In this document: piece after piece, positions 1 to 64,000 of the stretch | Numbering within the stretch: position 1 is the stretch's first letter | How the letters are laid out: every line of letters starts with the position of its first letter | NCBI GenBank assembly: GCA_017439405.1 | Contig: JAFSJF010000143.1 | Location: 1 to 64,000 of the forward strand | Length of the DNA: 64,000 nt | From: Bacteroidales bacterium | Lineage (GTDB): Bacteria; Bacteroidota; Bacteroidia; Bacteroidales; F082 | Reading direction: 5' to 3' | Made by a program: the position numbers and the translations under genes | Notes under the pieces: generated by a model | Told to the model about the DNA's origin: nothing | What the model saw: only the letters and a program-made list of their open reading frames with translations | Databases searched by the model: none

Positions 1-48
1 GCCGCCTCCGCTTCAACCGCTGACTTCCTCAAAACAATCCAAAACTGA
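1..48 (+). other. Possible 3' tail of a gene cut by the left edge
   Basis: An open frame runs from base 1 to a TGA at 46-48 and would end ...LKTIQN. The ORF remnant at 8938-9132 ends ...YATIQD and is followed by the same downstream sequence, so both may be ends of one repeated element or gene family. Only 15 codons are visible, so this is weak and cannot be assigned a function. Confidence 0.2.
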
Positions 49-120
49 TGAAAACTAATTACGAAAAACTGATGAAAATAAATTACGAAAAATTGTTGAT
101 TTTTTATTTGCCATTTACAC
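44..120. repeat. AT-rich direct repeat, copy A (also at 9120-9180)
   Basis: ACTGATGAAAA followed by an AATTACGAAAAA-type block occurs twice in tandem (44-67 and 69-94). It is followed by TTGTTGATTTTTTATTTGCCATTTACA. Nearly the same sequence, with one ACTGATGAAAA unit, is at 9126-9178. The shared part begins inside the last codons of the ORF tails on the left, so it looks like the end of a dispersed element rather than chance AT-richness. Confidence 0.6.
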
Positions 121-177
121 CTGTTCTTCCGAATTTGCAATCACGAGCGGTCGAAAGACATGCAAAAGTACTTCGTT

Positions 178-200
178 CTTGCGAATTTGCAATTCGCAAG
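178..200. repeat. Perfect 10-bp palindrome
   Basis: CTTGCGAATT and AATTCGCAAG flank a 3-base centre (178-187 and 191-200). A second, shorter palindrome (GGGA...TCCC around TTGCAA) follows at 211-226. Neither has a T-run, so these are repeat hairpins rather than terminators. Confidence 0.6.
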
Positions 201-277
201 GTGTGAGAAGGGGATTTGCAATTCCCACATGATTGTAGAGACATCACAATGTGGCGTCTTTACGGTTTTTTAGGCGA

Positions 278-354
278 CTGCCACGGTGTGCGGCTGCCAC
301 GGTGTGACAGCCCTACAGGGTTGGGGCTGTAGGGCTGTCGTATCACGGCAGCCG
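278..354. repeat. Long imperfect hairpin with CTGCCACGGTGTG direct repeats
   Basis: CGGCTGC (291-297) and GACAGCCCTACAG (306-318) pair with CTGTAGGGCTGTC (327-339) and GCAGCCG (348-354). CTGCCACGGTGTG occurs twice (279-291 region and 295-307 region). A related short unit, GGCTGTCGCACTGTGGCAGCC, lies at about 11943-11963 upstream of the antiporter gene. This is a candidate non-autonomous palindromic element. Confidence 0.55.
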
Positions 355-604
355 TGTTTGGTTGTGGTGCCAGCCGGGGTGCCGCCACTCCCCCTGCCTC
401 CTCAGAAGGGGGAGAGGGCACGAGCTACGGTTACGGGTGGTTGCGTTTTTAGACGCGAGGCTGGGGGGCGCAGTAGGTGGGCAAGGCAACGCCAGCGTCC
501 CACCTGCCTTGCGCCAGTAATCAGCAGGGCTTTTTGGATGATGAATTATACCATTTTTATTGGTTTTTCTATTTTTTTGTAAATCATAATATTAAGTATA
601 TAAG

Positions 605-745
605 TGTCCGTTTTTCGGCAACAGATTTACATAAAAATGTCCGTTTTTCGGCAAAATATCCAGCAAGTGGTTTCTGGTAATTTGTTCCAAAATAGTGTTT
701 CCTCCGTCTTTCCTATTTGGATTTTTCCTATCTTTGTCCGTTTTT
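605..745 (+). repeat. TGTCCGTTTTTCGGCA direct repeats
   Basis: TGTCCGTTTTTCGGCA occurs at 605-620 and 638-653 (period 33), and its first 11 bases recur at 735-745 right after the serS -7 element. With two full copies and no regular spacer series this is not a CRISPR. It could be an operator-like repeat or the end of a decayed mobile element. Confidence 0.5.
729..736 (+). promoter_or_regulatory. -7 element of serS
   Basis: TATCTTTG matches the Bacteroidota -7 consensus TAnnTTTG and lies 30 bases before the serS ATG. No clear TTTG -33 element is at the usual 19-21 base spacing. Confidence 0.5.
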
Positions 746-766
746 ACACAGCAAAACACGATTCCT

Positions 767-2044
767 ATGATTGACATCAAGTTTTTAGTCAAGAACCCCG
801 ACGTGGTCAGGGAGAACATCAAGAAGAAATTCCAAGACAACAAACTGCCTCTCGTCGACGAGGCCATCAGCCTTTACACGCAATATTGTGACTGTCAGCA
901 GAAAGCTGATGATTTGCGGTCGCAACGCAACTCCATCTCGAAGGAAATCGGTATCCTTTTCAAGAACGGTGAACGAGAAAAAGCCAACGAGATGAAGAAA
1001 CTTGTCGAGGCCAATGCACAGGAGTTGGAAAGCCTCGGCAAGCAGCAGGCTTCGCTCATGGAGCAGCTCACGAAGGTGATGTATTCCATTCCGAACATCA
1101 TCGCGCCCGATGTTCCGATTGGGAAGGACGACAGCTTCAACGTGGAGAAGGAACGCTTCGGCGATCCGGTTGTTCCCGATTTCGAGGTGCCGTATCATGC
1201 CGACATCATGGCCAAGTTCAACGGTCTTGACTTGGACTCGGCGCACCGCGTGGCGGGCAACGGCTTCTATTACCTGATGGGCGACATTGCGCGCCTGCAT
1301 TCCGCCGTCATCACCTACGCTCGCGACTTCATGATCGAAAGGGGCTTCACCTATTGCATCCCGCCCTTCATGGTGCGCAGCGAGATCGTCTCCGGCGTGA
1401 TGAGCTTCGCAGAGATGGACGCGATGATGTACAAGATAGAGGGCGAGGACCTTTACCTCATCGGCACCAGCGAACACTCGATGATTGGGAAATACATCGA
1501 CCAGATTATCCCCGAAGACACGCTCCCGCTCACCTTGACGAGCTATTCGCCCTGCTTCCGCAAGGAGAAGGGCGCGCATGGCATCGAGGAACGCGGCGTG
1601 TATCGCATCCACCAGTTTGAGAAGCAGGAGATGGTCGTCCTCTGCAAACAGGAAGATGCCGATTATTGGTACGAGCAGATGTGGAAGAACACAGTGGACC
1701 TGTTCCGCTCGATGGACATCCCCGTGCGTACGCTTGAATGCTGCTCAGGAGACTTGGCCGACCTGAAGGTGAAGTCGCTCGACGTGGAGGCGTGGTCGCC
1801 GCGCCAGAAGAAGTATTTCGAGGTGGGAAGCTGCTCCTATCTTGGTGATGCCCAGGCACGTAGGCTGAAAATCAGGGTGAAAGGCAAGAACGGCAACTAT
1901 TTTGTCCACACCTTGAACAATACCGTGGTCGCGCCGCCACGAATGTTGATTGCCTTCTTGGAGAACAATCTTCGCGCCGATGGCAGCGTGGCCATCCCGA
2001 AGGCACTGCAACCCTACATGGGCGGAAAAACTGAAATCAGATGA
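767..2044 (+). CDS. serS: Seryl-tRNA synthetase, clostridial type
   Basis: This class II enzyme charges tRNA-Ser with serine in the cytoplasm. The start chosen is the ATG at 767 (MIDIKFLVKN...), giving 425 residues, the family's usual size; the frame stays open upstream to 695 but that part has no homology. Residues 1 to about 100 form the tRNA-binding coiled-coil arm. Motif 2 is near residues 258-285 (PCFRKEKGAHG...YRIHQFEK) and motif 3 near 384-400 (NNTVVAPPRMLIAFLEN), with its conserved Arg. The motif 3 wording and the stretch EERGVYRIHQFEKQEM match the SerRS type I know from Clostridia. Bacteroides SerRS has a motif closer to NGSGLAVGRTL. Horizontal acquisition is my inference. A palindromic repeat follows directly. 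Confidence 0.95.
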   Translation: MIDIKFLVKNPDVVRENIKKKFQDNKLPLVDEAISLYTQYCDCQQKADDLRSQRNSISKEIGILFKNGEREKANEMKKLVEANAQELESLGKQQASLMEQLTKVMYSIPNIIAPDVPIGKDDSFNVEKERFGDPVVPDFEVPYHADIMAKFNGLDLDSAHRVAGNGFYYLMGDIARLHSAVITYARDFMIERGFTYCIPPFMVRSEIVSGVMSFAEMDAMMYKIEGEDLYLIGTSEHSMIGKYIDQIIPEDTLPLTLTSYSPCFRKEKGAHGIEERGVYRIHQFEKQEMVVLCKQEDADYWYEQMWKNTVDLFRSMDIPVRTLECCSGDLADLKVKSLDVEAWSPRQKKYFEVGSCSYLGDAQARRLKIRVKGKNGNYFVHTLNNTVVAPPRMLIAFLENNLRADGSVAIPKALQPYMGGKTEIR

Positions 2045-2052
2045 CTTTTTTG

Positions 2053-2117
2053 CTGTTAGCTTTTAGCATTTAGCTATTAGCCTTTGTGCTACTGGGCTAA
2101 TAGCTAATGGCTAACAG
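2053..2117. repeat. TAGC-type palindromic repeat after serS
   Basis: CTGTTAGC (2053-2060) pairs with GCTAACAG (2110-2117), and TAGCTATTAGCC (2071-2082) pairs with GGCTAATAGCTA (2095-2106). There is no T-run after it, so its role as a terminator is doubtful. A sister element with TAAGC/GCTTA wording lies at 39476-39541. Confidence 0.6.
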
Positions 2118-2145
2118 CTAAAAAGCCAGCAAAAAAAGAAATACT

Positions 2146-3090
2146 ATGGACATATCCGTTGTAGTACCCCTGCTGAATGAGGCCGAGTCGTTGCCTGAAC
2201 TGGAATCGTGGATTCGTCGGGTGATGGACGAGCATGGCTTTTCCTACGAAATCGTCTTTGTCGATGACGGTTCCACCGACAATTCCTGGGCCATCATCCA
2301 AGGCCTTGCCGAGGCCAATCCCAACGTGAAGGCCTTGCGATTCAGGAGGAATTACGGCAAGTCGCCGGCTTTGAACGAGGGATTCAAGGTCGTGCAAGGT
2401 GATGTGGTCATCACGATGGATGCCGACCTTCAGGACAGCCCCGACGAGATTCCCGGACTCTACAGGATGATTAAGGAGGATGGCTTTGACCTCGTATCGG
2501 GCTGGAAGAAAGTGCGTTACGACTCCAAGTTGGCCAAGAACATACCGTCGAAGTTCTTCAACTGGACCACGCGCGTGATGTCGGGCATCAAGCTGCACGA
2601 CTTCAACTGCGGCCTCAAGGCCTATCGCAACGAGGTGGTGAAAAGCATCCAGGTGTATGGAGAGATGCACCGTTACATCCCTGTCATCGCCAAGATGAGC
2701 GGTTTCAGCCATATAGGGGAGAAGGTGGTGCATCACCAGAAGCGGAAATACGGCACGAGCAAGTTCGGAATGAGCCGTTTCGTCCGAGGCTATCTCGACC
2801 TGCTGACCATCAATTTCATCTCGAAGTTCAGCAACCGTCCGATGCACTTTTTCGGCCTGTTGGGTTCAATCACCTTCCTGATAGGATTCGTCATTGCCGT
2901 TTATTTGGCTTGCATACGCCTGTTTGCCCATGCTTACGGCATGACCAACCGTCCTTTGTTCTACTTCGCACTGTTGGCCATCATCATCGGCGTGCAGCTG
3001 TTCTCGACGGGCTTTTTGGCCGAGATGGTTACTTCGACCCAAAGGGACAAGCGTGTCTATTCTGTTTCCGAGAAACTCAACGTGGATTAG
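2146..3090 (+). CDS. GT2 family glycosyltransferase, GtrB/DPM1-like
   Basis: The protein probably transfers a sugar from a nucleotide donor to a polyprenyl phosphate at the inner face of the cytoplasmic membrane. The N-terminal GT-A fold shows VVPLLNEAESL near residue 6, VDDGSTDNS near 39 and the metal-binding DADLQD near 92. Two transmembrane segments lie near residues 236-258 and 275-297, the layout of GtrB and bactoprenol glucosyltransferases. At 314 residues it has the family's usual length. It follows serS by 101 bases with a palindrome in between and ends at a strong hairpin, so it may be a single-gene unit. The acceptor and sugar cannot be read from sequence. Confidence 0.88.
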   Translation: MDISVVVPLLNEAESLPELESWIRRVMDEHGFSYEIVFVDDGSTDNSWAIIQGLAEANPNVKALRFRRNYGKSPALNEGFKVVQGDVVITMDADLQDSPDEIPGLYRMIKEDGFDLVSGWKKVRYDSKLAKNIPSKFFNWTTRVMSGIKLHDFNCGLKAYRNEVVKSIQVYGEMHRYIPVIAKMSGFSHIGEKVVHHQKRKYGTSKFGMSRFVRGYLDLLTINFISKFSNRPMHFFGLLGSITFLIGFVIAVYLACIRLFAHAYGMTNRPLFYFALLAIIIGVQLFSTGFLAEMVTSTQRDKRVYSVSEKLNVD

Positions 3091-3117
3091 GCGGCTGCCG
3101 CCATTCCGCCCGAACAG

Positions 3118-3143
3118 AAAAAGCCACCGCAAGGTGGCTTTAT
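3118..3143. terminator. Bidirectional terminator
   Basis: AAAGCCACC-gcaa-GGTGGCTTT with A/T flanks sits between the convergent glycosyltransferase gene and the acidic protein gene at 3199. Confidence 0.8.
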
Positions 3144-3198
3144 TTGCTTAAGATTTTGTGAAGATTTGTTTCCGAAAAAAGAAAACGCGAGATTCCTT

Positions 3199-3630
3199 TC
3201 AATACAAGTCGTCGATGTTGCCATCAAAGCTCTCGTCGAAGCTGTCGCCAAACTCATCGCTGAATTCCTCTTCGTCGAACCCGTCCTCGAACTCGTCGAA
3301 AGGAGAGTCGTCGGCAAAGTCGTTGTTGTCCCAATCGAAGTCGCGCTCAAGGTGCTCCTCGTCGAAGCTGTCTTCCTCCTCATGGCCGCTGATGAAGCTG
3401 TCGATTTCGTCGTCGCTCATCTTGTCGAAGTTCGCGTCAAGCAGCGCCGAGTCGTTGATGCTGCGGCTCATCGACTTCAGTTCGCGCATCACTGCGGGCG
3501 ACACATAGAACTCGTCGATGTTTTCCTTGCAGTAGTTGATGTATTTCGGATCCTTCTCATACACTTCGGCGATGGTCATGCCTTCATATTTCCCGAAGGT
3601 GAAAACTGAATCAATGTCATAGAATTTCAT
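3199..3630 (-). CDS. Small acidic protein with ExoX-like C-terminal-type domain
   Basis: This is a 143-residue hypothetical protein. Residues 1-40 contain FTFGKYEGMTIAEVYEKDP and YINYCKENI, which resemble the short FGKYKG...I.EV...DP.Y domain found at the C-terminus of exodeoxyribonuclease X-like proteins and in stand-alone small proteins. The second half, from about residue 75, is strongly acidic and Asp/Glu/Phe-rich with repeated DEF/DSFDE units and is probably disordered. The start is the ATG at 3630, preceded by AAAGGCAA as a ribosome binding site; an upstream extension to 3690 is unlikely. A nucleic-acid-related role is only suggested by the N-terminal motif. Confidence 0.75.
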   Translation of the reverse strand: MKFYDIDSVFTFGKYEGMTIAEVYEKDPKYINYCKENIDEFYVSPAVMRELKSMSRSINDSALLDANFDKMSDDEIDSFISGHEEEDSFDEEHLERDFDWDNNDFADDSPFDEFEDGFDEEEFSDEFGDSFDESFDGNIDDLY

Positions 3631-3714
3631 ATTGTTGCCTTTCTTTTTGTCGGTTATTGGTGTTGTTTCGAGCCCGCAAATATCATGCATTTTTCGGTTT
3701 GTCGCAACAAAAAA

Positions 3715-4086
3715 CTATTTTTTGAACGCAAAAAACACGGCCAACACGATAAGCAAGAAGGAAACGATGTGGTTCCAGCGGAAGGTTTCGGTCTTGAACA
3801 CCGTGACGACGATGACGGTGAACACGGTCAGCGAAACGGCTTCTTGTATGACTTTCAATTGGATAAGGTTGAACGGGCCGCCGTTTTGCATGGCGCCGAT
3901 GCGGTTGGCGGGAATCATGAACGAATACTCGAACAGCGCAACGCCCCACGACATGAGGATGACCAAGAAGAGAGGCCAATCCTTTGACGAAGGGACGATT
4001 TCGAGCAATTTGAGTTGGCCATACCAAGCGAAGGTCATGAAGACGTTGGAAACGATGAGCAGGAGGATGGTGAAGATTCCTTTCAT
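3715..4086 (-). CDS. DMT-superfamily membrane protein, DUF486 family
   Basis: This is a 123-residue integral membrane protein with four predicted helices. It has the features of the DUF486 family: an AWYGQLK motif near residue 22, then WGVALFEY and an IPANRIG motif, and a C-terminal FRWNH before the last helix. Members resemble small multidrug-resistance type transporters, but their substrate is unknown. The start at 4086 (MKGIFTILLL) is chosen over the longer frame to 4152 because a -7 element (4113-4120) lies just upstream and the family begins here. The gene diverges from the symporter at 4192. Confidence 0.85.
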   Translation of the reverse strand: MKGIFTILLLIVSNVFMTFAWYGQLKLLEIVPSSKDWPLFLVILMSWGVALFEYSFMIPANRIGAMQNGGPFNLIQLKVIQEAVSLTVFTVIVVTVFKTETFRWNHIVSFLLIVLAVFFAFKK

Positions 4087-4112
4087 TAGGGATGCGTTTT
4101 TGTTTCGGGCTG

Positions 4113-4120
4113 CAAAATTA
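4113..4120 (-). promoter_or_regulatory. -7 element of the DUF486 gene
   Basis: TAATTTTG on the minus strand, 26 bases before the ATG at 4086, matches TAnnTTTG. Confidence 0.5.
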
Positions 4121-4161
4121 GGGTTTTTTACCTCACATTCGGAAGTGGCCATAATTATTCT

Positions 4162-4169
4162 TATTTTTG
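4162..4169 (+). promoter_or_regulatory. -7 element of the symporter gene
   Basis: TATTTTTG lies 22 bases before the ATG at 4192. Confidence 0.55.
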
Positions 4170-4191
4170 CATCCTTAAAAACGCAAACGCT

Positions 4192-5670
4192 ATGAACCCC
4201 TCGATTATCCTACTTGTTTTTGTGCTTTATACCGTGCTGCTTTTCGTGATTTCGCATTTCACATCGCGCAAGTCCGACAACGCGGCGTTCTTTCGCGGCA
4301 ACCGCAACTCGCCGTGGTTTGTGGTGGCCTATGGCATGATTGGCGCCTCGCTTTCGGGGGTCACGTTCATGTCGGTGCCAGGCGGCGTATATACGGGACA
4401 GTTTACATATATGCCTTTGGTTTTTGGCTATGTGATTGGTTATGCGGTGATTGCGTTGGTCTTGCTGCCTTTGTATTACCGCCTCAACCTCACCTCGATA
4501 TACACCTATTTAAATATGCGCTTCGGGCCGAGGTCGGAGAAGACAGGTGCGGCGTTTTTCATCCTGTCACGTCTGCTTGGTTCGGCGTTGAGGATGTATC
4601 TCGTTGTGTTTGTGCTTTATGAGTTCGTTTTCAAGGCTTGGGGAATCCCTTTCATAGTTCCGGCGGTCATCTTTATCGCCATCATCTTGCTCTACACCTT
4701 CAAGGGTGGCATCAAGACGGTGGTTTGGACGGATACCTTGCAGACGACTTTCCTTTTGCTTGCGGCTTTCCTCACGGCCTGGTATATCCTCAAAAACTTG
4801 GACATTTCCTTGGGGGACCTGCTGAAATCCGCTTCCGACAAGGGCTATACCAAGATGTTTGAGACCGAATGGACGCACAACAAGTTCTGGCTGAAACAGT
4901 TGTTGGCCGGAGCATTCATCACGATTACGATGACGGGACTCGATCAGGATATGATGCAGAAGAACCTGACTTGCAGGAACTTGAGAGACGCACAGAAGAA
5001 TGTCATGACATCAAGCCTGCTCTTTGTGGTAGTCAATGCCTTGTTCCTATGCTTGGGCGCGGCCCTGATTTGTTATGCGCAGGCAACGGGATTCCAACTG
5101 CCTGTGAACGAGGCGGGTGTGGTGGTCAATGACAAGATTTTCCCCTCTGTGGCCTTTTCGTTGAGCAAGTTCACCGCTGTGGTCTTCATCGTCGGCCTTG
5201 TTGCGGCAGGCTATTCCAGCGCCGACGGCACTTTGACGGCACTGACCACGACATTTTGCTTCGATTTCATGCACTTCGACAAGAGACAGCGTTCCGAGGA
5301 GCAAGTCACACGCTACCGCAAGTGGATCCATGTGGCTTTCGCGTTGCTTTACTTGCTGGTAATCATTGCGTTCCGACCTTTCCATAATGAGTCGTTGATT
5401 GACAAGGTGTTTGACATCGCCGGCTTCACTTACGGGCCTTTGTTGGGCTTGTATTCTTTCGGCCTGTTCGTCAAGAATCGCAAAGCCATCGACAGGGCCG
5501 TGCCCTTCATAGCCATCGCGTCGCCCATTGTCAGTTATTTGTTGAAGATGTTTTCAAAGCAGTTGTTTGGTGGCTACCAGTTTGGGTTTGAAATACTGGT
5601 AGTCAATGGATTGCTGACATTTTTGGCTTTGCTTGCCTTCAGCAGAAAGGAAAAAAATGTCGCAGGATGA
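4192..5670 (+). CDS. Sodium:solute symporter (SSS family)
   Basis: This is a 492-residue inner membrane protein with about 13 predicted helices, matching the SSS family that uses the Na+ gradient to import small solutes. Family signs include a helix-1 start at the extreme N-terminus, AYGMIGASLSGVTFMSVPG near residue 46, a GGIKTVVWTDTLQT motif near 176, and GLVAAGYSSADGTLTALTT near 342. Bacteroidota members of this type are often annotated as sodium:solute symporters of unknown substrate. The gene stands alone in orientation with its own promoter. The next gene follows by 53 bases and could be co-transcribed. Confidence 0.93.
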   Translation: MNPSIILLVFVLYTVLLFVISHFTSRKSDNAAFFRGNRNSPWFVVAYGMIGASLSGVTFMSVPGGVYTGQFTYMPLVFGYVIGYAVIALVLLPLYYRLNLTSIYTYLNMRFGPRSEKTGAAFFILSRLLGSALRMYLVVFVLYEFVFKAWGIPFIVPAVIFIAIILLYTFKGGIKTVVWTDTLQTTFLLLAAFLTAWYILKNLDISLGDLLKSASDKGYTKMFETEWTHNKFWLKQLLAGAFITITMTGLDQDMMQKNLTCRNLRDAQKNVMTSSLLFVVVNALFLCLGAALICYAQATGFQLPVNEAGVVVNDKIFPSVAFSLSKFTAVVFIVGLVAAGYSSADGTLTALTTTFCFDFMHFDKRQRSEEQVTRYRKWIHVAFALLYLLVIIAFRPFHNESLIDKVFDIAGFTYGPLLGLYSFGLFVKNRKAIDRAVPFIAIASPIVSYLLKMFSKQLFGGYQFGFEILVVNGLLTFLALLAFSRKEKNVAG

Positions 5671-5723
5671 GGCGCTTGTCAGATAATTGCGTATTTTTGA
5701 CCCGTAATTAAAACCCTAATGAA

Positions 5724-6812
5724 ATGAATAGTTTTTTCTCAAAGATGGCGTTTCTGCTGCTGTTTTTCCTTTGCGGGATACAGCTTCGCGCCCAATTCAC
5801 GACCACTTTTGCCAAGAATGTCAATCCGGGGCAACAAAGCGGCTTCTATTATTCCCTGCCCCAAACGATGTTGCGGCTGGATTTTTTGATCGAGGAAACC
5901 GAATGTTTGCAAGGCCCCTTGAGTGGCTATGCCTCCACCTATTTCAGCATGGATGAGTTGGTCGAGTACGAGACCACGGAGTATAGGCTCCTTGATGTCC
6001 AGATGGCCAAGGTGTCAAGTCCCGACCCCAATGCCACCTTCTTCGTCTCGATTTCGAGCGGAAGAGGCGGCGGCAAGGCTGATTTCGACATCTTGCCTAA
6101 CGGCATCATCCGTAGCGTAGGCTCGGGTGGGGCCGTGGAAGGGAACGAGACGCCCACTGTGGGAGACCAAGGCTTGGCGCGTTGCACAAAGCACATGACT
6201 GAAGCCCCGAGCAAAGGCTTCATCAGCCTGAACACTTCGGGAAAAACGGACGCGCTGTTGGCACGTGAGGCCGCCGATAAGATTGCCGAAATCCGCGACT
6301 CAAAGTTCAAGCTGGTTTCTGGCTACTATGAAACGGCTTTTTTGCCAGAGAGTTTCAAGGAAATGTATGAGAAGTTAGACGCGATGGAGGAGGAATACTT
6401 GAGCCTGTTTTTGGGCAAGCGGGCGAAGAGGACGGTAGTGAAGACGGTTTATGTGATTCCCTCCAAGGAGGTGACTACCCAAACGGTGGCGAAATTCTCT
6501 GATACCGAAGGGTTTACATCGGGTACCTCAGGCTATGGCAATCCGATTACGGTTCAAACTTTGCCGTTGAATACCACCGCAGCCATCAATGCACCGAGCC
6601 AGTCGGCAGTAGAGTCGATGTCCTATGAAAACAAGCTGTTTTATCGCGTCCCTGAAGTGGCCAATGTGAAAGTGAGCTGCAACAACGTCGTTTTGTTGGA
6701 GGAACGCCTCGTCGTCAACCAACTGGGCGAGCTGCTAATGGCGCCTTTCGCGAACACGAGGATGGATTTCGACACATCCACGGGCCAGATCATCAATTTC
6801 AGGATGCGTTGA
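5724..6812 (+). CDS. DUF4831-like secreted protein
   Basis: This is a 362-residue protein with a signal peptide (MNSFFSKMAFLLLFFLCG... cut after LRAQ). The YYSLPQTMLRLDFLIEE segment, the long middle part predicted as mixed alpha/beta and the C-terminal FDTSTGQIINFRMR agree with the DUF4831 family of Bacteroidota. That family is envelope-located and has no known function. Family assignment is from memory of its N-terminal wording and is not certain. It sits 53 bases after the symporter and converges with kdsA, leaving no room for a terminator (the stop is adjacent to the kdsA stop). Confidence 0.75.
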   Translation: MNSFFSKMAFLLLFFLCGIQLRAQFTTTFAKNVNPGQQSGFYYSLPQTMLRLDFLIEETECLQGPLSGYASTYFSMDELVEYETTEYRLLDVQMAKVSSPDPNATFFVSISSGRGGGKADFDILPNGIIRSVGSGGAVEGNETPTVGDQGLARCTKHMTEAPSKGFISLNTSGKTDALLAREAADKIAEIRDSKFKLVSGYYETAFLPESFKEMYEKLDAMEEEYLSLFLGKRAKRTVVKTVYVIPSKEVTTQTVAKFSDTEGFTSGTSGYGNPITVQTLPLNTTAAINAPSQSAVESMSYENKLFYRVPEVANVKVSCNNVVLLEERLVVNQLGELLMAPFANTRMDFDTSTGQIINFRMR

Positions 6813-7625
6813 TCATAAAGCTTCCCTGATTCTAATTAGCTGATTCAAGAGCGGTTCGACGAGGTCGAGACGGAGCATGTTTGCGCCGTCCGACTTTGCT
6901 TTCAAGGGTTCGGGATGCACCTCCATGAATAGGCCGTCGGCACCCGCCGCGATGCCTGCCTTGGCGATGAGGCCAATCATCTCGGGCTGTCCTCCCGTGA
7001 TGCCATTGCTTTGGTTGGGCTGCTGAAGCGAATGCGTAACGTCAAGGATGACAGGCACTCCGAACTTTTGCATGATGGCGATGTTGCGGAAGTCAACCAC
7101 CAAATCCTGATAGCCGAACATCGAGCCGCGCTCGGTGAGCATCACCTTGTCGTTGCCCGACTGGCGCACTTTTTCGACTGCAAAGCCCATAGCCTCGCCT
7201 GAAAGGAACTGCCCCTTCTTGATGTTGACGGTCTTGCCCGTTTTGGCGGCGGCCACAAGCAGGTCGGTTTGGCGGCAAAGAAAGGCTGGAATTTGCAGAA
7301 TGTCAACGTATTCCGCTGCCATTTCTGCTTCTTCGGAGGCATGGATGTCGGTCACCACGGGAATTTCAAGCTCTTGCCTCACTTTTTGCAGCACTTTCAA
7401 GGCTTTTTTGTCGCCAATGCCGGTGAACGAGTCCAGTCTGGAACGGTTGGCCTTGCGGTATGAACCCTTGAAAACCAGCGGAATATGGAGTTTTTGGCAG
7501 ATGTTTTTCAGGGACTCGGCGATGAAGAGTGGCGAGTCCTCGTCCTCGATGACGCAAGGGCCGGCCATGAGGAAGAAACGGTCGGGGCGAAGGATTCTCA
7601 GGAAATTGAAGTTGGTGGTGAGCAT
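6813..7625 (-). CDS. kdsA: 3-deoxy-8-phosphooctulonate synthase
   Basis: KdsA condenses arabinose 5-phosphate and phosphoenolpyruvate to Kdo 8-phosphate, the first committed step to Kdo for lipopolysaccharide. The 270-residue protein shows GPCVIEDEDS near residue 21, FKGSYRKANRSR near 53, the KKGQFLSG loop near 136 and DVTHSLQQPN near 196, all family signatures. The length is normal. waaA, which uses the CMP-Kdo product, lies at 47381, far from this gene. The minus-strand -7 element at 7640-7647 leaves a 14-base gap before the ATG, so the mRNA leader would be only a few bases. Confidence 0.97.
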   Translation of the reverse strand: MLTTNFNFLRILRPDRFFLMAGPCVIEDEDSPLFIAESLKNICQKLHIPLVFKGSYRKANRSRLDSFTGIGDKKALKVLQKVRQELEIPVVTDIHASEEAEMAAEYVDILQIPAFLCRQTDLLVAAAKTGKTVNIKKGQFLSGEAMGFAVEKVRQSGNDKVMLTERGSMFGYQDLVVDFRNIAIMQKFGVPVILDVTHSLQQPNQSNGITGGQPEMIGLIAKAGIAAGADGLFMEVHPEPLKAKSDGANMLRLDLVEPLLNQLIRIREAL

Positions 7626-7639
7626 GGTGTTTTTTTTGG

Positions 7640-7647
7640 CAAAGGTA
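7640..7647 (-). promoter_or_regulatory. -7 element of kdsA
   Basis: TACCTTTG on the minus strand matches TAnnTTTG, 14 bases before the kdsA ATG. Confidence 0.55.
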
Positions 7648-7717
7648 GTAATTAATTCGGAATGCTGAATGATGAATTCGGAATGTCGCGATGCGATGCT
7701 GGGTTTTGCCCAACTGA

Positions 7718-8671
7718 CTACATTGAATCTTCGATTTCCGCTTTTATGATTTTCCTAAAACGTGGATGGTAGCTCGTTAGTGTGTCGCGCAGCAATTCGT
7801 CGGAGACGTGCGTGTAGATTTCCGTGGTGCTTACGCTGGCATGGCCGAGCATTTGCTGGACGGCGAGCAGGTTGGCGCCGCCTTCCAAAAGGTGTGTGGC
7901 AAAGCTGTGGCGGAACGTGTGCGGGCTGATGGTCTTGGTGATGCCGTTCTTTTCGGCGAGGTCTTTCACGATGAGGAAGACCATCTGTCGGGTGAGGCCA
8001 GTGCCACGGCTGTTGAGGAAGACGGTGTCAGTGAACTTGGGCTTTGGCGTGATGTGCACCCTTGCGCCTTCGATGTATTGGTAGAGGATTTTCAGGCTGC
8101 TGTCGCCGATGGGCACAAGCCTTTCCTTGCTGCCCTTGCCGATGATGCGGAGGAATCCATCGTTACGGTATATGTCGCTGATTTGCAATCCAATGAGTTC
8201 CGATACGCGCAGTCCGCAGCCGTACATCACCTCGATCATGGCCTTGTTGCGGTGGCCGTTTGGCTGGCTGAGGTCTATGCTGTCGATCATCGTCTGGATT
8301 TCCTCGTAGGTCAGCACTTCAGGAAGATGGCGACCCAAGGTGGGGGAAGAGATGAGCAGTGTCGGGTCTTTCTCGGCAATTTCCTCTTGGAGCAGGTAGC
8401 GCCAGAACGACTTCAGTCCCGAAAGGATTCGGGCTTGCGAGGTGGCGCCGATGTTCATGTCGTATAGGAAGTTTAGAAAACCCTTGATGGTTTCTTGCCT
8501 GATGTCGTTGATGTCCAATGAAAGTTTTTGGCTATCAAGATATTGCAGAAACAAGCCCACATCATGCTTGTACGCTTCCACGCTGTTGTCGGACAGCGAG
8601 AGTTCGAGCCGAAGGTAGTCGGCGAAGTGCTTGATGAGGTTGGGGGTGATATTGGTAGGATGCTTGTCCAT
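7718..8671 (-). CDS. xerD: Site-specific tyrosine recombinase, XerD-like
   Basis: The protein probably acts with a XerC partner at dif to resolve chromosome dimers. It has 317 residues from the ATG at 8671; the frame stays open to 8803 but that part has no homology. The N-terminal SAM-like core-binding domain spans about 1-100. The catalytic set is intact: Arg155 in GLRVSELIGL, Lys in IGKGSKERLVPI, His251-x-x-Arg254 in HTFRHSFATHLL, and Tyr286 in TTEIYTHV. Length and motifs fit chromosomal XerD rather than an integrase from an island, and no att sites are visible nearby. A -7 element lies 13 bases before the ATG. Confidence 0.92.
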   Translation of the reverse strand: MDKHPTNITPNLIKHFADYLRLELSLSDNSVEAYKHDVGLFLQYLDSQKLSLDINDIRQETIKGFLNFLYDMNIGATSQARILSGLKSFWRYLLQEEIAEKDPTLLISSPTLGRHLPEVLTYEEIQTMIDSIDLSQPNGHRNKAMIEVMYGCGLRVSELIGLQISDIYRNDGFLRIIGKGSKERLVPIGDSSLKILYQYIEGARVHITPKPKFTDTVFLNSRGTGLTRQMVFLIVKDLAEKNGITKTISPHTFRHSFATHLLEGGANLLAVQQMLGHASVSTTEIYTHVSDELLRDTLTSYHPRFRKIIKAEIEDSM

Positions 8672-8684
8672 TGCTGTGTTTTTG

Positions 8685-8692
8685 CAAAGGTA
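8685..8692 (-). promoter_or_regulatory. -7 element of xerD
   Basis: TACCTTTG on the minus strand, 13 bases before the ATG, implying a very short leader. Confidence 0.55.
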
Positions 8693-8937
8693 AGAATAAT
8701 TGTTGTGCCGTCTTCTTTCGGTTGTTGAAAAACTTGCATTTGCATGCATTCCCCGAATTATGGTTCTTGAACCTGTCGAAGGGCTCTGTGGCCTTCGCTC
8801 CATTAACGCCTCACGGTGTTACCGTCCTCTGCGCCTGATAGCCTCGCTTTGGTGGCTCCACATCGTGTTCATCTCGCCAGCCGCAGAGTAAGCGGTAATT
8901 TTGCATCGACATATTTTGGTAAATAAAAACCGACGGC

Positions 8938-9132
8938 GTGGTGGAGCGTACGAGGAACGGCAAGGTGCACTCCGCCACGAGGCACGTCCCGAAGGTGGAG
9001 TGGCTGAAGGAGCGGGAGTACCTCGTCCCGCTGAAGCTCCACCAGGGGGCGACCTCCTCCTTCATGGGACTGGCTGCCGACATGGTTCCGGCCAGAAGCA
9101 GCATCGGCACTTACGCAACTATCCAAGACTGA
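8938..9132 (+). pseudogene. GC-rich ORF remnant, 64 codons, unknown family
   Basis: A GTG-started frame of 64 codons, in frame back to 8923, reads VVERTRNGKVHS near its start and VPLKLHQGATSSFMGL further on. It ends TYATIQD. It has coding-like composition unlike its AT-rich 3' flank. I do not recognise the family. The shared 3' end with the sequence at 1-48 suggests a remnant of a repeated gene or mobile element. It might also be an overlapping-strand artefact, because the minus strand is open here too. Confidence 0.3.
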
Positions 9133-9215
9133 TGAAAAAAATTACGAAAAATTGTTGGTTTTTTATTTGCCATTTACATACGGTTACATGTAGTTGCGTC
9201 TTTCAGACGCGGCGG
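9120..9215. repeat. Composite repeat, copy B
   Basis: ATCCAAGACTGATGAAAA to CCATTTACATA (9120-9180) repeats the block at 38-119. The adjoining GGTTAC-x-GT-x-GTTGCGT...AGACGCG (9181-9213) repeats a block at about 428-458. In copy A the two blocks are about 300 bases apart, in copy B they touch, so copy A may carry an insertion or copy B a deletion. Confidence 0.55.
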
Positions 9216-9402
9216 CTATTTTTTGTGTGGCAGGAGTCCTTGCGGACTTCACCCCTGCTTAACGTCCGCCGTCGCTCCGCGACTTTGTGGTTTGGCTATA
9301 GACCCGCTGTGCGCTTCCCATAATTGGCTTTGTCGAAATCTCTGATACAAGCGTAGCTAATCTGCGATTTCTGCGTGAGAAATAACCCGAAAACGACAAT
9401 CC

Positions 9403-10284
9403 TCATGCTTCATACCCAAACCGCTTCAACTCAGCTTCATTGTCTCTCCAGTCTTTGTCGACCTTGACGAACAATTCAAGGAAAATCTTCTTCCCCGTAA
9501 ACTCCTCAATATCAGCGCGGGCCTGAATGCCGAGTTTTTTGATGGCGCTGCCGCCCTTGCCGATGATGATGGCCTTCTGCGAGTCGCGGGCCACATAGAT
9601 GATGCTGCGGATGTGTATGTGCTTTTGGGTTTCCTCGTAGCTTTCCACCTCGACTTGAACGGAGTAGGGGATTTCCTGCTGGTAGTTGAGCAAGATTTTC
9701 TCACGGATGATTTCGGTGATGAAGAAGCGCATCGAGCGGTCAGTGAGTTCATCCTTGGGAAAGTAGGGCGGACACTCGGGCAGTTTTTCCAAGATTTGCT
9801 TGAAGATGAACTCCACGTTGGCGTTGTATTGTGCCGAGAGAGGAAAAACGGTGGCGTTCGGCAAGGTCTCGCGCCATTGCATGACGGCCTGCTCGACTTG
9901 CTCTTGCGTCGAGAGGTCGATTTTGTTGATGAGGACGAAGAGGGGTATCTCGGTGGTTTTCAGTCGCTCCACGGTCTTTTCCTCGATTTTCTTGTCGGTG
10001 ATGTCGACCACGAAGAGGATGAGGTCGGCGTCGATGAGGGCCACGTTCACGAATTGGTTCATCACCTCGTGCATCTTGTAGGCCGGGTCCTTGATGATGC
10101 CGGGCGTGTCGGAGAAGACGATTTGGAAGTCGTCGCCGTTGACGATCCCCAAAATCCGGTGCCTTGTGGTCTGCGCTTTCGAGGTGATGATGGAGATTTT
10201 CTCCCCAACGAGCTGGTTCATGAGGGTCGACTTGCCCACATTTGGGCGACCTATAATGTTGACATAGCCTGCTTTATGACTCAT
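9403..10284 (-). CDS. era: GTPase Era
   Basis: Era is a GTPase that binds 16S rRNA near its 3' end and helps 30S subunit maturation. The 293-residue protein has GRPNVGKST (G1) near residue 11, DTPGI (G3) near 60 and NKID (G4) near 122. The C-terminal KH domain carries IIGKGGSAIKKLG near residue 236. Start is the ATG at 10284 (MSHKAGYVNIIGRPN). It is transcribed away from the initiator tRNA gene, with back-to-back -7 elements at 10323-10330 and 10332-10339. Confidence 0.97.
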   Translation of the reverse strand: MSHKAGYVNIIGRPNVGKSTLMNQLVGEKISIITSKAQTTRHRILGIVNGDDFQIVFSDTPGIIKDPAYKMHEVMNQFVNVALIDADLILFVVDITDKKIEEKTVERLKTTEIPLFVLINKIDLSTQEQVEQAVMQWRETLPNATVFPLSAQYNANVEFIFKQILEKLPECPPYFPKDELTDRSMRFFITEIIREKILLNYQQEIPYSVQVEVESYEETQKHIHIRSIIYVARDSQKAIIIGKGGSAIKKLGIQARADIEEFTGKKIFLELFVKVDKDWRDNEAELKRFGYEA

Positions 10285-10322
10285 AGTGAAATTTTTTCTT
10301 GGTTTTTTGCTCTGCAAAGAAA

Positions 10323-10330
10323 CAAAATTA
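10323..10330 (-). promoter_or_regulatory. -7 element of era
   Basis: TAATTTTG on the minus strand, 38 bases upstream of the era ATG; directly abuts the tRNA promoter element on the other strand. Confidence 0.5.
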
Positions 10331-10331
10331 T

Positions 10332-10339
10332 TACCTTTG
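10332..10339 (+). promoter_or_regulatory. -7 element of the initiator tRNA gene
   Basis: TACCTTTG on the plus strand about 50 bases before the tRNA 5' end, the only promoter-like site for this tRNA. Confidence 0.5.
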
Positions 10340-10389
10340 CAGCCGATTTCGAGAGGAAAAAAGTTTTCCGATTGGGATTTTTCGCATGA

Positions 10390-10461
10390 TGCGGGGTAGA
10401 GCAGAGGCAGCTCGTCGGGCTCATAACCCGGAGGTCGGAGGTTCGAATCCTCCCCCCGCTA
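10390..10461 (+). tRNA. Initiator tRNA-fMet (CAT)
   Basis: The cloverleaf folds by eye. The acceptor is GCGGGG/CCCCGC with an unpaired T1:T72 first position, the D stem is GAGC/GCTC, the anticodon stem is TCGGG/CCCGG with loop CTCATAA, and the T stem is GGAGG/CCTCC. The three consecutive G-C pairs in the anticodon stem and the mismatched first acceptor pair are the marks of initiator tRNA rather than elongator tRNA-Met. CCA is not encoded. Confidence 0.93.
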
Positions 10462-10467
10462 CAAAAC

Positions 10468-10498
10468 AAAACGGATGACCAATTGGCCATCCGTTTTT
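10468..10498. terminator. Bidirectional terminator after tRNA-fMet
   Basis: ACGGATG (10471-10477) pairs with CATCCGT (10488-10494) around CCAATTGG, followed by TTTTTG on plus and preceded by AAAACAAAA. It would serve the tRNA and the convergent lipoprotein gene at 10518. Confidence 0.8.
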
Positions 10499-10517
10499 GT
10501 TATGAACAAGTTGGTTT

Positions 10518-11360
10518 TCAGTCTTCTGCCTTTTTCAAAACACTACGGATTTCACCGACAAACGTGACTGGAATCTGCATTCCGCCATAGTTGAGCAGGC
10601 AGTCCGAAACGTTTCCTTCCAAGGAAAGGATGTCTTCTTCAAGCAAGCCCGAAAGTCCGATGGTGGCATTCAGTTGGATGTCGGCATTGGCGATTTCGAG
10701 GGTGAAGGGGTCGAAGACAATCGTGTCGCCTTGGATGCTGCCCGTGAGGTCGTAATCCATGCCTTGGTAGGTGTACACGCCTTTCACTTCGTTGTCTTCC
10801 AGCACGTTGATGCTCATCGCAACTTGTGAACTGTCATTGACGGGATAGCTGATTCCCAAGGTGGAGACAGTGCCGTCTGTCTTGAGGTAGCCGTCATAGA
10901 GTCCGTCAAATGAAACGGGTTCTGGATCAGGGTCAGGGTCAGGATCGGGATCGGGAGTGGGGTCGGGATCGGGATCAGCGGCGGGGAGGCTCTTGAAATT
11001 GACGGTGATAGTGGCGGTCTTGCCATTGGTGTCGAAGAGCGTGGCCGTCATGGTAATGTCGCCATCATACATGATAATGAAAGAGCGGTCGTATGTGGCG
11101 TTGCTGGCATTATCCCATGTCTGAGTGTCCTCGATAGCGAAGGCTTCGCCTTTCATGAAGATGACGTTTAACGCAGCCAACTTATCGGCTTCACATTGCA
11201 GACTAACCTTGAAAGGCTCTCCGACCATAGTCTCGGCACCTTCGCAAAGATAGCCTTCTCCAGTCATTAGGGTTAGCTTTGGTGCAACAGGGTCTTTCTT
11301 GCAGCCCGTCATCAGCAGAAAGCCGACGAGGGCGAATGCAAGGAATGAAAACTTTTTCAT
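10518..11360 (-). CDS. Lipoprotein with Asp-Pro repeat linker
   Basis: This is a 280-residue hypothetical lipoprotein: a signal peptide ends in the lipobox LLMTGC with Cys near residue 20. Residues about 25-125 form one domain. About residues 131-147 are a linker of alternating Asp and Pro, encoded by GGGATC/GGGTC-type DNA repeats. Residues about 150-280 form a beta-rich domain that resembles the following gene's product in wording (a ...SLEGN... strand, and GxxxGDTIVFD against GTINKDQVTFD). Such a layout suits a surface or periplasmic lipoprotein with a spacer arm. It is the second gene of a tight pair, starting 2 bases after the stop of the gene at 11363. No function is known to me. Confidence 0.85.
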   Translation of the reverse strand: MKKFSFLAFALVGFLLMTGCKKDPVAPKLTLMTGEGYLCEGAETMVGEPFKVSLQCEADKLAALNVIFMKGEAFAIEDTQTWDNASNATYDRSFIIMYDGDITMTATLFDTNGKTATITVNFKSLPAADPDPDPTPDPDPDPDPDPEPVSFDGLYDGYLKTDGTVSTLGISYPVNDSSQVAMSINVLEDNEVKGVYTYQGMDYDLTGSIQGDTIVFDPFTLEIANADIQLNATIGLSGLLEEDILSLEGNVSDCLLNYGGMQIPVTFVGEIRSVLKKAED

Positions 11361-11362
11361 TT

Positions 11363-11884
11363 TCAGTTTGTTGTGGTTAGTTTGTTCAAAGTGCCAGTCA
11401 TGTTGCCCATGATGTCGAAAGGAACGTCCAAAAGGGCGGTGGTGCCGGTTCCCGAAAGGTTTCCGGTGAGCGAGAGAACGTTGTTCACCAAAGTGCCTGT
11501 CATGTTCAGTGTGGCATTGATGGTACCGCTGAATTGGCTTTCGTTGATGGTTTGGTTGATGGTGTAGGTGTCAAAGGTGACTTGGTCTTTGTTGATGGTG
11601 CCGGCAATGCTGTAGGTTTCGTTTTGGTTTTCGAATTTGCAGGTCATGACAAGCTTGTTGTCGGCATCTCCCGCCGAGACGGTAGCCTCAATAGGCATGT
11701 TGATGTTGTTGAAGTCTTGGTTGGTGCTTGACCCAGGAAACACCGGATTGTCGATGGTGATTGTTGCGTCAACCAAGCAGGCGCCTTCATAGTTGCCGAT
11801 GAACTTTTCGTAGGGTTTTTCTTTCTTGCAGGCTGCAAAAAGCACTGTGATGCAGCACATTGCGATAACAAGTGATTTTTTCAT
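11363..11884 (-). CDS. Lipoprotein, calycin-like beta protein
   Basis: This is a 173-residue protein with lipobox LFAAC (Cys near residue 19) followed by KKEK. The rest is predicted to be all beta: a NYEGAC strand near the start of the mature protein, then repeated strands including IAGTINKDQVTFD and LNMTGTLVNNVLSLTGN. It resembles the C-terminal half of the lipoprotein encoded 2 bases downstream, so the pair probably arose by duplication and is co-transcribed. The lipocalin-like or small-ligand-binding idea is inference from the strand pattern only. Confidence 0.85.
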   Translation of the reverse strand: MKKSLVIAMCCITVLFAACKKEKPYEKFIGNYEGACLVDATITIDNPVFPGSSTNQDFNNINMPIEATVSAGDADNKLVMTCKFENQNETYSIAGTINKDQVTFDTYTINQTINESQFSGTINATLNMTGTLVNNVLSLTGNLSGTGTTALLDVPFDIMGNMTGTLNKLTTTN

Positions 11885-12029
11885 TTTTTAGTTGTTTAGT
11901 TATTAGTTGTTAAGTTGTTCAATTGTTCGGTTATTCAGTTGAAGGCTGTCGCACTGTGGCAGCCGCGTTGTTATGGCGCAAAAATAAAGCCAAAATCAAT
12001 ACAATAACGAGGCTTGTCAGAAAAAAGTG

Positions 12030-12037
12030 TAATTTTG
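12030..12037 (+). promoter_or_regulatory. -7 element of the antiporter gene
   Basis: TAATTTTG, 17 bases before the ATG at 12055. This placement supports that ATG over the longer open frame from 11923, whose first codons would precede the promoter. Confidence 0.55.
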
Positions 12038-12054
12038 GCCGTTATTTTTCGCGT

Positions 12055-13713
12055 ATGAGGAAGAAATGTAAGGTTTTGGTGGCGGTTTTGGCCATGGTTT
12101 TGGTTGTTGCCATGCTCTATGTTTTCGGCCCCGTCGGAGGCCCGATGCCGCTGTGGATGTCGGTCTTGCCGCCTTTGGTCGCCATCGTGATGGCCTTATT
12201 AATAAGGGAGGTGGTCTCGTCGCTATTCATCGGTGTGCTGACGGGCACTTTTCTCATGGCCTTGTATGGCGGCGCAAATCCGGCGGCGGCTGTGGGCGGC
12301 GGACTGCTGCGCGTGGTCGATACATACATCGTGGGCTCGCTGTTCGATGCCGACCATGTGCAGATCATCGTCTTCACCCTGATTATTGGCGGCATGGTGC
12401 GCATCATCACGGCCAATGGCGGGATGCAGGGCGTGGTCAACTGGCTCTCACGGCGGGCTCGAGGGCCACGCTCCGGCCAACTGATGACCTTCCTCATGGA
12501 CCTTTGCATCTTCTTCGACGACTATTCCAACACGCTCGTGGTGGGCAACACGATGCGCCCGATTGCCGACAAACTGAAGATTTCGCGCGAAAAATTAGCC
12601 TACATCGTCGATTCCACCTCCGCACCCGTGGTGGCCGTGGCCTTTGTCACCACTTGGATTGGCGCGGAACTGAGCTACATTCAGGACGGCATCAGCGCCA
12701 TCGGGCTTGAGGCTTCGGCCTATTCGGTGTTTTTCCGTTCGTTGGCCTACAGCTTCTATCCCTTCCTGACGCTCGGCTTCGTGCTGATGGTCATCCTCAG
12801 CGGGCGCGACTTCGGCTCGATGCTGAAAGCGGAACGCAAGGCAAGGATGACAGGCGACAGTGGCGCAGAAACGGCCAATAGCGCGGCACGCCCTGCCCAT
12901 GTCATCGACGCGCTTGTTCCCTTGCTGGTATTGGTTTTCGGCACCGTCATCGGCTTGTTTTTCACGGGCTACGATGCCCAAGTGTGGCAGTCGGCTGAGA
13001 CTGACTTTTTCTCCAAGCTCTCGGCCACCATCGGGGCGGCCAATTCCTATTTGGCCTTGCTTTGGGCTTCGCTGCTCTCGCTGCTCACGGCCATTGTGAT
13101 GACGTTGCTGCGCGGTACGCTCGCCTTCGCGAAGGTGATGGAGGAGATGGTGGAAGGCTTCAAAACGATGTTCAACGCCGTGCTGATTCTGACGATGGCG
13201 TGGTCTATCGCTTTGGTAACCAAAGATATGCATACGGCGGAGTTTGTCTCACAACTGCTTCTGAAATGGTCGCTGTCGCCGTGGTTGGTGCCTGTGCTGA
13301 CCTTCGTCTTGGCGGCCTTGATAGGCTTCTCGACCGGCACTTCATGGGGCACGATGGCCATCCTCTATCCGCTGATTCTGCCCTCGTCGTGGCTGCTTTG
13401 CCAGGAACAAGGCCTGAGCGTTGAGGCCACGATGCCGTTGTTCTACAATGTGGTGGCCAGCGTTTTGGCGGGTTCGGTGATGGGCGACCACTGCAGTCCG
13501 ATTTCCGACACGACCATCATGAGTTCCTTGGCTTCGAGCTGCAACCACTTGCAGCACGTCAGCACGCAGATGCCCTATGCCCTGACGGTGGGCGGCACTG
13601 CCTTGCTCGTCGGCGTGTTGCCCACGGCCTTGGGTTTGCCGTCGTGGCTGGCTTTTTTGATGGGATTTGTGGTTTTGTTCTTGATTGTGAGGCTGATAGG
13701 TAAGCGGGTTTGA
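12055..13713 (+). CDS. Na+/H+ antiporter NhaC family protein
   Basis: This is a 552-residue inner membrane protein with about 12 helices that would exchange Na+ for H+ or, as in some family members, act on organic acids. Family marks are FFDDYSNTLVVGNTMRPI near residue 158, VDSTSAPVVAVAFVTTWIG near 186, GFSTGTSWGTMAILYPLIL near 422 and VMGDHCSPISDTTIMSS near 476. The start at 12055 follows a -7 element by 17 bases. No neighbouring gene points to a specific substrate. Confidence 0.92.
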   Translation: MRKKCKVLVAVLAMVLVVAMLYVFGPVGGPMPLWMSVLPPLVAIVMALLIREVVSSLFIGVLTGTFLMALYGGANPAAAVGGGLLRVVDTYIVGSLFDADHVQIIVFTLIIGGMVRIITANGGMQGVVNWLSRRARGPRSGQLMTFLMDLCIFFDDYSNTLVVGNTMRPIADKLKISREKLAYIVDSTSAPVVAVAFVTTWIGAELSYIQDGISAIGLEASAYSVFFRSLAYSFYPFLTLGFVLMVILSGRDFGSMLKAERKARMTGDSGAETANSAARPAHVIDALVPLLVLVFGTVIGLFFTGYDAQVWQSAETDFFSKLSATIGAANSYLALLWASLLSLLTAIVMTLLRGTLAFAKVMEEMVEGFKTMFNAVLILTMAWSIALVTKDMHTAEFVSQLLLKWSLSPWLVPVLTFVLAALIGFSTGTSWGTMAILYPLILPSSWLLCQEQGLSVEATMPLFYNVVASVLAGSVMGDHCSPISDTTIMSSLASSCNHLQHVSTQMPYALTVGGTALLVGVLPTALGLPSWLAFLMGFVVLFLIVRLIGKRV

Positions 13714-13715
13714 GC

Positions 13716-14180
13716 TTATATAGGAGGCTGAGAGGAATCACCTTTGATTTCCCCAAAATCGGGCAGGTGGTCCATCGGCTGCAAGATGCCGTTTTCCACT
13801 TTAAGGCAACGGCAGTCGGAGCCGTTGAAGAGCAACAGGAAACTGGGCTTCAAGGCGGCATGGTATCGCACGGCTTGATCAAATGTCTTGGCTGTGAGTT
13901 TCACCGTCGGGGCTTTGCATTCCACAATCATCAGAGGACGACCATCGGTGTCGAACACTACCGCATCGCAACGTTTGTCCAAGCTGTTCACCTTGACGGA
14001 ATACTCCACTGCCACGAGACCCGCCGGCACATGCAGATGCTCGACGAGGATGTACAGCATCTTTTGCCTGACCTCCTCCTCGGGTGTCAGCGCAACAAAG
14101 CGGCGGCGCAGCGGGTCAAGGACCATGGTTTTGCCTCCGCGCCGCTCCGTTTTGAACCATTGCAGTTTTTTCTCGTCCAT
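13716..14180 (-). CDS. Solitary HSDR_N-type domain protein
   Basis: This is a 154-residue protein made only of the domain found at the N-terminus of type I restriction HsdR subunits. It has a helical start, then EYSVKVNSLDKRCDAVVFD and MIVECKAP, which give the Asp and Glu-x-Lys of a PD-(D/E)xK nuclease core. No helicase part, HsdM or HsdS is present nearby, so a complete restriction system is not encoded here. Such stand-alone proteins are common in Bacteroidota and of unknown role. The ATG at 14180 is preferred over a TTG at 14207. It diverges from the small lipoprotein gene, with mirror-image promoters between them. Confidence 0.85.
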   Translation of the reverse strand: MDEKKLQWFKTERRGGKTMVLDPLRRRFVALTPEEEVRQKMLYILVEHLHVPAGLVAVEYSVKVNSLDKRCDAVVFDTDGRPLMIVECKAPTVKLTAKTFDQAVRYHAALKPSFLLLFNGSDCRCLKVENGILQPMDHLPDFGEIKGDSSQPPI

Positions 14181-14203
14181 GGAATATCGCGTTTTTTTCG
14201 GAG

Positions 14204-14229
14204 GCAAAAGTAAAAAAGATTACTTTTGC
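14204..14229. promoter_or_regulatory. Mirror-image divergent promoters
   Basis: GCAAAAGTA (14204-14212), eight bases, then TACTTTTGC (14221-14229) form a perfect 9-bp inverted repeat. Each arm is a TAnnTTTG -7 element, one facing the HSDR_N gene (ATG 14180) and one facing the lipoprotein (ATG 14233). The plus-strand element ends 4 bases before the ATG, so transcription would start at or inside the start codon. Confidence 0.6.
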
Positions 14230-14232
14230 GCC

Positions 14233-14604
14233 ATGAAAAAACCGTTTTTTCTCCTCATTTTGGGCTTCGCTTTTGCGCTCGTTGCCTGTCATTCCAGGCC
14301 CGACTCGCTTATCGGCGAATGGGTTGCCGACAAGGTAAACGTGCAATTCGACGAGCGTCTCAGCACTCCAGAGTTGGTTCGGCAAGTAGGCGAGATGGAA
14401 AAGCAGAACAAAATCTGCATATCTGCCGATTCCTTGTTGGTTTTCAAGGGATTGGATGCCGAAAAACGAGGTCGTCTGACATTGGGCAGTGAAGGCTCGC
14501 TGTTTTGCGACGGCTTGTTTTTCGGCCAATGGAAAGATGGGAAAATCGTCACTTCGACGGATTCTCCTCTCGGCGAAATCGTGGTCGCTTATCGTAAGGA
14601 ATGA
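14233..14604 (+). CDS. Small lipoprotein, hypothetical
   Basis: This is a 123-residue protein with a short signal peptide and lipobox FALVAC (Cys near residue 19). The mature part is about 104 residues with SLIGEWVADK near its start and a strand-rich end (LFFGQWKDGKIV...GEIVVAYRKE), resembling the lipocalin-like small lipoproteins of Bacteroidota. The frame is open far upstream to 13888 but only the ATG at 14233 gives a signal peptide. It may be leaderless because the -7 element ends 4 bases before the ATG. It converges with the DUF4837 gene one base away. Confidence 0.8.
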   Translation: MKKPFFLLILGFAFALVACHSRPDSLIGEWVADKVNVQFDERLSTPELVRQVGEMEKQNKICISADSLLVFKGLDAEKRGRLTLGSEGSLFCDGLFFGQWKDGKIVTSTDSPLGEIVVAYRKE

Positions 14605-14605
14605 A

Positions 14606-15613
14606 TCAATCCTCAACGAACTTCAGGCTGTAGAGAATGGCCTCAAGTTGCAGCAATTGGTTGCGTTTCTTTTGGTTAGGCTCGTAATAGTAGCCTTCCA
14701 CCGTGACGAGATTCCCTGTGCGGCTGTCGGCGAAAGTGTATGACACGAAAGGCCCGCCCATGAAGTCGTTCACCACCTTCCACATGCCGCGCATCTCGAC
14801 GGCATAACCGGCGGGGAAGTCGGGGACATACTTCACCAAGGGCGGCACGAACTCCGTCTCGGTAGCCATGTAGGACCCTTCCAAGGGGCCAGGAATGTAC
14901 TTTTGGAGTATCATGTTGCGCATGGCCACAAGGCTGTTCACGTTAAACTGGGCTGTGTCTTTGTAGGGTGTTTGGTAAATCAAAAGGCAGGCGCTTGAGC
15001 GTTCAAGTTCCTTGCGGAGCCACATGAAATCCGATTCGTCTTTGGCGATGTAGAAGCCTTGCGGGACGGTCAGGGTGAAGCCCATTTTCTTGGCAATGGC
15101 ATCGACGACGTTGTTGTCTATCGATGGGCGGAACACACCCAGTATGCGTTCGCGCTCCACCTTGTCGAACCAACGCTTGTATGCTTCCTTTTGCGTCTCA
15201 AACAAGTCCACCCAGGCAGTGTTGCTCGGCGCCGTGATTTTCACATAGCGTTGCGGGGCGGCCCAGAGGTCGATGGCGGTTTCAGCCTTGGCTTTTTCAA
15301 GTTTGGGGTCGATTTCCACCTCGAGGATGCACTTGTGCTTCTTGAACAAGTCGGAAAAGCCTGAAACATTGATGTGCGCCAAGTCGTTTTGGGCTTCGGG
15401 TTGTGGTAAACCGTATTGATAGTCAAGGAAATAGTGTTTGATGGAATCGCCAATCATGCCATTCCATTGTTCGTCGTTTTGGGTGACGACGAGGATTTCG
15501 GAGGTGCCGCCCGCCGAGCGGTCTTTCTTGGCTGTGCGCGGCTTGTCGGAGCAAGCGGCCAGTAGGCTGAGCGCCACTAAGGTTGCCGCCAGTAATGCAG
15601 TGTGTCTTTTCAT
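14606..15613 (-). CDS. DUF4837 family lipoprotein
   Basis: This is a 335-residue lipoprotein (lipobox LLAAC, Cys near residue 20). Features that agree with DUF4837 are TSEILVVTQNDEQWNG near residue 37, a Gln/Trp-rich middle with WAAPQRYVKI, the MWLRKELERSS segment and the C-terminal GNLVTVEGYYYEPNQKKRN. The family is confined to Bacteroidota and has no assigned function. The stop is only 2 bases from the stop of the convergent lipoprotein gene. Upstream, the MltD gene on the same strand ends 74 bases away, so co-transcription with it is possible. Confidence 0.88.
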   Translation of the reverse strand: MKRHTALLAATLVALSLLAACSDKPRTAKKDRSAGGTSEILVVTQNDEQWNGMIGDSIKHYFLDYQYGLPQPEAQNDLAHINVSGFSDLFKKHKCILEVEIDPKLEKAKAETAIDLWAAPQRYVKITAPSNTAWVDLFETQKEAYKRWFDKVERERILGVFRPSIDNNVVDAIAKKMGFTLTVPQGFYIAKDESDFMWLRKELERSSACLLIYQTPYKDTAQFNVNSLVAMRNMILQKYIPGPLEGSYMATETEFVPPLVKYVPDFPAGYAVEMRGMWKVVNDFMGGPFVSYTFADSRTGNLVTVEGYYYEPNQKKRNQLLQLEAILYSLKFVED

Positions 15614-15687
15614 GGTTTTTGTCGTTTTGCTTGTTTTGCCTGTCGGGGTGCTGCGTTATGTTAGTATGGCCCCGTTGGGCCAGGCCC

Positions 15688-17223
15688 TTATTTCTTGATT
15701 TTCAGTTTTTGCCCTACTTTTATGCTGTTGCCCTTCATCCCATTCCATTTCTTGATGTCGTTGGGGGTGCAGCCGTATTTTCGCCCGATTGACGAAAGTG
15801 TTTCGCCCTTTTTCACGGTGTGGGTCTTCGTTGAGGCTGTAGAGGCTGGCTTTGAAGACGGGTTTTTGTTCGTCTTGCCTACCTGAGCCATCGGAGCGCC
15901 CGAGCGGTATATGGTCAGTTTTTGCCCGATGTGGATGGTGTCGCGCTTCAGGCGGTTCCAGCTCTTGATGTTCGACACGCTGACATGGTATTTCTTGGCG
16001 ATGCTGCCGAGGCTCTCGCCTTTCTTCACCGTGTGCGTAAAGCTGTCGCTCACTTCCTTGACCTGCTCGACGATTTGCTCGCGGCTCATCTCGGCCTTGG
16101 TTTGGTAGGAATAGATGCTGTCTTCGAGTTGCACGAAGCGCAGGGCGTATTTTGTGGGAAGCCGCAACGCACAAAGGTTGTCGTGCGATGCCGGAATGAT
16201 TCTTTTGGTGTATTGTGGATTGAAGAACACGATGTCTTCCATCGGAACGCCAACGCACTCGTTGATTTGGTCGAAGTCCAGATAGTCATGCACCATCACC
16301 GTGTCGGTGCCATGCAGTAGCAGCCCCGGGTTGATGGGGTAGAGGTTGTGTTCGGTGGCGAAGTTCATCACATAGCTGACGGCGATGAAGGCCGGCACAT
16401 AGCCGCGCGTCTCCTTGGGCAGGTAAGGCCAGATGGCCCAATAGTTTTTTACGCCGCCGGCGCGCAAGATGGCCTTGTTGACCGTTCCCGGGCCTGAATT
16501 GTAGGCAGCCAGCACGAGGAACCAGTCGCCATAGCGGGCATAGAGGCTTTGCAGGTATTGGCAGGCCGCCATGGTTTCCTTCATTGGGTCGTAGCGTTCA
16601 TCGACGAGCGAGGTGACACGCAGGCCGTAGTCCTTCCCCGTGGCCAACATGAACTGCCACAAACCTTTGGCGCCGGCACGCGAGCCTGCCGTGGGATTCA
16701 GCGCCGACTCCACCATGGCCAGATACTTCAGCTCCAAAGGCAGGTTATACTTGTCGAGCAGCTCCTCAAACATCGGAAAATAGACATATGACAAGCCCAA
16801 CATACGGCTTGACTGCATTCTTAGGCGGTTGGCGTACAATTCGATGAACGATTTCACATGGGTGTTGAAGGTCAGTGGGATGGTGGTCTCGCGGGCCAAG
16901 GCCTCGATGCGTTCCATGTATATCGTGTCGTCGAAGACGGGTATCTCATTCTTGTCGTAGCCATAGACGTTCATCACGGCTGAGTCGATGTCGAGGTAGT
17001 CATCCTTGAAATAGCTGACGTGGCTGATCAAGTCGAGCATTTCGAGCACCGTTGACTCTTCCACAACAGCTTTTCCCGAGTTCAGGTCCTTGATTTCCTG
17101 CTCGTCATACTCTTCCATCTCAAGGCTGTCGGGCTGGGGGGCTTCGGGTTCGAAGGATTGGGAAAACATCTGGATGCAAGGCCACAACAACATTGACAAT
17201 AATATAAGGTGTGCTTTTCTCAT
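15688..17223 (-). CDS. mltD: Membrane-bound lytic murein transglycosylase, MltD-like, with LysM domains
   Basis: This enzyme cleaves the MurNAc-GlcNAc bond in peptidoglycan and leaves 1,6-anhydro ends. The 511-residue protein has a signal peptide (cut after QMFSQS). A helical N-terminal part is followed by the SLT domain with catalytic Glu172 in VESALNPT, then AGAKGLWQFM. Two LysM modules near residues 397-441 and 468-511 each begin HTVKKGESLGSI or HTVKKGETLSSI. The order signal-SLT-LysM-LysM is that of MltD. It lies next to rodA/mrdA in the same orientation, which suits a cell-wall cluster, but 89 bases and its own -7 element (17256-17263) separate it from rodA. Confidence 0.93.
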   Translation of the reverse strand: MRKAHLILLSMLLWPCIQMFSQSFEPEAPQPDSLEMEEYDEQEIKDLNSGKAVVEESTVLEMLDLISHVSYFKDDYLDIDSAVMNVYGYDKNEIPVFDDTIYMERIEALARETTIPLTFNTHVKSFIELYANRLRMQSSRMLGLSYVYFPMFEELLDKYNLPLELKYLAMVESALNPTAGSRAGAKGLWQFMLATGKDYGLRVTSLVDERYDPMKETMAACQYLQSLYARYGDWFLVLAAYNSGPGTVNKAILRAGGVKNYWAIWPYLPKETRGYVPAFIAVSYVMNFATEHNLYPINPGLLLHGTDTVMVHDYLDFDQINECVGVPMEDIVFFNPQYTKRIIPASHDNLCALRLPTKYALRFVQLEDSIYSYQTKAEMSREQIVEQVKEVSDSFTHTVKKGESLGSIAKKYHVSVSNIKSWNRLKRDTIHIGQKLTIYRSGAPMAQVGKTNKNPSSKPASTASTKTHTVKKGETLSSIGRKYGCTPNDIKKWNGMKGNSIKVGQKLKIKK

Positions 17224-17255
17224 GGGTAAAGGTGCTGTTTTTAGTAATGAAACGG

Positions 17256-17263
17256 CAAAAGTA
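17256..17263 (-). promoter_or_regulatory. -7 element of mltD
   Basis: TACTTTTG on the minus strand, 32 bases before the ATG at 17223. Confidence 0.5.
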
Positions 17264-17312
17264 ATACAATTATTTCAAAAAAGGTCAAAAGGCCGTACAC
17301 TTTCTCCTGGAG

Positions 17313-18596
17313 TTAAAGTATGTTCAGCCTGTTGGCGTCCTGCTTGACGAAGATGGCTAACATGATGGTGAACGCCAACATGCTTGACCCGCCATAACTC
17401 AAGAATGGCAAAGGAATGCCGATGACGGGCATCAGCCCGATGGTCATGCCAATATTGATGGCAAAGTGCATGAAAACGATGCCTGCAACGCTGTAGCCAT
17501 ACACCCGGCTGAAAGTGGAGCGCTGACGTTCGGCGAGATAGACAAGACGCATCAGCAAAGCCACGTAGAGCAGCACCACTGCGGAGGTGCCCACAAAGCC
17601 CCCCTCTTCGCCTATCGTGCAGAAAATGAAGTCGGTGTGCTGCTCAGGCACGAAGTCGTACTTGGTTTGCGTGCCTTGCAGGAAGCCTTTCCCTTTCAGG
17701 CCTCCCGATCCGATGGCGATTTTCGACTGATAGACGTTGTAGCCGTCGCCCTTGGGGTCGTCCTTCAGGCCCAGGAGAATCTCTATGCGCGAGCGTTGGT
17801 GTTCTTGCAGCACTTTGCCGAAGGCGTAATCGACGGAGAAGACGAAGCCGGCCATGAACAAGAAAGCCGCGACCATAATGACGGGATGGCGCTTCTTCGT
17901 CAGCACCCACAAGGCCGAAGTCAGGGCAAACAACACGCCGAGGATGATGAACATGGCCTTTTGTCCCCAAAGCAGGGTGAGGACGAATAGCAGGATGGCA
18001 GCCACGCCGACGATCATCAAGGCGCCGGCGCCGGGCATTCCTTCGCGGAAGAGCACAATGATGAACGAGACGAACACGATGGCCGATCCCGTGTCGTTTT
18101 GCATCAGCACCAGAGCCATCGGAATCAGGATGAGGGCATAGCTTACGAGGCGGTCCTTGCGCTTCTGCAAGTCAACGTTGAGGCGGTCGAGGTAGCCGGC
18201 CAAAGCCAATGCCGTGGCCATCTTCGCGAACTCGGAGGGCTGGAACTTGATAGGGCCGAATTCAATCCACGAAGTGGCTCCTTTGGTGGCCTTGCCGTAA
18301 ACCAGCACCGCGAAGAGCGAAACCAGCACGGCGATGTAGATCCACAACGAGAAGGCGTTGAAAAACTTCGCGTCGATGAGCAGGATGACGAAGCCGATGA
18401 GCAGGGCTGCCCCAATCCAAACGAGCTGCTTGCCGTATTCTTTCGTGAAGTCGAGGATGCTGGGGTGCAACTCGTCGTATTTGGCTGAGAAGATGCTAAA
18501 CCATCCTATCAGCACCAAGGCCAAGTAAATCAGTACCGTAAGCCAGTCTATCTTGCCGATGATTTTGTTCCTGTAGTATTCGTTTTCGTTGATCAT
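17313..18596 (-). CDS. rodA: Rod shape-determining protein RodA (SEDS glycosyltransferase)
   Basis: RodA polymerises lipid II into glycan strands during side-wall elongation together with PBP2. The 427-residue protein has about 10 helices and the family signs KGATSWIEFGPIKFQPSE near residue 105, LMQNDTGSAIVF near 162 and GLMPVIGIPLPFLSYGGSS near 389. Its GTG or ATG start overlaps the mrdA stop by 4 bases, so the two are translationally coupled. mreB, mreC and mreD, which often precede this pair in Bacteroidota, are not in the 2 kb upstream, where gldH-like is divergent. Confidence 0.96.
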   Translation of the reverse strand: MINENEYYRNKIIGKIDWLTVLIYLALVLIGWFSIFSAKYDELHPSILDFTKEYGKQLVWIGAALLIGFVILLIDAKFFNAFSLWIYIAVLVSLFAVLVYGKATKGATSWIEFGPIKFQPSEFAKMATALALAGYLDRLNVDLQKRKDRLVSYALILIPMALVLMQNDTGSAIVFVSFIIVLFREGMPGAGALMIVGVAAILLFVLTLLWGQKAMFIILGVLFALTSALWVLTKKRHPVIMVAAFLFMAGFVFSVDYAFGKVLQEHQRSRIEILLGLKDDPKGDGYNVYQSKIAIGSGGLKGKGFLQGTQTKYDFVPEQHTDFIFCTIGEEGGFVGTSAVVLLYVALLMRLVYLAERQRSTFSRVYGYSVAGIVFMHFAINIGMTIGLMPVIGIPLPFLSYGGSSMLAFTIMLAIFVKQDANRLNIL

Positions 18597-20452
18597 CTCT
18601 CGTTCTTGTATGTGATTCTTCCTTCCATCATGCGCTTCTCAAGATCCTCCCGCTCGCTGTAGCCACGGATGTATTTCTCGATCATGAGGCTGGCGATGGG
18701 GGCGGCCCACGTGGCGCCGTAGCCGCCGTTCTCGATGATGACGGCGATGGCGATTTGCGGGTCGTCGTATGGGGCGAAAGCGATGAAGTTGGAGTGGTAG
18801 TTGCCGTGCGGGTTTTGCGCTGTTCCCGTCTTGCCACACTGCGCGATGTCCTTCATCTCATAGCGCCGTGCGGTTCCCGCCGGACCGCTGAAGACGGTTC
18901 GCAGGCCGGCCTTCATCACCTCGAAATGCCGCTGCTCTATGCCTGGGTTCGTCTTTGTGGTCATCACTTCCGGGATGGGGGTGCCGTCACTGAAGCCCTT
19001 GATGAGATGCGGGGGGTAATAGAAACCTTCATTGGCGATGGTGGCTGCTATGTTGGCCAACTGAAGTGGGGTCAGCAAGACTTCGCCCTGGCCAATGCCT
19101 AACGAGCGGATGGTCACGGAGTTCCATTGTCCGTTGTACATCTTGTCGTAATACTCGCGTGAGGGGATGTTGCCCGATCGCTCATAAGGGATGTCGGTGT
19201 TGAAGGTGTGCCCTAACCCCATCTTGTAGGTCATCTCTTTCCAATACTCGTATCCTTTCTTGATGTCGCCGAACTTCTTGTTGTTGATGGTGGCCTTGAA
19301 CGACTCGTAGAAATAGGGGTTGCATGAGTTCATGATGGCGTTGGCAAAGTCGGGACTGCTGCCGTGGAAGTGTGTGCACTTGATGGGAAGCGAACCGGGA
19401 CCTGCACAGTGGAAACAGGTTGCCGGCGTGATGCTCCCGCTTTGCATGGCGATGAGTCCGACGACGGTCTTGAACGTCGAGCCAGGAGGATAGGTGCCGC
19501 TGACGGCTCGGTTGATGAGCGGCTTCATCGGGTCGCTCTGCAGTTCCTTGTAGTGTGCCCCGCGTTCCCTGCCCACAAGCAGGTTGGGGTCGTAGGTCGG
19601 ACTGGAAACGAAGGCCAGTATTTGCCCCGTGGCAGGCTCCACGGCCACGATGGAGCCGATTTTGCCCACCATGAGCTGCTCGCCATAGGCCTGCAGGTCG
19701 GCATCCATGCCGAGGTAGATGTCCTTGCCAGGAATGGGGTCGCTGTCGAGGCTTCCGTTGTCGAAGCTGCCCATTTCGCGGTTGTGGACGTCAACCATCA
19801 CCACCTTCAAGCCTTTCTTGCCGCGCAGTTCCTTCTCGTAGGAACGCTCTATCCCCGACTTGCCGACATAGTCACCCTGCCGGTAGTAACCTTCACCCTG
19901 CTTGTCGCGGTCCAGCTCGTCTTGGCTTATCTCGCCGATGTCGCCCAAAGTGTGGGCCGCTATGGCGTTGGGATAGTGGCGCACCGTGCGCGTCTGGAAG
20001 AAGAAGCCGGGAAAACGGTAAAGCACTTCCGCAATGTGGGCATAGTCTTCCTTCGACACTTGTGTCATAAAAGGCGAAGGCTTCAGGTAAGACTCTTTTT
20101 TCGCCTTGTTCATCCGCTCGACGAACGACTCCCTGTCGATGTCGAGCAGCTGGCAGAACCCTGTCGTGTCGAATGGGCTAAGATTGTCTTTCCGGATGGT
20201 TTGGCGAGGGATCACCATCAGGTCGTAAACGGCCTCGTTGAAGACCAGCAGCTTGCCGTTGCGGTCATACACCTTGCCACGGGCGGGATATTGCGTGACG
20301 AATCGCAAGGCGTTGTTGTCGGCCAATTGTTTGTAGCGCTTGTCCACGACTTGTAGCGAAAACAGTCTGACGACATACGCCAAACCCACGGCGATGAAAA
20401 TGCCGTAAACTAGCAACCTTCTTGCTTTCAGATTGTTATTCCTCGTTTTCAT
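18593..20452 (-). CDS. mrdA: Penicillin-binding protein 2
   Basis: PBP2 is the class B transpeptidase of the elongasome and cross-links the strands made by RodA. The 619-residue protein has one N-terminal membrane helix (LLVYGIFIAVGLAYVVRLF), a dimerisation/pedestal region and the transpeptidase domain. Active-site Ser325 is in PPGSTFK, the SxN motif in NSCNPYF near residue 374 and the KTG motif at Lys541 in CGKTGTAQNP. The stop overlaps the rodA start by 4 bases. The start at 20452 gives a normal length and short cytoplasmic tail. Confidence 0.96.
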   Translation of the reverse strand: MKTRNNNLKARRLLVYGIFIAVGLAYVVRLFSLQVVDKRYKQLADNNALRFVTQYPARGKVYDRNGKLLVFNEAVYDLMVIPRQTIRKDNLSPFDTTGFCQLLDIDRESFVERMNKAKKESYLKPSPFMTQVSKEDYAHIAEVLYRFPGFFFQTRTVRHYPNAIAAHTLGDIGEISQDELDRDKQGEGYYRQGDYVGKSGIERSYEKELRGKKGLKVVMVDVHNREMGSFDNGSLDSDPIPGKDIYLGMDADLQAYGEQLMVGKIGSIVAVEPATGQILAFVSSPTYDPNLLVGRERGAHYKELQSDPMKPLINRAVSGTYPPGSTFKTVVGLIAMQSGSITPATCFHCAGPGSLPIKCTHFHGSSPDFANAIMNSCNPYFYESFKATINNKKFGDIKKGYEYWKEMTYKMGLGHTFNTDIPYERSGNIPSREYYDKMYNGQWNSVTIRSLGIGQGEVLLTPLQLANIAATIANEGFYYPPHLIKGFSDGTPIPEVMTTKTNPGIEQRHFEVMKAGLRTVFSGPAGTARRYEMKDIAQCGKTGTAQNPHGNYHSNFIAFAPYDDPQIAIAVIIENGGYGATWAAPIASLMIEKYIRGYSEREDLEKRMMEGRITYKNER

Positions 20453-20607
20453 GGTGTGTCAACCGTTACTTGTGTTTGCCTACAAACAGAGTACAAAAAT
20501 AGTGTTTTTTCCTTTTCGCATTCCACACCGAAAAAAAGAAACGCTCCTTTTTTTGCTTTTTGTTGGCAAAAAGTTTCTTAAACCGCCGTCGGTATATTAT
20601 TTTTCCT

Positions 20608-20615
20608 TATTTTTG
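20608..20615 (+). promoter_or_regulatory. -7 element of the gldH-like/wza operon
   Basis: TATTTTTG, 22 bases before the ATG at 20638; the first promoter of the plus-strand export operon. Confidence 0.55.
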
Positions 20616-20637
20616 CGCAATTTTATATGCATTGAGT

Positions 20638-21108
20638 ATGAAGAAGACGTTGCCGATATTGATGGTGCTCGCCATGTTTGTCCTGCCTGCCTGTAGCGAA
20701 AAGACAGACGACGGGATAGTCTTGCACCGCAGTTTCCATAACGACACTTGGGAGCGCTTCGATTATGTTTTTGACAGCGTTGAGCTGAAGTCCGAGAAGA
20801 CATACGACCTCAGCATGAGAATCGGTTTCACTGACGCTTATGCCTATGACGACTTCTCGATGGTCTTCACCGTTTTCGATGCTTCGGGCAACCCTTACCG
20901 CGCCCGAGGCTACAAGTTCAAGCTGAAGGACAGCGAAGGAAACTGGAACGCGCAGCCAACCGATGGGTGCTACACTTTCGTGCTGCCCATCAACAAGGAG
21001 TTGCGCATCGCCGAACCAGGCACCTATCGTTTCCAAGTCGAATACAGGATGCCCAAAACGCCTATCACCGGAGTCAGGGAACTGACCTTGTTTGATGAGA
21101 ATGATTAA
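20638..21108 (+). CDS. GldH-like gliding-motility lipoprotein
   Basis: This is a 156-residue lipoprotein (lipobox FVLPAC, Cys near residue 19). The order HRSFHNDTWERFDYV, KTYDLSMRIGFTDAYAYDDF, SEGNWN and C-terminal YRMPKTPITGVREL follows the GldH pattern (a W near residue 35, a Y-D-L strand, a Y-P-Y/Y-A-Y-like turn, a final PI.GV). GldH is an outer-membrane-linked lipoprotein needed for gliding in Flavobacteria, and many non-gliding Bacteroidota also keep it. The start at 20638 is preferred because the frame upstream to 20560 lacks a signal peptide. The next gene, wza-like, starts 10 bases downstream. Confidence 0.7.
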   Translation: MKKTLPILMVLAMFVLPACSEKTDDGIVLHRSFHNDTWERFDYVFDSVELKSEKTYDLSMRIGFTDAYAYDDFSMVFTVFDASGNPYRARGYKFKLKDSEGNWNAQPTDGCYTFVLPINKELRIAEPGTYRFQVEYRMPKTPITGVRELTLFDEND

Positions 21109-21118
21109 ATTATACGAT

Positions 21119-21925
21119 ATGAAAAAACTACTCAAAACCAACAAATTCAGCAAATCGGGGATTGCATTCATTGCTTTCGCCATCCTTTTGGCCTCATGCG
21201 TGCCGCAAAAGAAGATGCTCTATCTGAAAGACGCGGAAATGGCCGCTGCCAACCTTTCCAAGGAATACGTCAACGAGCGTACTGTAAACTACAAGATTCA
21301 GCCTGGCGACAACCTTTACATTCGTGCCCTCAATGTCATCGACGACCGTGTCGCCGCGGCAATCAATGGAGAAGTCACCAATCGTTCCACTTACATGTCA
21401 AGCGACGCCAGCATCTACCTCCAGTCCTACAACGTGGACGAGCAAGGCTGCATCGAACTGCCACTGGTGGGCAAGGTGGAGGTCAAGAACCTGACTGTTG
21501 ACGAAGCCAAAAGCAAGCTCCAATCCTTATTTGACAAGTATCTCAACCAAACCACGCTCATTGTCAAGTTGTCCAATTTCAACATCACCATGCTCGGTGA
21601 AGTTACCAGACCTGGAATGTACAAGGTTTACCAATCGCAAATCAATTTGTTTGAGGCCGTCTCGTTGGCAGGCAACATGACCAGTTTCGCCAAGAGGGAC
21701 GAGGTGAAAATCATCCGCCAGACCGACAACGGATCGGAAATCATCACTGTTGACATGGGACAGGCCGACATTCTCTCTTCGGACTACTACTATCTGAAAC
21801 CTAACGACATCGTTTATGTCGAACCGATGGCCGCCAAGCAATGGGGCTTCACTTCGTTCCCCTATTCGACCGTCATCGCCATCGTCACGCTGGCCGCAAC
21901 ATTATTCAATATCTTCAGAAAATAA
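21119..21925 (+). CDS. Polysaccharide export outer membrane lipoprotein (Wza-like)
   Basis: This protein would form the outer-membrane/periplasmic channel for a capsule or exopolysaccharide. The 268-residue lipoprotein has lipobox ILLASC (Cys near residue 28), a Poly_export domain with VNYKIQPGDNLYIRALNV near residue 57 and an SLBB domain with MLGEVTRPGMYKV near 158. It ends in a hydrophobic segment (PYSTVIAIVTLAATLFNIF) that is common in Bacteroidota Wza homologs and may span the outer membrane. The ATG at 21119 lies 8 bases past the preceding stop. wzc follows after 24 bases. Confidence 0.93.
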   Translation: MKKLLKTNKFSKSGIAFIAFAILLASCVPQKKMLYLKDAEMAAANLSKEYVNERTVNYKIQPGDNLYIRALNVIDDRVAAAINGEVTNRSTYMSSDASIYLQSYNVDEQGCIELPLVGKVEVKNLTVDEAKSKLQSLFDKYLNQTTLIVKLSNFNITMLGEVTRPGMYKVYQSQINLFEAVSLAGNMTSFAKRDEVKIIRQTDNGSEIITVDMGQADILSSDYYYLKPNDIVYVEPMAAKQWGFTSFPYSTVIAIVTLAATLFNIFRK

Positions 21926-21949
21926 TTAAACAAAAAACCTTATACTCCC

Positions 21950-24499
21950 ATGTCAAACGAGAACACATACAACAATCCGCAGCAGAGCAACGAAGAACAA
22001 GGTGTTGATATCAAGAATTTGATTTTCAATTTTTTAGGACATTGGTATCTGTTCCTCATCGGGGCAGTGGTAGCCTTGGCCATTGGTTTCATCATCACAA
22101 GATACACCACGAAAATCTACCAAACCACCGGAACTGTCGTCATCAAGGAAGGCAGGCAGGGCATCGACCCCACAGCCATCATGACCAACATCGCCTACGG
22201 CAACCAGCAGAACCTCGAAAACGAAATCGCAGTCATCAAGTCCTATTCGCTTACCGATCGTGTCGTAAAGAAAATGGGCATCGAGGTGAGCTATTGGGAA
22301 AAAGGGCGCTTCGTTGCCAGCGAGCTTTACAAAGATACGCCATTCTTGGTAGAGTTCGACCGAAGCCAGCCGCAAGCCGTCGGCCTTGTCTATAATATAG
22401 AATTCACCGACGACGAGCATTTCACACTGAGCGCAAAAACAGATAAAGGCACCATCGTTTCGTTTTACGACTTTATCCTTGAACAGAGGCTAAGCGACAC
22501 CATGTGCGAAATCAACTATTCGCAACAATTCAGGCAAGGCGAATGGTTTGAGACCGGATTCAACCACTTGCGCATCGTCCTCAAAGACAAATACGAAGCC
22601 GGACAACTAGCTGGCAGAAACCTCAGCTTCTACCTCAACAGCTACCCGAGCCTCGTCAAGCAAATGAAAACCTTCAGTGCAAGCCCCACCAACAAGCAGT
22701 CGTCGGTGGTGCTCATAAGCATGTCGGGAGCCAACAGGAAGAAAATCGTCGATTTCACCAATACCCTGTTGAACGAATACGTGATGAAAGGCTTGGAGAA
22801 GAAGAACATCGTCTCGGAAAACACCATCGAATTCATTGACCAGCAGCTCGGTGACATTGAAGAATCGCTGAGTACAGCCGAACAGGAACTGAAAGACTTC
22901 CGTACAAGGAATGACCTGATGAACCTTGATGCGCAGGCCAATCAAGTGTATGGGGTTTTGCAGAACTTGGACGGGGAACGCGCCGAAATGCGAGTCAACG
23001 TAAAGATTTACAAACGTCTGCAAGAATACATCCAATCTAATATCGATGACCCGGAAAACCTCGCTGCACCCAGCACCATGGGTATCAATGACGTGCTGTT
23101 GAACCGCTTGGTCTCCGAGTTGGTCACTCTCTCGCAAACCAAAGCCACCCAGCTGCTTATCCTTACCGATGAACACCCGCAAATCATCAAATTGGACGAG
23201 CAGATCGTCACCATCAAGAAGAACCTTCTTGAAAACGTGAACAATATTGTGTCAAATGCCGAGATGGGCCTCAAGGAAATCGAAAACCGCATCGCCCAAA
23301 CCGAGGCACGATCCCAGACACTGCCCGAAAAGCAACGCGAATTGCTCAAATACCAGCGCAACTTCAACCTGAACGACGACACCTATAAATATTTGATGCA
23401 GCGCCGTGCCGAAGCCCAAATCCTGAAGGCTTCAAACACGCCCGACAACGAGATTCTCGACATCGCCCGGCTGGATACCACCCTGTTGGTGAAGCCCCGC
23501 GCCAAAATGAATTATCTCATCGCACTGATTATCGGCCTGCTGATTCCGGCGCTTTATCTCTTCCTGAAGGACTTCTTCAACGTGACCATCAACGAACGCA
23601 AGGATCTTGAAAAGCTGACCCGCTTCCCCATCATCGGTCAGGTGGCGCAGGTGGAGGACAAAAACCCGCTCGTCGTCATCAACTCGCCGAAAGCGCCCAT
23701 CGCCGAAGCCTTCCGCTCGATTCGCACCAACATCGAGTTCATCACGCAAGGCAAGTCGAAGAGCATCATCCTCGTCACGGGCGACGTGCAAGGCATCGGC
23801 AAGACCTTCAACAGTATCAACATGGCATCCATCTATGCCCTCTACGGCAAAAAGACCGTGCTGTTGGGCTTCGACATGAGAAAGCCCAAACTGTATCAGG
23901 AGTTCAATCTGACGAACAACATCGGTTTGAGTTCCTACTTGTCGAACAAGGAGCCGCTTGAGAACATCATCCAGCCGTCAATCAAGATCCCGAACTTGGA
24001 CGTCATCACCAGCGGCCCCATCCCGCCCAACCCAGCCGAGCTGATTGCCTCCGAAAAGTGTAACGAGCTTTTCGCCGAGCTGAAGGAAAGGTACGACTAC
24101 ATTGTCATCGACACGCCGCCTTTGGGTCTCGTCACCGACGCCTACCTGTTGATGCGATTCAGCGACGTCAACCTGTTCATCGTGCGCCAGGGCCAAACCA
24201 ACAAGAACATCTTCGGCAGCATCATCAAAGACATTGAAGACCGAGGTCTCGAAGCCTCTATCGTCATCAACGGCATCGAGTCGGGCAAGGGCTACGGCTA
24301 TCGCTACGGCAGATATCGTTATGGTTACGGCTACGGCTATGCCTATGGTTACGGCTATGGCAAATATGGTTATGGTACAGGCTATTACGGTGAAGGCGAG
24401 GAAAAAGAGGAGAAAGGTGTCAAGGGCCTTATCCAGCGCGTTTTCAACGGAAAGAAGAGCCATCACCACCATCACCACCATAGCAACAGCAAGAAATGA
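21950..24499 (+). CDS. Polysaccharide co-polymerase/tyrosine autokinase (Wzc-like) with Tyr-rich and His tail
   Basis: Wzc-type proteins control chain length and cycles of export through tyrosine phosphorylation. The 849-residue protein has a Wzz N-terminal domain with a membrane helix near 27-50, a long coiled-coil periplasmic part (about 280-480), a second helix near 517-540 and a cytoplasmic BY-kinase domain. The kinase has Walker A with Lys618 in GDVQGIGKT, Walker A' FDMRKP near 642 and Walker B VIDTPP near 721. The tail (about 781-814) has 15 Tyr in 33 residues, mostly in GY/RY pairs, followed by an acidic stretch and seven consecutive His near the stop. The next gene's ATG overlaps the stop (ATGA). 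Confidence 0.94.
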   Translation: MSNENTYNNPQQSNEEQGVDIKNLIFNFLGHWYLFLIGAVVALAIGFIITRYTTKIYQTTGTVVIKEGRQGIDPTAIMTNIAYGNQQNLENEIAVIKSYSLTDRVVKKMGIEVSYWEKGRFVASELYKDTPFLVEFDRSQPQAVGLVYNIEFTDDEHFTLSAKTDKGTIVSFYDFILEQRLSDTMCEINYSQQFRQGEWFETGFNHLRIVLKDKYEAGQLAGRNLSFYLNSYPSLVKQMKTFSASPTNKQSSVVLISMSGANRKKIVDFTNTLLNEYVMKGLEKKNIVSENTIEFIDQQLGDIEESLSTAEQELKDFRTRNDLMNLDAQANQVYGVLQNLDGERAEMRVNVKIYKRLQEYIQSNIDDPENLAAPSTMGINDVLLNRLVSELVTLSQTKATQLLILTDEHPQIIKLDEQIVTIKKNLLENVNNIVSNAEMGLKEIENRIAQTEARSQTLPEKQRELLKYQRNFNLNDDTYKYLMQRRAEAQILKASNTPDNEILDIARLDTTLLVKPRAKMNYLIALIIGLLIPALYLFLKDFFNVTINERKDLEKLTRFPIIGQVAQVEDKNPLVVINSPKAPIAEAFRSIRTNIEFITQGKSKSIILVTGDVQGIGKTFNSINMASIYALYGKKTVLLGFDMRKPKLYQEFNLTNNIGLSSYLSNKEPLENIIQPSIKIPNLDVITSGPIPPNPAELIASEKCNELFAELKERYDYIVIDTPPLGLVTDAYLLMRFSDVNLFIVRQGQTNKNIFGSIIKDIEDRGLEASIVINGIESGKGYGYRYGRYRYGYGYGYAYGYGYGKYGYGTGYYGEGEEKEEKGVKGLIQRVFNGKKSHHHHHHHSNSKK

Positions 24500-25017
24500 A
24501 CCCTGCCAAGCATTGGTACGCCCTCTACGTGAAGTCGAGGTCGGAAAAGAAAGTGCTGATGCAGCTTGAAGACCAAGGCATTGAAGCGTTTCTTCCTCTG
24601 GTGACTCGGATCAAGCAGTGGAGCGACAGGAAGAAGAAGGTTGAGGAGCCGCTGTTCAAGTCGTATGTATTCGTACATTCCAACGAAAAAGAGCACTATC
24701 CTATCCTGAGCGTTCACGGCGTGGTGCGTTTCGTCACCTTCGAGCGCAAGGCCGTCGTCGTCCCCGACAACCAGATCATCGCCATCAAGCGCTACATCGA
24801 CGATTTTCGTGAAGAGGAGAACAGCTTGAAGAACGCCGACCTGAAAGAAGGCCAGATGGTAAGGATTGTCGCGGGACCGCTGATGGGACTCACGGGCCGA
24901 CTGAAGTCGGTGAACAACAAGAAGTATCTGATTGTCTATATTGAGACTGTCGGGCAGTACATCTCCGTCAACATCCCGAGGACCAAAGTCGAGCCGATTG
25001 TGGAAAATGAAAAATAA
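24496..25017 (+). CDS. UpxY-type transcription antiterminator (NusG paralog)
   Basis: UpxY proteins are NusG paralogs that let RNA polymerase read through the leader of their own capsule operon. The 173-residue protein has an NGN domain (HWYALYVKSRSEKKVL near residue 6, EEPLFKSYVFVH near 49) and a KOW domain (GQMVRIVAGPLMGLTGR near 118). Normally the upxY gene is the first gene of a capsule locus; here it is the last of Wza-Wzc-UpxY, overlapping wzc by 4 bases, and no glycosyltransferase or flippase genes follow. What it regulates is therefore unclear. Confidence 0.9.
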   Translation: MNPAKHWYALYVKSRSEKKVLMQLEDQGIEAFLPLVTRIKQWSDRKKKVEEPLFKSYVFVHSNEKEHYPILSVHGVVRFVTFERKAVVVPDNQIIAIKRYIDDFREEENSLKNADLKEGQMVRIVAGPLMGLTGRLKSVNNKKYLIVYIETVGQYISVNIPRTKVEPIVENEK

Positions 25018-25042
25018 GCGCTTACATTTCAGCGAATAGTAG

Positions 25043-25050
25043 TATTTTTG
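25043..25050 (+). promoter_or_regulatory. -7 element of the coiled-coil gene
   Basis: TATTTTTG, 20 bases before the ATG at 25071, suggests that the gene after upxY can be transcribed on its own. Confidence 0.5.
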
Positions 25051-25070
25051 CAAACAAAACGATCAAGAAT

Positions 25071-25985
25071 ATGGACTCAGAGAAAAAAAGTAACAAAACC
25101 GTTTTCATTGCTGCGCTTGTGGCGTTGGCAATTGCCCTCGTCGCACTTTTCGTTATGATAGGCAAGTTCTCCTCAACGAAAAGCGACCTGAAGAAACTGG
25201 AAGCCGAAAAGGAGATGCAACGTCTTGACTTCCAGGCGGAAGTCGATAGCCTTATGCGGGTCCACAACGAGCTGAAGGAAAGCTACGGCGAGTTGAGCGC
25301 TGAGCTGGCGCAAAAAGACAGCATCATCCAAGCCGATGCCATAGAAATCAAGAAGCTCCTTGATTCACAATGGGACTACAACAGGATCAAGCGGAAAGTG
25401 GCCTCGCTGCAAGCCATCTCCCAAAAATATGTCCGCCAGATGGACTCGCTCTACACCGTCAACCGCGAACTGGTGGCCGAGAATGAGCGCATCCGCGAAG
25501 AGTACCAAGCCGAAAGACGCGAGAACACCAACCTCACAAGGCAAAAGGAAGAACTGGCCAACAAGGTGAACATGGCTTCGACCATGAAGATTTACGGCCT
25601 TTCGGCCAGCCCCATCTATTTCAAGGGCGGCAGCAAGGAAACTGAGACTAACAAGGCCAACCGCGCTGAACGCGTCAGGCTCGACTTCACCTTGGCCCAG
25701 AACGATTTGGTGCAACCAGGCACAAAACTCTTCTACGTCCGCATAGCCGACCCCACCAAGTCCATCATCTGCAAGGGCACAGGCGACGAGTACGCCTTCG
25801 AGTCGAACGGCGAAACCTTGCAATACACCGAAAAGGTCACCGTCAACTACGACAACAAGGAAAAGGACGTGGTGGCCTATTACATCAAGCCTTCCAGCAT
25901 CAAGATGATGCCCGGTTATTACTTCGTGGACGTTTATGAGCAAACCGGCAAGCTTGTCGGACAAACTTCCTTTGAACTGAAATAA
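25071..25985 (+). CDS. Coiled-coil single-pass membrane protein, hypothetical
   Basis: This is a 304-residue protein. A short cytoplasmic start (MDSEKKSNK) is followed by one helix (about residues 10-29) and a long coiled coil (about 35-168) rich in Lys/Glu/Leu heptads. The C-terminal beta-rich domain (about 169-304) has KIYGLSASPIYFKGGS and a final VDVYEQTGKLVGQTSFEL strand. The orientation suggests that the coiled coil and beta domain face the periplasm. The function is unknown to me. It lies 53 bases after upxY and has its own -7 element. A partner role with the Wza/Wzc exporter is only suggested by position. Confidence 0.85.
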   Translation: MDSEKKSNKTVFIAALVALAIALVALFVMIGKFSSTKSDLKKLEAEKEMQRLDFQAEVDSLMRVHNELKESYGELSAELAQKDSIIQADAIEIKKLLDSQWDYNRIKRKVASLQAISQKYVRQMDSLYTVNRELVAENERIREEYQAERRENTNLTRQKEELANKVNMASTMKIYGLSASPIYFKGGSKETETNKANRAERVRLDFTLAQNDLVQPGTKLFYVRIADPTKSIICKGTGDEYAFESNGETLQYTEKVTVNYDNKEKDVVAYYIKPSSIKMMPGYYFVDVYEQTGKLVGQTSFELK

Positions 25986-25989
25986 GCGG

Positions 25990-26712
25990 CTACAACACGA
26001 CTTGAAGCACCTCATGTGAATGGAATTCCTTCATCACGGGTGCATGAAGCCGCATGTACAAGACCAAACCATCGAGCAACTCGCGGCGCTGTTGCAACTG
26101 AAGCGGCAGGCTGCAGGCTTCTTCGATGCCAAGGCACAACAGAGCCTTGAGCAACGATGCCGATTCAGCATCCAAATAATAGGGATGTAGCGGATAGTCG
26201 TGCCCGAAAACGCCCTCCATCATGTCGAAGCAATCGCCCGGACGGAAGGCTGTCTTAGGGTAAAAGCCCAAATGTCGCGTCAGTTCGAGAGTGAAGTATA
26301 GGGGGAAATTCGCATAATGGTCTTCCACCAAATCGAGCCATTGGAGCGACTTCACTATGAAGTCGTACAAAGGCACGTTTTGTTCCTGACCAACCAGTGT
26401 TTTTGAAAGCAATTCGCTGACATACAATAAAATCGCGCTTTTTTTCATTTCAACGGGAAGACTCTGATAGACCCAAGCAAGCTGCACGTCCTTCATATAG
26501 CCCAAAGAAGAGCCTTCGGGCCTTCTCGCCTCCACGAAACTGATGATGTTCAGGTGCTGGAACAGTGCCACCTTGTTTTTCGAATTCCGGCTGAACGCAC
26601 CTTTCAACATGTAGGAACGCAAGCCGAAATTGCGGGTGAAAACCTTCACTATCAAGCTGGAATCGCCGTAGCGTAGGTTTTGTAGGACTACGCCTTGTGT
26701 CTTGTCGTCCAT
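25990..26712 (-). CDS. recO: DNA repair protein RecO
   Basis: RecO helps load RecA on SSB-coated gaps. The 240-residue protein has the N-terminal OB fold (QGVVLQNLRYGDSSLIVKVFTRNFG near the start, then LKGAFSRNSKNK) and a helical C-terminal domain. The Cys residues of the classical RecO zinc finger are absent, as is usual in Bacteroidota. The ATG at 26712 overlaps the stop of the upstream porZ gene by one base (TGATG), so recO is probably translated by re-initiation after porZ. Confidence 0.9.
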   Translation of the reverse strand: MDDKTQGVVLQNLRYGDSSLIVKVFTRNFGLRSYMLKGAFSRNSKNKVALFQHLNIISFVEARRPEGSSLGYMKDVQLAWVYQSLPVEMKKSAILLYVSELLSKTLVGQEQNVPLYDFIVKSLQWLDLVEDHYANFPLYFTLELTRHLGFYPKTAFRPGDCFDMMEGVFGHDYPLHPYYLDAESASLLKALLCLGIEEACSLPLQLQQRRELLDGLVLYMRLHAPVMKEFHSHEVLQVVL

Positions 26713-29036
26713 CAATTCAAGATCAGGATCTTGGTTGCCAATCGGTTGGAGCCATCCTTGGTGCTAGTGAAGATGAAATAGACGCCAGGACTGACCTTAC
26801 GCCCGTCAATGGTGGTGCAATCCCAGACCGCCTGTCCGCCTTCCGACATGAGTTGGGTGACGAATGCGCCATCGACCGTGGTGATGCGCACCAAAGAGTT
26901 CTCCACCAAGCCCTTGATGCCCACGTATCCTTGATAGCCTTGATAAACAGGGTTCGGGTATGCCACCACATCACTGACATCGGGACTGGGTGGCGTGGCT
27001 TGGGCGCGATAAGAGATGATGCCACTGCTGGTGCCGAAAAACACTTCACCGTTGTTGTCAATAGCCATGGCGGTTACGCTGTTTTCGAGCAACGGGCTGT
27101 TGTCGGTGTTGAAGCTTTGGAGCAAGGTAGCATTCCTGTCTTGGGCGACCAGGCACACTCCCGTTTCCAATCCAAACCAGATGCTGTTGGAACCATCCAC
27201 GGCCATGGAAAGCACGTTTGAGCCGTCGAAAAGGAAGTCGTATTGCCCTGTGCCGTCGTTGCGAGGCACTTTCTGTTTCGTCGCATCGAAATCCGAGCCG
27301 CTGAAGATTTTCCTTGAGTCGCTGATCATGCAAGGGCCTCCCGTAGTACCAATCCACACGACGCCGCTACGGTCAACTGCAAAGCAGTTGGCCGATCCTG
27401 GCAAGGCGCCGCTTCCCACTGCTGTGTTAAGCCGGGCCACCCTGTCATCGGAACTGATGTCGAGCGTGCCGTTGTCGTTGAAAACGATGATCTCGCCACC
27501 GCGCCTGATGATCCATTTGTAGTTGTTGTTGTCCACCATAAGCGTTCCGATGTCTATTCCACCGAGGCTTCCGCCGAGGCTGCAAGAGTGCCATGTGCCG
27601 TCTCTTTCCATGACTGAGAGGGGGTTGCTGGCACCCGAGTTGGCCACCCAGAGGTTGCCTTGGCTGTCGTAAGCCAATCCGCTGATGAGGACTTTCGGGT
27701 CGCTGTCGGCCACCCAATAGCCGAGGGTGCTGTTGTCGGCGTTGAAGACCTCCACCAAAGCGCCGTCCTTGAGTTTCAAAAGGCCCTTCCCCCAGGTTCC
27801 GACATAGGTTTCGGTGGGGTCATTAGGATTGGTTGCGGTACAAATGTAGTCTGTGATTTCGTTGAAGGCTGTGTCGGTGTCGTTGTTGAAGACCGACCAC
27901 AAGCCATCAAACCGAGCCACGCCTTCGCGCATATAGCGTTTCGACCAGTTGGCCGCATGACCGCCCGTGGCCACCCATACTTGGTCGCCACTAGCCTTCA
28001 GCTCAAACACGTTTTTCGATGCCGTGCCGTTGGGCAGTATGTCGTTGGCATTCCAGCCGTTGTCAGTATCAATCAGCCCGCGCTTGGTGTCGCCAATCCA
28101 ATAATGTCCGTTGGCGTCGATGGCCGTCGAAAGTGGCTCGATGTTGCCTCCAGGGGAATAGATGTTCATGACTTCATTTAAGTTGGCGTCATAAACACCG
28201 ACCTGGTAGCGTTTGGTGACCAAAAAACGATCTTCATAAGCCCGCAATTCGAACCTTTGCGTGGGGCTTTCCCTCTCAAAATAATCCCATTGGTTGCCGT
28301 CGAAAGTGAACAACGTATCGTTGTTGAAGCCCCCGTCGTAGTTGAGGAAAAGCTTGCCGCCGAACACTTCCATTTCGGTATAGGCCAGATGGGGATACTT
28401 CGGCGAATGGTCGAAATGCCAAGCCGAGTAGTTGGCTAAGTTGGGCGAATCCAACGCGGCATAATAAAGCCCGTCGTCGGTGCAGGCATACAACCTGCCG
28501 TTGAAGATGGCGATGTCGGTAACGTTCACCATTTCGCCTTGGTTTCCTATATAATAGGTGTCTTTCACCTCTTCCTTCTTCAAGTCGAACACCACGATGC
28601 CGAAGCCGCAGGCCACATAGGCCAAGTCGCCGTCGAAGCACACGTTATTGATGCGCTTGTTGCCGAGGATGTTTTTTTTCTTGATGTCGCTCATGTTGGT
28701 GATGTTGCCATCCCTGTCGATGAGGTCAACATTGGCATTGGCATAGGCCACGAATAGCTTCTGTTGGCTTTCGTTGTAGCGTATCTTGCTGATGCCAATG
28801 TCCGACAAGCCGTTCACCTTATTCAGGATGTTGATGGAGTTGTCTTCCTTGTCGTAGTAGAACAGCTCGTATTCAGTGGCAGCATACACTTTCTGTCCAA
28901 TTGGTTCAACCCCAATGACTTTCTGGTAAGGCAGATGGGTGCGCCAGTTGCCGATGGAGACACCGTCTTGGGCGAAAGCGAACGAAGAAACGAGCCAAAA
29001 GGACACGAGAATGGCAAAGAGTCTAAATCTGTTCAT
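26712..29036 (-). CDS. porZ: Type IX secretion accessory protein PorZ-like, beta-propeller
   Basis: PorZ is part of the T9SS attachment complex that delivers A-LPS to sortase PorU. The 774-residue protein has a signal peptide (cut after FAFAQ), then repeated blade motifs of two-component regulator propeller type such as GVSIGNWRTHLPYQKVIGVE near residue 25, SNSIWFGLETGV and NNGEVFFGTSSGIISYR. It ends in a sorting-like domain (VVAYPNPVY to LATKILILN). The name rests on its architecture and on the downstream recO gene, a pairing I recall for porZ in this phylum. If PorZ is wrong, it is a propeller protein that is itself T9SS cargo. Confidence 0.85.
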   Translation of the reverse strand: MNRFRLFAILVSFWLVSSFAFAQDGVSIGNWRTHLPYQKVIGVEPIGQKVYAATEYELFYYDKEDNSINILNKVNGLSDIGISKIRYNESQQKLFVAYANANVDLIDRDGNITNMSDIKKKNILGNKRINNVCFDGDLAYVACGFGIVVFDLKKEEVKDTYYIGNQGEMVNVTDIAIFNGRLYACTDDGLYYAALDSPNLANYSAWHFDHSPKYPHLAYTEMEVFGGKLFLNYDGGFNNDTLFTFDGNQWDYFERESPTQRFELRAYEDRFLVTKRYQVGVYDANLNEVMNIYSPGGNIEPLSTAIDANGHYWIGDTKRGLIDTDNGWNANDILPNGTASKNVFELKASGDQVWVATGGHAANWSKRYMREGVARFDGLWSVFNNDTDTAFNEITDYICTATNPNDPTETYVGTWGKGLLKLKDGALVEVFNADNSTLGYWVADSDPKVLISGLAYDSQGNLWVANSGASNPLSVMERDGTWHSCSLGGSLGGIDIGTLMVDNNNYKWIIRRGGEIIVFNDNGTLDISSDDRVARLNTAVGSGALPGSANCFAVDRSGVVWIGTTGGPCMISDSRKIFSGSDFDATKQKVPRNDGTGQYDFLFDGSNVLSMAVDGSNSIWFGLETGVCLVAQDRNATLLQSFNTDNSPLLENSVTAMAIDNNGEVFFGTSSGIISYRAQATPPSPDVSDVVAYPNPVYQGYQGYVGIKGLVENSLVRITTVDGAFVTQLMSEGGQAVWDCTTIDGRKVSPGVYFIFTSTKDGSNRLATKILILN

Positions 29037-29115
29037 GGCGAATTGGTTTGGGCGGTAAAAGTACGAATTTATGGAATGATAACGCTGATTTCGCCGAAAT
29101 GTTTTATAGTTTTTC

Positions 29116-29123
29116 TATCTTTG
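29116..29123 (+). promoter_or_regulatory. -7 element of the GNAT gene, leaderless
   Basis: TATCTTTG ends 5 bases before the ATG at 29129, so transcripts would start at about the start codon. Confidence 0.55.
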
Positions 29124-29128
29124 CGCCC

Positions 29129-29611
29129 ATGAACGCTAAATTCAATATCCGTCCGGCGCAGTCCGATGAGGCTGGCCTGGTTCTCGAGTTCATCAAGAAA
29201 CTCGCTGATTATGAGAAGTGTGCCGACGAAGTGGTTGCAGACGAAGCCACCTTGCGCCATTCCTTGTTTGTGGAACATTCCGCCGAGGTGGTCTTTGCCG
29301 AGGAAGACGGCGAAGTCGTTGGTTTTGCCTTGTTTTTCCACAATTTTTCGACCTTTGTGGGACGGAAGGGACTCTACCTCGAAGACCTGTTCATCCTTCC
29401 CGAGAAGCGCGGACGCGGTTATGGCAAAGCCTTGCTGAAATATTTGGCTCGTCTTGCCGTTGAGCGGCAATGCGGCCGTATGGAGTGGATCTGCCTCGAC
29501 TGGAACAAACCCGCGCTGAAAGTTTATCGCAGCATCGGTGCCGTGCCCATGGACGAGTGGACCGTGCAACGCTTGGACGAAAGCGCCTTGAAACGGTTTG
29601 CCGAGGAATGA
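29129..29611 (+). CDS. GNAT family N-acetyltransferase
   Basis: This is a 160-residue acetyl-CoA-dependent N-acetyltransferase. Seen are NIRPAQSDEAGLVLEFI near residue 5, the strand-4 LYLEDLFILPEKRGRGYGKALL with the R/Q-x-x-G-x-G/A loop near residue 90, and WNKPALKVYRSIGA near 130. This layout is that of spermidine/diamine-type acetyltransferases (SSAT group), but the substrate cannot be fixed. The start at 29129 is chosen because the -7 element is 5 bases upstream; the longer frame to 29048 would begin before the promoter. Confidence 0.88.
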   Translation: MNAKFNIRPAQSDEAGLVLEFIKKLADYEKCADEVVADEATLRHSLFVEHSAEVVFAEEDGEVVGFALFFHNFSTFVGRKGLYLEDLFILPEKRGRGYGKALLKYLARLAVERQCGRMEWICLDWNKPALKVYRSIGAVPMDEWTVQRLDESALKRFAEE

Positions 29612-29650
29612 AAAAATCCCTAACTGATTGATAATCAATTAGGGATTTGT
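29611..29650. terminator. Bidirectional terminator
   Basis: AAATCCCTAA (29614-29623) pairs with TTAGGGATTT (29639-29648), between the GNAT gene and convergent tRNA-Arg. Confidence 0.75.
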
Positions 29651-29660
29651 GGGATGGTTG

Positions 29661-29732
29661 TAGCCCCACTAGGACTCGAACCTAGATTTAAAGTTTAGGA
29701 AACTTCCGTTCTATCCCTTGAACTATGAGGCC
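29661..29732 (-). tRNA. tRNA-Arg (CCT)
   Basis: On the minus strand the acceptor is GGCCTCA/TGGGGCT (with one G-T at each of pairs 1 and 5) and the D stem is GTTC/GAAC. The anticodon stem is GAAGT/ACTTT with loop TTCCTAA, so the anticodon is CCT. The T stem is CTAGG/CCTAG around TTCGAGT. The discriminator is A and CCA is not encoded. Flanked downstream by the shared terminator at 29611-29650. Confidence 0.92.
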
Positions 29733-29796
29733 CTTGCGGTGAAATCCGCTGCAAAAGTACGACTTTTTCCGAAACGATGACACGACTTTTCGAAAA

Positions 29797-30558
29797 TCAT
29801 GCCAAATTGAGCATGATAGGGCAGTGGTCGGAATGCACTGCTTCGGGCAAGATGCCCACGGTGGCGATGCGGTCGCGCAGGTTGTCGGTCACGATATGGT
29901 AGTCGATGCGCCAGCCGAGGTTTTTCGCCCTTGCGCCGGCGCGGAAGCTCCACCAGCTGTAACGGTTGGGCTCCTTCACCAAGTGGCGGAAGCTGTCGAC
30001 GTAGCCGTCGCTGAGGAAGTCGGTCATCCACTGCCGCTCCTCGGGCAGGAAGCCCGATGAGGTGTCGTGCTTGCGCGGGTTGTTGATGTCGATGTCCTCG
30101 TGGCAGATGTTGTAGTCGCCCGAGAGTACCAATTGCGGCCTTTCCTTCCTTAACCCGTTCACATAATGGCGGAAGAAGTCGAGCCACTGCATCTTGAAGG
30201 CTTGGCGCTCGTCGCCCGTGGTGCCCGAGGGATGATAGACGCTCACTACCGAGAGGTCGCCGAAGTCGGCGCGGAGAAAGCGTCCTTCGTTGTCGTAAAG
30301 AGGTTCGTTCATGCCATAGACCACGTTGTCGGGTTCTTGCTTGCAGATGAGTCCCACGCCGCTGTATCCTTTCTTTTGTGCAGGAAACCAGTAGTGGTGG
30401 TACCCCATCATCTCAAAGTCCATCAATGGAATCTGGTCGGGTGTGGCTTTCAGCTCTTGGAAGCAGAGCACATCGGGTTGGTAGTCGTTGATCCATTGCA
30501 GCAGGCCTTTGTTGATGGCCGCACGGATGCCGTTCACGTTGTAGCTGACGATTTTCAT
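29797..30558 (-). CDS. xth: Exodeoxyribonuclease III
   Basis: This AP endonuclease and 3'-5' exonuclease of base excision repair has 253 residues. Motifs of the Mg-dependent EEP fold are all present: SYNVNGIRAA near residue 4, CFQELKA near 31, GDYNICHEDIDINNP near 146, WRIDYHIV near 218 and the catalytic SDHCPIML near 243. The length is normal. It begins 62 bases from the divergent ClC gene and converges toward tRNA-Arg. Confidence 0.95.
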   Translation of the reverse strand: MKIVSYNVNGIRAAINKGLLQWINDYQPDVLCFQELKATPDQIPLMDFEMMGYHHYWFPAQKKGYSGVGLICKQEPDNVVYGMNEPLYDNEGRFLRADFGDLSVVSVYHPSGTTGDERQAFKMQWLDFFRHYVNGLRKERPQLVLSGDYNICHEDIDINNPRKHDTSSGFLPEERQWMTDFLSDGYVDSFRHLVKEPNRYSWWSFRAGARAKNLGWRIDYHIVTDNLRDRIATVGILPEAVHSDHCPIMLNLA

Positions 30559-30619
30559 GGTGTTGAATCGTTGATTGTTGAAATGTTTAATTGTTGATGG
30601 GGCGAAAATAGGGAAAAAA

Positions 30620-32461
30620 ATGTTTCTTTTCGTTTTGCGTTATTGTTTTTCCTATTTTAGCCGCCGAAAAGCGACAGGAATCGTGCTTAAGGACAAGATA
30701 AACGAATGGATTGACCGTCTGAACGACTGGCGCAGCACTCACATGACCGACCGCCGTTTCATGCTGATACTCAGCATCCCGACGGGTTTTTGCGCAGGTG
30801 CCGCTGCTGTTATCATCAAGAAGTTGGCGCATGGCATCCGCGACTTGGTTTTCAACGCGCAGTTCAACTATTCGCATTTCCTTTATTTCATTTGTCCCGC
30901 CATCGGTATCCTGCTCACCATTTTGTTTTGCAAGTACATCCTGAAAAAGGACGTGGGACACGGCATTCCGGGCATCCTTTATGCCATCTCCAAAAACAAG
31001 GGTCAGGTGAGCCGCAGCAGCACTTGGTCGAGCATCGTCACCAGTGCCCTGACGGTCGGTTTCGGCGGCTCGGTCGGACTGGAAGGCCCCAGCGTTTCGA
31101 CGGGCGGCAGCATCGGGTCGAACATCGCGCAACTGCTCAAACTTGACTACAAGCACACCATCCAGCTCATCGGCATGGGCGGCGCGGCGGCGTTGGCGGC
31201 CATCTTCCAAGCCCCCATCACGGGCATCGTCTTCGCCCTCGAAGTGTTCATGATCGACTTGTCGCTCAACGCGATAGTGCCCATCATCGTTTCGGCCTTC
31301 GTGGCCATCCTGACGGCCTATTTCTTCCTTGGGCAAACGGTGGAATATCCAGCAGCCATTGCGGAAGGCTTCATCCCGAGCAATGCCTTGTATTATGTGG
31401 GTTTGGGCCTCTTCGCAGGCTTGGTGTCGGCCTATTTCCTTAAGGTGACGTTCAGTATGGAGAAGCGGTTCAAGAAGATTGACAAGCCATGGAAACGGCT
31501 CCTTATCGGAGGCACGATGCTTGGCATCCTTATCTTCTTGTTTCCAGCGCTTTACGGCGAGGGCTACGAAGCCATCAACTCGGCCTTGCGCGGCGACTAC
31601 AGCCCCATTTTCGACAACCCGTGGTTTGCGCAGTTCAAGGACTATGATTTGGTGGTCATCATCCTGTTTGCCGGCATGATTTTGCTGAAAGCCTTCGCCA
31701 CGGCCTTCACTTTCGGTGCGGGCGGTGTGGGTGGCACGTTTGCTCCGGCTTTGTTCATCGGCGCTTTCACGGGATTGTTCTTCGCCACTTTGGTCAACTA
31801 TTTGGGAATCGGTGATTTAGACCCGGCCAAGTTTGCCCTCGTGGGGATGAGTGGCCTCGTGGCAGGTATGCTTCATGCCCCGCTGACGGGCATTTTCCTC
31901 ATCGCCGAAATCACCAACGGCTACGCGCTCATCGTCCCGCTGATGATCGTGGCGGCCTTGGCCTACGCCATCAACCGGCTGTTTTTCAGCCATTCGATTT
32001 ATACCAATGCCGTGGCTGAGCAAGGCGTTGAGGTGACGCACAACAAGGACAAGAGTATCCTCAACATGATGGCTATCAACCAGTTGATTGAAACCAATTT
32101 CAGCACCATCGACCCCGATTGCCTCTTCCGCGACCTGCTGCCTTTGGTGTCGTCGTCGAAGCGCAACATCTTCCCCGTGGTCGATAAGGAGGGCTTTTTC
32201 TGCGGCCATGTCCTCTTCGACGACGTGCGCGGCATCCTCTTCGACCAGCAGTATTACGACCAGTCCATACAGAACTTCGCCGTCCTCCCCGACTACGTCA
32301 TCCACCCCGAGGAGCCGATGGAGGAGATCGTGCACAAGTTCCAGAAGTCGGGCAAGTACAACATTCCCGTCATCCAAGGTGGAAAGTATCTCGGCTACAT
32401 TTCGAGAGCCAACGTGTTCTCGGCCTACCGCGCCATGATGAGCGAGATTTCGGAGGATTGA
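30620..32461 (+). CDS. ClC-type anion channel/transporter with C-terminal CBS domains
   Basis: This is a 613-residue inner membrane anion transporter. The pore signatures are present: GHGIPG near residue 113, GLEGP with gating Glu155, and GGVGGTFAPALF near 370. After the last helices come two CBS domains (about residues 475-613), used for nucleotide sensing in other ClC proteins. At the position of the inner proton glutamate of the exchangers (E203 in E. coli ClC) this protein has Val209 in FALEVFMID, as in channels. Start is uncertain: ATG at 30620 is used, but a GTG at 30683 before LKDKINEW would give a more typical N-terminus. Confidence 0.9.
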   Translation: MFLFVLRYCFSYFSRRKATGIVLKDKINEWIDRLNDWRSTHMTDRRFMLILSIPTGFCAGAAAVIIKKLAHGIRDLVFNAQFNYSHFLYFICPAIGILLTILFCKYILKKDVGHGIPGILYAISKNKGQVSRSSTWSSIVTSALTVGFGGSVGLEGPSVSTGGSIGSNIAQLLKLDYKHTIQLIGMGGAAALAAIFQAPITGIVFALEVFMIDLSLNAIVPIIVSAFVAILTAYFFLGQTVEYPAAIAEGFIPSNALYYVGLGLFAGLVSAYFLKVTFSMEKRFKKIDKPWKRLLIGGTMLGILIFLFPALYGEGYEAINSALRGDYSPIFDNPWFAQFKDYDLVVIILFAGMILLKAFATAFTFGAGGVGGTFAPALFIGAFTGLFFATLVNYLGIGDLDPAKFALVGMSGLVAGMLHAPLTGIFLIAEITNGYALIVPLMIVAALAYAINRLFFSHSIYTNAVAEQGVEVTHNKDKSILNMMAINQLIETNFSTIDPDCLFRDLLPLVSSSKRNIFPVVDKEGFFCGHVLFDDVRGILFDQQYYDQSIQNFAVLPDYVIHPEEPMEEIVHKFQKSGKYNIPVIQGGKYLGYISRANVFSAYRAMMSEISED

Positions 32462-32710
32462 AAAGGTTCCTATTCTTTGTAAAACTGTAAAACTGGCAAA
32501 TGGCGCTTTTGCTCGAATAACTGTCTGATTGTCTGAACAAAGGAATTATCAACAGCGGTTGTTGAAAAAAAAACGGGCAAAAAGCGAATTTTCCAGTCCT
32601 TCATTCGTACTTCTTTCCTAATTTCGCAAAGTGAACAAAAGAAGAAGACAGATGCAGCTTGTTTTTGTATTGTATTAAAAATCAGCAAGATGTAAATCAG
32701 TCATCTATTC

Positions 32711-32730
32711 ACAACGACAGTTGTTTTTTT
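32711..32730 (+). terminator. Short terminator-like hairpin
   Basis: ACAAC-gaca-GTTGT followed by seven T. The stem is only 5 bp. Confidence 0.45.
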
Positions 32731-32744
32731 ATCTTCATAATGGT

Positions 32745-32776
32745 GGTCGCCGGCAGAGATGTTGGCGACCTTTTTT
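32745..32776 (+). terminator. Rho-independent terminator
   Basis: GGTCGCC (32745-32751) pairs with GGCGACC (32764-32770) and is followed by TTTTTT. Confidence 0.75.
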
Positions 32777-32844
32777 CTGTTTTCCTTGTTCCTTCACCAC
32801 ACGGTGATTCACCTTAATTGGCAGTGATAGGGAAGGCGGAAACG

Positions 32845-32871
32845 AAAAAGAGCCAACCCTAAGGTCGGCTC
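32845..32871 (-). terminator. Terminator of fprA
   Basis: On the minus strand GAGCC-GACC and GGTT-GGCTC pair (one mismatch, loop of 4) and are followed by TTTTTCG. It lies 35 bases past the fprA stop. Confidence 0.75.
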
Positions 32872-32905
32872 CACGCAACATTTTGAACATAGAAACGCGT
32901 TGTTT

Positions 32906-34096
32906 TTATACGCCCAACAAGTGGCTAACCAAGGTGGGGATGGCCTCGAAGTCGGCTTCCGTAGGCACCCATGAGGCACGCACGTTGTCCTCGATAACCT
33001 CGAAACCGGCATCCTTCAGCTTCTCTTGCAGAATCTTCACCGACTCGCCGCTCCAGCCGTAGCAGCCAAAGGCGGCAGCCTTTTTGTTTTTGAATTTCAG
33101 CTGTTTGGCGAACTCGATCCAGCCTGCGACGGAGGAAAGGATGCTGTTGCTTACGGTGGGCGAACCGACGGCTATGGCTTTTGACTTGAAGATTTCGGTC
33201 ATCATCTCGTTCTTGTCGGCTTTGGCGATGTTGAAAACCTTGACCACCGTTTCGGGGCTTTGGAGATGGATTTCTTCGGCGATGCGGTGGGCGATTTTGG
33301 TGGTGCCTTCCCACATCGTGTCGTAGGCCACGGTCACTTGGTTCTCCTGATAGGCATCGGCCCACTCGGCGTACTTCTTCACGATTTGCAGCGGGTTGTC
33401 GCGCCAAATGGCCCCATGCGACGGGGCGATGATGTCGAACTGGAGGTTGAAGCCTGCGATTTCCTGCAGTTTTTTCGCCAGGACCGCGGAGAATGGGTTG
33501 AGGATGTTGGCGTAGTATTTCATGGCTTCTTTCCACAGCAGGCATTGGTCGGCCTTGTCGTTGAAGAGCTCCTCGACGGCGTAGTGCTGGCCGAAGGCGT
33601 CGTTCGAAAAGAGGATGTTGTCGCCGGTCATGTAGGTTGCCATCGAGTCGGGCCAGTGCAGCATTCTCATCTCAACGAAGACGAGTTTCTTGCCGTTGCC
33701 GATTTCGACGCTGTCGCCTGTCTTCACAACATGGAAGTTCCAGCCTCGCTTGCCGTACTGTCCCTCAAGGCTTTTCACGCATTGGGCGGAGCAGTATATC
33801 GGTGTTTCGGGAATCAGGTCCATGAGGGCGGTCAGCGAGCCGCTGTGGTCGCACTCGCCGTGGTTGGCCACGATGAAGTCGATCTTGTCCAGGTCGATTT
33901 CCTTCTTCAGGTTTTCTACGAAGTCGAAGCGGTGAGGTGTCCAGATGGTGTCGATAAGGACTGTTTTCTCCTCCTCGATGAGATAGGCGTTTTGGCTTGA
34001 GCCATTCATAATGGAGTAGTCGTCGCCATGGAAAGTCTCAAGCTCCCAGTCGATGTAGCCTACCCAGCTGACATTGTTTTTTACGTGTTTGCGCAT
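32906..34096 (-). CDS. FprA-type A flavoprotein (flavodiiron protein)
   Basis: Flavodiiron proteins reduce O2 to water or NO to N2O and protect anaerobes. The 396-residue protein has an N-terminal metallo-beta-lactamase-like domain with the diiron motif NHGECDHSGS near residue 79, MLHWPDSMATY near 146 and later ligand His (SHGAIW near 228). The C-terminal flavodoxin domain (about 250-396) has YDTMWEGTTKIAHRIAEEI and AAFGCYGWSGES. There is no C-terminal rubredoxin. Start is the ATG at 34096 (MRKHVKNNVSWVGY), which leaves a -7 element (34133-34140) 36 bases upstream. Electron donor and O2 or NO preference are not evident. Confidence 0.93.
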   Translation of the reverse strand: MRKHVKNNVSWVGYIDWELETFHGDDYSIMNGSSQNAYLIEEEKTVLIDTIWTPHRFDFVENLKKEIDLDKIDFIVANHGECDHSGSLTALMDLIPETPIYCSAQCVKSLEGQYGKRGWNFHVVKTGDSVEIGNGKKLVFVEMRMLHWPDSMATYMTGDNILFSNDAFGQHYAVEELFNDKADQCLLWKEAMKYYANILNPFSAVLAKKLQEIAGFNLQFDIIAPSHGAIWRDNPLQIVKKYAEWADAYQENQVTVAYDTMWEGTTKIAHRIAEEIHLQSPETVVKVFNIAKADKNEMMTEIFKSKAIAVGSPTVSNSILSSVAGWIEFAKQLKFKNKKAAAFGCYGWSGESVKILQEKLKDAGFEVIEDNVRASWVPTEADFEAIPTLVSHLLGV

Positions 34097-34132
34097 GTTT
34101 GTGTTTTTTTGATGTCTTGAAGAATTCGTCGG

Positions 34133-34140
34133 CAAAAGTA
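34133..34140 (-). promoter_or_regulatory. -7 element of fprA
   Basis: TACTTTTG on the minus strand, 36 bases before the ATG. Confidence 0.5.
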
Positions 34141-34171
34141 ATCAAAATTCTGCACAATGAAGCCATTTTCT

Positions 34172-34179
34172 TATATTTG
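34172..34179 (+). promoter_or_regulatory. -7 element of the barrel gene at 34237
   Basis: TATATTTG on the plus strand, 57 bases before the ATG. Confidence 0.45.
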
Positions 34180-34236
34180 CAGTCCATAAAAGAATCAAAA
34201 CAACGGCTTTCTGACACCAACCAAGGTATATTCCCC

Positions 34237-34989
34237 ATGAAAACCATCATCAGGCTCATTCTGTTCATATTTTTGGCTTTCAGCGCGTTGCAAGTGAGTG
34301 CCCAAGGCAAATGGCATTTTGAGTTCGGCCTTGGAGCCTCGTTGAACACGGGTAATGTCAACAACTGCAATGTCAGCAATAACGCATCCATCAACCGCAA
34401 CGACAGCCTTGTCGCTCTCGATGCCCACTACAAGTTTCTGTATAGTGCGCTCATCCACAAGGACAACGTGGCGCGGAAGTGGGAGGAGTCGAATTTCGAG
34501 ATCAATGGCGGCGTGAAGCTGGATTTGTACCAATACGGGAAATACTCCCCGTTTTTGGCCTGCGAGATGCTTGCCAACAAATACAAGGGCTACGACCTCA
34601 AGATGAGCGGCCTCTTTGGGATGAAATACAGGATTTATGCGAGGCCGTCCGTCTGCGACTATTCCATCAGTGCCGCCTTTGTGTATGATTGGTGCGACTA
34701 TACCGATGCCACCGTCCTTCCGAACAACAATTACCGCGTCTCGATACGCCCCAAGTTCACGCAGAAAATCGCCGAAAACCTGACACTTTCGAGCATCACC
34801 TTTTACCAGCCCTCGGTGCTTGGTTTTGGCGACTACATCATCAATAGTGTGATCAAGCTGCAGACAAGGGTCACCCGAATGCTGTTCCTCGATTTCTCCT
34901 TCACTTATGAATACCGTAGTCGCGTTCCGGCTGAGAACTACAAGAAACATGACGTTTTGTCGGAGATCTCCTTGAGGATTAAAATTTAA
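34237..34989 (+). CDS. Outer membrane beta-barrel-like protein, DUF481-type
   Basis: This is a 250-residue protein with a signal peptide (cut after LQVSAQ). The mature part alternates polar and hydrophobic residues in strands, for example WHFEFGLGASLNTGNVN at the start and MLFLDFSFTYEYRSRVP near the end. It closes in SEISLRIKI, as a small barrel would. The GxSLNTGN start resembles DUF481 outer membrane proteins; this match is loose. The frame is open upstream to 34099 but the signal peptide fixes the start. It diverges from fprA and ends near a hairpin at 34990-35039. Confidence 0.75.
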   Translation: MKTIIRLILFIFLAFSALQVSAQGKWHFEFGLGASLNTGNVNNCNVSNNASINRNDSLVALDAHYKFLYSALIHKDNVARKWEESNFEINGGVKLDLYQYGKYSPFLACEMLANKYKGYDLKMSGLFGMKYRIYARPSVCDYSISAAFVYDWCDYTDATVLPNNNYRVSIRPKFTQKIAENLTLSSITFYQPSVLGFGDYIINSVIKLQTRVTRMLFLDFSFTYEYRSRVPAENYKKHDVLSEISLRIKI

Positions 34990-35039
34990 GCCCTCGTCGG
35001 TCAAAGTGTGATTTCTGGACTGGTTTACGGAACGAGGGC
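34990..35039. terminator. Hairpin between convergent genes
   Basis: GCCCTCGT (34990-34997) pairs with ACGAGGGC (35032-35039) around a 34-base loop, followed by CGGTTTT. The loop is long for a terminator, but no other candidate lies between the two convergent genes. Confidence 0.45.
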
Positions 35040-35051
35040 CGGTTTTACGTG

Positions 35052-37688
35052 TTACTCCAAACTGTCGCCCGACTCGCTGCTGCCTTCCTTGGCCTGACGC
35101 TCGAGTTCCATCTTGCCGAAGCGGAGGGTGAAGCCGGCCGAGATGTAGCGGCTGTTGAGCATCTTGCGGGTGCTGTCGCTGAGATAGTACGGGTTGGTGT
35201 TGGTGGAGCCTGAACCAATCGTCGCGCCCCAGTTGAAGATGTCCTGCACGTTGACGAACACCGACAGGCGGCGCTTGAAGAAGTCGCTGCGGAGGCCCAT
35301 GTTGAGGAAATAACGCGCCTTGCGCTCGCTCATCAGGCCGATGGTGGGCGAGTTGTAGTTGGCCGAGGCCGTCACTTGCAGGCGGTCGAAGAGCTTCGCC
35401 CAGGCGTTGACGCGCACACTCCACGAGAGTTTCTCGTTCTCCGTCAGCCTGTGCTCGATGTTGCCAAACTCGTCGACGCGGTCGTATTCCATGCGGTAGC
35501 CGTAATTGTAAACATTGGCAAAGAGGCGCACGTTGAAGAAGCCCGTCGGGCGGTAGGTCATGTTGAGCGACGCGCCGTAGCGCCACGAAGTGCCCATGTT
35601 GTAAGGCACTGAATAGCTGACGATGCGGTCGAGATAGTCATCGTATTCGGCATCGGTGAGCGAACTGATTTCGTTGGTGCTCAGGCGACCGTAGCCTTCG
35701 ATACCGATGTTGCCGAAACGCTCGAAGAACTTCTGCCAGCCCGCTTCCACGTTGTGGGTATAGCTGCTTTTCAAGCCGTTGGGATTGCCCACCGAATAAC
35801 TGTTCTCGCCGTATGTGCGGAACTTGGAGATTTGGTTGTATCTCGGATTCGACATGCGCATCGAGTAGTTGAGTTTCAGGTTGTGCATGTCTTCGGTGCG
35901 GTAGGTCAGGTGGATTGACGGGCGGACGGTCAAATAATATAAGGTGCTGTCGTCAGCAAAGGGCATGTTGCTGATATAGTTGTAGTTGATGCGCTCGCCA
36001 CCCAATCCGAGACCTGTGCTCAGGGTGAAGCCGCCCCAGCGGTGCGTCCAGTTGATGTCGGGGCTGATGGAGCTGTTGCTGCCTTTCAGACGGTAGGTGC
36101 GCAACGTATCGACCAAGATGCCAATGGTGTCGTTGTAACGGTCGTAGGTGTTGTCCATTTGCGAATGGTCGGCGCGGAGGCCATAGCTGAGTTCGCCGTC
36201 CTTGCTGTAAGGACGGTTGTAGCGCACATCGAGGCTGCCACCGTAATCGTAGGTTCTTGAGAGCATGTAACGGTGTTCGTCCAAGTCGGTGTAAACGTCA
36301 TACATCCTGTTGTAGAACTCCTCGCCATGGTTGGTGCTGATGCGCCCGTTCAACCCAATGCGCAAGTTATGACCTTCATTGTCAAACTTTTTGGTGTAGT
36401 CGGCACCCAAATTGCCGAAAACCGACCTCATATCGTTGCTGTTGGTCGTGTTGTCGCTCAGTGCGGAGTCGATGGGCATGAAATCCAAATAATAGAAGTT
36501 TTGCTGCTCAGAGCGTAACATCTTGTTTATGTTAGCGTTATAGAATCCACCAGCGTTCACGGAAAGGTCGCTCATCGAGTCAATCTCGTAATCGACGTTC
36601 ATGAACAGGTTGCCGCTGTAGGAACGGCTTTTGTCGGTTTGCGAAACGGTGTCGGCCCAAGTGGTTTCATACTCGCCCTCCGTGGCGGCATCGCGGCGGC
36701 GTTGCGACCAGCTGCTGGTTTCGTTGTCGCGTTTGCTGTAGCGTCCTGATGCAAAAATGTTTAGGCTCAACTTCTCCTTCTTCCACATGTAGCTCACCCA
36801 AGGCGAGACGAAAGGCTGGTTGGAGCCGTTGACGCCAAAACTGATGAACTGGTTGCTCTTGATGTGGGCCGAGGTGACGATGTTGATGACGGCTTCGGCA
36901 TCGGTGGCGTATTTGGCCGAGGGGTTGGTGATGGTCTCGATGCGGGCGATGGCATTCGCGGGCAAGGTCTGGAGGTAGGTCTTCAGGTTCTCCTCGGTGA
37001 GTTTCGAGGGCTTGTCGTTGATCCAAATCTCGACGCTCGAAACGCCGCGCAGCGTGACGTTGCCTTCCACATCGACCTCCACGCCGGGCGCGTTCTGCAA
37101 GGCGTCTTCGGTGGTGCCGGTCTGGATTGACGGGTCCTCGCTGACGTTGTAGATCATCTTCTCGCCTTCCATCGCGTAGAGCGGCCTCTCGGCGGCCACG
37201 GTCACCTCGCCTAGCGAAGTTACGCCTGGATTGATGCGCAGCGTGCCGAGGTTGGTGTTGTTGGTCACCTTGAATGGGTGCATGTGACTCTCATAACCGA
37301 TGGCCGACACACGCAGCACGTAAGTTCCTTGCGGCACTTCCGTGATCTCGAAAACGCCGTCCATGTTGCTGATTCCGCCTTTGACAAACTCGGAATCAAC
37401 GGAATCGAGCACGGCCACATTGACGTAGGGCATATACTCGCCAGTTTTCGCGTCGCGCAAAACGCCGACCACTTGGAACGTGTCGCCTTCGCGCACTTTC
37501 TTCTTCGGCTTCACCGTCGGCATGTTGCCCTCGTTTTGCCCCCATTGCCTGTCGCCCCCATAAGGAGGACGGCCTCCGGGAGGACGACCACCAGGCGGAC
37601 GACCGCCGGGAGGTTGTGCCTCACATAAAAGGGATGCCAATGCTAATGCCATGAAAAACAAGGTTGTAAGTGGTCTGTTGTGCTTCAT
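35052..37688 (-). CDS. TonB-dependent receptor-like outer membrane protein, OMP_b-brl_3 type
   Basis: This is an 878-residue outer membrane protein. It has a signal peptide cut near LLCEAQ, then a Pro/Gly/Arg stretch with three PPGGR units. A CarboxypepD_reg-like domain follows (FQVVGVLRDAKTGEYMPYVNV near residue 71, about 70-150), then a plug domain with LGEVTVAAERPLYAMEGEK near 160 and GTTEDALQNAPGVEVD near 190. The rest is the 22-strand-type barrel of the OMP_b-brl_3 family, ending near GFTLRFGKMELERQ. These proteins look like TonB receptors without a SusD partner, and none is nearby. Cargo is unknown. A -7 element lies 20 bases before the ATG. Confidence 0.9.
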   Translation of the reverse strand: MKHNRPLTTLFFMALALASLLCEAQPPGGRPPGGRPPGGRPPYGGDRQWGQNEGNMPTVKPKKKVREGDTFQVVGVLRDAKTGEYMPYVNVAVLDSVDSEFVKGGISNMDGVFEITEVPQGTYVLRVSAIGYESHMHPFKVTNNTNLGTLRINPGVTSLGEVTVAAERPLYAMEGEKMIYNVSEDPSIQTGTTEDALQNAPGVEVDVEGNVTLRGVSSVEIWINDKPSKLTEENLKTYLQTLPANAIARIETITNPSAKYATDAEAVINIVTSAHIKSNQFISFGVNGSNQPFVSPWVSYMWKKEKLSLNIFASGRYSKRDNETSSWSQRRRDAATEGEYETTWADTVSQTDKSRSYSGNLFMNVDYEIDSMSDLSVNAGGFYNANINKMLRSEQQNFYYLDFMPIDSALSDNTTNSNDMRSVFGNLGADYTKKFDNEGHNLRIGLNGRISTNHGEEFYNRMYDVYTDLDEHRYMLSRTYDYGGSLDVRYNRPYSKDGELSYGLRADHSQMDNTYDRYNDTIGILVDTLRTYRLKGSNSSISPDINWTHRWGGFTLSTGLGLGGERINYNYISNMPFADDSTLYYLTVRPSIHLTYRTEDMHNLKLNYSMRMSNPRYNQISKFRTYGENSYSVGNPNGLKSSYTHNVEAGWQKFFERFGNIGIEGYGRLSTNEISSLTDAEYDDYLDRIVSYSVPYNMGTSWRYGASLNMTYRPTGFFNVRLFANVYNYGYRMEYDRVDEFGNIEHRLTENEKLSWSVRVNAWAKLFDRLQVTASANYNSPTIGLMSERKARYFLNMGLRSDFFKRRLSVFVNVQDIFNWGATIGSGSTNTNPYYLSDSTRKMLNSRYISAGFTLRFGKMELERQAKEGSSESGDSLE

Positions 37689-37708
37689 TTTTCTGCCAAT
37701 TTAGATTG

Positions 37709-37716
37709 CAAAGGTA
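37709..37716 (-). promoter_or_regulatory. -7 element of the barrel receptor gene
   Basis: TACCTTTG on the minus strand, 20 bases before the ATG at 37688. Confidence 0.55.
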
Positions 37717-37886
37717 AAAAAACTATTGCTAAAACTCAAAGATTGAAGCGAATTGAATGGCTAAAATGTTTGCCCGAACCGACCACAAAGGCAACTAAAG
37801 GATTCCATTTGGATACCCAATCACTGCAGCGAGTACCGTTCCCGATTCTTTGGGATGGTATGATGACACGGAAACAGTCTTTTTTG

Positions 37887-37894
37887 TATTTTTG
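37887..37894 (+). promoter_or_regulatory. -7 element of the acyltransferase gene
   Basis: TATTTTTG, 20 bases before the ATG at 37915. Confidence 0.55.
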
Positions 37895-37914
37895 CACCAT
37901 AAAACCTTGTCGCT

Positions 37915-38577
37915 ATGACTGCTTTCGACTTCTTCAATATCCTCCGCTCCATCCCGAAAACCCTGCGCTTCAACCTGCATTATTTCCCGCTGAAAACGGC
38001 CTTGAAGCTGCCCGTCGTCGTGTCGCATCGCACCTATTTGCGCGAGTTGCACGGCAAAGTCACGTTGCCGGAAAAAGTGGAAACAGCAATGGTGAGAATC
38101 GGCTTCGGCGACGTGGGTCACTACGACCGCAAACGCTCACGCACGATTTGGCAGGTGAGCGGTACGGTCAGTTTCGGCGGCAAGGCGAGCATCGGGCACG
38201 GCTCCAAGCTCTCGGTGCGCGGCGACTTGAAATTAGGTGCAGATTTCAACATGACAGCGGAAAGCACCATCGTCTGCGCCAAGGAAATCCGTTTCGGGCG
38301 GGACTGCCTCCTGAGTTGGGACATCCTCGTGATGGACACCGACGAGCATCCCTTGTACAATATGGAAAACGAACGCATCAATCCCGACAAGGCTATCGTT
38401 GTGGGCAACCATGTCTGGATTGGCTGTAAGTGCGTGTTGCTGAAAGGCGCCGAGGTGCCTGACAACACGGTCGTGGCGGCTGGCACGCTGCTGACCTCAG
38501 CCTTCAGCGGCGAAAACCAAGTGATTGGCGGCACCCCGCCCTCTGTCCTGAAACACGACATCCGCTGGGAACACTGA
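37915..38577 (+). CDS. Left-handed beta-helix acyltransferase (maltose O-acetyltransferase-like)
   Basis: This is a 220-residue member of the hexapeptide-repeat acyltransferases, which transfer acetyl groups to sugars or similar acceptors. Hexapeptide repeats run through about residues 85-195, with IGHGSKLSVRGDLKLGADF and the catalytic-type DEHP (near 141) of the maltose/galactoside O-acetyltransferase group. VGNHVWIGCKCVLLKG and FSGENQVIGGTPP close the helix. Neighbours give no clue to the acceptor. The family is well matched, the substrate is not known. Confidence 0.88.
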   Translation: MTAFDFFNILRSIPKTLRFNLHYFPLKTALKLPVVVSHRTYLRELHGKVTLPEKVETAMVRIGFGDVGHYDRKRSRTIWQVSGTVSFGGKASIGHGSKLSVRGDLKLGADFNMTAESTIVCAKEIRFGRDCLLSWDILVMDTDEHPLYNMENERINPDKAIVVGNHVWIGCKCVLLKGAEVPDNTVVAAGTLLTSAFSGENQVIGGTPPSVLKHDIRWEH

Positions 38578-38623
38578 TTTTTCACGCAAAAATATCTTAT
38601 GCAGAAAGCACCGTTTGTTTTTG

Positions 38624-38843
38624 GCACGCAGAATCCGCAGAATCTTGTGAATTAGTCGCCGCTTTGCGTCGACACGCTTCGCGTCATTGACTACGTCGAA
38701 TCTTCGATTTGCGAACGAAGTGAAGCAATCCAGACGACAGGCTTATGGCTCATCCTTTGGATTGCTTCGTGCCTCGCAATGACGCAAATCGACACATCAT
38801 CATCGCCCGGCAGGATTCTGCGTATTCTGCGAGTTCTGCGTGC
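38624..38843. repeat. Nested inverted-repeat element
   Basis: Three arms pair in order. GCACGCAGAA plus CGCAGAATC (38624-38633, 38636-38644) pair with GATTCTGCG and TTCTGCGTGC (38814-38822, 38834-38843). GCGTCATTG (38681-38689) pairs with CAATGACGC (38777-38785). GAAGCAATCCA (38722-38732) pairs with TGGATTGCTTC (38758-38768). The wording CGTCATTGCGAGCGAAGCAATCC-type is a dispersed palindromic element widely seen in bacterial genomes. The whole 220-base unit is a candidate MITE. Confidence 0.7.
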
Positions 38844-38864
38844 AAAAAAACTTCAGTGATAAAT

Positions 38865-39434
38865 TCACAAAGCCTCAATCACCGTGCAGAGGTTCTCGAA
38901 GATTTCCGGGATTTCGCCCACGCCGTTCACCGCGTGCAGGTTGTCCTTGCCTTCGTAGAAGTCGAGTACGGGGCGCGTCTTGGCCTCATATTCCACAAAG
39001 CGGTGCTTGATGGACTCGAGGTTGTCATCGGCGCGACCGCTGGTCTTGCCGCGTTCCAACATGCGCTCGATGAGCATTTCCTCGGGCACTTCGAGGCTCA
39101 GCACGCCTGTCAGCGACATGTTGAATTTCTCCATCATTTCTTCGAGGATTTCCGCCTGTTTCACCGTGCGCGGATAGCCGTCGAAGAGGAAACCGGCCGA
39201 GTCCATGTTCTCGGAGAGTTTCTTTTCGATGATTTTCGCCACGATCTCGTCGGAGACGAGGTTGCCTTGGCTGATGATTTCCTTCACTTGCAGACCCAAT
39301 TCGCTTTCGGCGGCGATTTCCTCGCGCAGGATTTCGCCCGTGGAGATATAGGTCAGGTTGTATTTCTCGCGCAGGAACTGCGACTGCGTTCCCTTGCCTG
39401 CCCCGGGAGGGCCAAAGAGGATGATGTTTAGCAT
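38865..39434 (-). CDS. adk: Adenylate kinase
   Basis: This enzyme catalyses ATP + AMP = 2 ADP. The 189-residue protein has the P-loop GPPGAGKGTQ near residue 7, the AMP-binding segment TYISTGEILREEI, GYPRTVKQAEIL near 82 and ERGKTSGRADDN near 123. It is the short-lid form without a zinc-binding LID, which matches Bacteroidota Adk. It lies 104 bases from hpt, which has the same orientation, so the pair may be one purine-salvage unit although a palindromic repeat separates them. Confidence 0.96.
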   Translation of the reverse strand: MLNIILFGPPGAGKGTQSQFLREKYNLTYISTGEILREEIAAESELGLQVKEIISQGNLVSDEIVAKIIEKKLSENMDSAGFLFDGYPRTVKQAEILEEMMEKFNMSLTGVLSLEVPEEMLIERMLERGKTSGRADDNLESIKHRFVEYEAKTRPVLDFYEGKDNLHAVNGVGEIPEIFENLCTVIEAL

Positions 39435-39475
39435 GGTATGTTGTTGAATTGTTGATTGGCTTTAAGCTTTAAGCT

Positions 39476-39541
39476 TTAAGCCGTAAGCTATAAGCACGTC
39501 GTGGCATTGGTGGCGGCTTATTGCTTATAGCTCACAGCTTA
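39476..39541. repeat. TAAGC-type palindromic repeat
   Basis: AGCTATAAGCA (39486-39496) pairs with TGCTTATAGCT (39522-39532), with further TTAAGC/GCTTA pairing outside it. Related in style to the hairpin at 2053-2117. It lies between hpt and adk and overlaps the last codons of hpt. Confidence 0.55.
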
Positions 39542-40078
39542 TTGCTCAATGATTTTATAAATATCGGGTAGATTCCGTCCCTGTTGGTCGTAGTCTAATC
39601 CGTAGCCCACGATGAAGTCGTTGCCGATGTCCATGCCTATGTAGTCGATGGGGTAGTCGTAATGGAAGTTGTCGGGCTTGAAGAACAGCGTGGCGATGCG
39701 CACGTCGGCGGCCTTCAGGTCGCGGAGCTTCTTGAGGGTGTAGCGCATGGTGTGGCCTGTATCGACGATGTCTTCCACGATGACCACATGGCGACCGTCC
39801 AAAGGATGATCGAGGCCAATAAGCTCGCGGATGACGTTGGTGCTTTTCGTGCCCGAATAGGAAGTCAGTTTCACGAAACTGATTTCACATGGGATGGTCA
39901 GCCGCTTGAACAGCTCTGAGGCGAACATGAAGGCACCGTTGAGCACCACGAGAAACAATGGGTTCATGCCTTCCATGTCGCGGTTGAGTTGGTCGGCCAC
40001 GGTTTGGATGTTGGCTTCGATTTTTTCTTGGGGGATAAACAGCCCAAATTCCTTGTCTAAAACTTTTACTGTTTTCAT
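39539..40078 (-). CDS. hpt: Hypoxanthine phosphoribosyltransferase
   Basis: This salvage enzyme makes IMP or GMP from hypoxanthine or guanine and PRPP. The 179-residue protein has the substrate segment VVLNGAFMFASEL near residue 44, the PRPP-binding VIVEDIVDTGHTM near 99 and the flexible-loop region SYSGTKSTNV near 73. Length is normal. Its minus-strand -7 element lies at 40122-40129, 43 bases before the ATG. Confidence 0.95.
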   Translation of the reverse strand: MKTVKVLDKEFGLFIPQEKIEANIQTVADQLNRDMEGMNPLFLVVLNGAFMFASELFKRLTIPCEISFVKLTSYSGTKSTNVIRELIGLDHPLDGRHVVIVEDIVDTGHTMRYTLKKLRDLKAADVRIATLFFKPDNFHYDYPIDYIGMDIGNDFIVGYGLDYDQQGRNLPDIYKIIEQ

Positions 40079-40121
40079 TTTCAGAGGATTGAGGTTGGAT
40101 TAACCTTTTGTTAAGGCGACA

Positions 40122-40129
40122 CAAATATA
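40122..40129 (-). promoter_or_regulatory. -7 element of hpt
   Basis: TATATTTG on the minus strand, 43 bases before the ATG at 40078. Confidence 0.45.
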
Positions 40130-40221
40130 CAAAATGCTTCGATTAGCTCAACCGTACCCGAAAAAAAACTATTTTTGCGGGTGAAGAACCGAAGCCGCAA
40201 GGATGTTCTTTATCCTTTAGT

Positions 40222-40309
40222 CGTCATAGCGGGCTTGACCCGCTATCTCCTAAGCAGAAGGGGTTTACATTCGTGCATAGGAGATGGCGGATGTTCCTCC
40301 GCCATGACG
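40222..40309. repeat. Cruciform-forming palindromic element
   Basis: CGTCAT (40222-40227) pairs with ATGACG (40304-40309), enclosing three hairpins: TAGCGGG/CCCGCTA (40227-40245), TCTCCTA/TAGGAGA (40246-40284) and GGCGG...CCGCC (40286-40303). Wording of the GTCATAGCGGGCTTGACCCG type is a known dispersed intergenic repeat style. No T-run follows. It makes up most of the 310-base gap between hpt and purE, which otherwise holds the hpt promoter. Confidence 0.6.
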
Positions 40310-40388
40310 GTATGGGTTTGAGCGAGGCCAATCCCGGTCACGCGTCCCGACGTCTCGCGTCCAATAACAATAAACTTGATACAAAAAA

Positions 40389-40895
40389 ATGAATCCAATT
40401 GTAAGCATCATCATGGGAAGCACCTCCGACCTTCCCGTTCTCGAAAAAGCCGCCCAGTTCTTCGACGAGATGGCCATCCCGTTTGAAATGAACGCATTAA
40501 GTGCGCATCGCACTCCACAAGAAGTAGAACAATTCGCCCGCGAAGCCCAAGGGCGCGGCATCAAGGTCATCATCGCCGCCGCAGGCATGGCTGCCGCCTT
40601 GCCGGGTGTGATTGCCGCCAACACTACCTTGCCCGTCATCGGCGTGCCGGTGAAGGGTATGCTCGATGGCTTAGATGCCATGCTGTCCATCATCCAGATG
40701 CCTCCCGGGATTCCCGTGGCCACGGTGGGCGTGAATGGCGCTTTGAATGCTGCCATCCTCGCTGCCGAGATGTTGGCGCTTGGCGATGCCGTGATAGCTG
40801 CAAAAGTCACTGGTTATAAGGATAATCTGAAAAACAAAATCACGAAGGCCAATGCCGAACTGAAGGAAGTGAAGTATAAGTTCAAGACGAACTGA
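40389..40895 (+). CDS. purE: 5-(carboxyamino)imidazole ribonucleotide mutase, class I
   Basis: PurE moves the carboxylate from N5-CAIR to CAIR in purine synthesis. The 168-residue protein has SIIMGSTSDLPVLEKA near residue 5, SAHRTP near 39 with the catalytic His, and AAAGMAAALPG near 61. LPVIGVPVKG and QMPPGIPVATVGV follow. It is of the class I (N5-CAIR mutase) size and wording; purK is not in the window. Its downstream flank carries a 10-bp inverted repeat GCAAGAAATC...GATTTCTTGC. Confidence 0.95.
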   Translation: MNPIVSIIMGSTSDLPVLEKAAQFFDEMAIPFEMNALSAHRTPQEVEQFAREAQGRGIKVIIAAAGMAAALPGVIAANTTLPVIGVPVKGMLDGLDAMLSIIQMPPGIPVATVGVNGALNAAILAAEMLALGDAVIAAKVTGYKDNLKNKITKANAELKEVKYKFKTN

Positions 40896-41010
40896 TTGTT
40901 TGGATTGCTTCGCAAGAAATCAGCAAAAATCATTCAAAATCAAATAATTGATTTTTTAGATTTTAAAGATAATTCTTGAAAGATTTCTTGCCTTTAGGCA
41001 ATGCCATTAT

Positions 41011-42243
41011 TTAGTTTCCATTGAAAACAATCTGGCTAAGCCGCCCTTTGTCGAACACCCGATTGGCCACTTCAAGGATGTCGTCAGTCGTCACGGCCTC
41101 CACCTTGCGGATGATGTCGTCCATATATTCTATTTCTTCGCCCATCATAAGCGATCGTGTGGCACTCAATAGCTCGTTCATTCCGCTCTCGTAGCTCAAG
41201 GCCACCTGTCCGATGAGTTGCTGCTTGGCATGGTGCAGTTGCAAGGTTCCCAACTTCTGTGTGCAGAGTTTGTTCAATTCCTTGTGTACCAGTTCAATGG
41301 ATTTTTCCAACGAGTCGGGGTCGACGGCCATATAGACGTTGATGAGGCCGACGTCGGAATAGGCCGTATATTGCGACTCGATGGTGTAGGCAAAGCCGTA
41401 TTTCTCTCGGATGTTCAGCCCGAGGCGCGAACTCATTGCCGGACCGCCGAGTACGTTGTTGAGCATCACGATGGGCATTTTCAATGGGCTGCAAAACTCT
41501 GGAGCAACGTTGCCTATAATGCAGTGGCTCAAATGGTTATTGCGTCTTTCGATTCGTTTTTCTGCCTTGTAGCCTTTGAACGTTTCTCGTTTCCTATTAA
41601 TAATGTGTGCGGGTTGGTTGCCAAAACAGCTCATGGCCAGTTTCTCAAGTTCCTTGAAACTAATGTCGCCAACAGTGGCCAAAACCATTTGGTCGGTGCT
41701 GTAGTTGTGGGCCATGAAGTCGAGGATGTCCTGCCTATGGAAGCTTTTGACCAACTCGGAGGTTCCCAATATGTTGCGACTCAAAGGATGCCCCTTGAAG
41801 ACCACCTCCTCAAACAAGTCGTAGATCTCGTCCGAGGGAGAATCGAGATAGGAGTTGATTTCGTCCAAGACGACTTCCTTCTCCTTCTCCAACTCGTTTT
41901 CGGGGAAGATGGAGCGGAAGGCGATGTCGGCGAAGAGGTCGAGGGCACGCTTGTAGTGTTGTTTGAGGAACGAGGCCTGGATGCAGGTTTCCTCCTTGGT
42001 GGTGAAGGCATTGAGGTCGCCGCCCACATTGTCGAGGCAGCTCAAGATGTGGTAGGCCTTGCGGTTTTGGGTACCCTTGAAGATGGTGTGTTCCACGAAG
42101 TGGGCAAGGCCGTTTTCGTGCGGTAGTTCGTCGCGGGTGCCGGTTTCGACCATCAGCACGAGATGGGCTATCTCTCCTTGTTTCCGCCTATGTATCAGCC
42201 TGATTCCGTTGGGCAAGACTGCTTCAGTGTATTTGTTTTCCAT
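41011..42243 (-). CDS. M16 family zinc peptidase (pitrilysin/insulinase type)
   Basis: This is a 410-residue processing-type protease. The inverted zinc motif is HFVEH at His48-x-x-Glu51-His52, and the third ligand lies in EINSYLDSPSDE about 75 residues later. A second M16 half contains the NNHLSHCIIGNVAP and GGPAMSSRLGLNIREKYG segments typical of the family. No signal peptide is visible, so it should act in the cytoplasm. The ATG at 42243 follows a minus-strand -7 element (42265-42272) by 21 bases; the frame is open to 42282 but the promoter argues against that. It diverges from the S8 protease gene. Confidence 0.93.
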   Translation of the reverse strand: MENKYTEAVLPNGIRLIHRRKQGEIAHLVLMVETGTRDELPHENGLAHFVEHTIFKGTQNRKAYHILSCLDNVGGDLNAFTTKEETCIQASFLKQHYKRALDLFADIAFRSIFPENELEKEKEVVLDEINSYLDSPSDEIYDLFEEVVFKGHPLSRNILGTSELVKSFHRQDILDFMAHNYSTDQMVLATVGDISFKELEKLAMSCFGNQPAHIINRKRETFKGYKAEKRIERRNNHLSHCIIGNVAPEFCSPLKMPIVMLNNVLGGPAMSSRLGLNIREKYGFAYTIESQYTAYSDVGLINVYMAVDPDSLEKSIELVHKELNKLCTQKLGTLQLHHAKQQLIGQVALSYESGMNELLSATRSLMMGEEIEYMDDIIRKVEAVTTDDILEVANRVFDKGRLSQIVFNGN

Positions 42244-42264
42244 TACAAGCACAAATTTGGGCTG

Positions 42265-42272
42265 CAAAGATA
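42265..42272 (-). promoter_or_regulatory. -7 element of the M16 peptidase gene
   Basis: TATCTTTG on the minus strand, 21 bases before the ATG. Confidence 0.55.
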
Positions 42273-42292
42273 CAACAATCAAAAAACATTCC

Positions 42293-42300
42293 TAAATTTG
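42293..42300 (+). promoter_or_regulatory. -7 element of the S8 protease gene
   Basis: TAAATTTG on the plus strand, 25 bases before the ATG at 42326. Confidence 0.5.
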
Positions 42301-42325
42301 TGCCTTAATTTCAAATCTTTATGCA

Positions 42326-45300
42326 ATGAAAAAACTGTTGTTTACTATTTTGACGGCTATCCTCTGCATGGTGGGATATGCCCAAAGTGTCATCGACCCG
42401 TTATTGGCGGAAGAAATGGAGCGTAGCGGTGATGAGGACAGGATCCCTGTCGTTGTCATTATGAAGTCGCAGTATGACCGGATGGAACTCACCCGCCGTG
42501 CCGCACAATTCGCCATCCGTGCTGACCGCCGCGAGTTTGTGGTCAACGAGCTGAAAGCTTTTTCCGAGGCCTCGCAATACGACTTGAGACTCACGCTTTC
42601 CGAGATGGAGCGTGGTGGCATGGCGACAGACCCCACCGTCTTGTGGATGGCGAATGCCCTCTATTTCGATGCCACAAAGGCCGCAGTCGAAGCCCTCGCC
42701 ATGCGCAACGACATTGAAATCATCGGCTATGCCATCGAGCGTCACTGGATTCCCGACGGCGAGGAAGCTCGTCCTGCTTCGGCCACACGCGAGATTACGC
42801 CCAATGTCACGCAAGTGGGTGCCGACCAAGTGTGGGCTTTGGGCTACATGGGCGATGGTGTTGTGGTGGCCGTCATCGATACGGGTGTCAACTACAACCA
42901 TGTTGATTTGGCCGGTCATCTTTGGGATGGCGGCGAGGAGTTCCCGCACCATGGCTATGACGTAATCAACAATGACGACGACCCTATGGACGATAATGGA
43001 CATGGCTCGCACTGCTCGGGTACGGTGTGCGGCGATGGTCACGGCGCTTCGCAAACAGGCATGGCTCCCAATGCCACGCTGATGTGCGTCAAGTGCTTGG
43101 ATTCGAATGGCAACGGTGGCGCCCAAAGCATCAGCCAAGGCATCCAATGGGCTGTCGAGCATGGCTGTGACTTGTTCAGCATGTCGTTGGGCATCGCCAA
43201 TTCAACCGTTGCCGAGCGCACCTTGTTGCGACTCACTTGTGAGGCCGCCTTGGACGCTGGTGTCGTGGCCGCCATCGCGGCAGGCAACGAAGGGGCCAGC
43301 CAATGGCAGTTTCCCGTCCCGAACAACGTGCGTGTGCCGGGCAGCTGCCCACCCCCGTATTTGGACGAGGTGCAAGGCGCAAACCCTGGCAAGCTGAGTT
43401 GTTCGGTGTGTATCGGGGCCGTGGATTATAACGACAATGCCGCCTATTTCACTTCGCGCGGCCCTGTCACTTGGACCAACACCGAGTTTGGCGACTATCC
43501 CTACAACCCGGGCATAGGCCTCATCCGCCCCGATGTGTGCGCGCCGGGCGTCGATATCAAGTCGATCAACTACGCCTCCAACACGGGGTACACCAACATG
43601 AGCGGCACCTCAATGGCCACACCTTGCGCCGCCGGATGCATGGCCTTGATGCTGAGCAAAAACATCAACCTGTCGCCAGAGGAAGTGTGTCGCATCCTCG
43701 AGGAGACGGCTGTGCCGCTCGCTGTTGGCAAAAGCAATACCTATGGCTTTGGCCGTATCAATGTGCTGGACGCTGTCAATGCCGTTCCGTCTTCCCTCTT
43801 GCAATACAACTCTTTCGCCATCAACGACTTGATGGGCAACAATAACCATAAGCTCAATCCCAACGAGTCGGTTTCGTTGTCGATTACGCTTGACAACGTT
43901 TCCGAGAACCCTGTAAGCAATGTCACCCTTGTGTTGACAACGGATAATCAGGATGTTAGCATTACGAATGGGGAAGTGCAGGTCGCTGAATTTGCTGCCA
44001 ACGAGTCGCTGACTATCGGGGATGCTTTCGCGTTTTCCGTCGGCGATGGGGTGGTAGCCAAGCAGCAAATCAGGTTCGGGCTGAAGGTTTTTGTCGATGG
44101 TGAACAGGTATCGGTTTTCTATTTCGATGTCGAAGTGTTTGATTATCTGTTGCAATATGCTACTGCAGTCGTCTTGAACGACGACAATGGCCTCCTCGAA
44201 CCGGGCGAGACTGCCGACCTGCGCATCATCATCGACAATTGTGGCAACGAAATGGTCCAAATGCTGAATGGATCCCTTTCAACTGAATATGAGTTTGTTA
44301 CGCTGAACGAAACCGAGAAACCCTTCAATACCATTGGCCCCGACATGATGGGATACGCCGACTTCAGCGTCACATTGGACGAAGCAGCTCCCGAGGGTGT
44401 CGCCATCCCTTTCTTCCTCGACCTCGAGGATGTCCATGGAAGGCATAACGAGTTGGATTTCAGTTTCAAGAACTCGTGCCGGATTCTCTTCGTGCTTCAC
44501 GATTCCGGCGGCAACGGATGGCAGGGATGCTACTTGCGTGTGTCTTATTCCGAAGGGTTGCCTGTCGAGCAAATCACCTTGGAAGAGGGCAGCGAGGCCA
44601 CCTTTTCCCGCGACGTGCCGTCGGGAAGCCGGTTGATGCTGCATTGGAACAACGGACAGGGTGCTTCGCAGTGCAGCTTTGAGCTTGTTTACGAGGACGG
44701 CACTGTCATCTTCGAGAACAGCGGCGGCTTCAGCGGCAACAAGTTATTCACCATCGATTGTGCCAATGGCAGCAGTGCCCCTGAGCTTTGCCATCCGGTG
44801 CAAAACCTCAGCTACACCTTGGACGACCACGACGTGATTCTCACGTGGGATGCCCCAAGAGACTTGTTGCCTGTGGGTTATGAAGTGTATCGCGAGACCG
44901 TTCTCCTTGCCTTCACGGAGGAATTGACCTATACAGACCCCGGTTTGGAAGACAGCACCTACAACTATTGCGTCTATTCCGTTTATGAGGACTGCCATAG
45001 CGAGTTCGCATGCTTGGTGGCTGAGGTGAACTCATGTGCACCTGTCCAGAATCTCGACTACACCTTGGACGACGACCTGTCGCTCACCCTAACTTGGGAT
45101 GAACCCGTATTCACCGCTGGACTGCTTGAGTATCAAGTCTATATGGACGATGAACTTGTCGGTTCAACCAACGAGTTGACCTATACATTCACCCTTGGAA
45201 CAGGCCAACACGACATCACGCTGAGGGCGGTCTTCGTGAATTGTGAGCTTGATTCCCACGTCGGTGTGTGCGTCGTCGGTGCAGTGGAAGGCTTGGACTA

Positions 45301-46468
45301 TCTGAATACCGATGGCCGTTTCGTCCATGTGTTGTGGACTCCCATTTCTGGAATCAGTGAATATGAAGTCTATGTCAATGGCGAATGGACTGAAACGGTT
45401 GAAGGAAACTTGTATGTTGCTGAATTTGAGGCTGGTTTGACCACCGTTACGGTGAAAGCTGTTGCCGAGGGATGCTACGTGTTGGGCAGCAGCATCGATG
45501 TTTGCGTCATCGACCCGATCGAGGGCTTCACGTTTAGCGACCTCGACGGCGAGCAGATGATGAGATGTTCATGGAATTCGGTTGCATACGCCGAGCATTA
45601 TAGTGTGATGGTCAATGGAGAAGCGATTGGCGAACAACTCACAGAGCCTTATTACACCTTTGCGCCACAAGTGGGTGCAAACGAGGTTTGTGTGATTGCG
45701 ACATCGGTTTACGGTTGCTTTACATGGCCCTACGAGTGCGCCACGCAAATGGTTTATCCCGCCGTCAATGGTTTCGATTATTCCTTCAATGGCAACCAGG
45801 TCAGTCTCAGCTGGAATGGCGATGCGCCGAGCTATGCCATCCGACTCGACGACATGGAAGAGGAATTCGTCGGGACCAATACGCTCACCAAGGAAGTGGC
45901 CGATGGCGACCATCTCTTGACGGTGGTGCCCATCTATCCTGACGGTCCGGCCATCCCGACCCAGTTCATGTTCACCGTCACCAATCTCGTCACTGAAATC
46001 CAAGTCACGGAGGTGCACGAGGGCATCATGGCCACGGCTTGGACGGCGGTGGAGGGTGCCGTTGCCTACAACCTCTATCGCGATGGCGAGCTGATGGCCG
46101 GGAACCTCGCCGCCACCGCGTATGACGACCACGAAATGCCTCTCAATGCAGTGCATTGCTACTCTGTGCAGACGGTGTTCGAGAAAGGCGTTTCCGACCT
46201 TTCCGATGGGGCTTGTGCCAACTACTTCCAAAGTGTGGACGAGAACGACGGGTGGGTGAAGGTCTTCCCCAATCCGACTTCCGACAAAGTCACCGTTGAG
46301 TGCGAAGGCATGACACAAATCGAGGTTTATTCTGCTGAGGGCAAACTCGTCCAACGCGTCAAGGTGGAGGGTGACGTGTGTCAAATCGACGGCCTCGAAA
46401 GCGGCGTCTATATGTTTCGCATCCTGAAGGGTGAAGGAGTCCTCACCCGAAAGGTGGTAAAGAGGTAA
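42326..46468 (+). CDS. Secreted S8 subtilisin-like protease with fibronectin-like repeats and T9SS sorting domain
   Basis: This is a 1380-residue extracellular serine protease. It has a signal peptide (cut near MVGYAQS) and a propeptide region (about 25-155). The S8 catalytic domain has Asp185 in AVIDTGVNY, His226 in DNGHGSHCSGT, Asn in AAGNEGA near 319 and Ser429 in GTSMATP. After beta-sandwich domains come about five related modules (residues about 820-1250), each opening with Cys then PVQNL/AVEGL/PIEGF-like wording and TLTWDEP-like strands. The C-terminus is a T9SS type A sorting domain (VFPNPTSDKVTVE to GVLTRKVVKR). The catalytic set is complete. Substrate is not evident. Confidence 0.95.
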   Translation: MKKLLFTILTAILCMVGYAQSVIDPLLAEEMERSGDEDRIPVVVIMKSQYDRMELTRRAAQFAIRADRREFVVNELKAFSEASQYDLRLTLSEMERGGMATDPTVLWMANALYFDATKAAVEALAMRNDIEIIGYAIERHWIPDGEEARPASATREITPNVTQVGADQVWALGYMGDGVVVAVIDTGVNYNHVDLAGHLWDGGEEFPHHGYDVINNDDDPMDDNGHGSHCSGTVCGDGHGASQTGMAPNATLMCVKCLDSNGNGGAQSISQGIQWAVEHGCDLFSMSLGIANSTVAERTLLRLTCEAALDAGVVAAIAAGNEGASQWQFPVPNNVRVPGSCPPPYLDEVQGANPGKLSCSVCIGAVDYNDNAAYFTSRGPVTWTNTEFGDYPYNPGIGLIRPDVCAPGVDIKSINYASNTGYTNMSGTSMATPCAAGCMALMLSKNINLSPEEVCRILEETAVPLAVGKSNTYGFGRINVLDAVNAVPSSLLQYNSFAINDLMGNNNHKLNPNESVSLSITLDNVSENPVSNVTLVLTTDNQDVSITNGEVQVAEFAANESLTIGDAFAFSVGDGVVAKQQIRFGLKVFVDGEQVSVFYFDVEVFDYLLQYATAVVLNDDNGLLEPGETADLRIIIDNCGNEMVQMLNGSLSTEYEFVTLNETEKPFNTIGPDMMGYADFSVTLDEAAPEGVAIPFFLDLEDVHGRHNELDFSFKNSCRILFVLHDSGGNGWQGCYLRVSYSEGLPVEQITLEEGSEATFSRDVPSGSRLMLHWNNGQGASQCSFELVYEDGTVIFENSGGFSGNKLFTIDCANGSSAPELCHPVQNLSYTLDDHDVILTWDAPRDLLPVGYEVYRETVLLAFTEELTYTDPGLEDSTYNYCVYSVYEDCHSEFACLVAEVNSCAPVQNLDYTLDDDLSLTLTWDEPVFTAGLLEYQVYMDDELVGSTNELTYTFTLGTGQHDITLRAVFVNCELDSHVGVCVVGAVEGLDYLNTDGRFVHVLWTPISGISEYEVYVNGEWTETVEGNLYVAEFEAGLTTVTVKAVAEGCYVLGSSIDVCVIDPIEGFTFSDLDGEQMMRCSWNSVAYAEHYSVMVNGEAIGEQLTEPYYTFAPQVGANEVCVIATSVYGCFTWPYECATQMVYPAVNGFDYSFNGNQVSLSWNGDAPSYAIRLDDMEEEFVGTNTLTKEVADGDHLLTVVPIYPDGPAIPTQFMFTVTNLVTEIQVTEVHEGIMATAWTAVEGAVAYNLYRDGELMAGNLAATAYDDHEMPLNAVHCYSVQTVFEKGVSDLSDGACANYFQSVDENDGWVKVFPNPTSDKVTVECEGMTQIEVYSAEGKLVQRVKVEGDVCQIDGLESGVYMFRILKGEGVLTRKVVKR

Positions 46469-46475
46469 GGAATGC

Positions 46476-46519
46476 TTTTTTGCTCCCCCTGAATCCGCAA
46501 GGGCAGGGGGAGCAAAAAA
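46476..46519. repeat. 16-bp perfect palindrome after the S8 gene
   Basis: TTTTTTGCTCCCCCTG (46476-46491) pairs perfectly with CAGGGGGAGCAAAAAA (46504-46519) around 12 bases. On both strands the stem starts with T and ends with A, so there is no T-run after it. It belongs in style with the C5/G5 palindromes at 391-415 and 57173-57290. Confidence 0.6.
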
Positions 46520-46574
46520 CAAGCCGTCCCATACTAAACCCTACAATTATCCGTTTTGAAGAAAAGAATCAGTT

Positions 46575-47372
46575 ATGCGCAGAATCCTACTTTCCGTGGC
46601 CCTGTCGTTGGGCTTTGTGGCCCAGCTTGCGGCTCAAACTCCGAGAGACATCATGAAAGAAGCCATTCCCGTGGCGATGTTTCAGGTCACTTACGCCTTC
46701 CATCTTCCTGCTCTTGACCAGAAAGAGACATACGGCATCAGCAACACCATCGGGGGAAGCTTTGTTTACAAAACAGAATCCAATTGGCTTTTCACCGCTA
46801 ACGGCAACTACATCTTTGGCAGAAAAGTGAAAGGCGACCGCATCGACATTTTCGGCGAGGGTATCACCACCGAGCATGGCGAAATCATTGGCGGCGGAGG
46901 CAGTGTCGCCTTGTTTTCTGTCAACCAAAGGGGATTCCATTTTCAGGCAGAAGTCGGCAAGCTGTTCCCTTTCTGGCCCAATCCCAACAGCGGCTTTTTT
47001 GTTCAGGCGGGCGCCGGCTACCTGCGCAACCGCACCCGTATCGACTTCCAGCAGGAGATGTACAACACGCCTTATCCGGTTTACGGCGACTATGAGTACG
47101 GCTACGACCGTATGCGAGGCGGTCTGGCGGCTCATCTTGAGGCGGGCTACCTCTACATCGGCGACAACCGAATCACCAACCTCTCCGTGTCGTTAGAAGT
47201 GACCTATGCCCGCACTCGTGACTTGCGCGACTACGACTTCCGCGTGTTCGACGGCGTTCCGGTTGGCCACACCGACCCTAACAAGCGTTACAACGACCTC
47301 TACTATGGCATCCGCGTCAGCTGGAACATCCCGACCTATCAGCGCCAGCCGGAAGCCTACTACTACAATTGA
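46575..47372 (+). CDS. Outer membrane beta-barrel-like protein, hypothetical
   Basis: This is a 265-residue protein with a signal peptide (cut after QLAAQT). The mature sequence has amphipathic strands such as NTIGGSFVYKTESNWLFTAN near residue 55, then FFVQAGAGYLRNRTRID and SVSLEVTYARTRDLRDYD. It ends at a short strand, as a small barrel does. I recognise it as a conserved Bacteroidota protein without a named family. Its stop (TGA 47370-47372) lies 8 bases before the waaA ATG, so the two are co-translated, and a role in LPS or outer membrane handling is possible. Confidence 0.75.
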   Translation: MRRILLSVALSLGFVAQLAAQTPRDIMKEAIPVAMFQVTYAFHLPALDQKETYGISNTIGGSFVYKTESNWLFTANGNYIFGRKVKGDRIDIFGEGITTEHGEIIGGGGSVALFSVNQRGFHFQAEVGKLFPFWPNPNSGFFVQAGAGYLRNRTRIDFQQEMYNTPYPVYGDYEYGYDRMRGGLAAHLEAGYLYIGDNRITNLSVSLEVTYARTRDLRDYDFRVFDGVPVGHTDPNKRYNDLYYGIRVSWNIPTYQRQPEAYYYN

Positions 47373-47380
47373 TTCCCGCG

Positions 47381-48625
47381 ATGCTCCTGTTTACCATAGG
47401 CGTTCTGCTTTACACCTTGGGCGTGAAGGTGGCGGCCTTGTTGGGTAACTCCAAGGCCAAGCAATGGGTCGAAGGGCGCAAGGCGCAAAGCCAGAAGCTG
47501 GCCGAAAGGCATGCTGCATCTCAACGCCAGGCCGACTGGATTTGGTTTCACGCCGCTTCCTTGGGCGAGTTTGAACAAGGCCGGCCCGTCATCGAGGCCT
47601 TGAAAAGGGACTATCCCCAATGCAAGATCCTGCTGTCCTTCTTCTCGCCGTCGGGCTACGAAGTGCGCAAGGACTATCCTTTGGCCGACGAGGTGCTGTA
47701 TCTGCCTGCCGACACGCCGAAAAACGCCGCCGCTTGGATTGGCCGCCATCATTTCGTGGCCGCCTTCTTCATCAAGTATGAGTTTTGGTTCAACTACATG
47801 AGGGCGTTGAAGGAGGCAGGCATTCCTTTGTTTTACATCTCATTGATTCTCAATAAAAAATCGTACTTTTTCAAACCTTATGGCAAAACGTTTCGCAAGC
47901 AGCTGTCATGTGTGAGCCATTTCTTCGTGCAGGACGAAACCACGGCGAGATTGCTGGAAGGCATTGGATACAGGAACGTCACCGTTTGCGGCGACACCCG
48001 CTTCGACCGTGTGGCCGCCATTGCGCAACAGGCCAAGCCTTTCCCCGAAATCGAGCGTTTCATTGGCGGGCGGCATTGCATTGTCGCTGGCAGCACATGG
48101 CCTTCCGACGAGAGCTTGCTGGCCGGATATATGCCCAAACTGCCCGATGGCTATTGCCTTATCATCGCGCCGCACGACATCTCAGCGGGCCATGTCGCCC
48201 AAATCCAGGGCTTGTTTCCCGAAGCGTGCCTTTATTCCGAACTTGACGCTGAAAGACCATCGAAAGTTTTGGTCGTCAATACGATAGGCATACTTTCACA
48301 GCTGTACCAATATGCGCGTTTCGCCTACATCGGCGGTGGTTTCGGGGCAGGCATCCACAACATTCAGGAGCCGGTCACCTTCGGCTGCCCGGTGGTGTTC
48401 GGCCCGAAACACAAGAAGTTCAAGGAAGCGGTCGATTTGGTCGCTTTGGGCGGGGCCTTTGCCATCGAAAGCCAGCATGACCTCGACGCGGCTTTCTCGC
48501 GCCTCATCGCCGACGAAACGTTTTATGCCGCAGCCTCGTCCATTTGTAGAGTCTATCTCAAAAGCCAGCTTGGGGCCACCGAAACCATCCTCAAAAACCT
48601 TCCCCTTAGCCTCAAGGAGGCCTAA
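47381..48625 (+). CDS. waaA: 3-deoxy-D-manno-octulosonic acid transferase
   Basis: WaaA adds Kdo from CMP-Kdo to lipid IV-A on the inner membrane. The 414-residue GT30 protein has an N-terminal membrane anchor (MLLFTIGVLLYTLGVKVAAL) and WFHAASLGEFEQGRPV near residue 47 with the acceptor-site Glu. IKYEFWFNYM near 128 and YIGGGFGAGIHNIQEP near 309 complete the signature set. The ATG at 47381 is used; a TTG at 47369 overlaps the previous stop. The gene completes the Kdo pathway with kdsA at 6813. Confidence 0.95.
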   Translation: MLLFTIGVLLYTLGVKVAALLGNSKAKQWVEGRKAQSQKLAERHAASQRQADWIWFHAASLGEFEQGRPVIEALKRDYPQCKILLSFFSPSGYEVRKDYPLADEVLYLPADTPKNAAAWIGRHHFVAAFFIKYEFWFNYMRALKEAGIPLFYISLILNKKSYFFKPYGKTFRKQLSCVSHFFVQDETTARLLEGIGYRNVTVCGDTRFDRVAAIAQQAKPFPEIERFIGGRHCIVAGSTWPSDESLLAGYMPKLPDGYCLIIAPHDISAGHVAQIQGLFPEACLYSELDAERPSKVLVVNTIGILSQLYQYARFAYIGGGFGAGIHNIQEPVTFGCPVVFGPKHKKFKEAVDLVALGGAFAIESQHDLDAAFSRLIADETFYAAASSICRVYLKSQLGATETILKNLPLSLKEA

Positions 48626-48659
48626 AACCGGCGTTTTTTTCAAAAAAAAAGCGATTTTT

Positions 48660-48690
48660 TTTGTTTTTTTGTTTTTTATGACTATTTTTG
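48660..48690 (+). promoter_or_regulatory. Full Bacteroidota promoter of the PdxA-like gene
   Basis: TTTG (48660-48663), 19 bases, then TATTTTTG (48683-48690) fit the -33/-7 consensus with correct spacing. The leader is about 40 bases to the ATG at 48736. This is the best match of a full promoter in the window. Confidence 0.65.
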
Positions 48691-48735
48691 AAGTCCGAAA
48701 TCTCGTTGAAATTCAGCGTATAAAAAACTCAGGCC

Positions 48736-49725
48736 ATGGCAGAAAACAACGCAAATCAACTATTGCCCCGTGTCGGGTTGACACACGGCGACATCAACGG
48801 TATCAGTTACGAGACCATTTTGAGAGCTTTTGGCGACTCGCGAATGATGAGCACAATGACTCCCGTCCTTTACGGGCAGTCGAAAGCCTTGTCCTACTAC
48901 AAGAAAAACTTCGGAATGGACGATTTCAGCTATTCGCTGACGCGCGACGCCCGCCAGTCGTGGAACCAGAAGTTCAACATCCTCAACATCGTCGATGACG
49001 AACTGAAGATTGAGGCGGGCAAACCCACCGAGGTCTCCACTCAGATGTCGGTGCTCTCCCTGAAGAAGGCCGTGGAGGACCTGAACGATGGCTACATCGA
49101 CGCCTTGGTCATGACTCCCACCTGCCGCGCCGTCGAGAAAAGCAACAACGACTACCTCCTCTCGTTCCACAAGGGCAGGGAAGTGATGCGGGTGATGGTG
49201 AACGACATGTTGCGCATTGGCCTCGTCACCGACGACATCCCTGTTGCCGAGGCGGTCAGGCTGATCGACGGCAAGCGGGTTGGGCAACGTTTGCGCACTT
49301 TCTCCAAAGCGCTGAAGGAGGATTTCGACCAGGCTTCGCCCAAGATCGCCGTGCTGGGTCTCGACCCGTTTTCTTCCGATGACGGCCCTGAGAACGACAT
49401 GGTGTCGGCGGCAATCAAGGCCGCTCGTGATTCGGGCATCTTCGCTTTCGGGCCTTTTCCTGCATCGAAGCTCTTTGGCGACGGCTTGTGGCGGAAATAC
49501 GATGCGGTTCTGGCGCTCTACCAAGAGCAGGCTTGCCTGCCGCTCAAGTTGCTGTCGTCGGGCGGCTGCGCATACTATTGGGCGGGTTTGCCCGTCTTGT
49601 GCGCCGCGCCCGTCGAAGGCCCCGGATTCGAAATCGCCAACACGAGAAAAGCCACGCCCGACGCATTGCGAGCCGCGCTCTATCTTGTCACGGATGTGCT
49701 CTGTCATCGGCAGGGCACGAAATGA
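48736..49725 (+). CDS. PdxA-family protein lacking the metal-binding histidines
   Basis: The 329-residue protein aligns by eye along its whole length with 4-hydroxythreonine-4-phosphate dehydrogenase of Bacteroidota: VGLTHGDINGISYETILRAF near residue 13, LRIGLVTDDIPVAEA near 160 and FGPFPASKLFGDG near 236. But the three His that bind the catalytic metal are replaced: Asp167 (GHIP-like loop), Phe212 (LNPHAG loop reads LDPFSS) and Gln263 (MYHDQ reads LYQEQ). The GHTEY loop is gone too. It is either a pseudoenzyme or has a new reaction. The gene name pdxA would be misleading. It has the best promoter in the window and no obvious decay (no frameshift). Confidence 0.85.
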   Translation: MAENNANQLLPRVGLTHGDINGISYETILRAFGDSRMMSTMTPVLYGQSKALSYYKKNFGMDDFSYSLTRDARQSWNQKFNILNIVDDELKIEAGKPTEVSTQMSVLSLKKAVEDLNDGYIDALVMTPTCRAVEKSNNDYLLSFHKGREVMRVMVNDMLRIGLVTDDIPVAEAVRLIDGKRVGQRLRTFSKALKEDFDQASPKIAVLGLDPFSSDDGPENDMVSAAIKAARDSGIFAFGPFPASKLFGDGLWRKYDAVLALYQEQACLPLKLLSSGGCAYYWAGLPVLCAAPVEGPGFEIANTRKATPDALRAALYLVTDVLCHRQGTK

Positions 49726-49728
49726 AAA

Positions 49729-49758
49729 AAGGAGGCTCTCGAATGCCTCCTTTTTTCA
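49729..49758. terminator. Bidirectional terminator
   Basis: AAAAAAGGAGGC and GCCTCCTTTTTT pair around TCTCGAAT, between the convergent PdxA-like and Asp-box genes. Confidence 0.85.
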
Positions 49759-49778
49759 TTCAGGTTTGGATTCCTGTC

Positions 49779-51698
49779 TTATTTCACGATGAACTTCTGC
49801 GTGTCGCTGCCGGCGCTGATGAAATAGACGCCGCTGTTGAGGCCGCTGAGGTCGATTTGGTTGACGCCAGCATGTCCTTCCATGGTGCGGATGACTTGGC
49901 CCGTGATGTTGTAAACCGCAATCTCAGAGTTTTGGTTGAGGCTCACGTTGAGGATGTCAACGGCAGGGTTGGGATAGAGGCTCATGCGGGTGTTGTGGCT
50001 GATTTGCTCTTCGAGGCCGACTCCCTCATCCGGGAATATGTCGTTCAGCTCGAAGGTGAAGCCTTGGTAGTAGTTGTCGTAGGCATCTTCATCGTCGCTT
50101 TGGACGTAGGTGCCGGTGCTGCCGTCAGCTTGGCAGGCGATGACGAGGGTCGTGCCGATGATGGTGGCTTGAGGATAGACGCACTCCGAGTATTGGAACA
50201 TGAAGTCGTTGGTCAGGTGGACAGGCTTGCCCCATGTGCGGCCACCGTTGCCTGAGTGGGCGGCAAAGAGTTTGTAGAAGAAGTTGCCGGCACCGTCTGT
50301 GTTGTTTTCATCCATGGCGACCCACACGGTCACTAAGTCCCAGCCGTTGCTGCCAGGGACGACGCAGAGCACGGGCATACCAGCGGCACCGCTGTTGTAG
50401 GAGCCGTGTTTGGAGAAGTCGTCGATGTTCATGCTTTCGGCTTCTTCCCAGCTTTGCCATTCACCGTTCTCATCGATAGGGGCTACGTAGCCGAAGTAAG
50501 CAGGATTGTTCCAAGTTTGGTCGCTCCAACGCGGCCAGGCGGCATAGATGTCGCTATACATGTAACCACTGTCCATCACGAAAGGCTCGCCGGGTTTGGG
50601 AGACATCGCGTTGGTCGGGTCGTAGCCGTAGATGGCATGAGTCTCGGTGTCATCATAAGGCATGTTTTCGCTCCAGAAGGCAACGCCACCGAGGCTGGGA
50701 TAGTAGCTGCCCGAGCCAGGTTCGCCGGTAGAACCGTTGAATTCGTAGGCAAGGCAGAGTTCGCCGTCTCTACCCCATTGGGCGGAAGTCCAACGAGGAT
50801 ACATGAACCAGGTGCCAAAGGTGGAGTTGATGCCGGGGTGGTGGTAGAAGGTCTTCTTTTCCCAGGTCTCACCGTTGTCATAGCTGTAGAGCACCATGCC
50901 ATCGCTCCAAGCGCTGTTGATGACGAGGGCGAGGCAGTTGTCTTCGGTGGTCTCCATCCAGTAGTAGTCGTTGGTGCCCCAGTCGGTGCCGCACTCTTCG
51001 AGGTAGGGAAGGATCACCTCGGTCTTGTCCCAAGTCTGGCCGTCAGACGAACGCCAGTACAAGGCAGGGATGGTGCTGTCGTCAAAGTTGCCGCAGAAGA
51101 CGTGGATGATGTCGCGGTTGGCGCCAGAGGTCATCACGGAAGGGTGTGTGTACGAACCGTTGTTGGTGTAAAGGGAGGCAGGGACGCTGTTGGGCGTTAT
51201 GTTGTCCTTGTCCTCGACGATGTAAACGCCAACGTTAGTGCTGGTGTGGGCAACAACGACGATGCCGTTTTGGCCATAGCGGGCGATGGAGCCGAATCCG
51301 GTCTTCTCGCTCTCGATGCGGCCGCCGCTGGGAATCCATTCGTCGTTTACGGCATCGTAGGTGCCGATACCGGTGCCACGGTCGCTGAAGCTGCCATCGG
51401 TGGCCATGGTGTAGGCGAAGTTCACTTTGCCGTCGGGCCAAGTGATCGTCCACGTGCGGGCGCCTTGGTTCGACTGCCAGTCATAGGTGGTGTAGTCCAG
51501 TTCGCCTTGACCGAAGTCCAAGCGGGTCATGTTGGGTTGGCTTTGCACGTTTTCAAGGGCGTTCCCAGCTTCCAGTCTGGGAGCTTTCTTCATCGTGGCA
51601 ACTTCGTTCTTCGCTTCCTTGTAGGAAACGTTTCTCACTTGAGAGTAACCGGCAACGGTCACCATCAAGACCAGTGCTAAAGTAAATAACTTTTTCAT
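49779..51698 (-). CDS. T9SS cargo protein with Asp-box beta-propeller (paralog 1)
   Basis: This is a 639-residue secreted protein. It has a signal peptide (cut after VAGYSQ). The middle is propeller-like with Asp-boxes (S/T-x-D-x-G-x-T-W): SYDNGETWEKK near residue 270 and a variant SSDGQTWDKT near 230. It ends in a T9SS type A sorting domain (LYPNPAVDILNVS to TQKFIVK). Asp-boxes occur in sialidases but also in many non-enzymatic propellers; the Arg triad and Tyr/Glu pair of a sialidase are not evident. It is a paralog of the next gene and each has its own promoter and terminator. Confidence 0.9.
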   Translation of the reverse strand: MKKLFTLALVLMVTVAGYSQVRNVSYKEAKNEVATMKKAPRLEAGNALENVQSQPNMTRLDFGQGELDYTTYDWQSNQGARTWTITWPDGKVNFAYTMATDGSFSDRGTGIGTYDAVNDEWIPSGGRIESEKTGFGSIARYGQNGIVVVAHTSTNVGVYIVEDKDNITPNSVPASLYTNNGSYTHPSVMTSGANRDIIHVFCGNFDDSTIPALYWRSSDGQTWDKTEVILPYLEECGTDWGTNDYYWMETTEDNCLALVINSAWSDGMVLYSYDNGETWEKKTFYHHPGINSTFGTWFMYPRWTSAQWGRDGELCLAYEFNGSTGEPGSGSYYPSLGGVAFWSENMPYDDTETHAIYGYDPTNAMSPKPGEPFVMDSGYMYSDIYAAWPRWSDQTWNNPAYFGYVAPIDENGEWQSWEEAESMNIDDFSKHGSYNSGAAGMPVLCVVPGSNGWDLVTVWVAMDENNTDGAGNFFYKLFAAHSGNGGRTWGKPVHLTNDFMFQYSECVYPQATIIGTTLVIACQADGSTGTYVQSDDEDAYDNYYQGFTFELNDIFPDEGVGLEEQISHNTRMSLYPNPAVDILNVSLNQNSEIAVYNITGQVIRTMEGHAGVNQIDLSGLNSGVYFISAGSDTQKFIVK

Positions 51699-51785
51699 TT
51701 TGAATGTGTTTAGTTAATGAATAGTGAATGGTTTGATGTTTGTTTCTTTGTTTTTGGACGTTTTTACACGTCCGCTTTCAGAGGG

Positions 51786-51793
51786 CAAAGATA
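51786..51793 (-). promoter_or_regulatory. -7 element of Asp-box gene 1
   Basis: TATCTTTG on the minus strand, about 87 bases before the ATG at 51698, giving a long leader unlike most genes here. Confidence 0.45.
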
Positions 51794-51835
51794 ATACTTT
51801 TTTCTTTTCTGCAAGTGTTTTTTTTCGGTTTTGCA

Positions 51836-51866
51836 CAAAAAAAAGGAGGCCGAAGCCTCCTTTTTC
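51836..51866 (-). terminator. Terminator of Asp-box gene 2
   Basis: AAAAAGGAGGC-cgaa-GCCTCCTTTTT, 22 bases past the stop of the gene at 51889; also has T-run on plus. Confidence 0.85.
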
Positions 51867-51888
51867 ATGAGTAAGCTATGTATCACCA

Positions 51889-53922
51889 TTATTTCACGAT
51901 GAATTTCATGGTGTTTTCGAATCCGTTGGCTTTCACGGTGACGAAGTAGATGCCGCTTTCGAGGTTGCTGGTGTTGATGCTCGGGCGGTTGATGCCGGTG
52001 TTGATGTTGACGTTGTCTTCCATCACCTTCTGTCCCATGATGTTGAACACGCTGATGTTCATGAAGCTGCTTTGCGAGGCGTTCACCTCGATGTTGAGCA
52101 CGTCGGTGGCAGGATTGGGATAGACGCGGGCAGAGGTCATCGGGTTGACGGCCACTTTCTCTTCAACGTCCCAGCCTTGAAGGACTTCGGGGATGATCTT
52201 CACGGCGTAGATGTAGTTCTCGGTGAGGACGCCAAGGTTGCTGTCAGGATAGGTGTCGCTGATGTCAAGGTAGAGGCCTTGGTTTTCGTCGCCGGAGTAG
52301 GCCACCCAGAATTCGCCGTTGTAGGCGTTGGTGGCAGCCCAAGTGGGATATTGCTCTTCATATTCGTGGACGAAGCTGTCGCTCAGGTTGATCTCGTCGT
52401 CGAACCATGTGCCGGTGTTGTCTCTGAGGGTGACGTAGGCGCTTCTGTAGGAGAAGTTGGTGGCGGCAGAGACTCTGGTCTCCGACCACACGCTATAGAC
52501 CACGACGACGTTGCCCATGTCGTCAACGCTGACGGCGGGCATGGTGCAGAGGCCGAGTGAACGGTAGTGCCAGGTGGCGCCGATTACGTTGTCGTAGTCG
52601 ATTTGGCCGTTGCCGTTTTCGTCAACGTAGCCAAAGATGTGGAGGTTGGCTTGGTTGTCGCCCAATGCGGAAAGCTCGTCGATGCGGTCGGGGTGCAAGG
52701 TCCAGCCGAGGTGGTTGGACCCCCATTCAGCCTGGTGGGCAGCGTCGATGCTTGATTCGCCGAAGGGCAGGATTTCGTGGCCACCCAATTCGTTGACGTA
52801 GTTGGAGTTCCAATACACGATGCCATAGTAGCCGGCAGGATAGTAGTTGTAGTGCTCGGAGTCGGTCACTCTCCAGTGGAAGAGGCCGAAAGCGACGTGT
52901 ACGGTGCCGTTGTTGTCGATGGCGATGCTGTGCGAGTTGTCGCTGGTGTTGATGGTGTCGGTCATGCCTTCCGGAAAGTCGGCGAAGTCAATGGCGTGGA
53001 CGGGATTGCCATCAGCGTCGGCAATCGGGTAGGGGGCTACGATTTGGCGCTCCCAGGTCTCGCCGTTGTCGTGCGAGATGATATAGACCACCTCGGTGGT
53101 GTAGGCGCTGAGCAGGATGGCGACGTTGTTGCCGTTGGCGGCCATCACGTAGTCGTCGGCGCTGAACTGGTTGCGGTATTCGCCGTTTTCGTCATTGTCG
53201 ATGAGCGGGAGGTCGATGAGTTCGCTCCAGGTCTGGCCGCGGTCGGTCGAGCGGGTGTAATAGACGTGGTTGTCGTAGCCTTCGCCGACGGAAATCTGCT
53301 TGCACATGACGACGTGGACATACTCGCCGTTGGGGCCGCTGCAGACGATTCTCGGCCAGGTGGGTGCACCGTAGTCGTTGCCCCAGTTCATCATGAGGGT
53401 CCAATCGCCTTCGCCCTTCTTGGGACGGTAATAGACGTTGACGCCGGTGGCGTGGGAGGCGAGGAATTCGCCATCACCGCTGGCGGCGATGCTGGGCCAG
53501 CCCGACTTCATGGGTTCTTGGCGCGTTTCAGGCTCTTCGCCGAAGTTGCTGCCATCGTAGAAGTTGTAGCCGGTGCCGCGGTCGGGGTAGCCGGTGTTGT
53601 TGGAGTGATCCCAGGTGGCGACGTTGGCGACGCTACCGTCAGGCCAGGAAGCCATGCGGTTGCCGACGGCGCTGTTCGACTGCAGGTCGTAGTTGGTGGT
53701 CATGGTGCAATACTCTTCGTATTCGCCTTCCCTGACGGCGTTCACCATGTGTTCAACCTTGTTAAACTGGATGCCTTGGGCAGCCGATCCGTCGATGGTT
53801 CTGAGTGCGCTGGGCTTCTCTGCGGTCACGCTGACGTTTTTGGCAGCGTTCTTGAGGTTTCTCTGTGCAAAGCCGGTCATGGCGACGGCTAATGCGAGGG
53901 TTACAAATAAAACTTTCTTCAT
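51889..53922 (-). CDS. T9SS cargo protein with Asp-box beta-propeller (paralog 2)
   Basis: This is a 677-residue secreted protein with a signal peptide (cut after MTGFAQ). Asp-box repeats are YTRSTDRGQTWSELID near residue 230 and SHDNGETWERQI near 287. It has propeller-like strands throughout and a T9SS type A sorting domain (VYPNPATDVLNIE to ENTMKFIVK). It shares layout with the gene at 49779: signal peptide, a Gln/Asn-rich start, then a sequence running ...Y.TMTTNYDLQSNSA... against YTTYDWQSNQGA. No catalytic set of a sialidase is seen. Its neighbour on the other side is the GH92 mannosidase, so a glycan-related role is possible but unproven. Confidence 0.9.
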   Translation of the reverse strand: MKKVLFVTLALAVAMTGFAQRNLKNAAKNVSVTAEKPSALRTIDGSAAQGIQFNKVEHMVNAVREGEYEEYCTMTTNYDLQSNSAVGNRMASWPDGSVANVATWDHSNNTGYPDRGTGYNFYDGSNFGEEPETRQEPMKSGWPSIAASGDGEFLASHATGVNVYYRPKKGEGDWTLMMNWGNDYGAPTWPRIVCSGPNGEYVHVVMCKQISVGEGYDNHVYYTRSTDRGQTWSELIDLPLIDNDENGEYRNQFSADDYVMAANGNNVAILLSAYTTEVVYIISHDNGETWERQIVAPYPIADADGNPVHAIDFADFPEGMTDTINTSDNSHSIAIDNNGTVHVAFGLFHWRVTDSEHYNYYPAGYYGIVYWNSNYVNELGGHEILPFGESSIDAAHQAEWGSNHLGWTLHPDRIDELSALGDNQANLHIFGYVDENGNGQIDYDNVIGATWHYRSLGLCTMPAVSVDDMGNVVVVYSVWSETRVSAATNFSYRSAYVTLRDNTGTWFDDEINLSDSFVHEYEEQYPTWAATNAYNGEFWVAYSGDENQGLYLDISDTYPDSNLGVLTENYIYAVKIIPEVLQGWDVEEKVAVNPMTSARVYPNPATDVLNIEVNASQSSFMNISVFNIMGQKVMEDNVNINTGINRPSINTSNLESGIYFVTVKANGFENTMKFIVK

Positions 53923-54006
53923 AGTTACTTGAATTTAGTTTGTTGATTGATGTTGGTTGATGTTTGTTGTTTATGAATTGACTGTTTTGATTTCGCGATT
54001 TGGCCG

Positions 54007-54014
54007 CAAAGATA
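54007..54014 (-). promoter_or_regulatory. -7 element of Asp-box gene 2
   Basis: TATCTTTG on the minus strand, about 84 bases before the ATG at 53922; long leader as in the paralog. Confidence 0.45.
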
Positions 54015-54157
54015 GCTATTTTTTTGCAAAGTGTTCTGCTTTTTGACAAAAATACCTTTTTTTTATCGACAGCAAAATCTGTGCCAGAAAAAATCGTGGG
54101 CATTTGCAAAACCAAAGAGGATTATTTCTACTTTTACAGCCTCAAAACACATGTTCA

Positions 54158-57145
54158 ATGAAAAAAACACTTTTACCTTTGTTGCTTTTGGTGCTTGCGG
54201 CTTGCACCACACAACCCAAAGCCGAATATGTGACTGACCCTGCAAAATATGTCGATCCCTTTATCGGCACGGGCGGCCACGGCCATACCTTCCCGGGCGC
54301 CACGGTGCCCTTCGGCATGGTGCAGTTCAGCCCCGACACCCGCATGAACGACTGGGACGGCTGCTCGGGCTACCACACCTCCGACAACACCATCCTCGGC
54401 TTCAGCACCACCCACCTCAGCGGCACCGGCTGCTCCGACTATGGCGACTTCCGTTTCATGCCGATTGCTGGAGAATATAATAAACTCCCTCAAGGTTTGT
54501 CTTTAGAACAGGCGAGTCTTTATTATGATTCGATTTATGGCCATGCCGTTTTTAAGCACGAGAATGAAGATGCCCAAGCAGGCTATTATTCCGTTGTCTT
54601 GGATGATGGCGTGAAAGTGGAATTGACCACGGGAGACCGCGTGGGTATGATGCGCTGCACCTATCCTAAATCAAGCCTTCAGCATCTTTTGCTTGATATG
54701 CTTCACGGTGTCAATGACGAATACGTTTATGAAGAAGAGGTGAATGTGGAAAGCAAATACGCCATCAGTGGTTTCCGCCGCACCCGCGACTGGGCTAACG
54801 ATCAATACCTGTATTTCTATGCGGAGTTTTCTAGACCTATGGTGTACTTCAGCAGTCCAAGTTTTTTTGAGGAAATTAATAAAGATAGGACAATGGCTGT
54901 TCCGTTTGTAGCCCATGCCCAATTCGAAGATGTTGACGAACCTCTCGTCATGCGCATCGCCCTCTCCGCCGTCGACGTGGAAGGAGCCAAGAACAACCTG
55001 AAAGCCGAGCTCGCTGACGGTGACTTCGACTTTGATGCGCTGAAACAGAAAGCTTACGACAAATGGAACACCGAGCTGAAACGCTACGAGGTGGCTGGCA
55101 ACGTGGAGCAAGACAAGACCGTGTTCTACACCGCCCTCTACCACACCATGATCGCACCCAACCTCTTCAGCGACGCCGACGGTCGCTATCGCGCCCACGA
55201 CTTGAAGGTCTACAACTCCGAAAGACCCGTCTACACCGTGTTTTCCTTGTGGGACACCTTCCGCAGCCTGCATCCGCTCTTCAGCCTGATGCAGCGCGAG
55301 CGCACCCTCGACTTTATCAACACCTTTATTAATAAGTACGAGACCAACCCGCACCATATCCTGCCCGTTTGGGAGCTGGCCGCCAACGAGACCTACTGCA
55401 TGATCGGCAACCACGCCATCCCCGTCATCGCCGATGCCTATTTTGCGGGCATCCGCGACTTCGACACCGAAAAGGCCCTCGAAGCCATGGTGGCGAGCCA
55501 AAAAGACGACTTCCGTGGTATGGGTGCCTACATGAAATATGGCTACATCCCGATTGAAGTCGAAGGCGAGGCCACTTCCAAGACCCTCGAATATGCCTAC
55601 GACGACTGGTGCGTGGCCCGTATGGCCGAAGACATGGGCAAGACCGAAATAGCAAAAGAGTTCTATGCCCGCGCACAGGCCTATAAGAATATCTATAACC
55701 CTGAAAACCAGTTCTTCCAAGGTCGCCGCAACGGTGGCTGGATGCGTCCCTTCGACCCCGCGCAGGTCAACTTCACGCTGACTGAGGCCAACTCCTACCA
55801 ATACGGTTTCTTCGTGCCACAAGACGTGAACGGCCACATCGACCTGATGGGCGGTCGCGACAGCTATGCCGCCAAACTCGATGCCTTGTTCAATGCGCCT
55901 GAAAACCTCACCGGGCGCGTGCAACCCGACATCACTGGCCTCATCGGGCAGTATGCCCACGGCAACGAGCCGAGCCACAACACCGTGTATATGTACAACT
56001 TCGTCGGCCAGCCGACCAAGACGCAGAAATACGTGAAACAGGTCATGGACGACTTCTACACCGACCGCCGCGACGGCTATTCAGGCAACGAGGACTGCGG
56101 CCAGATGTCGGCTTGGGCGGTGTGGTCGTGCATGGGCTTGTATCCCGCCACACCCGCTTCGGGCTATTATGTCTTAGGTCTGCCGCGCTTCCAAAACATG
56201 AAGCTGTCGTTTGAGAACGGCAAGCAGTTTGAAGTCGTGGCCAAGAACCTGAGCGAACAGAATTGCTATGTGCAGTCGGTGAAGCTCAACGGCAAGGCGT
56301 TGGAACGTAGCTATGTCTCCTTCGAAGAGGTTTTCAATGGCGGCACATTGGAGTTCACCATGACCGACCAGCCCAATTCCACGTGGGCCACCCAACCCGA
56401 AAACTGCCCCGTGGTGCGCATCGACAAGAGCAAGGATGTCGTCATCGTCCCGACCATCAATGCCTTGTCTGACACCTTCTTCGACACGCTGATGGTCAGC
56501 ATGAACCATCCCGTCGAAGGCGTTGAAATCTATTACACTGCTGACGGCACCGACCCGAGGGAAAACGGCCTGCGCTACGAAAAGCCTTTGTGCATTAAGG
56601 ACAACGCCACGATTTGTGCTGCCGCCAAGCAAGGCGAGCGTTGGAGCCAGCCCATCGAGGCCAAGTATTACTTGATTGACGCCAACACTTCGGTGAAGTT
56701 GGACAACATGTACAACGAGCAATATGCCGCTGGTGGCCCCAAGGCTTTGATTGACCACCTGCGTGGCAACGACAATTTCCGTACCGGCACATGGCAAGGC
56801 TACTACGGAGTGGACCTCGTCGCCACCGTCGATTTGGGCGCGCCCAAGAAAATCAACCGCTTGGCGGGCAGCTTCTTGCAGGAGGCCTACTCCTGGATTT
56901 GGATGCCGCGCGAGGTGGAGTATTTCGTCAGCGACGACGGCAAGAACTTCCGTAGCGTGGGCAAGGTGAAGAACGACATCCCCGAAGATGCCGATGGCGC
57001 TTTCGTACAAGAGATGGAAGTGCGTCCGCGCACCAACGCCCGCTACGTGAAGATGGTGGCCAAGACCATCGGCACCTGCCCGGAGGGACACGTCGGGGCA
57101 GGGCAGAAGGCTTGGATCTTCTGTGACGAGATTGTGATAGAGTAG
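54158..57145 (+). CDS. GH92 alpha-mannosidase lipoprotein
   Basis: GH92 enzymes are Ca2+-dependent exo-alpha-mannosidases active on N-glycans and yeast mannan. The 995-residue protein is a lipoprotein (lipobox VLAAC, Cys near residue 17). GH92 signatures are GTGGHGHTFPGATVPFGMVQ near residue 35, ANETYCMIGNHAIPVIADAY near 410, GNEPSHNTVYMY near 602 (catalytic Glu) and GNEDCGQMSAW near 643. It has C-terminal add-ons: a CHB_HEX_C_1-type module (IYYTADGTDPREN near 793) and a discoidin-like domain (about 870-995). The start ATG at 54158 gives the signal peptide. No SusCD pair or other PUL gene is adjacent. Confidence 0.93.
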   Translation: MKKTLLPLLLLVLAACTTQPKAEYVTDPAKYVDPFIGTGGHGHTFPGATVPFGMVQFSPDTRMNDWDGCSGYHTSDNTILGFSTTHLSGTGCSDYGDFRFMPIAGEYNKLPQGLSLEQASLYYDSIYGHAVFKHENEDAQAGYYSVVLDDGVKVELTTGDRVGMMRCTYPKSSLQHLLLDMLHGVNDEYVYEEEVNVESKYAISGFRRTRDWANDQYLYFYAEFSRPMVYFSSPSFFEEINKDRTMAVPFVAHAQFEDVDEPLVMRIALSAVDVEGAKNNLKAELADGDFDFDALKQKAYDKWNTELKRYEVAGNVEQDKTVFYTALYHTMIAPNLFSDADGRYRAHDLKVYNSERPVYTVFSLWDTFRSLHPLFSLMQRERTLDFINTFINKYETNPHHILPVWELAANETYCMIGNHAIPVIADAYFAGIRDFDTEKALEAMVASQKDDFRGMGAYMKYGYIPIEVEGEATSKTLEYAYDDWCVARMAEDMGKTEIAKEFYARAQAYKNIYNPENQFFQGRRNGGWMRPFDPAQVNFTLTEANSYQYGFFVPQDVNGHIDLMGGRDSYAAKLDALFNAPENLTGRVQPDITGLIGQYAHGNEPSHNTVYMYNFVGQPTKTQKYVKQVMDDFYTDRRDGYSGNEDCGQMSAWAVWSCMGLYPATPASGYYVLGLPRFQNMKLSFENGKQFEVVAKNLSEQNCYVQSVKLNGKALERSYVSFEEVFNGGTLEFTMTDQPNSTWATQPENCPVVRIDKSKDVVIVPTINALSDTFFDTLMVSMNHPVEGVEIYYTADGTDPRENGLRYEKPLCIKDNATICAAAKQGERWSQPIEAKYYLIDANTSVKLDNMYNEQYAAGGPKALIDHLRGNDNFRTGTWQGYYGVDLVATVDLGAPKKINRLAGSFLQEAYSWIWMPREVEYFVSDDGKNFRSVGKVKNDIPEDADGAFVQEMEVRPRTNARYVKMVAKTIGTCPEGHVGAGQKAWIFCDEIVIE

Positions 57146-57369
57146 GAGGAGAGTTTGTTGAATCCCCCCTGCCCCCCCTTAAAAGGGGGACGCGCAAAGC
57201 GACGCAGAACTTGGGTCCGGCAGGCTTCCCCCTCTTGAGGGGGAAGGGGGAGTAAAACAGCCCCCGGTAGGCGTCCCCCTCTTGAGGGGGTGCCCGCAGG
57301 GCGGGGGTGTCAAAAGACCCAATTAGGCAAATTATAAATCTTGAATATTAAATCTTTAAATCAAACTAT
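57146..57369. repeat. C5/G5 palindromes and 47-base direct repeat
   Basis: This 224-base gap before the phosphofructokinase gene holds a C5-TT/AA-G5 hairpin at 57173-57190. Two copies of CCGG(C/T)AGGC(T/G)T plus CCCCCTCTTGAGGGGG start at 57217 and 57264. The unit recurs every 47 bases. No coding sequence is seen. These palindromes could act as transcription attenuators or be mobile REP-like units. Confidence 0.6.
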
Positions 57370-58587
57370 ATGAAAGAATCCATCGTGATCCTCGCCGGCG
57401 GCGGTCCGGCACCTGGCATCAACACAGTCGTCAGTACTGTGGCCAAGACCTTCCTCAAGGACGGTTATCGCGTCCTCGGCCTCAACGAAGGCTACAAAAA
57501 CCTCTTCAAGCCCAACCCCGATGTGGTGGAAATGGACTTCCTCTATGCCGACGCCATCCTCAAGCAAGGCGGATCGGCACTGAAGATGAGCCGCTACAAA
57601 CCGAAGAACGAGGAGTTCAACACCGATTTCTTCGTCAAGAACAACATCAAGTTGCTCGTCACCATCGGCGGCGACGACACCGCTTCCACTGCCAATCGCA
57701 TCTCCAAGTTCTTGGCTACATGTGGTGTACACATCCAAAACATCCATGTGCCCAAGACCATCGACAACGACCTGCCGTTGCCCGAGGGTAGCCCGACCTT
57801 CGGCTACTATTCCGCCAAGGATGCCGCCGTGCATTTAGTGCAGACCATCTATGAAGACGCGCGCACCAGCGGCAACTGGTTCGTGGTCTCCGCCATGGGT
57901 CGCGAGGCCGGTCACTTGGCCTTCGGCATGACGTCGGCCTGCCACTGCCCGATGGTGGTCATCCCCGAGATGTTCAACAAGGCGGAAGTCACCTTCGACT
58001 CCATCATCAAGCTCGTGGTCAGTTCCATCATCAAGCGTAAGCTGTTGGGCGTGAACTATGGCGTGGCCATCATCAGCGAAGGCGTGTTCCATTTCATGAG
58101 CGACGACGAAATCGAGCGCTCGGGCGTGGCCTTCACTTACGACGAGCACGGCCATCCTGAGTTGGGTAATGTCAGTAAGGCGCACATTTTCAACCTCTTG
58201 CTGCAACAAAGACTGAAGGCACTGGGTCTCAACGTGAAGAGCCGTCCCGTCGAAATCGGCTATGGCATCCGCTGTGTCGAGCCTAATGGCTACGACCTGA
58301 CCTACTGCTCGTTGCTTGGCTACGGCGTGAAGAAACTCTTCGACCAAGGCGTGAGTGGCGCAATGGTTACGGCCAACCCGAAGGGCGAGATAGAGCCTTT
58401 GTACCTGAAGGACGTGGAAGATGAGAACGGCAAGATCAAGCCGCGCTTGGTGAACCTCAACGGCCCGAAGGCCGAACTGATTTTCAACGACGGCCTGCAG
58501 TACATCACTCCCGCCGACTACGAAGCCGCCAAGGCTTACCTGCCTGATCCGGAGAGTTACGATTTCAGGAAAATCCTGAGGTGGTAA
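57370..58587 (+). CDS. 6-phosphofructokinase, PPi-type signature
   Basis: The enzyme phosphorylates fructose 6-phosphate. The 405-residue protein has the N-terminal ILAGGGPAPGINTVV, GGDDTAST with Asp103 at the position that is Gly in ATP enzymes, and PKTIDND with Lys129 at the matching second position. Catalytic Asp132 follows (TIDND), then SAMGREAGHLAFG near 177. Asp plus Lys at these two positions is the mark of PPi-dependent enzymes, so I predict pyrophosphate as donor, making the step reversible. Pfp wording in Bacteroidota is usually in a longer protein, so the assignment of the donor needs testing. A terminator follows at once. Confidence 0.88.
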   Translation: MKESIVILAGGGPAPGINTVVSTVAKTFLKDGYRVLGLNEGYKNLFKPNPDVVEMDFLYADAILKQGGSALKMSRYKPKNEEFNTDFFVKNNIKLLVTIGGDDTASTANRISKFLATCGVHIQNIHVPKTIDNDLPLPEGSPTFGYYSAKDAAVHLVQTIYEDARTSGNWFVVSAMGREAGHLAFGMTSACHCPMVVIPEMFNKAEVTFDSIIKLVVSSIIKRKLLGVNYGVAIISEGVFHFMSDDEIERSGVAFTYDEHGHPELGNVSKAHIFNLLLQQRLKALGLNVKSRPVEIGYGIRCVEPNGYDLTYCSLLGYGVKKLFDQGVSGAMVTANPKGEIEPLYLKDVEDENGKIKPRLVNLNGPKAELIFNDGLQYITPADYEAAKAYLPDPESYDFRKILRW

Positions 58588-58589
58588 AA

Positions 58590-58622
58590 GAAAAGCCTCG
58601 CTGAGTCAGCGAGGCTTTTTCT
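58590..58622. terminator. Bidirectional terminator
   Basis: AAAGCCTCGCTGA and TCAGCGAGGCTTT pair around G, followed by TTCTTT, between the convergent phosphofructokinase gene and the small protein gene at 58624. Confidence 0.85.
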
Positions 58623-58623
58623 T

Positions 58624-58887
58624 TCATTCCTCCCGTTTCCTTCGCTTGCCGAAGAGGTAGGCACCGGCAAGGCATCCCAAGACCCAAATGCCGCCGCCCA
58701 AGGGCGCGTATTGGTCGATGGTGACGTTCATCCAAGGCACGATGGGGAGGTTGCCGGGCTGAGTGCCGTCGCGCACGCTGGAGTAGTACTCCTCGTCCGA
58801 CATGATGAAAATCTGGGCCTGGGCCTTGTTTACGCTTACCGAAGCAAGCATCAAAAGTAGTGTCGTGGTGATAATTCTCTTTTTCAT
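58624..58887 (-). CDS. Small membrane-anchored protein with PLGGG-TM-basic C-terminus
   Basis: This is an 87-residue hypothetical protein with a signal peptide (MKKRIITTTLLLMLASVSVN, cut near KAQAQ). The short exposed part contains DEEYYSSVRDG and is followed by a C-terminal unit: PLGGG near residue 63, a hydrophobic run (IWVLGCLAGAYLFG) and a basic end KRRKREE. The order motif-helix-basic resembles sortase- or exosortase-type sorting signals, but I recognise no named family. The ATG at 58887 is 17 bases past the stop of the giant adhesin, in the same orientation, so they are one transcript. The gene is followed by a strong terminator. Confidence 0.8.
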   Translation of the reverse strand: MKKRIITTTLLLMLASVSVNKAQAQIFIMSDEEYYSSVRDGTQPGNLPIVPWMNVTIDQYAPLGGGIWVLGCLAGAYLFGKRRKREE

Positions 58888-58904
58888 TGCTTTGCCCTTT
58901 CCCA

Positions 58905-61900
58905 TTATTTGATGATGATTTTCTGGATTTTGCTCTGTTGGTTGCCCGTCATGCGGAGCAGATACACGCCCGCGGCCACCTTGGGCAGGCTGACGCTGCT
59001 TTGCGCGCCTGCCGTCTGCGTGGAGAGCAGGCAGCGACCCGTGATGTCGAACATCTGCAGGACGCCCGCGCCGTTCACGATAAGCTCGTCGCCCATTTGG
59101 AACGCGAAGGTTACCGGGTCTGTCGAAGTGCCGTCCTCAGGCTCCTCGATGCCGGTGACATCGAAGACGAGCTTGAAGCGCGATACGTAGTCGGTGGTGC
59201 GGCCCTCGAACTTGTATTCTTGGGCGGTGAGCATGTCCACGTCGGCGCCGGTGAGGTTGTCGATGAGGTGCAGGTAGTGGAAGTCGCCGTGCAGCGTGTT
59301 CCATTTCATGGTGAAGACCTCGTCGTCGAAGGCCTCGAAGCGCACGGGCACTTCGCTGACGCCTTCGGGCGTGAAGGCCGTTTGGTAGTCGATGCCTTCC
59401 CAGCGGGCGCAGATCGTGGCGTCGCCGATTCGCAACCCCTTCATCTTTTGGCCGCCGCCCACGTCGGGACGGTTGATTTCCACCGTGGTGTAGTCGCGTT
59501 TGCCGTCGGCATCGTAGCAGAGCAGGTTCACGAGGGGATAGTTGACTTGCTCATTGCGGAAGTTGGCATGGTACAAGTTCTCCGTATCGCCAAGATTGGG
59601 GGTGTATTTCCCCGCCACGCGCATGGCATCGGTGAAGCTGAGGCTTCCTCCCGCACTTGCCCTCACGAAGAAGCCTTGGTGAGGATGAATGTATCTCGTA
59701 GCTCCATAGACATTGTTAGAACTCCCTGCGGTATAGGATATGTAACCTGCGCTGTCGGCATCCAGAATGTAATAGTTCGTTGTCGATCCTCCCACAAGTA
59801 TGCCGTTATTGCCTGAGGCCAACAAGTCGAAGTCCAAATAGCTCTGGTAGGGGTTGCCCACAAGGTTGATGCCTTGCACAGCATCCGCATAGCCTGAGGG
59901 GTTGAAGCTGTAGTAGGTGTTGGTCAAGGTCTCGCTTGCGGTGAGGTTGCCCGTGTTGAGGATGCCGTCGGCCATGACCATGGTCTCGTCCGAGAAGGCC
60001 ATCATGTAGCCCTTGCCGAGTCGCATCGTCGTCTCGTTTTCGTAACGGATGTTGCGATGCACCGTTTCTCCATCCTTCACGTCTTGGTGCCAGTGGTCGG
60101 AGAAGGTCGAAGTCCCCTCGCGCTTGAAGTTGATCCAGTGGCATTCCTTCTCGTAGTAGCTGTACAGGTCGAAGCTGCTGTTTGCAAAAGTCCCCGAACT
60201 GGGCCAATGGCCGCTGTTTCCCCATTTCCCATAAGGCGTGTTGGAGCGGAGATAGCCCGTGCCGGCTATGGTGGTTACGGGCGGATCCATGTAGTCTCTG
60301 CTCTCATAGTCGGTTTGGGCGATGCCGCTTGAAACGAGGGTAGAGTAATTGGTTTTGATGGAATAGCTCTTGCCGCCTGATGCAGCATCCGTGTTGTCGC
60401 TATGGTATTCGATTCCCATCGGCACGTCCTTGATGGCGGGGCTGAACATGTGCCAGTCGTAAGGCTCGCCTCCGAGGTAGGTGGTGCCCTCGCTGTTGTC
60501 GAAGAAGGCGCCCACGCGGGCATTGAGGCCCGACGAGGAGGCGTTGCCGCTCACGGTGATGCCCACGTCCTCATGGATGTAAAGCTTGACTTCAGGCGAA
60601 GTGCCCACATTGGTCACGGTGATGGGTTTTGGTTGCGGATCGGTGGGGTCTCCATCACTTTCGTTGGCTTCGTAGAGATAGATTTCAGGTGTGCCCGACG
60701 CCAATGCCGCATAAGCTGTCAGCAGGTCGTTCGCGTTGTTTGCATAATCCATGTAAACACCGTCCTTTGAGCCAACTGCGTTGTAGGCTGGGTCAGTGGT
60801 GAGTGCTTTGGCGCCGCTTTCCCTTTTGAAGTTCGGGATGGGCAGGTCGTCGTTGATGCCGCTGGCCATGGTGCGCATCCAAGGATGGTAGGTCTTTGTG
60901 CTTGTGTTTTTTCCGTCCACCCATTTGTTGAGCGCCGTTTGCAGGCCGCCTTCGAACTTGTCGTTGTCTATGTAGGAGTTGGATTCTGAATCGTTGGCTT
61001 TTGTCATGGCTTGGTCGCGGTGCTTGTAGCCGTACTTGCCATCGATGCGGGTGGTGGGGGCGTAGGTGCCGTGGCCGTAAGGGGCTTTGTTGCTGCCATC
61101 AGCGGTGTTTTTCACATACACGGTTTGTCCGTCAGGGATGTAGCTGAAGCGAATGCCGCCTTCACTACTTTCCGAAGCCGCAACGGTGTTGGAACCGGCG
61201 AGCCAGCCATAGACGCTTGCCGTGCCGTCGCTCGTAGGCTCGCTGCCTTGCAGGCGGCTGTAGCAGTTCTCCACGATGCCGTTGTTCTCGCCCACCAGGC
61301 CTCCGATGTATTTGTCGGTGTTCATGGCATACCAAGGCGTGGTGGTTTGTGGGAACTTCGGGTTCGAGAAGCTGTTGTAGAGCTTGTTGCCCGAGCCGAG
61401 CTTTCCGACGAGGCCGCCCATATAGTCCGCTGCGCCGGTGATTGTTGGCATGGCCATGGAGGAGTGGATGGTGTTGGTGCCGGCGGCCTCACCCACAAGG
61501 CCGCCTACATAGGAAGATGTTTTGTCTGCATTGGTGATGTCGATGTTGGCGCGGGCTTCGCAGGCGCTGAGGGTGGCCGTGCTGAGCATCTTGCCGGCGA
61601 TGCCGCCTATGTGGAAGCCCATTGAGCTGCTGGATGCCTCAAATCGTGAGCCGTCGACGAAGAGGTTCTTCACCACGGCGCCCTCATCGAGGTAGCCTAA
61701 CAAGCCGAGTTTGTAAATACCCGACAGATAGCGGCAGTCAATACCTGTAATGGAGTGGCCTTGGCCGTCGAATTTGCCTTTGAAATGGTGGGGGGTGCCG
61801 GGTTCGTCTACGAAAAGACTCTCAATATTTCCTCCTGATATACCAGCATCTTGGAAGGTCGTCACAGAGCCAATGGGAACCCAGAAGTGGGCACTCAAAT

Positions 61901-64000
61901 CCAGGTCTGCCATCAGAACGGCTTCGGCTTTGGAATTCTTTTCTGCGACGTATTTGTGGTGTTGGGCATCACCGTCCTTGAACACATTCAGACCATTAAC
62001 GTAGGCCGAGAACCAAGCCAAACCTTCTTCGGAATAGATTTCCCATTTTAATGGGTTGTTATTGTTTGGCTCGAAGCTGCTATTGGCAGCGTTGTCATCA
62101 GGATTGGTGATTTTGTAATGATGTAGCCAAGCTCCTCCTGAACCTTCTCCAGCCATAGGATTGTTGGTTTCTGGATCAGACTTCACCGCAGGGTGGGTCC
62201 AGCAGCCCCAGAGGTAGATGTACTTGGAGTTGAAGGGTGCGCTGGGCGTAGCGGTATGGATGGCCACGTAGGATTCCGTGTCCTCAAAGATGGCACCATT
62301 TGAATTAAACAGGCCGTCTGATCCTACAGCGGAGGTCATTATGCTATGTAGCCATGATTCATAGGTGTCTAAGGTATAGGTTGTCTGTCCACTTGGGAAA
62401 CAGGTGGAATTCCCGTCTTCAGCGAGAGTGTATTCCTTTCCAAATCCATAGGATGTGGCAATCACAGGACAGAAACCTTGTGTGACATGGAAACCGATGT
62501 TGGAAGCTGCACCTGAGCCTGTAATATCGGACAACAGCGTGATGACAGTAGATTCGTCATCGTAAGTCCCAAGCACAAGAGAATGGTCATAATTGTATGT
62601 GTGTCTCATAAGACACACGTTGTTGAGATAAGCTTTGTGGTCTGCAGGGCAGGTGGCTGGGATAGGGTTATAGGCCGAAGTGTCAAATGCGGAGTAGGCA
62701 AAATTTTGGTTTGTGATGAGACCATTTGCACTAGCAGAGGTACCAGTTTCGCCCACATAGAGTCGGCCTTTGAGGTAAATGCCGCCGCCGTCATGGTTGG
62801 TGGGTACGTAGTTGCCGTTCACCTCGCAGTGGCCTTTCATGTGCATGAGGGCGGTGGTGTCGATGTAGATGCCGCCGCCGGCTTCCGAGGCGTAGTTGTA
62901 CATGATCTTGCCTCTTTCGCCGGTATTGCTGCCGCCTGAGAAGACGAGCTTGGCGGGCGATGTGGTGTTCTTGTCCATGTAGATGCCGCCGCCGTATTGG
63001 GCCGTGTTGTGTTCGACCAGGGGGATGTCGATGGGGTCCACGAGGCTGGTGGTTTGCGTTTCTTCGCGATAGGCGAGGGTGTCGAAGGTTGGCGCGAGGG
63101 TGTCGTCGGGTTGCATGAGCGGGTCCTCGTTCCACAGCCAAGGCTCGCGAGCCGGGGCGGGGTAGATGTCGCGCGGGCGGGGGGTGTTTTGCAGACGGGA
63201 CGTCTGCGAACCTTCTTGCAGACGGGGCGTCTGCGTACCGGAGCGGCGGCCTCTCGTCGACTCGAAGTTGGCCACAAACGTGGCATCGCCGGCAATGTCG
63301 TAGGTGAAGGTGTAGGGGTTTTCAGAGGAAACCACGTTGCCGTTAACCGTCCAGTTGATGAATTGGTAATCCGTTGCTGGCGTTGCCAAAAGGGTCACCG
63401 ACGTGGTGTTGTACGTCACCGAAACGGGGGCACTATAGGCTGTGCCGTTTACGGTCACATTGCCTGCTCCAGTCGGTTCAACCACAACGGAGAGGTTGTA
63501 ACTGTTTGGCGTGAAGTTGGCCGTCAGCGTGGCGTTACTTGTTCCCATGGTGAAGGTGGTGGTGGCATTGCTTGCATCGCTCACCGCAGCCCCTGTGCCG
63601 CTCACCGTCCAATTATTAAATGTATAGCCCGCATTTTCCGTGGCGGTCACTTCGCAGGTCTCGCCTTCGTCGAGGCCGACATGGGTCTTGTTCACCGTGC
63701 CGCCTTCCGTGGGCGAGGCCGCGATGTTCAAGCCGTAGGCCTTGGTGGTGAAGGTTCGTTCTTCGCCGTAGGTAATGGCGTTGTCGGAAGAACTCCTATA
63801 ATAATAGGCACGGTAATAGTAGGTGGTGCCGGCGGTGAGGTTCGTGGCATCTACGGTGTAGTTCACCGATACGCCGCTTGTCGTCGTGATGGTTTCTTCG
63901 GCATAGTTTGTTCCCGTTCTGGTGGGATTTGTCGATGTGCTCCAGCACACGCCACGCATGTTGTCCCGGAGGTGGCCTTCGGTGTCGCGACTCACGATGG
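58905..64000 (-). CDS. Giant T9SS adhesin (5' end outside the window)
   Basis: At least 1698 residues of a surface adhesin are visible; the frame is still open at base 64000, so the N-terminus is missing. Order from the visible start: a fibronectin-like domain (GVCWSTSTNPT, TTYYYRAYYYRSS), two InlB-B-type repeats (about residues 90-260, opening LNIAASPTEGGTV and LSVVVEPTGAGNV), and a basic linker with two 9-residue repeats at about 263-280. Then comes a region with YGGGIYMDKNT and AGGGIYIDT (about 330-420), GLUG-type IGGLVGE repeats (about 750-960) and a T9SS type A domain at the end (MFDITGRCLL to IQKIIIK). Two 17-bp palindromes are in frame in the linker. Confidence 0.93.
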   Translation of the reverse strand, partial: IVSRDTEGHLRDNMRGVCWSTSTNPTRTGTNYAEETITTTSGVSVNYTVDATNLTAGTTYYYRAYYYRSSSDNAITYGEERTFTTKAYGLNIAASPTEGGTVNKTHVGLDEGETCEVTATENAGYTFNNWTVSGTGAAVSDASNATTTFTMGTSNATLTANFTPNSYNLSVVVEPTGAGNVTVNGTAYSAPVSVTYNTTSVTLLATPATDYQFINWTVNGNVVSSENPYTFTYDIAGDATFVANFESTRGRRSGTQTPRLQEGSQTSRLQNTPRPRDIYPAPAREPWLWNEDPLMQPDDTLAPTFDTLAYREETQTTSLVDPIDIPLVEHNTAQYGGGIYMDKNTTSPAKLVFSGGSNTGERGKIMYNYASEAGGGIYIDTTALMHMKGHCEVNGNYVPTNHDGGGIYLKGRLYVGETGTSASANGLITNQNFAYSAFDTSAYNPIPATCPADHKAYLNNVCLMRHTYNYDHSLVLGTYDDESTVITLLSDITGSGAASNIGFHVTQGFCPVIATSYGFGKEYTLAEDGNSTCFPSGQTTYTLDTYESWLHSIMTSAVGSDGLFNSNGAIFEDTESYVAIHTATPSAPFNSKYIYLWGCWTHPAVKSDPETNNPMAGEGSGGAWLHHYKITNPDDNAANSSFEPNNNNPLKWEIYSEEGLAWFSAYVNGLNVFKDGDAQHHKYVAEKNSKAEAVLMADLDLSAHFWVPIGSVTTFQDAGISGGNIESLFVDEPGTPHHFKGKFDGQGHSITGIDCRYLSGIYKLGLLGYLDEGAVVKNLFVDGSRFEASSSSMGFHIGGIAGKMLSTATLSACEARANIDITNADKTSSYVGGLVGEAAGTNTIHSSMAMPTITGAADYMGGLVGKLGSGNKLYNSFSNPKFPQTTTPWYAMNTDKYIGGLVGENNGIVENCYSRLQGSEPTSDGTASVYGWLAGSNTVAASESSEGGIRFSYIPDGQTVYVKNTADGSNKAPYGHGTYAPTTRIDGKYGYKHRDQAMTKANDSESNSYIDNDKFEGGLQTALNKWVDGKNTSTKTYHPWMRTMASGINDDLPIPNFKRESGAKALTTDPAYNAVGSKDGVYMDYANNANDLLTAYAALASGTPEIYLYEANESDGDPTDPQPKPITVTNVGTSPEVKLYIHEDVGITVSGNASSSGLNARVGAFFDNSEGTTYLGGEPYDWHMFSPAIKDVPMGIEYHSDNTDAASGGKSYSIKTNYSTLVSSGIAQTDYESRDYMDPPVTTIAGTGYLRSNTPYGKWGNSGHWPSSGTFANSSFDLYSYYEKECHWINFKREGTSTFSDHWHQDVKDGETVHRNIRYENETTMRLGKGYMMAFSDETMVMADGILNTGNLTASETLTNTYYSFNPSGYADAVQGINLVGNPYQSYLDFDLLASGNNGILVGGSTTNYYILDADSAGYISYTAGSSNNVYGATRYIHPHQGFFVRASAGGSLSFTDAMRVAGKYTPNLGDTENLYHANFRNEQVNYPLVNLLCYDADGKRDYTTVEINRPDVGGGQKMKGLRIGDATICARWEGIDYQTAFTPEGVSEVPVRFEAFDDEVFTMKWNTLHGDFHYLHLIDNLTGADVDMLTAQEYKFEGRTTDYVSRFKLVFDVTGIEEPEDGTSTDPVTFAFQMGDELIVNGAGVLQMFDITGRCLLSTQTAGAQSSVSLPKVAAGVYLLRMTGNQQSKIQKIIIK
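63191..63234. repeat. Two in-frame palindromes inside the adhesin gene
   Basis: GCAGACG-gga-CGTCTGC (63191-63207) and GCAGACG-ggg-CGTCTGC (63218-63234) lie 27 bases apart in the adhesin coding strand region and encode tandem peptide units ending RLQ. A related hairpin (GCGTCT-ttc-AGACGC) lies in the intergenic repeat region near 9195. This suggests that a REP-like unit has inserted into a coding sequence without breaking the frame. Confidence 0.65.

What the first reader, a model, noticed from the sequence alone, without database searches (positions are those of the whole stretch)
48736..49725. PdxA-family protein with all three metal-binding histidines lost
Seen: the protein follows PdxA end to end (VGLTHGDINGIS, LRIGLVTDDIP, GPFPASKLFGDG, LPLK) but Asp167, Phe212 and Gln263 stand where PdxA has the three His that bind its divalent metal, and the GHTEY loop is absent. 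Known: PdxA oxidises 4-phosphohydroxythreonine and needs that metal site. Inference: this is a stable, expressed pseudoenzyme or an enzyme with another chemistry, since the frame is intact and the best -33/-7 promoter in the window drives it.
Basis: partly seen in the sequence, partly recalled or inferred. Interest (0 to 1): 0.72.

Follow-up and report, generated by a model that had tools for sequence, protein, structure and literature searches.

The report
Vitamin B6 enzyme turned pseudoenzyme
In an uncultured gut-type bacterium in which no gene for the ring-forming enzyme of vitamin B6 synthesis was found, the only copy of the preceding enzyme, PdxA, has lost its metal site and substrate loop yet is still held intact by selection, so it has likely been converted into a protein with another, still unidentified job.

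Summary
The ORF at 48736-49725 is a full-length PdxA-fold protein with Asp167, Phe212 and Gln263 at the three metal-His columns and no GHTE loop; no indel displaces the His.

It is the only PdxA homologue found in its genome, where no PdxJ, PdxS or PdxH match was found. PdxJ was found in 1 of 75 genomes of its genus against 69 of 74 of sister genera, yet 65 of the 75 keep a PdxA-family frame. The one from the PdxJ-positive genome keeps nine of nine active-site residues; all 64 others have lost His136 and grade from nearly intact to stripped. Synteny and a tree support one orthologous gene. Even the stripped clade is under purifying selection (dN/dS like its neighbour kdtA), but constraint has moved: at matched divergence an N-terminal segment (residues 41-95, chosen after inspection) is the most conserved part and the old active site the least. 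Other PdxJ-less Bacteroidales show similar damage; nine diverged PdxA of PdxJ-positive genomes keep the metal His. Outside Bacteroidales, five PdxJ-less genomes have an intact PdxA.

Best reading: a PdxA pseudoenzyme, likely kept for a second, non-catalytic role. Partner or ligand unknown; the promoter claim is weak.

The parts
48736..49725 (+). PdxA-fold protein, 329 aa, without the PdxA active site
   Evidence: AlphaFold model pLDDT 87.7, pTM 0.88; best Foldseek matches are PdxA, E. coli 1ptm TM 0.84
48856..49020 (+). Residues 41-95: N-terminal segment that is newly conserved (TPVLYGQSKALSYYKKNFG...YSLTRDARQ...KFNILNIV)
   Evidence: 25 of 55 positions invariant in 73 aligned sequences against 39 of 274 elsewhere; matched-divergence test; limits chosen
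49141..49146 (+). Residues 136-137, junction at which the seven-residue substrate loop (GHTE) is missing
49234..49236 (+). Asp167 at the site of metal ligand His166 (E. coli numbering)
49369..49371 (+). Phe212 at the site of metal ligand His211
49522..49524 (+). Gln263 at the site of metal ligand His266
49600..49602 (+). Cys289 at the site of Arg292; Cys in 120 of 120 sequences (the query and 119 homologues)
47369..48625 (+). kdtA (3-deoxy-manno-octulosonic-acid transferase), directly upstream in 26 of 26 stripped-clade loci
   Evidence: PF04413 146 bits; gene order
46575..47372 (+). Gene upstream of kdtA (family F4, no Pfam match at E 0.01), present in 20 of 26 stripped-clade loci
48660..48690 (+). 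Bacteroidota-type promoter-like match upstream of the gene, weak
   Evidence: 2 matches in the window, 0.51 expected

Best explanation
The gene at 48736-49725 is the orthologue of pdxA, has lost the metal ligands and substrate loop of PdxA in a genome where no PdxJ was found, and is under purifying selection, so it likely no longer makes the vitamin B6 intermediate and is predicted to act as a non-catalytic binding protein through its newly conserved N-terminal segment. Shown: single copy, orthology by synteny and tree, no PdxJ match, graded loss of catalytic residues over the genus, intact frames, low dN/dS, and a shift of constraint from the active site to residues 41-95. Inferred: (1) absence of PdxA activity; (2) that the segment is a binding surface, because 17 of its 25 invariant residues are polar, charged or tyrosine; (3) that this second role arose while the protein was still an enzyme, because the PdxJ-positive species G256 carries both the segment and all nine active-site residues; (4) that loss of PdxJ then freed the active site to decay.
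For: One PF04166 match in the genome, 98% complete. PdxJ in 1 of 75 genus genomes against 69 of 74 of other genera of the family (Fisher 3e-35, ignoring relatedness); PdxH in 0 of 75 against 44 of 74, 36 of them over the cut-off. Of 65 genus PdxA, the one from the PdxJ-positive genome (G256) keeps 9 of 9 residues; His136 is lost in 64 of 64 others. No internal stop in the 65. Gene order F4-kdtA-M17 aminopeptidase-pdxA-murF/alr in G256 bridges other genera (pdxA-murF/alr in 16 of 16 fetched) and the stripped clade (kdtA-pdxA, 26 of 26); the genus is one clade inside its family (95*, 98*). Stripped clade: median dN/dS 0.17 over 175 pairs; 0.134 against 0.121 for kdtA over 17 pairs. At 50-60% identity elsewhere, residues 41-95 / active-site blocks are 45% / 78% identical in canonical PdxA of other genera and families (1644 pairs), 73% / 66% in non-stripped genus members (177) and 75% / 53% in the stripped clade (135). 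Recurrence: of 14 other Bacteroidales genomes at least 95% complete without a PdxJ match, 13 have changes at the nine sites and 11 have lost at least one metal His. Control: 9 of 9 low-scoring PdxA examined from PdxJ-positive genomes of the class keep all three metal His.
Against: 10 of 75 genus genomes have no PdxA match, two of them 97-98% complete, so the role can be dispensed with. Five of five PdxJ-less genomes of 95-99% completeness outside Bacteroidales have an intact PdxA, and so has G161 inside the order, so PdxJ loss alone does not bring decay, or PdxJ was missed there. One PdxJ-positive genome also has H136Q (L002), so the first step may not abolish activity. The segment is not conserved in general: it stands out in pairs from f19 and f4 (0.60 against 0.34, 0.59 against 0.39 in the rest) but not in the pairs from f92, f56/f106 and f42/f75. 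Its limits were set after looking at the conservation table, so the tests are post hoc. Some pocket residues are newly fixed (Cys289, Trp282, Pro296), which would also fit a rebuilt ligand pocket. No expression, binding or activity data.
Confidence: 0.6

Rival explanations
1. Neo-enzyme: the old pocket was rebuilt for another, metal-free reaction or for binding a nucleotide or other ligand, and Cys289, Trp282, Tyr281 and Pro296 are its new working residues.
For: Cys at the Arg292 site in 120 of 120; C289 98%, W282 98%, Y281 96%, P296 100%, Q265 100% in 52 dereplicated stripped sequences. R292C, H266Y and H166D recur in other lineages.
Against: Active-site blocks as a whole are the least conserved part of the stripped clade (53% identity where the rest has 50-60%). 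The recurrent changes are each reachable by one nucleotide change, so mutation bias may suffice (reasoning from the code). The sites of Asp247 and Asn283 vary within the clade.
Confidence: 0.23
2. Relic in decay: after PdxJ loss the gene is useless and simply has not been lost yet.
For: PdxJ, PdxH and catalytic residues are missing together; 10 of 75 genomes have no match to the gene.
Against: No internal stop in 65 of 65; dN/dS 0.05-0.23 over 17 pairs, similar to kdtA; 25 invariant positions in one segment; persistence in 23 of 23 PdxJ-less genomes of the order sample.
Confidence: 0.06
3. Still PdxA: the protein makes the same product by another metal site, and PdxJ is replaced by an unrecognised enzyme.
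For: The least changed genus members keep all three His and Asp247; one PdxJ-positive genome tolerates H136Q.
Against: In the window's protein eight of nine active-site residues are changed and the loop is gone; it scores below the NCBI equivalog cut-off for PdxA (160 against 290 bits); no PdxH match either.
Confidence: 0.05
4. A PdxA2-like catabolic dehydrogenase (D-threonate or D-erythronate 4-phosphate) with changed specificity.
For: PdxA2 paralogues exist and are hard to tell from PdxA (PMC9997740, passages).
Against: The tree puts the protein inside Bacteroidales PdxA, away from L186, which I read as PdxA2-like; the match to the D-threonate model NF002891 is 70 bits against a cut-off of 583; the metal site is gone.
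Confidence: 0.03

Closest known systems
PdxA, 4-phosphohydroxythreonine dehydrogenase (E. coli, PDB 1ptm, 1ps6)
   Same: Fold end to end (TM 0.84), gene orthology within the family, GDxNGI motif near the N terminus
   Different: Metal ligands, substrate loop, Asn283 and Arg292 lost; no PdxJ partner gene found; a different segment is conserved
PdxA2 / D-threonate 4-phosphate dehydrogenase and terephthalate dihydrodiol dehydrogenase (PDB 2hi1, 6e85, 8zhy, 8zj7, 4aty)
   Same: Same superfamily; PdxA2 acts outside B6 synthesis (PMC9997740, passages)
   Different: 8zhy and 8zj7 are titled as a magnesium-substituted and an NAD-bound enzyme; the window's protein lacks the metal ligands
Pta-like domain of malic enzyme MaeB (PDB 6zn9, 6znt)
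   Same: Related fold; recalled as a catalytically dead domain that senses acetyl-CoA, so a precedent for a non-catalytic member of this fold
   Different: A fused regulatory domain; here a free-standing protein of unknown ligand
Pseudoenzymes in general (review PMC10211241, start of the abstract seen in a search listing only)
   Same: Lacks conserved catalytic motifs, kept by selection
   Different: No title or abstract start listed by our searches names a PdxA pseudoenzyme; here the change goes with loss of the next pathway enzyme and recurs

Membership tests
PdxA superfamily (PF04166) | Profile match above the curated cut-off, full length | tested here: met
   181.1 bits, cut-off 27, profile 3-285 of 286
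PdxA superfamily (PF04166) | PdxA fold | tested here: met
   AlphaFold model; Foldseek ranks 1-27 are PdxA or the related terephthalate enzymes
PdxA enzyme (TIGR00557) | Score above the equivalog cut-off | tested here: not met
   160.4 bits against 290.35
PdxA enzyme (TIGR00557) | Three metal-binding His | tested here: not met
   Asp167, Phe212, Gln263; the role of the His is recalled from the E. coli structure
PdxA enzyme (TIGR00557) | Substrate loop GHTE and Asn283, Arg292 | tested here: not met
   loop missing, Tyr280, Cys289; roles recalled
PdxA enzyme (TIGR00557) | PdxJ in the same genome (DXP-dependent B6 pathway) | tested here: not met
   no PF03740 match in G000, 98% complete; PdxJ used as pathway signature in PMC9997740 (passages)
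PdxA enzyme (TIGR00557) | Oxidative decarboxylation of 4-phosphohydroxythreonine | not testable with these tools
   needs an assay or complementation
PdxA2 / D-threonate 4-phosphate dehydrogenase | Match to its model | tested here: not met
   NF002891 70.2 bits against 583
PdxA2 / D-threonate 4-phosphate dehydrogenase | Kinase partner (DUF1537 type) in the genome | not tested
Pseudoenzyme | Catalytic residues lost while the gene stays under purifying selection | tested here: met
Pseudoenzyme | No catalysis, with a demonstrated non-catalytic role | not testable with these tools
   no biochemical data

The most novel reading that the evidence does not exclude
PdxA of Bacteroidales carries a hidden second, non-catalytic job; when PdxJ is lost the enzyme half is discarded and the protein is converted, again and again, into a pseudoenzyme. 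In the window's genus every step survives in living species, from a dual-role enzyme with PdxJ (G256), through enzymes with few residues changed, to a protein stripped of its whole metal site and held by a new N-terminal interaction surface.
Probability: 0.38. Interest if true: 0.82.

Novelty: new variant of a known kind. Interest (0 to 1): 0.64.

Why it matters
If true, PdxA is more than a B6 enzyme in a major order of gut bacteria. PdxA annotations in such genomes would be misread as B6 synthesis where the species are in fact auxotrophs. The genus offers a graded series, in living species, of an enzyme becoming a pseudoenzyme in place, so the old question whether the second role comes before or after the loss of catalysis could be tested directly.

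Tried and rejected
Rejected: His displaced by indels; a second canonical PdxA in the genome (none found); pseudogene; pathway replaced by PdxS in this genome (no PF01680 match in G000; 11 of 75 genus genomes have it); a PdxA2 paralogue. PdxB (PF11890) proved useless as a pathway marker: 7 of 149 in the family. The idea that divergence of PdxA by itself means loss of catalysis was rejected: nine low-scoring PdxA of PdxJ-positive genomes keep the metal His. The promoter claim was not upheld.

Led nowhere: literature on PdxA active-site residues and on PdxA without PdxJ (listings and abstract starts; none shown reports a PdxA pseudoenzyme or PdxA kept without PdxJ). The roles of His136, Thr137, His166, His211, Asp247, His266, Lys274, Asn283 and Arg292 are therefore recalled from the E. 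coli structure. P. gingivalis pdxA is called essential in PMC3547785 (one passage), but whether that species has PdxJ was not checked. Passages of PMC12393044 and PMC6593275 were seen and not used.

Rows dropped and limits of the counts. The canonical set of 72 rows left out L019, L062, L071 and L074 because a motif filter missed them; one search finds GHT, NPH and HDQ motifs in them (L062 is split by a stop). The 72 rows stand for 65 genomes, seven being fetched twice, and one (G220) has no PdxJ match. They come mostly from the best-scoring matches; three low-scoring PdxJ-positive order genomes (G113, G087, G189) were added as a check and are intact. L002 (PdxJ-positive) has H136Q. PdxJ-positive members of f42, f60 and f75 were judged canonical by score only. 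The copy identical to the query (P0002) was left out; A1 used 73 of the sequences held. G505 (fragment) was not scored, G501 is a fragment without its end, and the PdxJ-less G463 and G508 (65% and 85% complete) were not examined; G414 (86%) has neither PdxJ nor PdxA. Several minus-strand loci were misread ('canon' column); those counts are not used. L199 was cut by my start-codon choice. Tests ignore relatedness and are post hoc; its third Fisher test used a control of 28 that no call had counted and is not used here. Pairs are not independent.

Full report
What is there. The frame at 48736-49725 codes for 329 residues that match PdxA from end to end (PF04166, 181 bits) but score below the cut-off by which NCBI names the enzyme (160 against 290 bits). 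AlphaFold gives a confident model (pLDDT 87.7, pTM 0.88) whose 27 best matches among solved structures are PdxA or the related terephthalate enzymes (E. coli 1ptm, TM 0.84). Aligned with E. coli PdxA, the three metal-binding His are Asp167, Phe212 and Gln263, a seven-residue gap replaces the GHTE loop, and Asp247, Asn283 and Arg292 are Ser, Tyr and Cys. The functions of these E. coli residues are recalled, not taken from a call.

The genome. It is 98% complete with 5% contamination. One PdxA homologue was found, this one, and no match to PdxJ, PdxS or PdxH. PdxJ is used as the signature of the DXP-dependent B6 pathway (PMC9997740, passages). The species is predicted to depend on outside B6; transport and salvage were not examined.

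The genus. A search of 149 genomes of the family held 75 of the window's genus and 74 of other genera. PdxJ was found in 1 of 75 and 69 of 74, PdxH in 0 of 75 and 44 of 74 (36 over the cut-off), PdxS in 11 of 75 and 0 of 74. A PdxA-family match without internal stop is present in 65 of the 75. I fetched the other 64 with flanks and aligned all 65. The only one from a PdxJ-positive genome (G256) keeps all nine residues examined (Ec H136, T137, H166, H211, D247, H266, K274, N283, R292). The 64 others have all lost His136: to Gln or Asn where the loop is present, by deletion in the 26 that I call stripped. Among these 64, His166 is kept in 34, His211 in 60, His266 in 40, Asn283 in 9 and Arg292 in 33; in the 26 stripped members the counts are 0, 22, 2, 0 and 0. 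All three metal His are lost in 4 of 65, the window's protein among them. The loss is graded over the genus. One PdxJ-positive genome of another family (L002) also has H136Q, so that first change alone need not abolish activity.

One gene, changed in place. All 16 fetched genomes of other genera have pdxA followed by a gene with Mur ligase and alanine racemase domains (murF/alr). G256 has F4-kdtA-M17 aminopeptidase-pdxA-murF/alr, and the stripped clade has kdtA directly before pdxA in 26 of 26 and F4 before that in 20 of 26, as in the window (domains). In a tree of 87 rows built without the catalytic columns the genus is one clade (95*) inside its family (98*), the window's protein pairs with G331 (100*), and G256 lies inside one of the two halves of the genus rather than at its base. 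So PdxJ was lost more than once in the genus, or G256 regained it; I cannot decide.

Selection. Median dN/dS is 0.17 over 175 pairs of the stripped clade and 0.07 over 120 pairs of the least changed group. Over 17 pairs with both genes usable, the stripped PdxA has 0.134 and its neighbour kdtA 0.121. This is not a decaying relic.

Where constraint went. At 50-60% identity in the rest of the protein, residues 41-95 are 45% identical and the active-site blocks 78% in canonical PdxA of other genera and families (1644 pairs); 73% and 66% in the non-stripped genus members without PdxJ (177 pairs); 75% and 53% in the stripped clade (135 pairs). In 73 aligned sequences 25 of 55 positions of this segment are invariant, against 39 of 274 elsewhere, and 17 of the 25 are polar, charged or Tyr. 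The limits of the segment were set, so these tests are post hoc. G256 already has the segment in this form together with an intact active site. This is the main ground for proposing a second role carried by the N-terminal domain that predates the loss of catalysis. That it is an exposed binding surface is inferred; I had no coordinates to test it. A few pocket positions are also newly fixed (Cys289, Trp282, Pro296), so a rebuilt ligand pocket remains a rival.

Beyond the genus. In 198 Bacteroidales genomes PdxA was found in 194 and PdxJ in 175; all 23 PdxJ-less genomes (two of them of the window's genus) keep a PdxA-family match, and the 4 without PdxA (74-88% complete) all have PdxJ (three PdxJ-less genomes were not listed and follow by elimination). 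Outside the window's family, of 14 PdxJ-less Bacteroidales genomes at least 95% complete (13 of the order sample and G480 of the class sample), 13 have changes at the nine residues and 11 have lost at least one metal His; G106 and G178 keep the three His (G178 has H136Q alone), and G161 is intact. Of the eight less complete ones, seven are intact in their best copy and one has T137S only, as expected if PdxJ was missed there or lost lately; one of the eight (G111) also holds a stripped second copy. In ten stripped representatives of six families, His136, Thr137, His166, His211, His266, Asn283 and Arg292 are kept in 0 of 10, while 16 other order-wide conserved positions are kept in 9 or 10 of 10. 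The representatives were chosen for low scores, so much loss is expected; its concentration on catalytic residues is not. Families f42, f60 and f75 hold both PdxJ-positive members with high-scoring PdxA and a PdxJ-less member with changed residues, which argues for separate events; the tree supports some but not all separations.

Limits and contrary results. In the class sample outside Bacteroidales, 5 of 5 PdxJ-less genomes of 95-99% completeness have an intact PdxA, and three less complete PdxJ-less genomes were not examined. Nine low-scoring PdxA from PdxJ-positive genomes keep the three metal His, with Asn283 changed in 5 of the 9 and missing from one fragment: a control that divergence alone does not strip the site. 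The conserved segment stands out in pairs from f19 and f4 but not in f92, f56/f106 or f42/f75, so outside the genus the retained function may differ. Ten genus genomes have no match to the gene.

Novelty. Pseudoenzymes are a known kind. A PdxA pseudoenzyme, in genomes without the next enzyme of the pathway and with graded stages alive in one genus, did not appear in any title or abstract start listed by our eight paper searches, which cover open-licence papers only and list at most 20 papers each.

Where it lives. The window's own source is not known to me.

Changes on re-checking. The counts of homologues, neighbours and damaged genomes were made exact, neighbour genes were checked against Pfam, and the post hoc choice of the segment is now stated; confidence was lowered from 0.62 to 0.60, and that of the novel case from 0.40 to 0.38, for that reason.

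Noticed in passing
window 42326-46468 (+): Large subtilase (Peptidase_S8) with a type IX secretion sorting tail upstream of the kdtA-pdxA pair; its family (F9) lies there in 19 loci, the window's included.
   Followed up: partly
window 49779-51698 (-) and 51889-53922 (-): Two tandem related proteins with type IX secretion tails and weak BNR-repeat matches, convergent with the PdxA-like gene; the family (F1) recurs downstream of pdxA in much of the genus.
   Followed up: partly
L186 and L208 (genome G111): One genome holds both a PdxA-family copy with an intact site that looks PdxA2-like and a stripped copy directly downstream of a DUF4837 gene.
   Followed up: partly
L095, L096 and nine further genus genomes: PdxS, the other B6 pathway, occurs in 11 of 75 genus genomes and in none of 74 of other genera in the family sample, suggesting regain of B6 synthesis by transfer.
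   Followed up: no
L002 (genome G056): PdxJ-positive genome whose PdxA has H136Q, so His136 is not strictly tied to the presence of PdxJ.
   Followed up: no
L221-L224 (family f170): PdxJ-positive genomes with a strongly diverged PdxA that keeps the metal His but has N283H.
   Followed up: partly
window 37709-37740 (-): The only other match to the TTTG/TAnnTTTG promoter pattern in the window.
   Followed up: no
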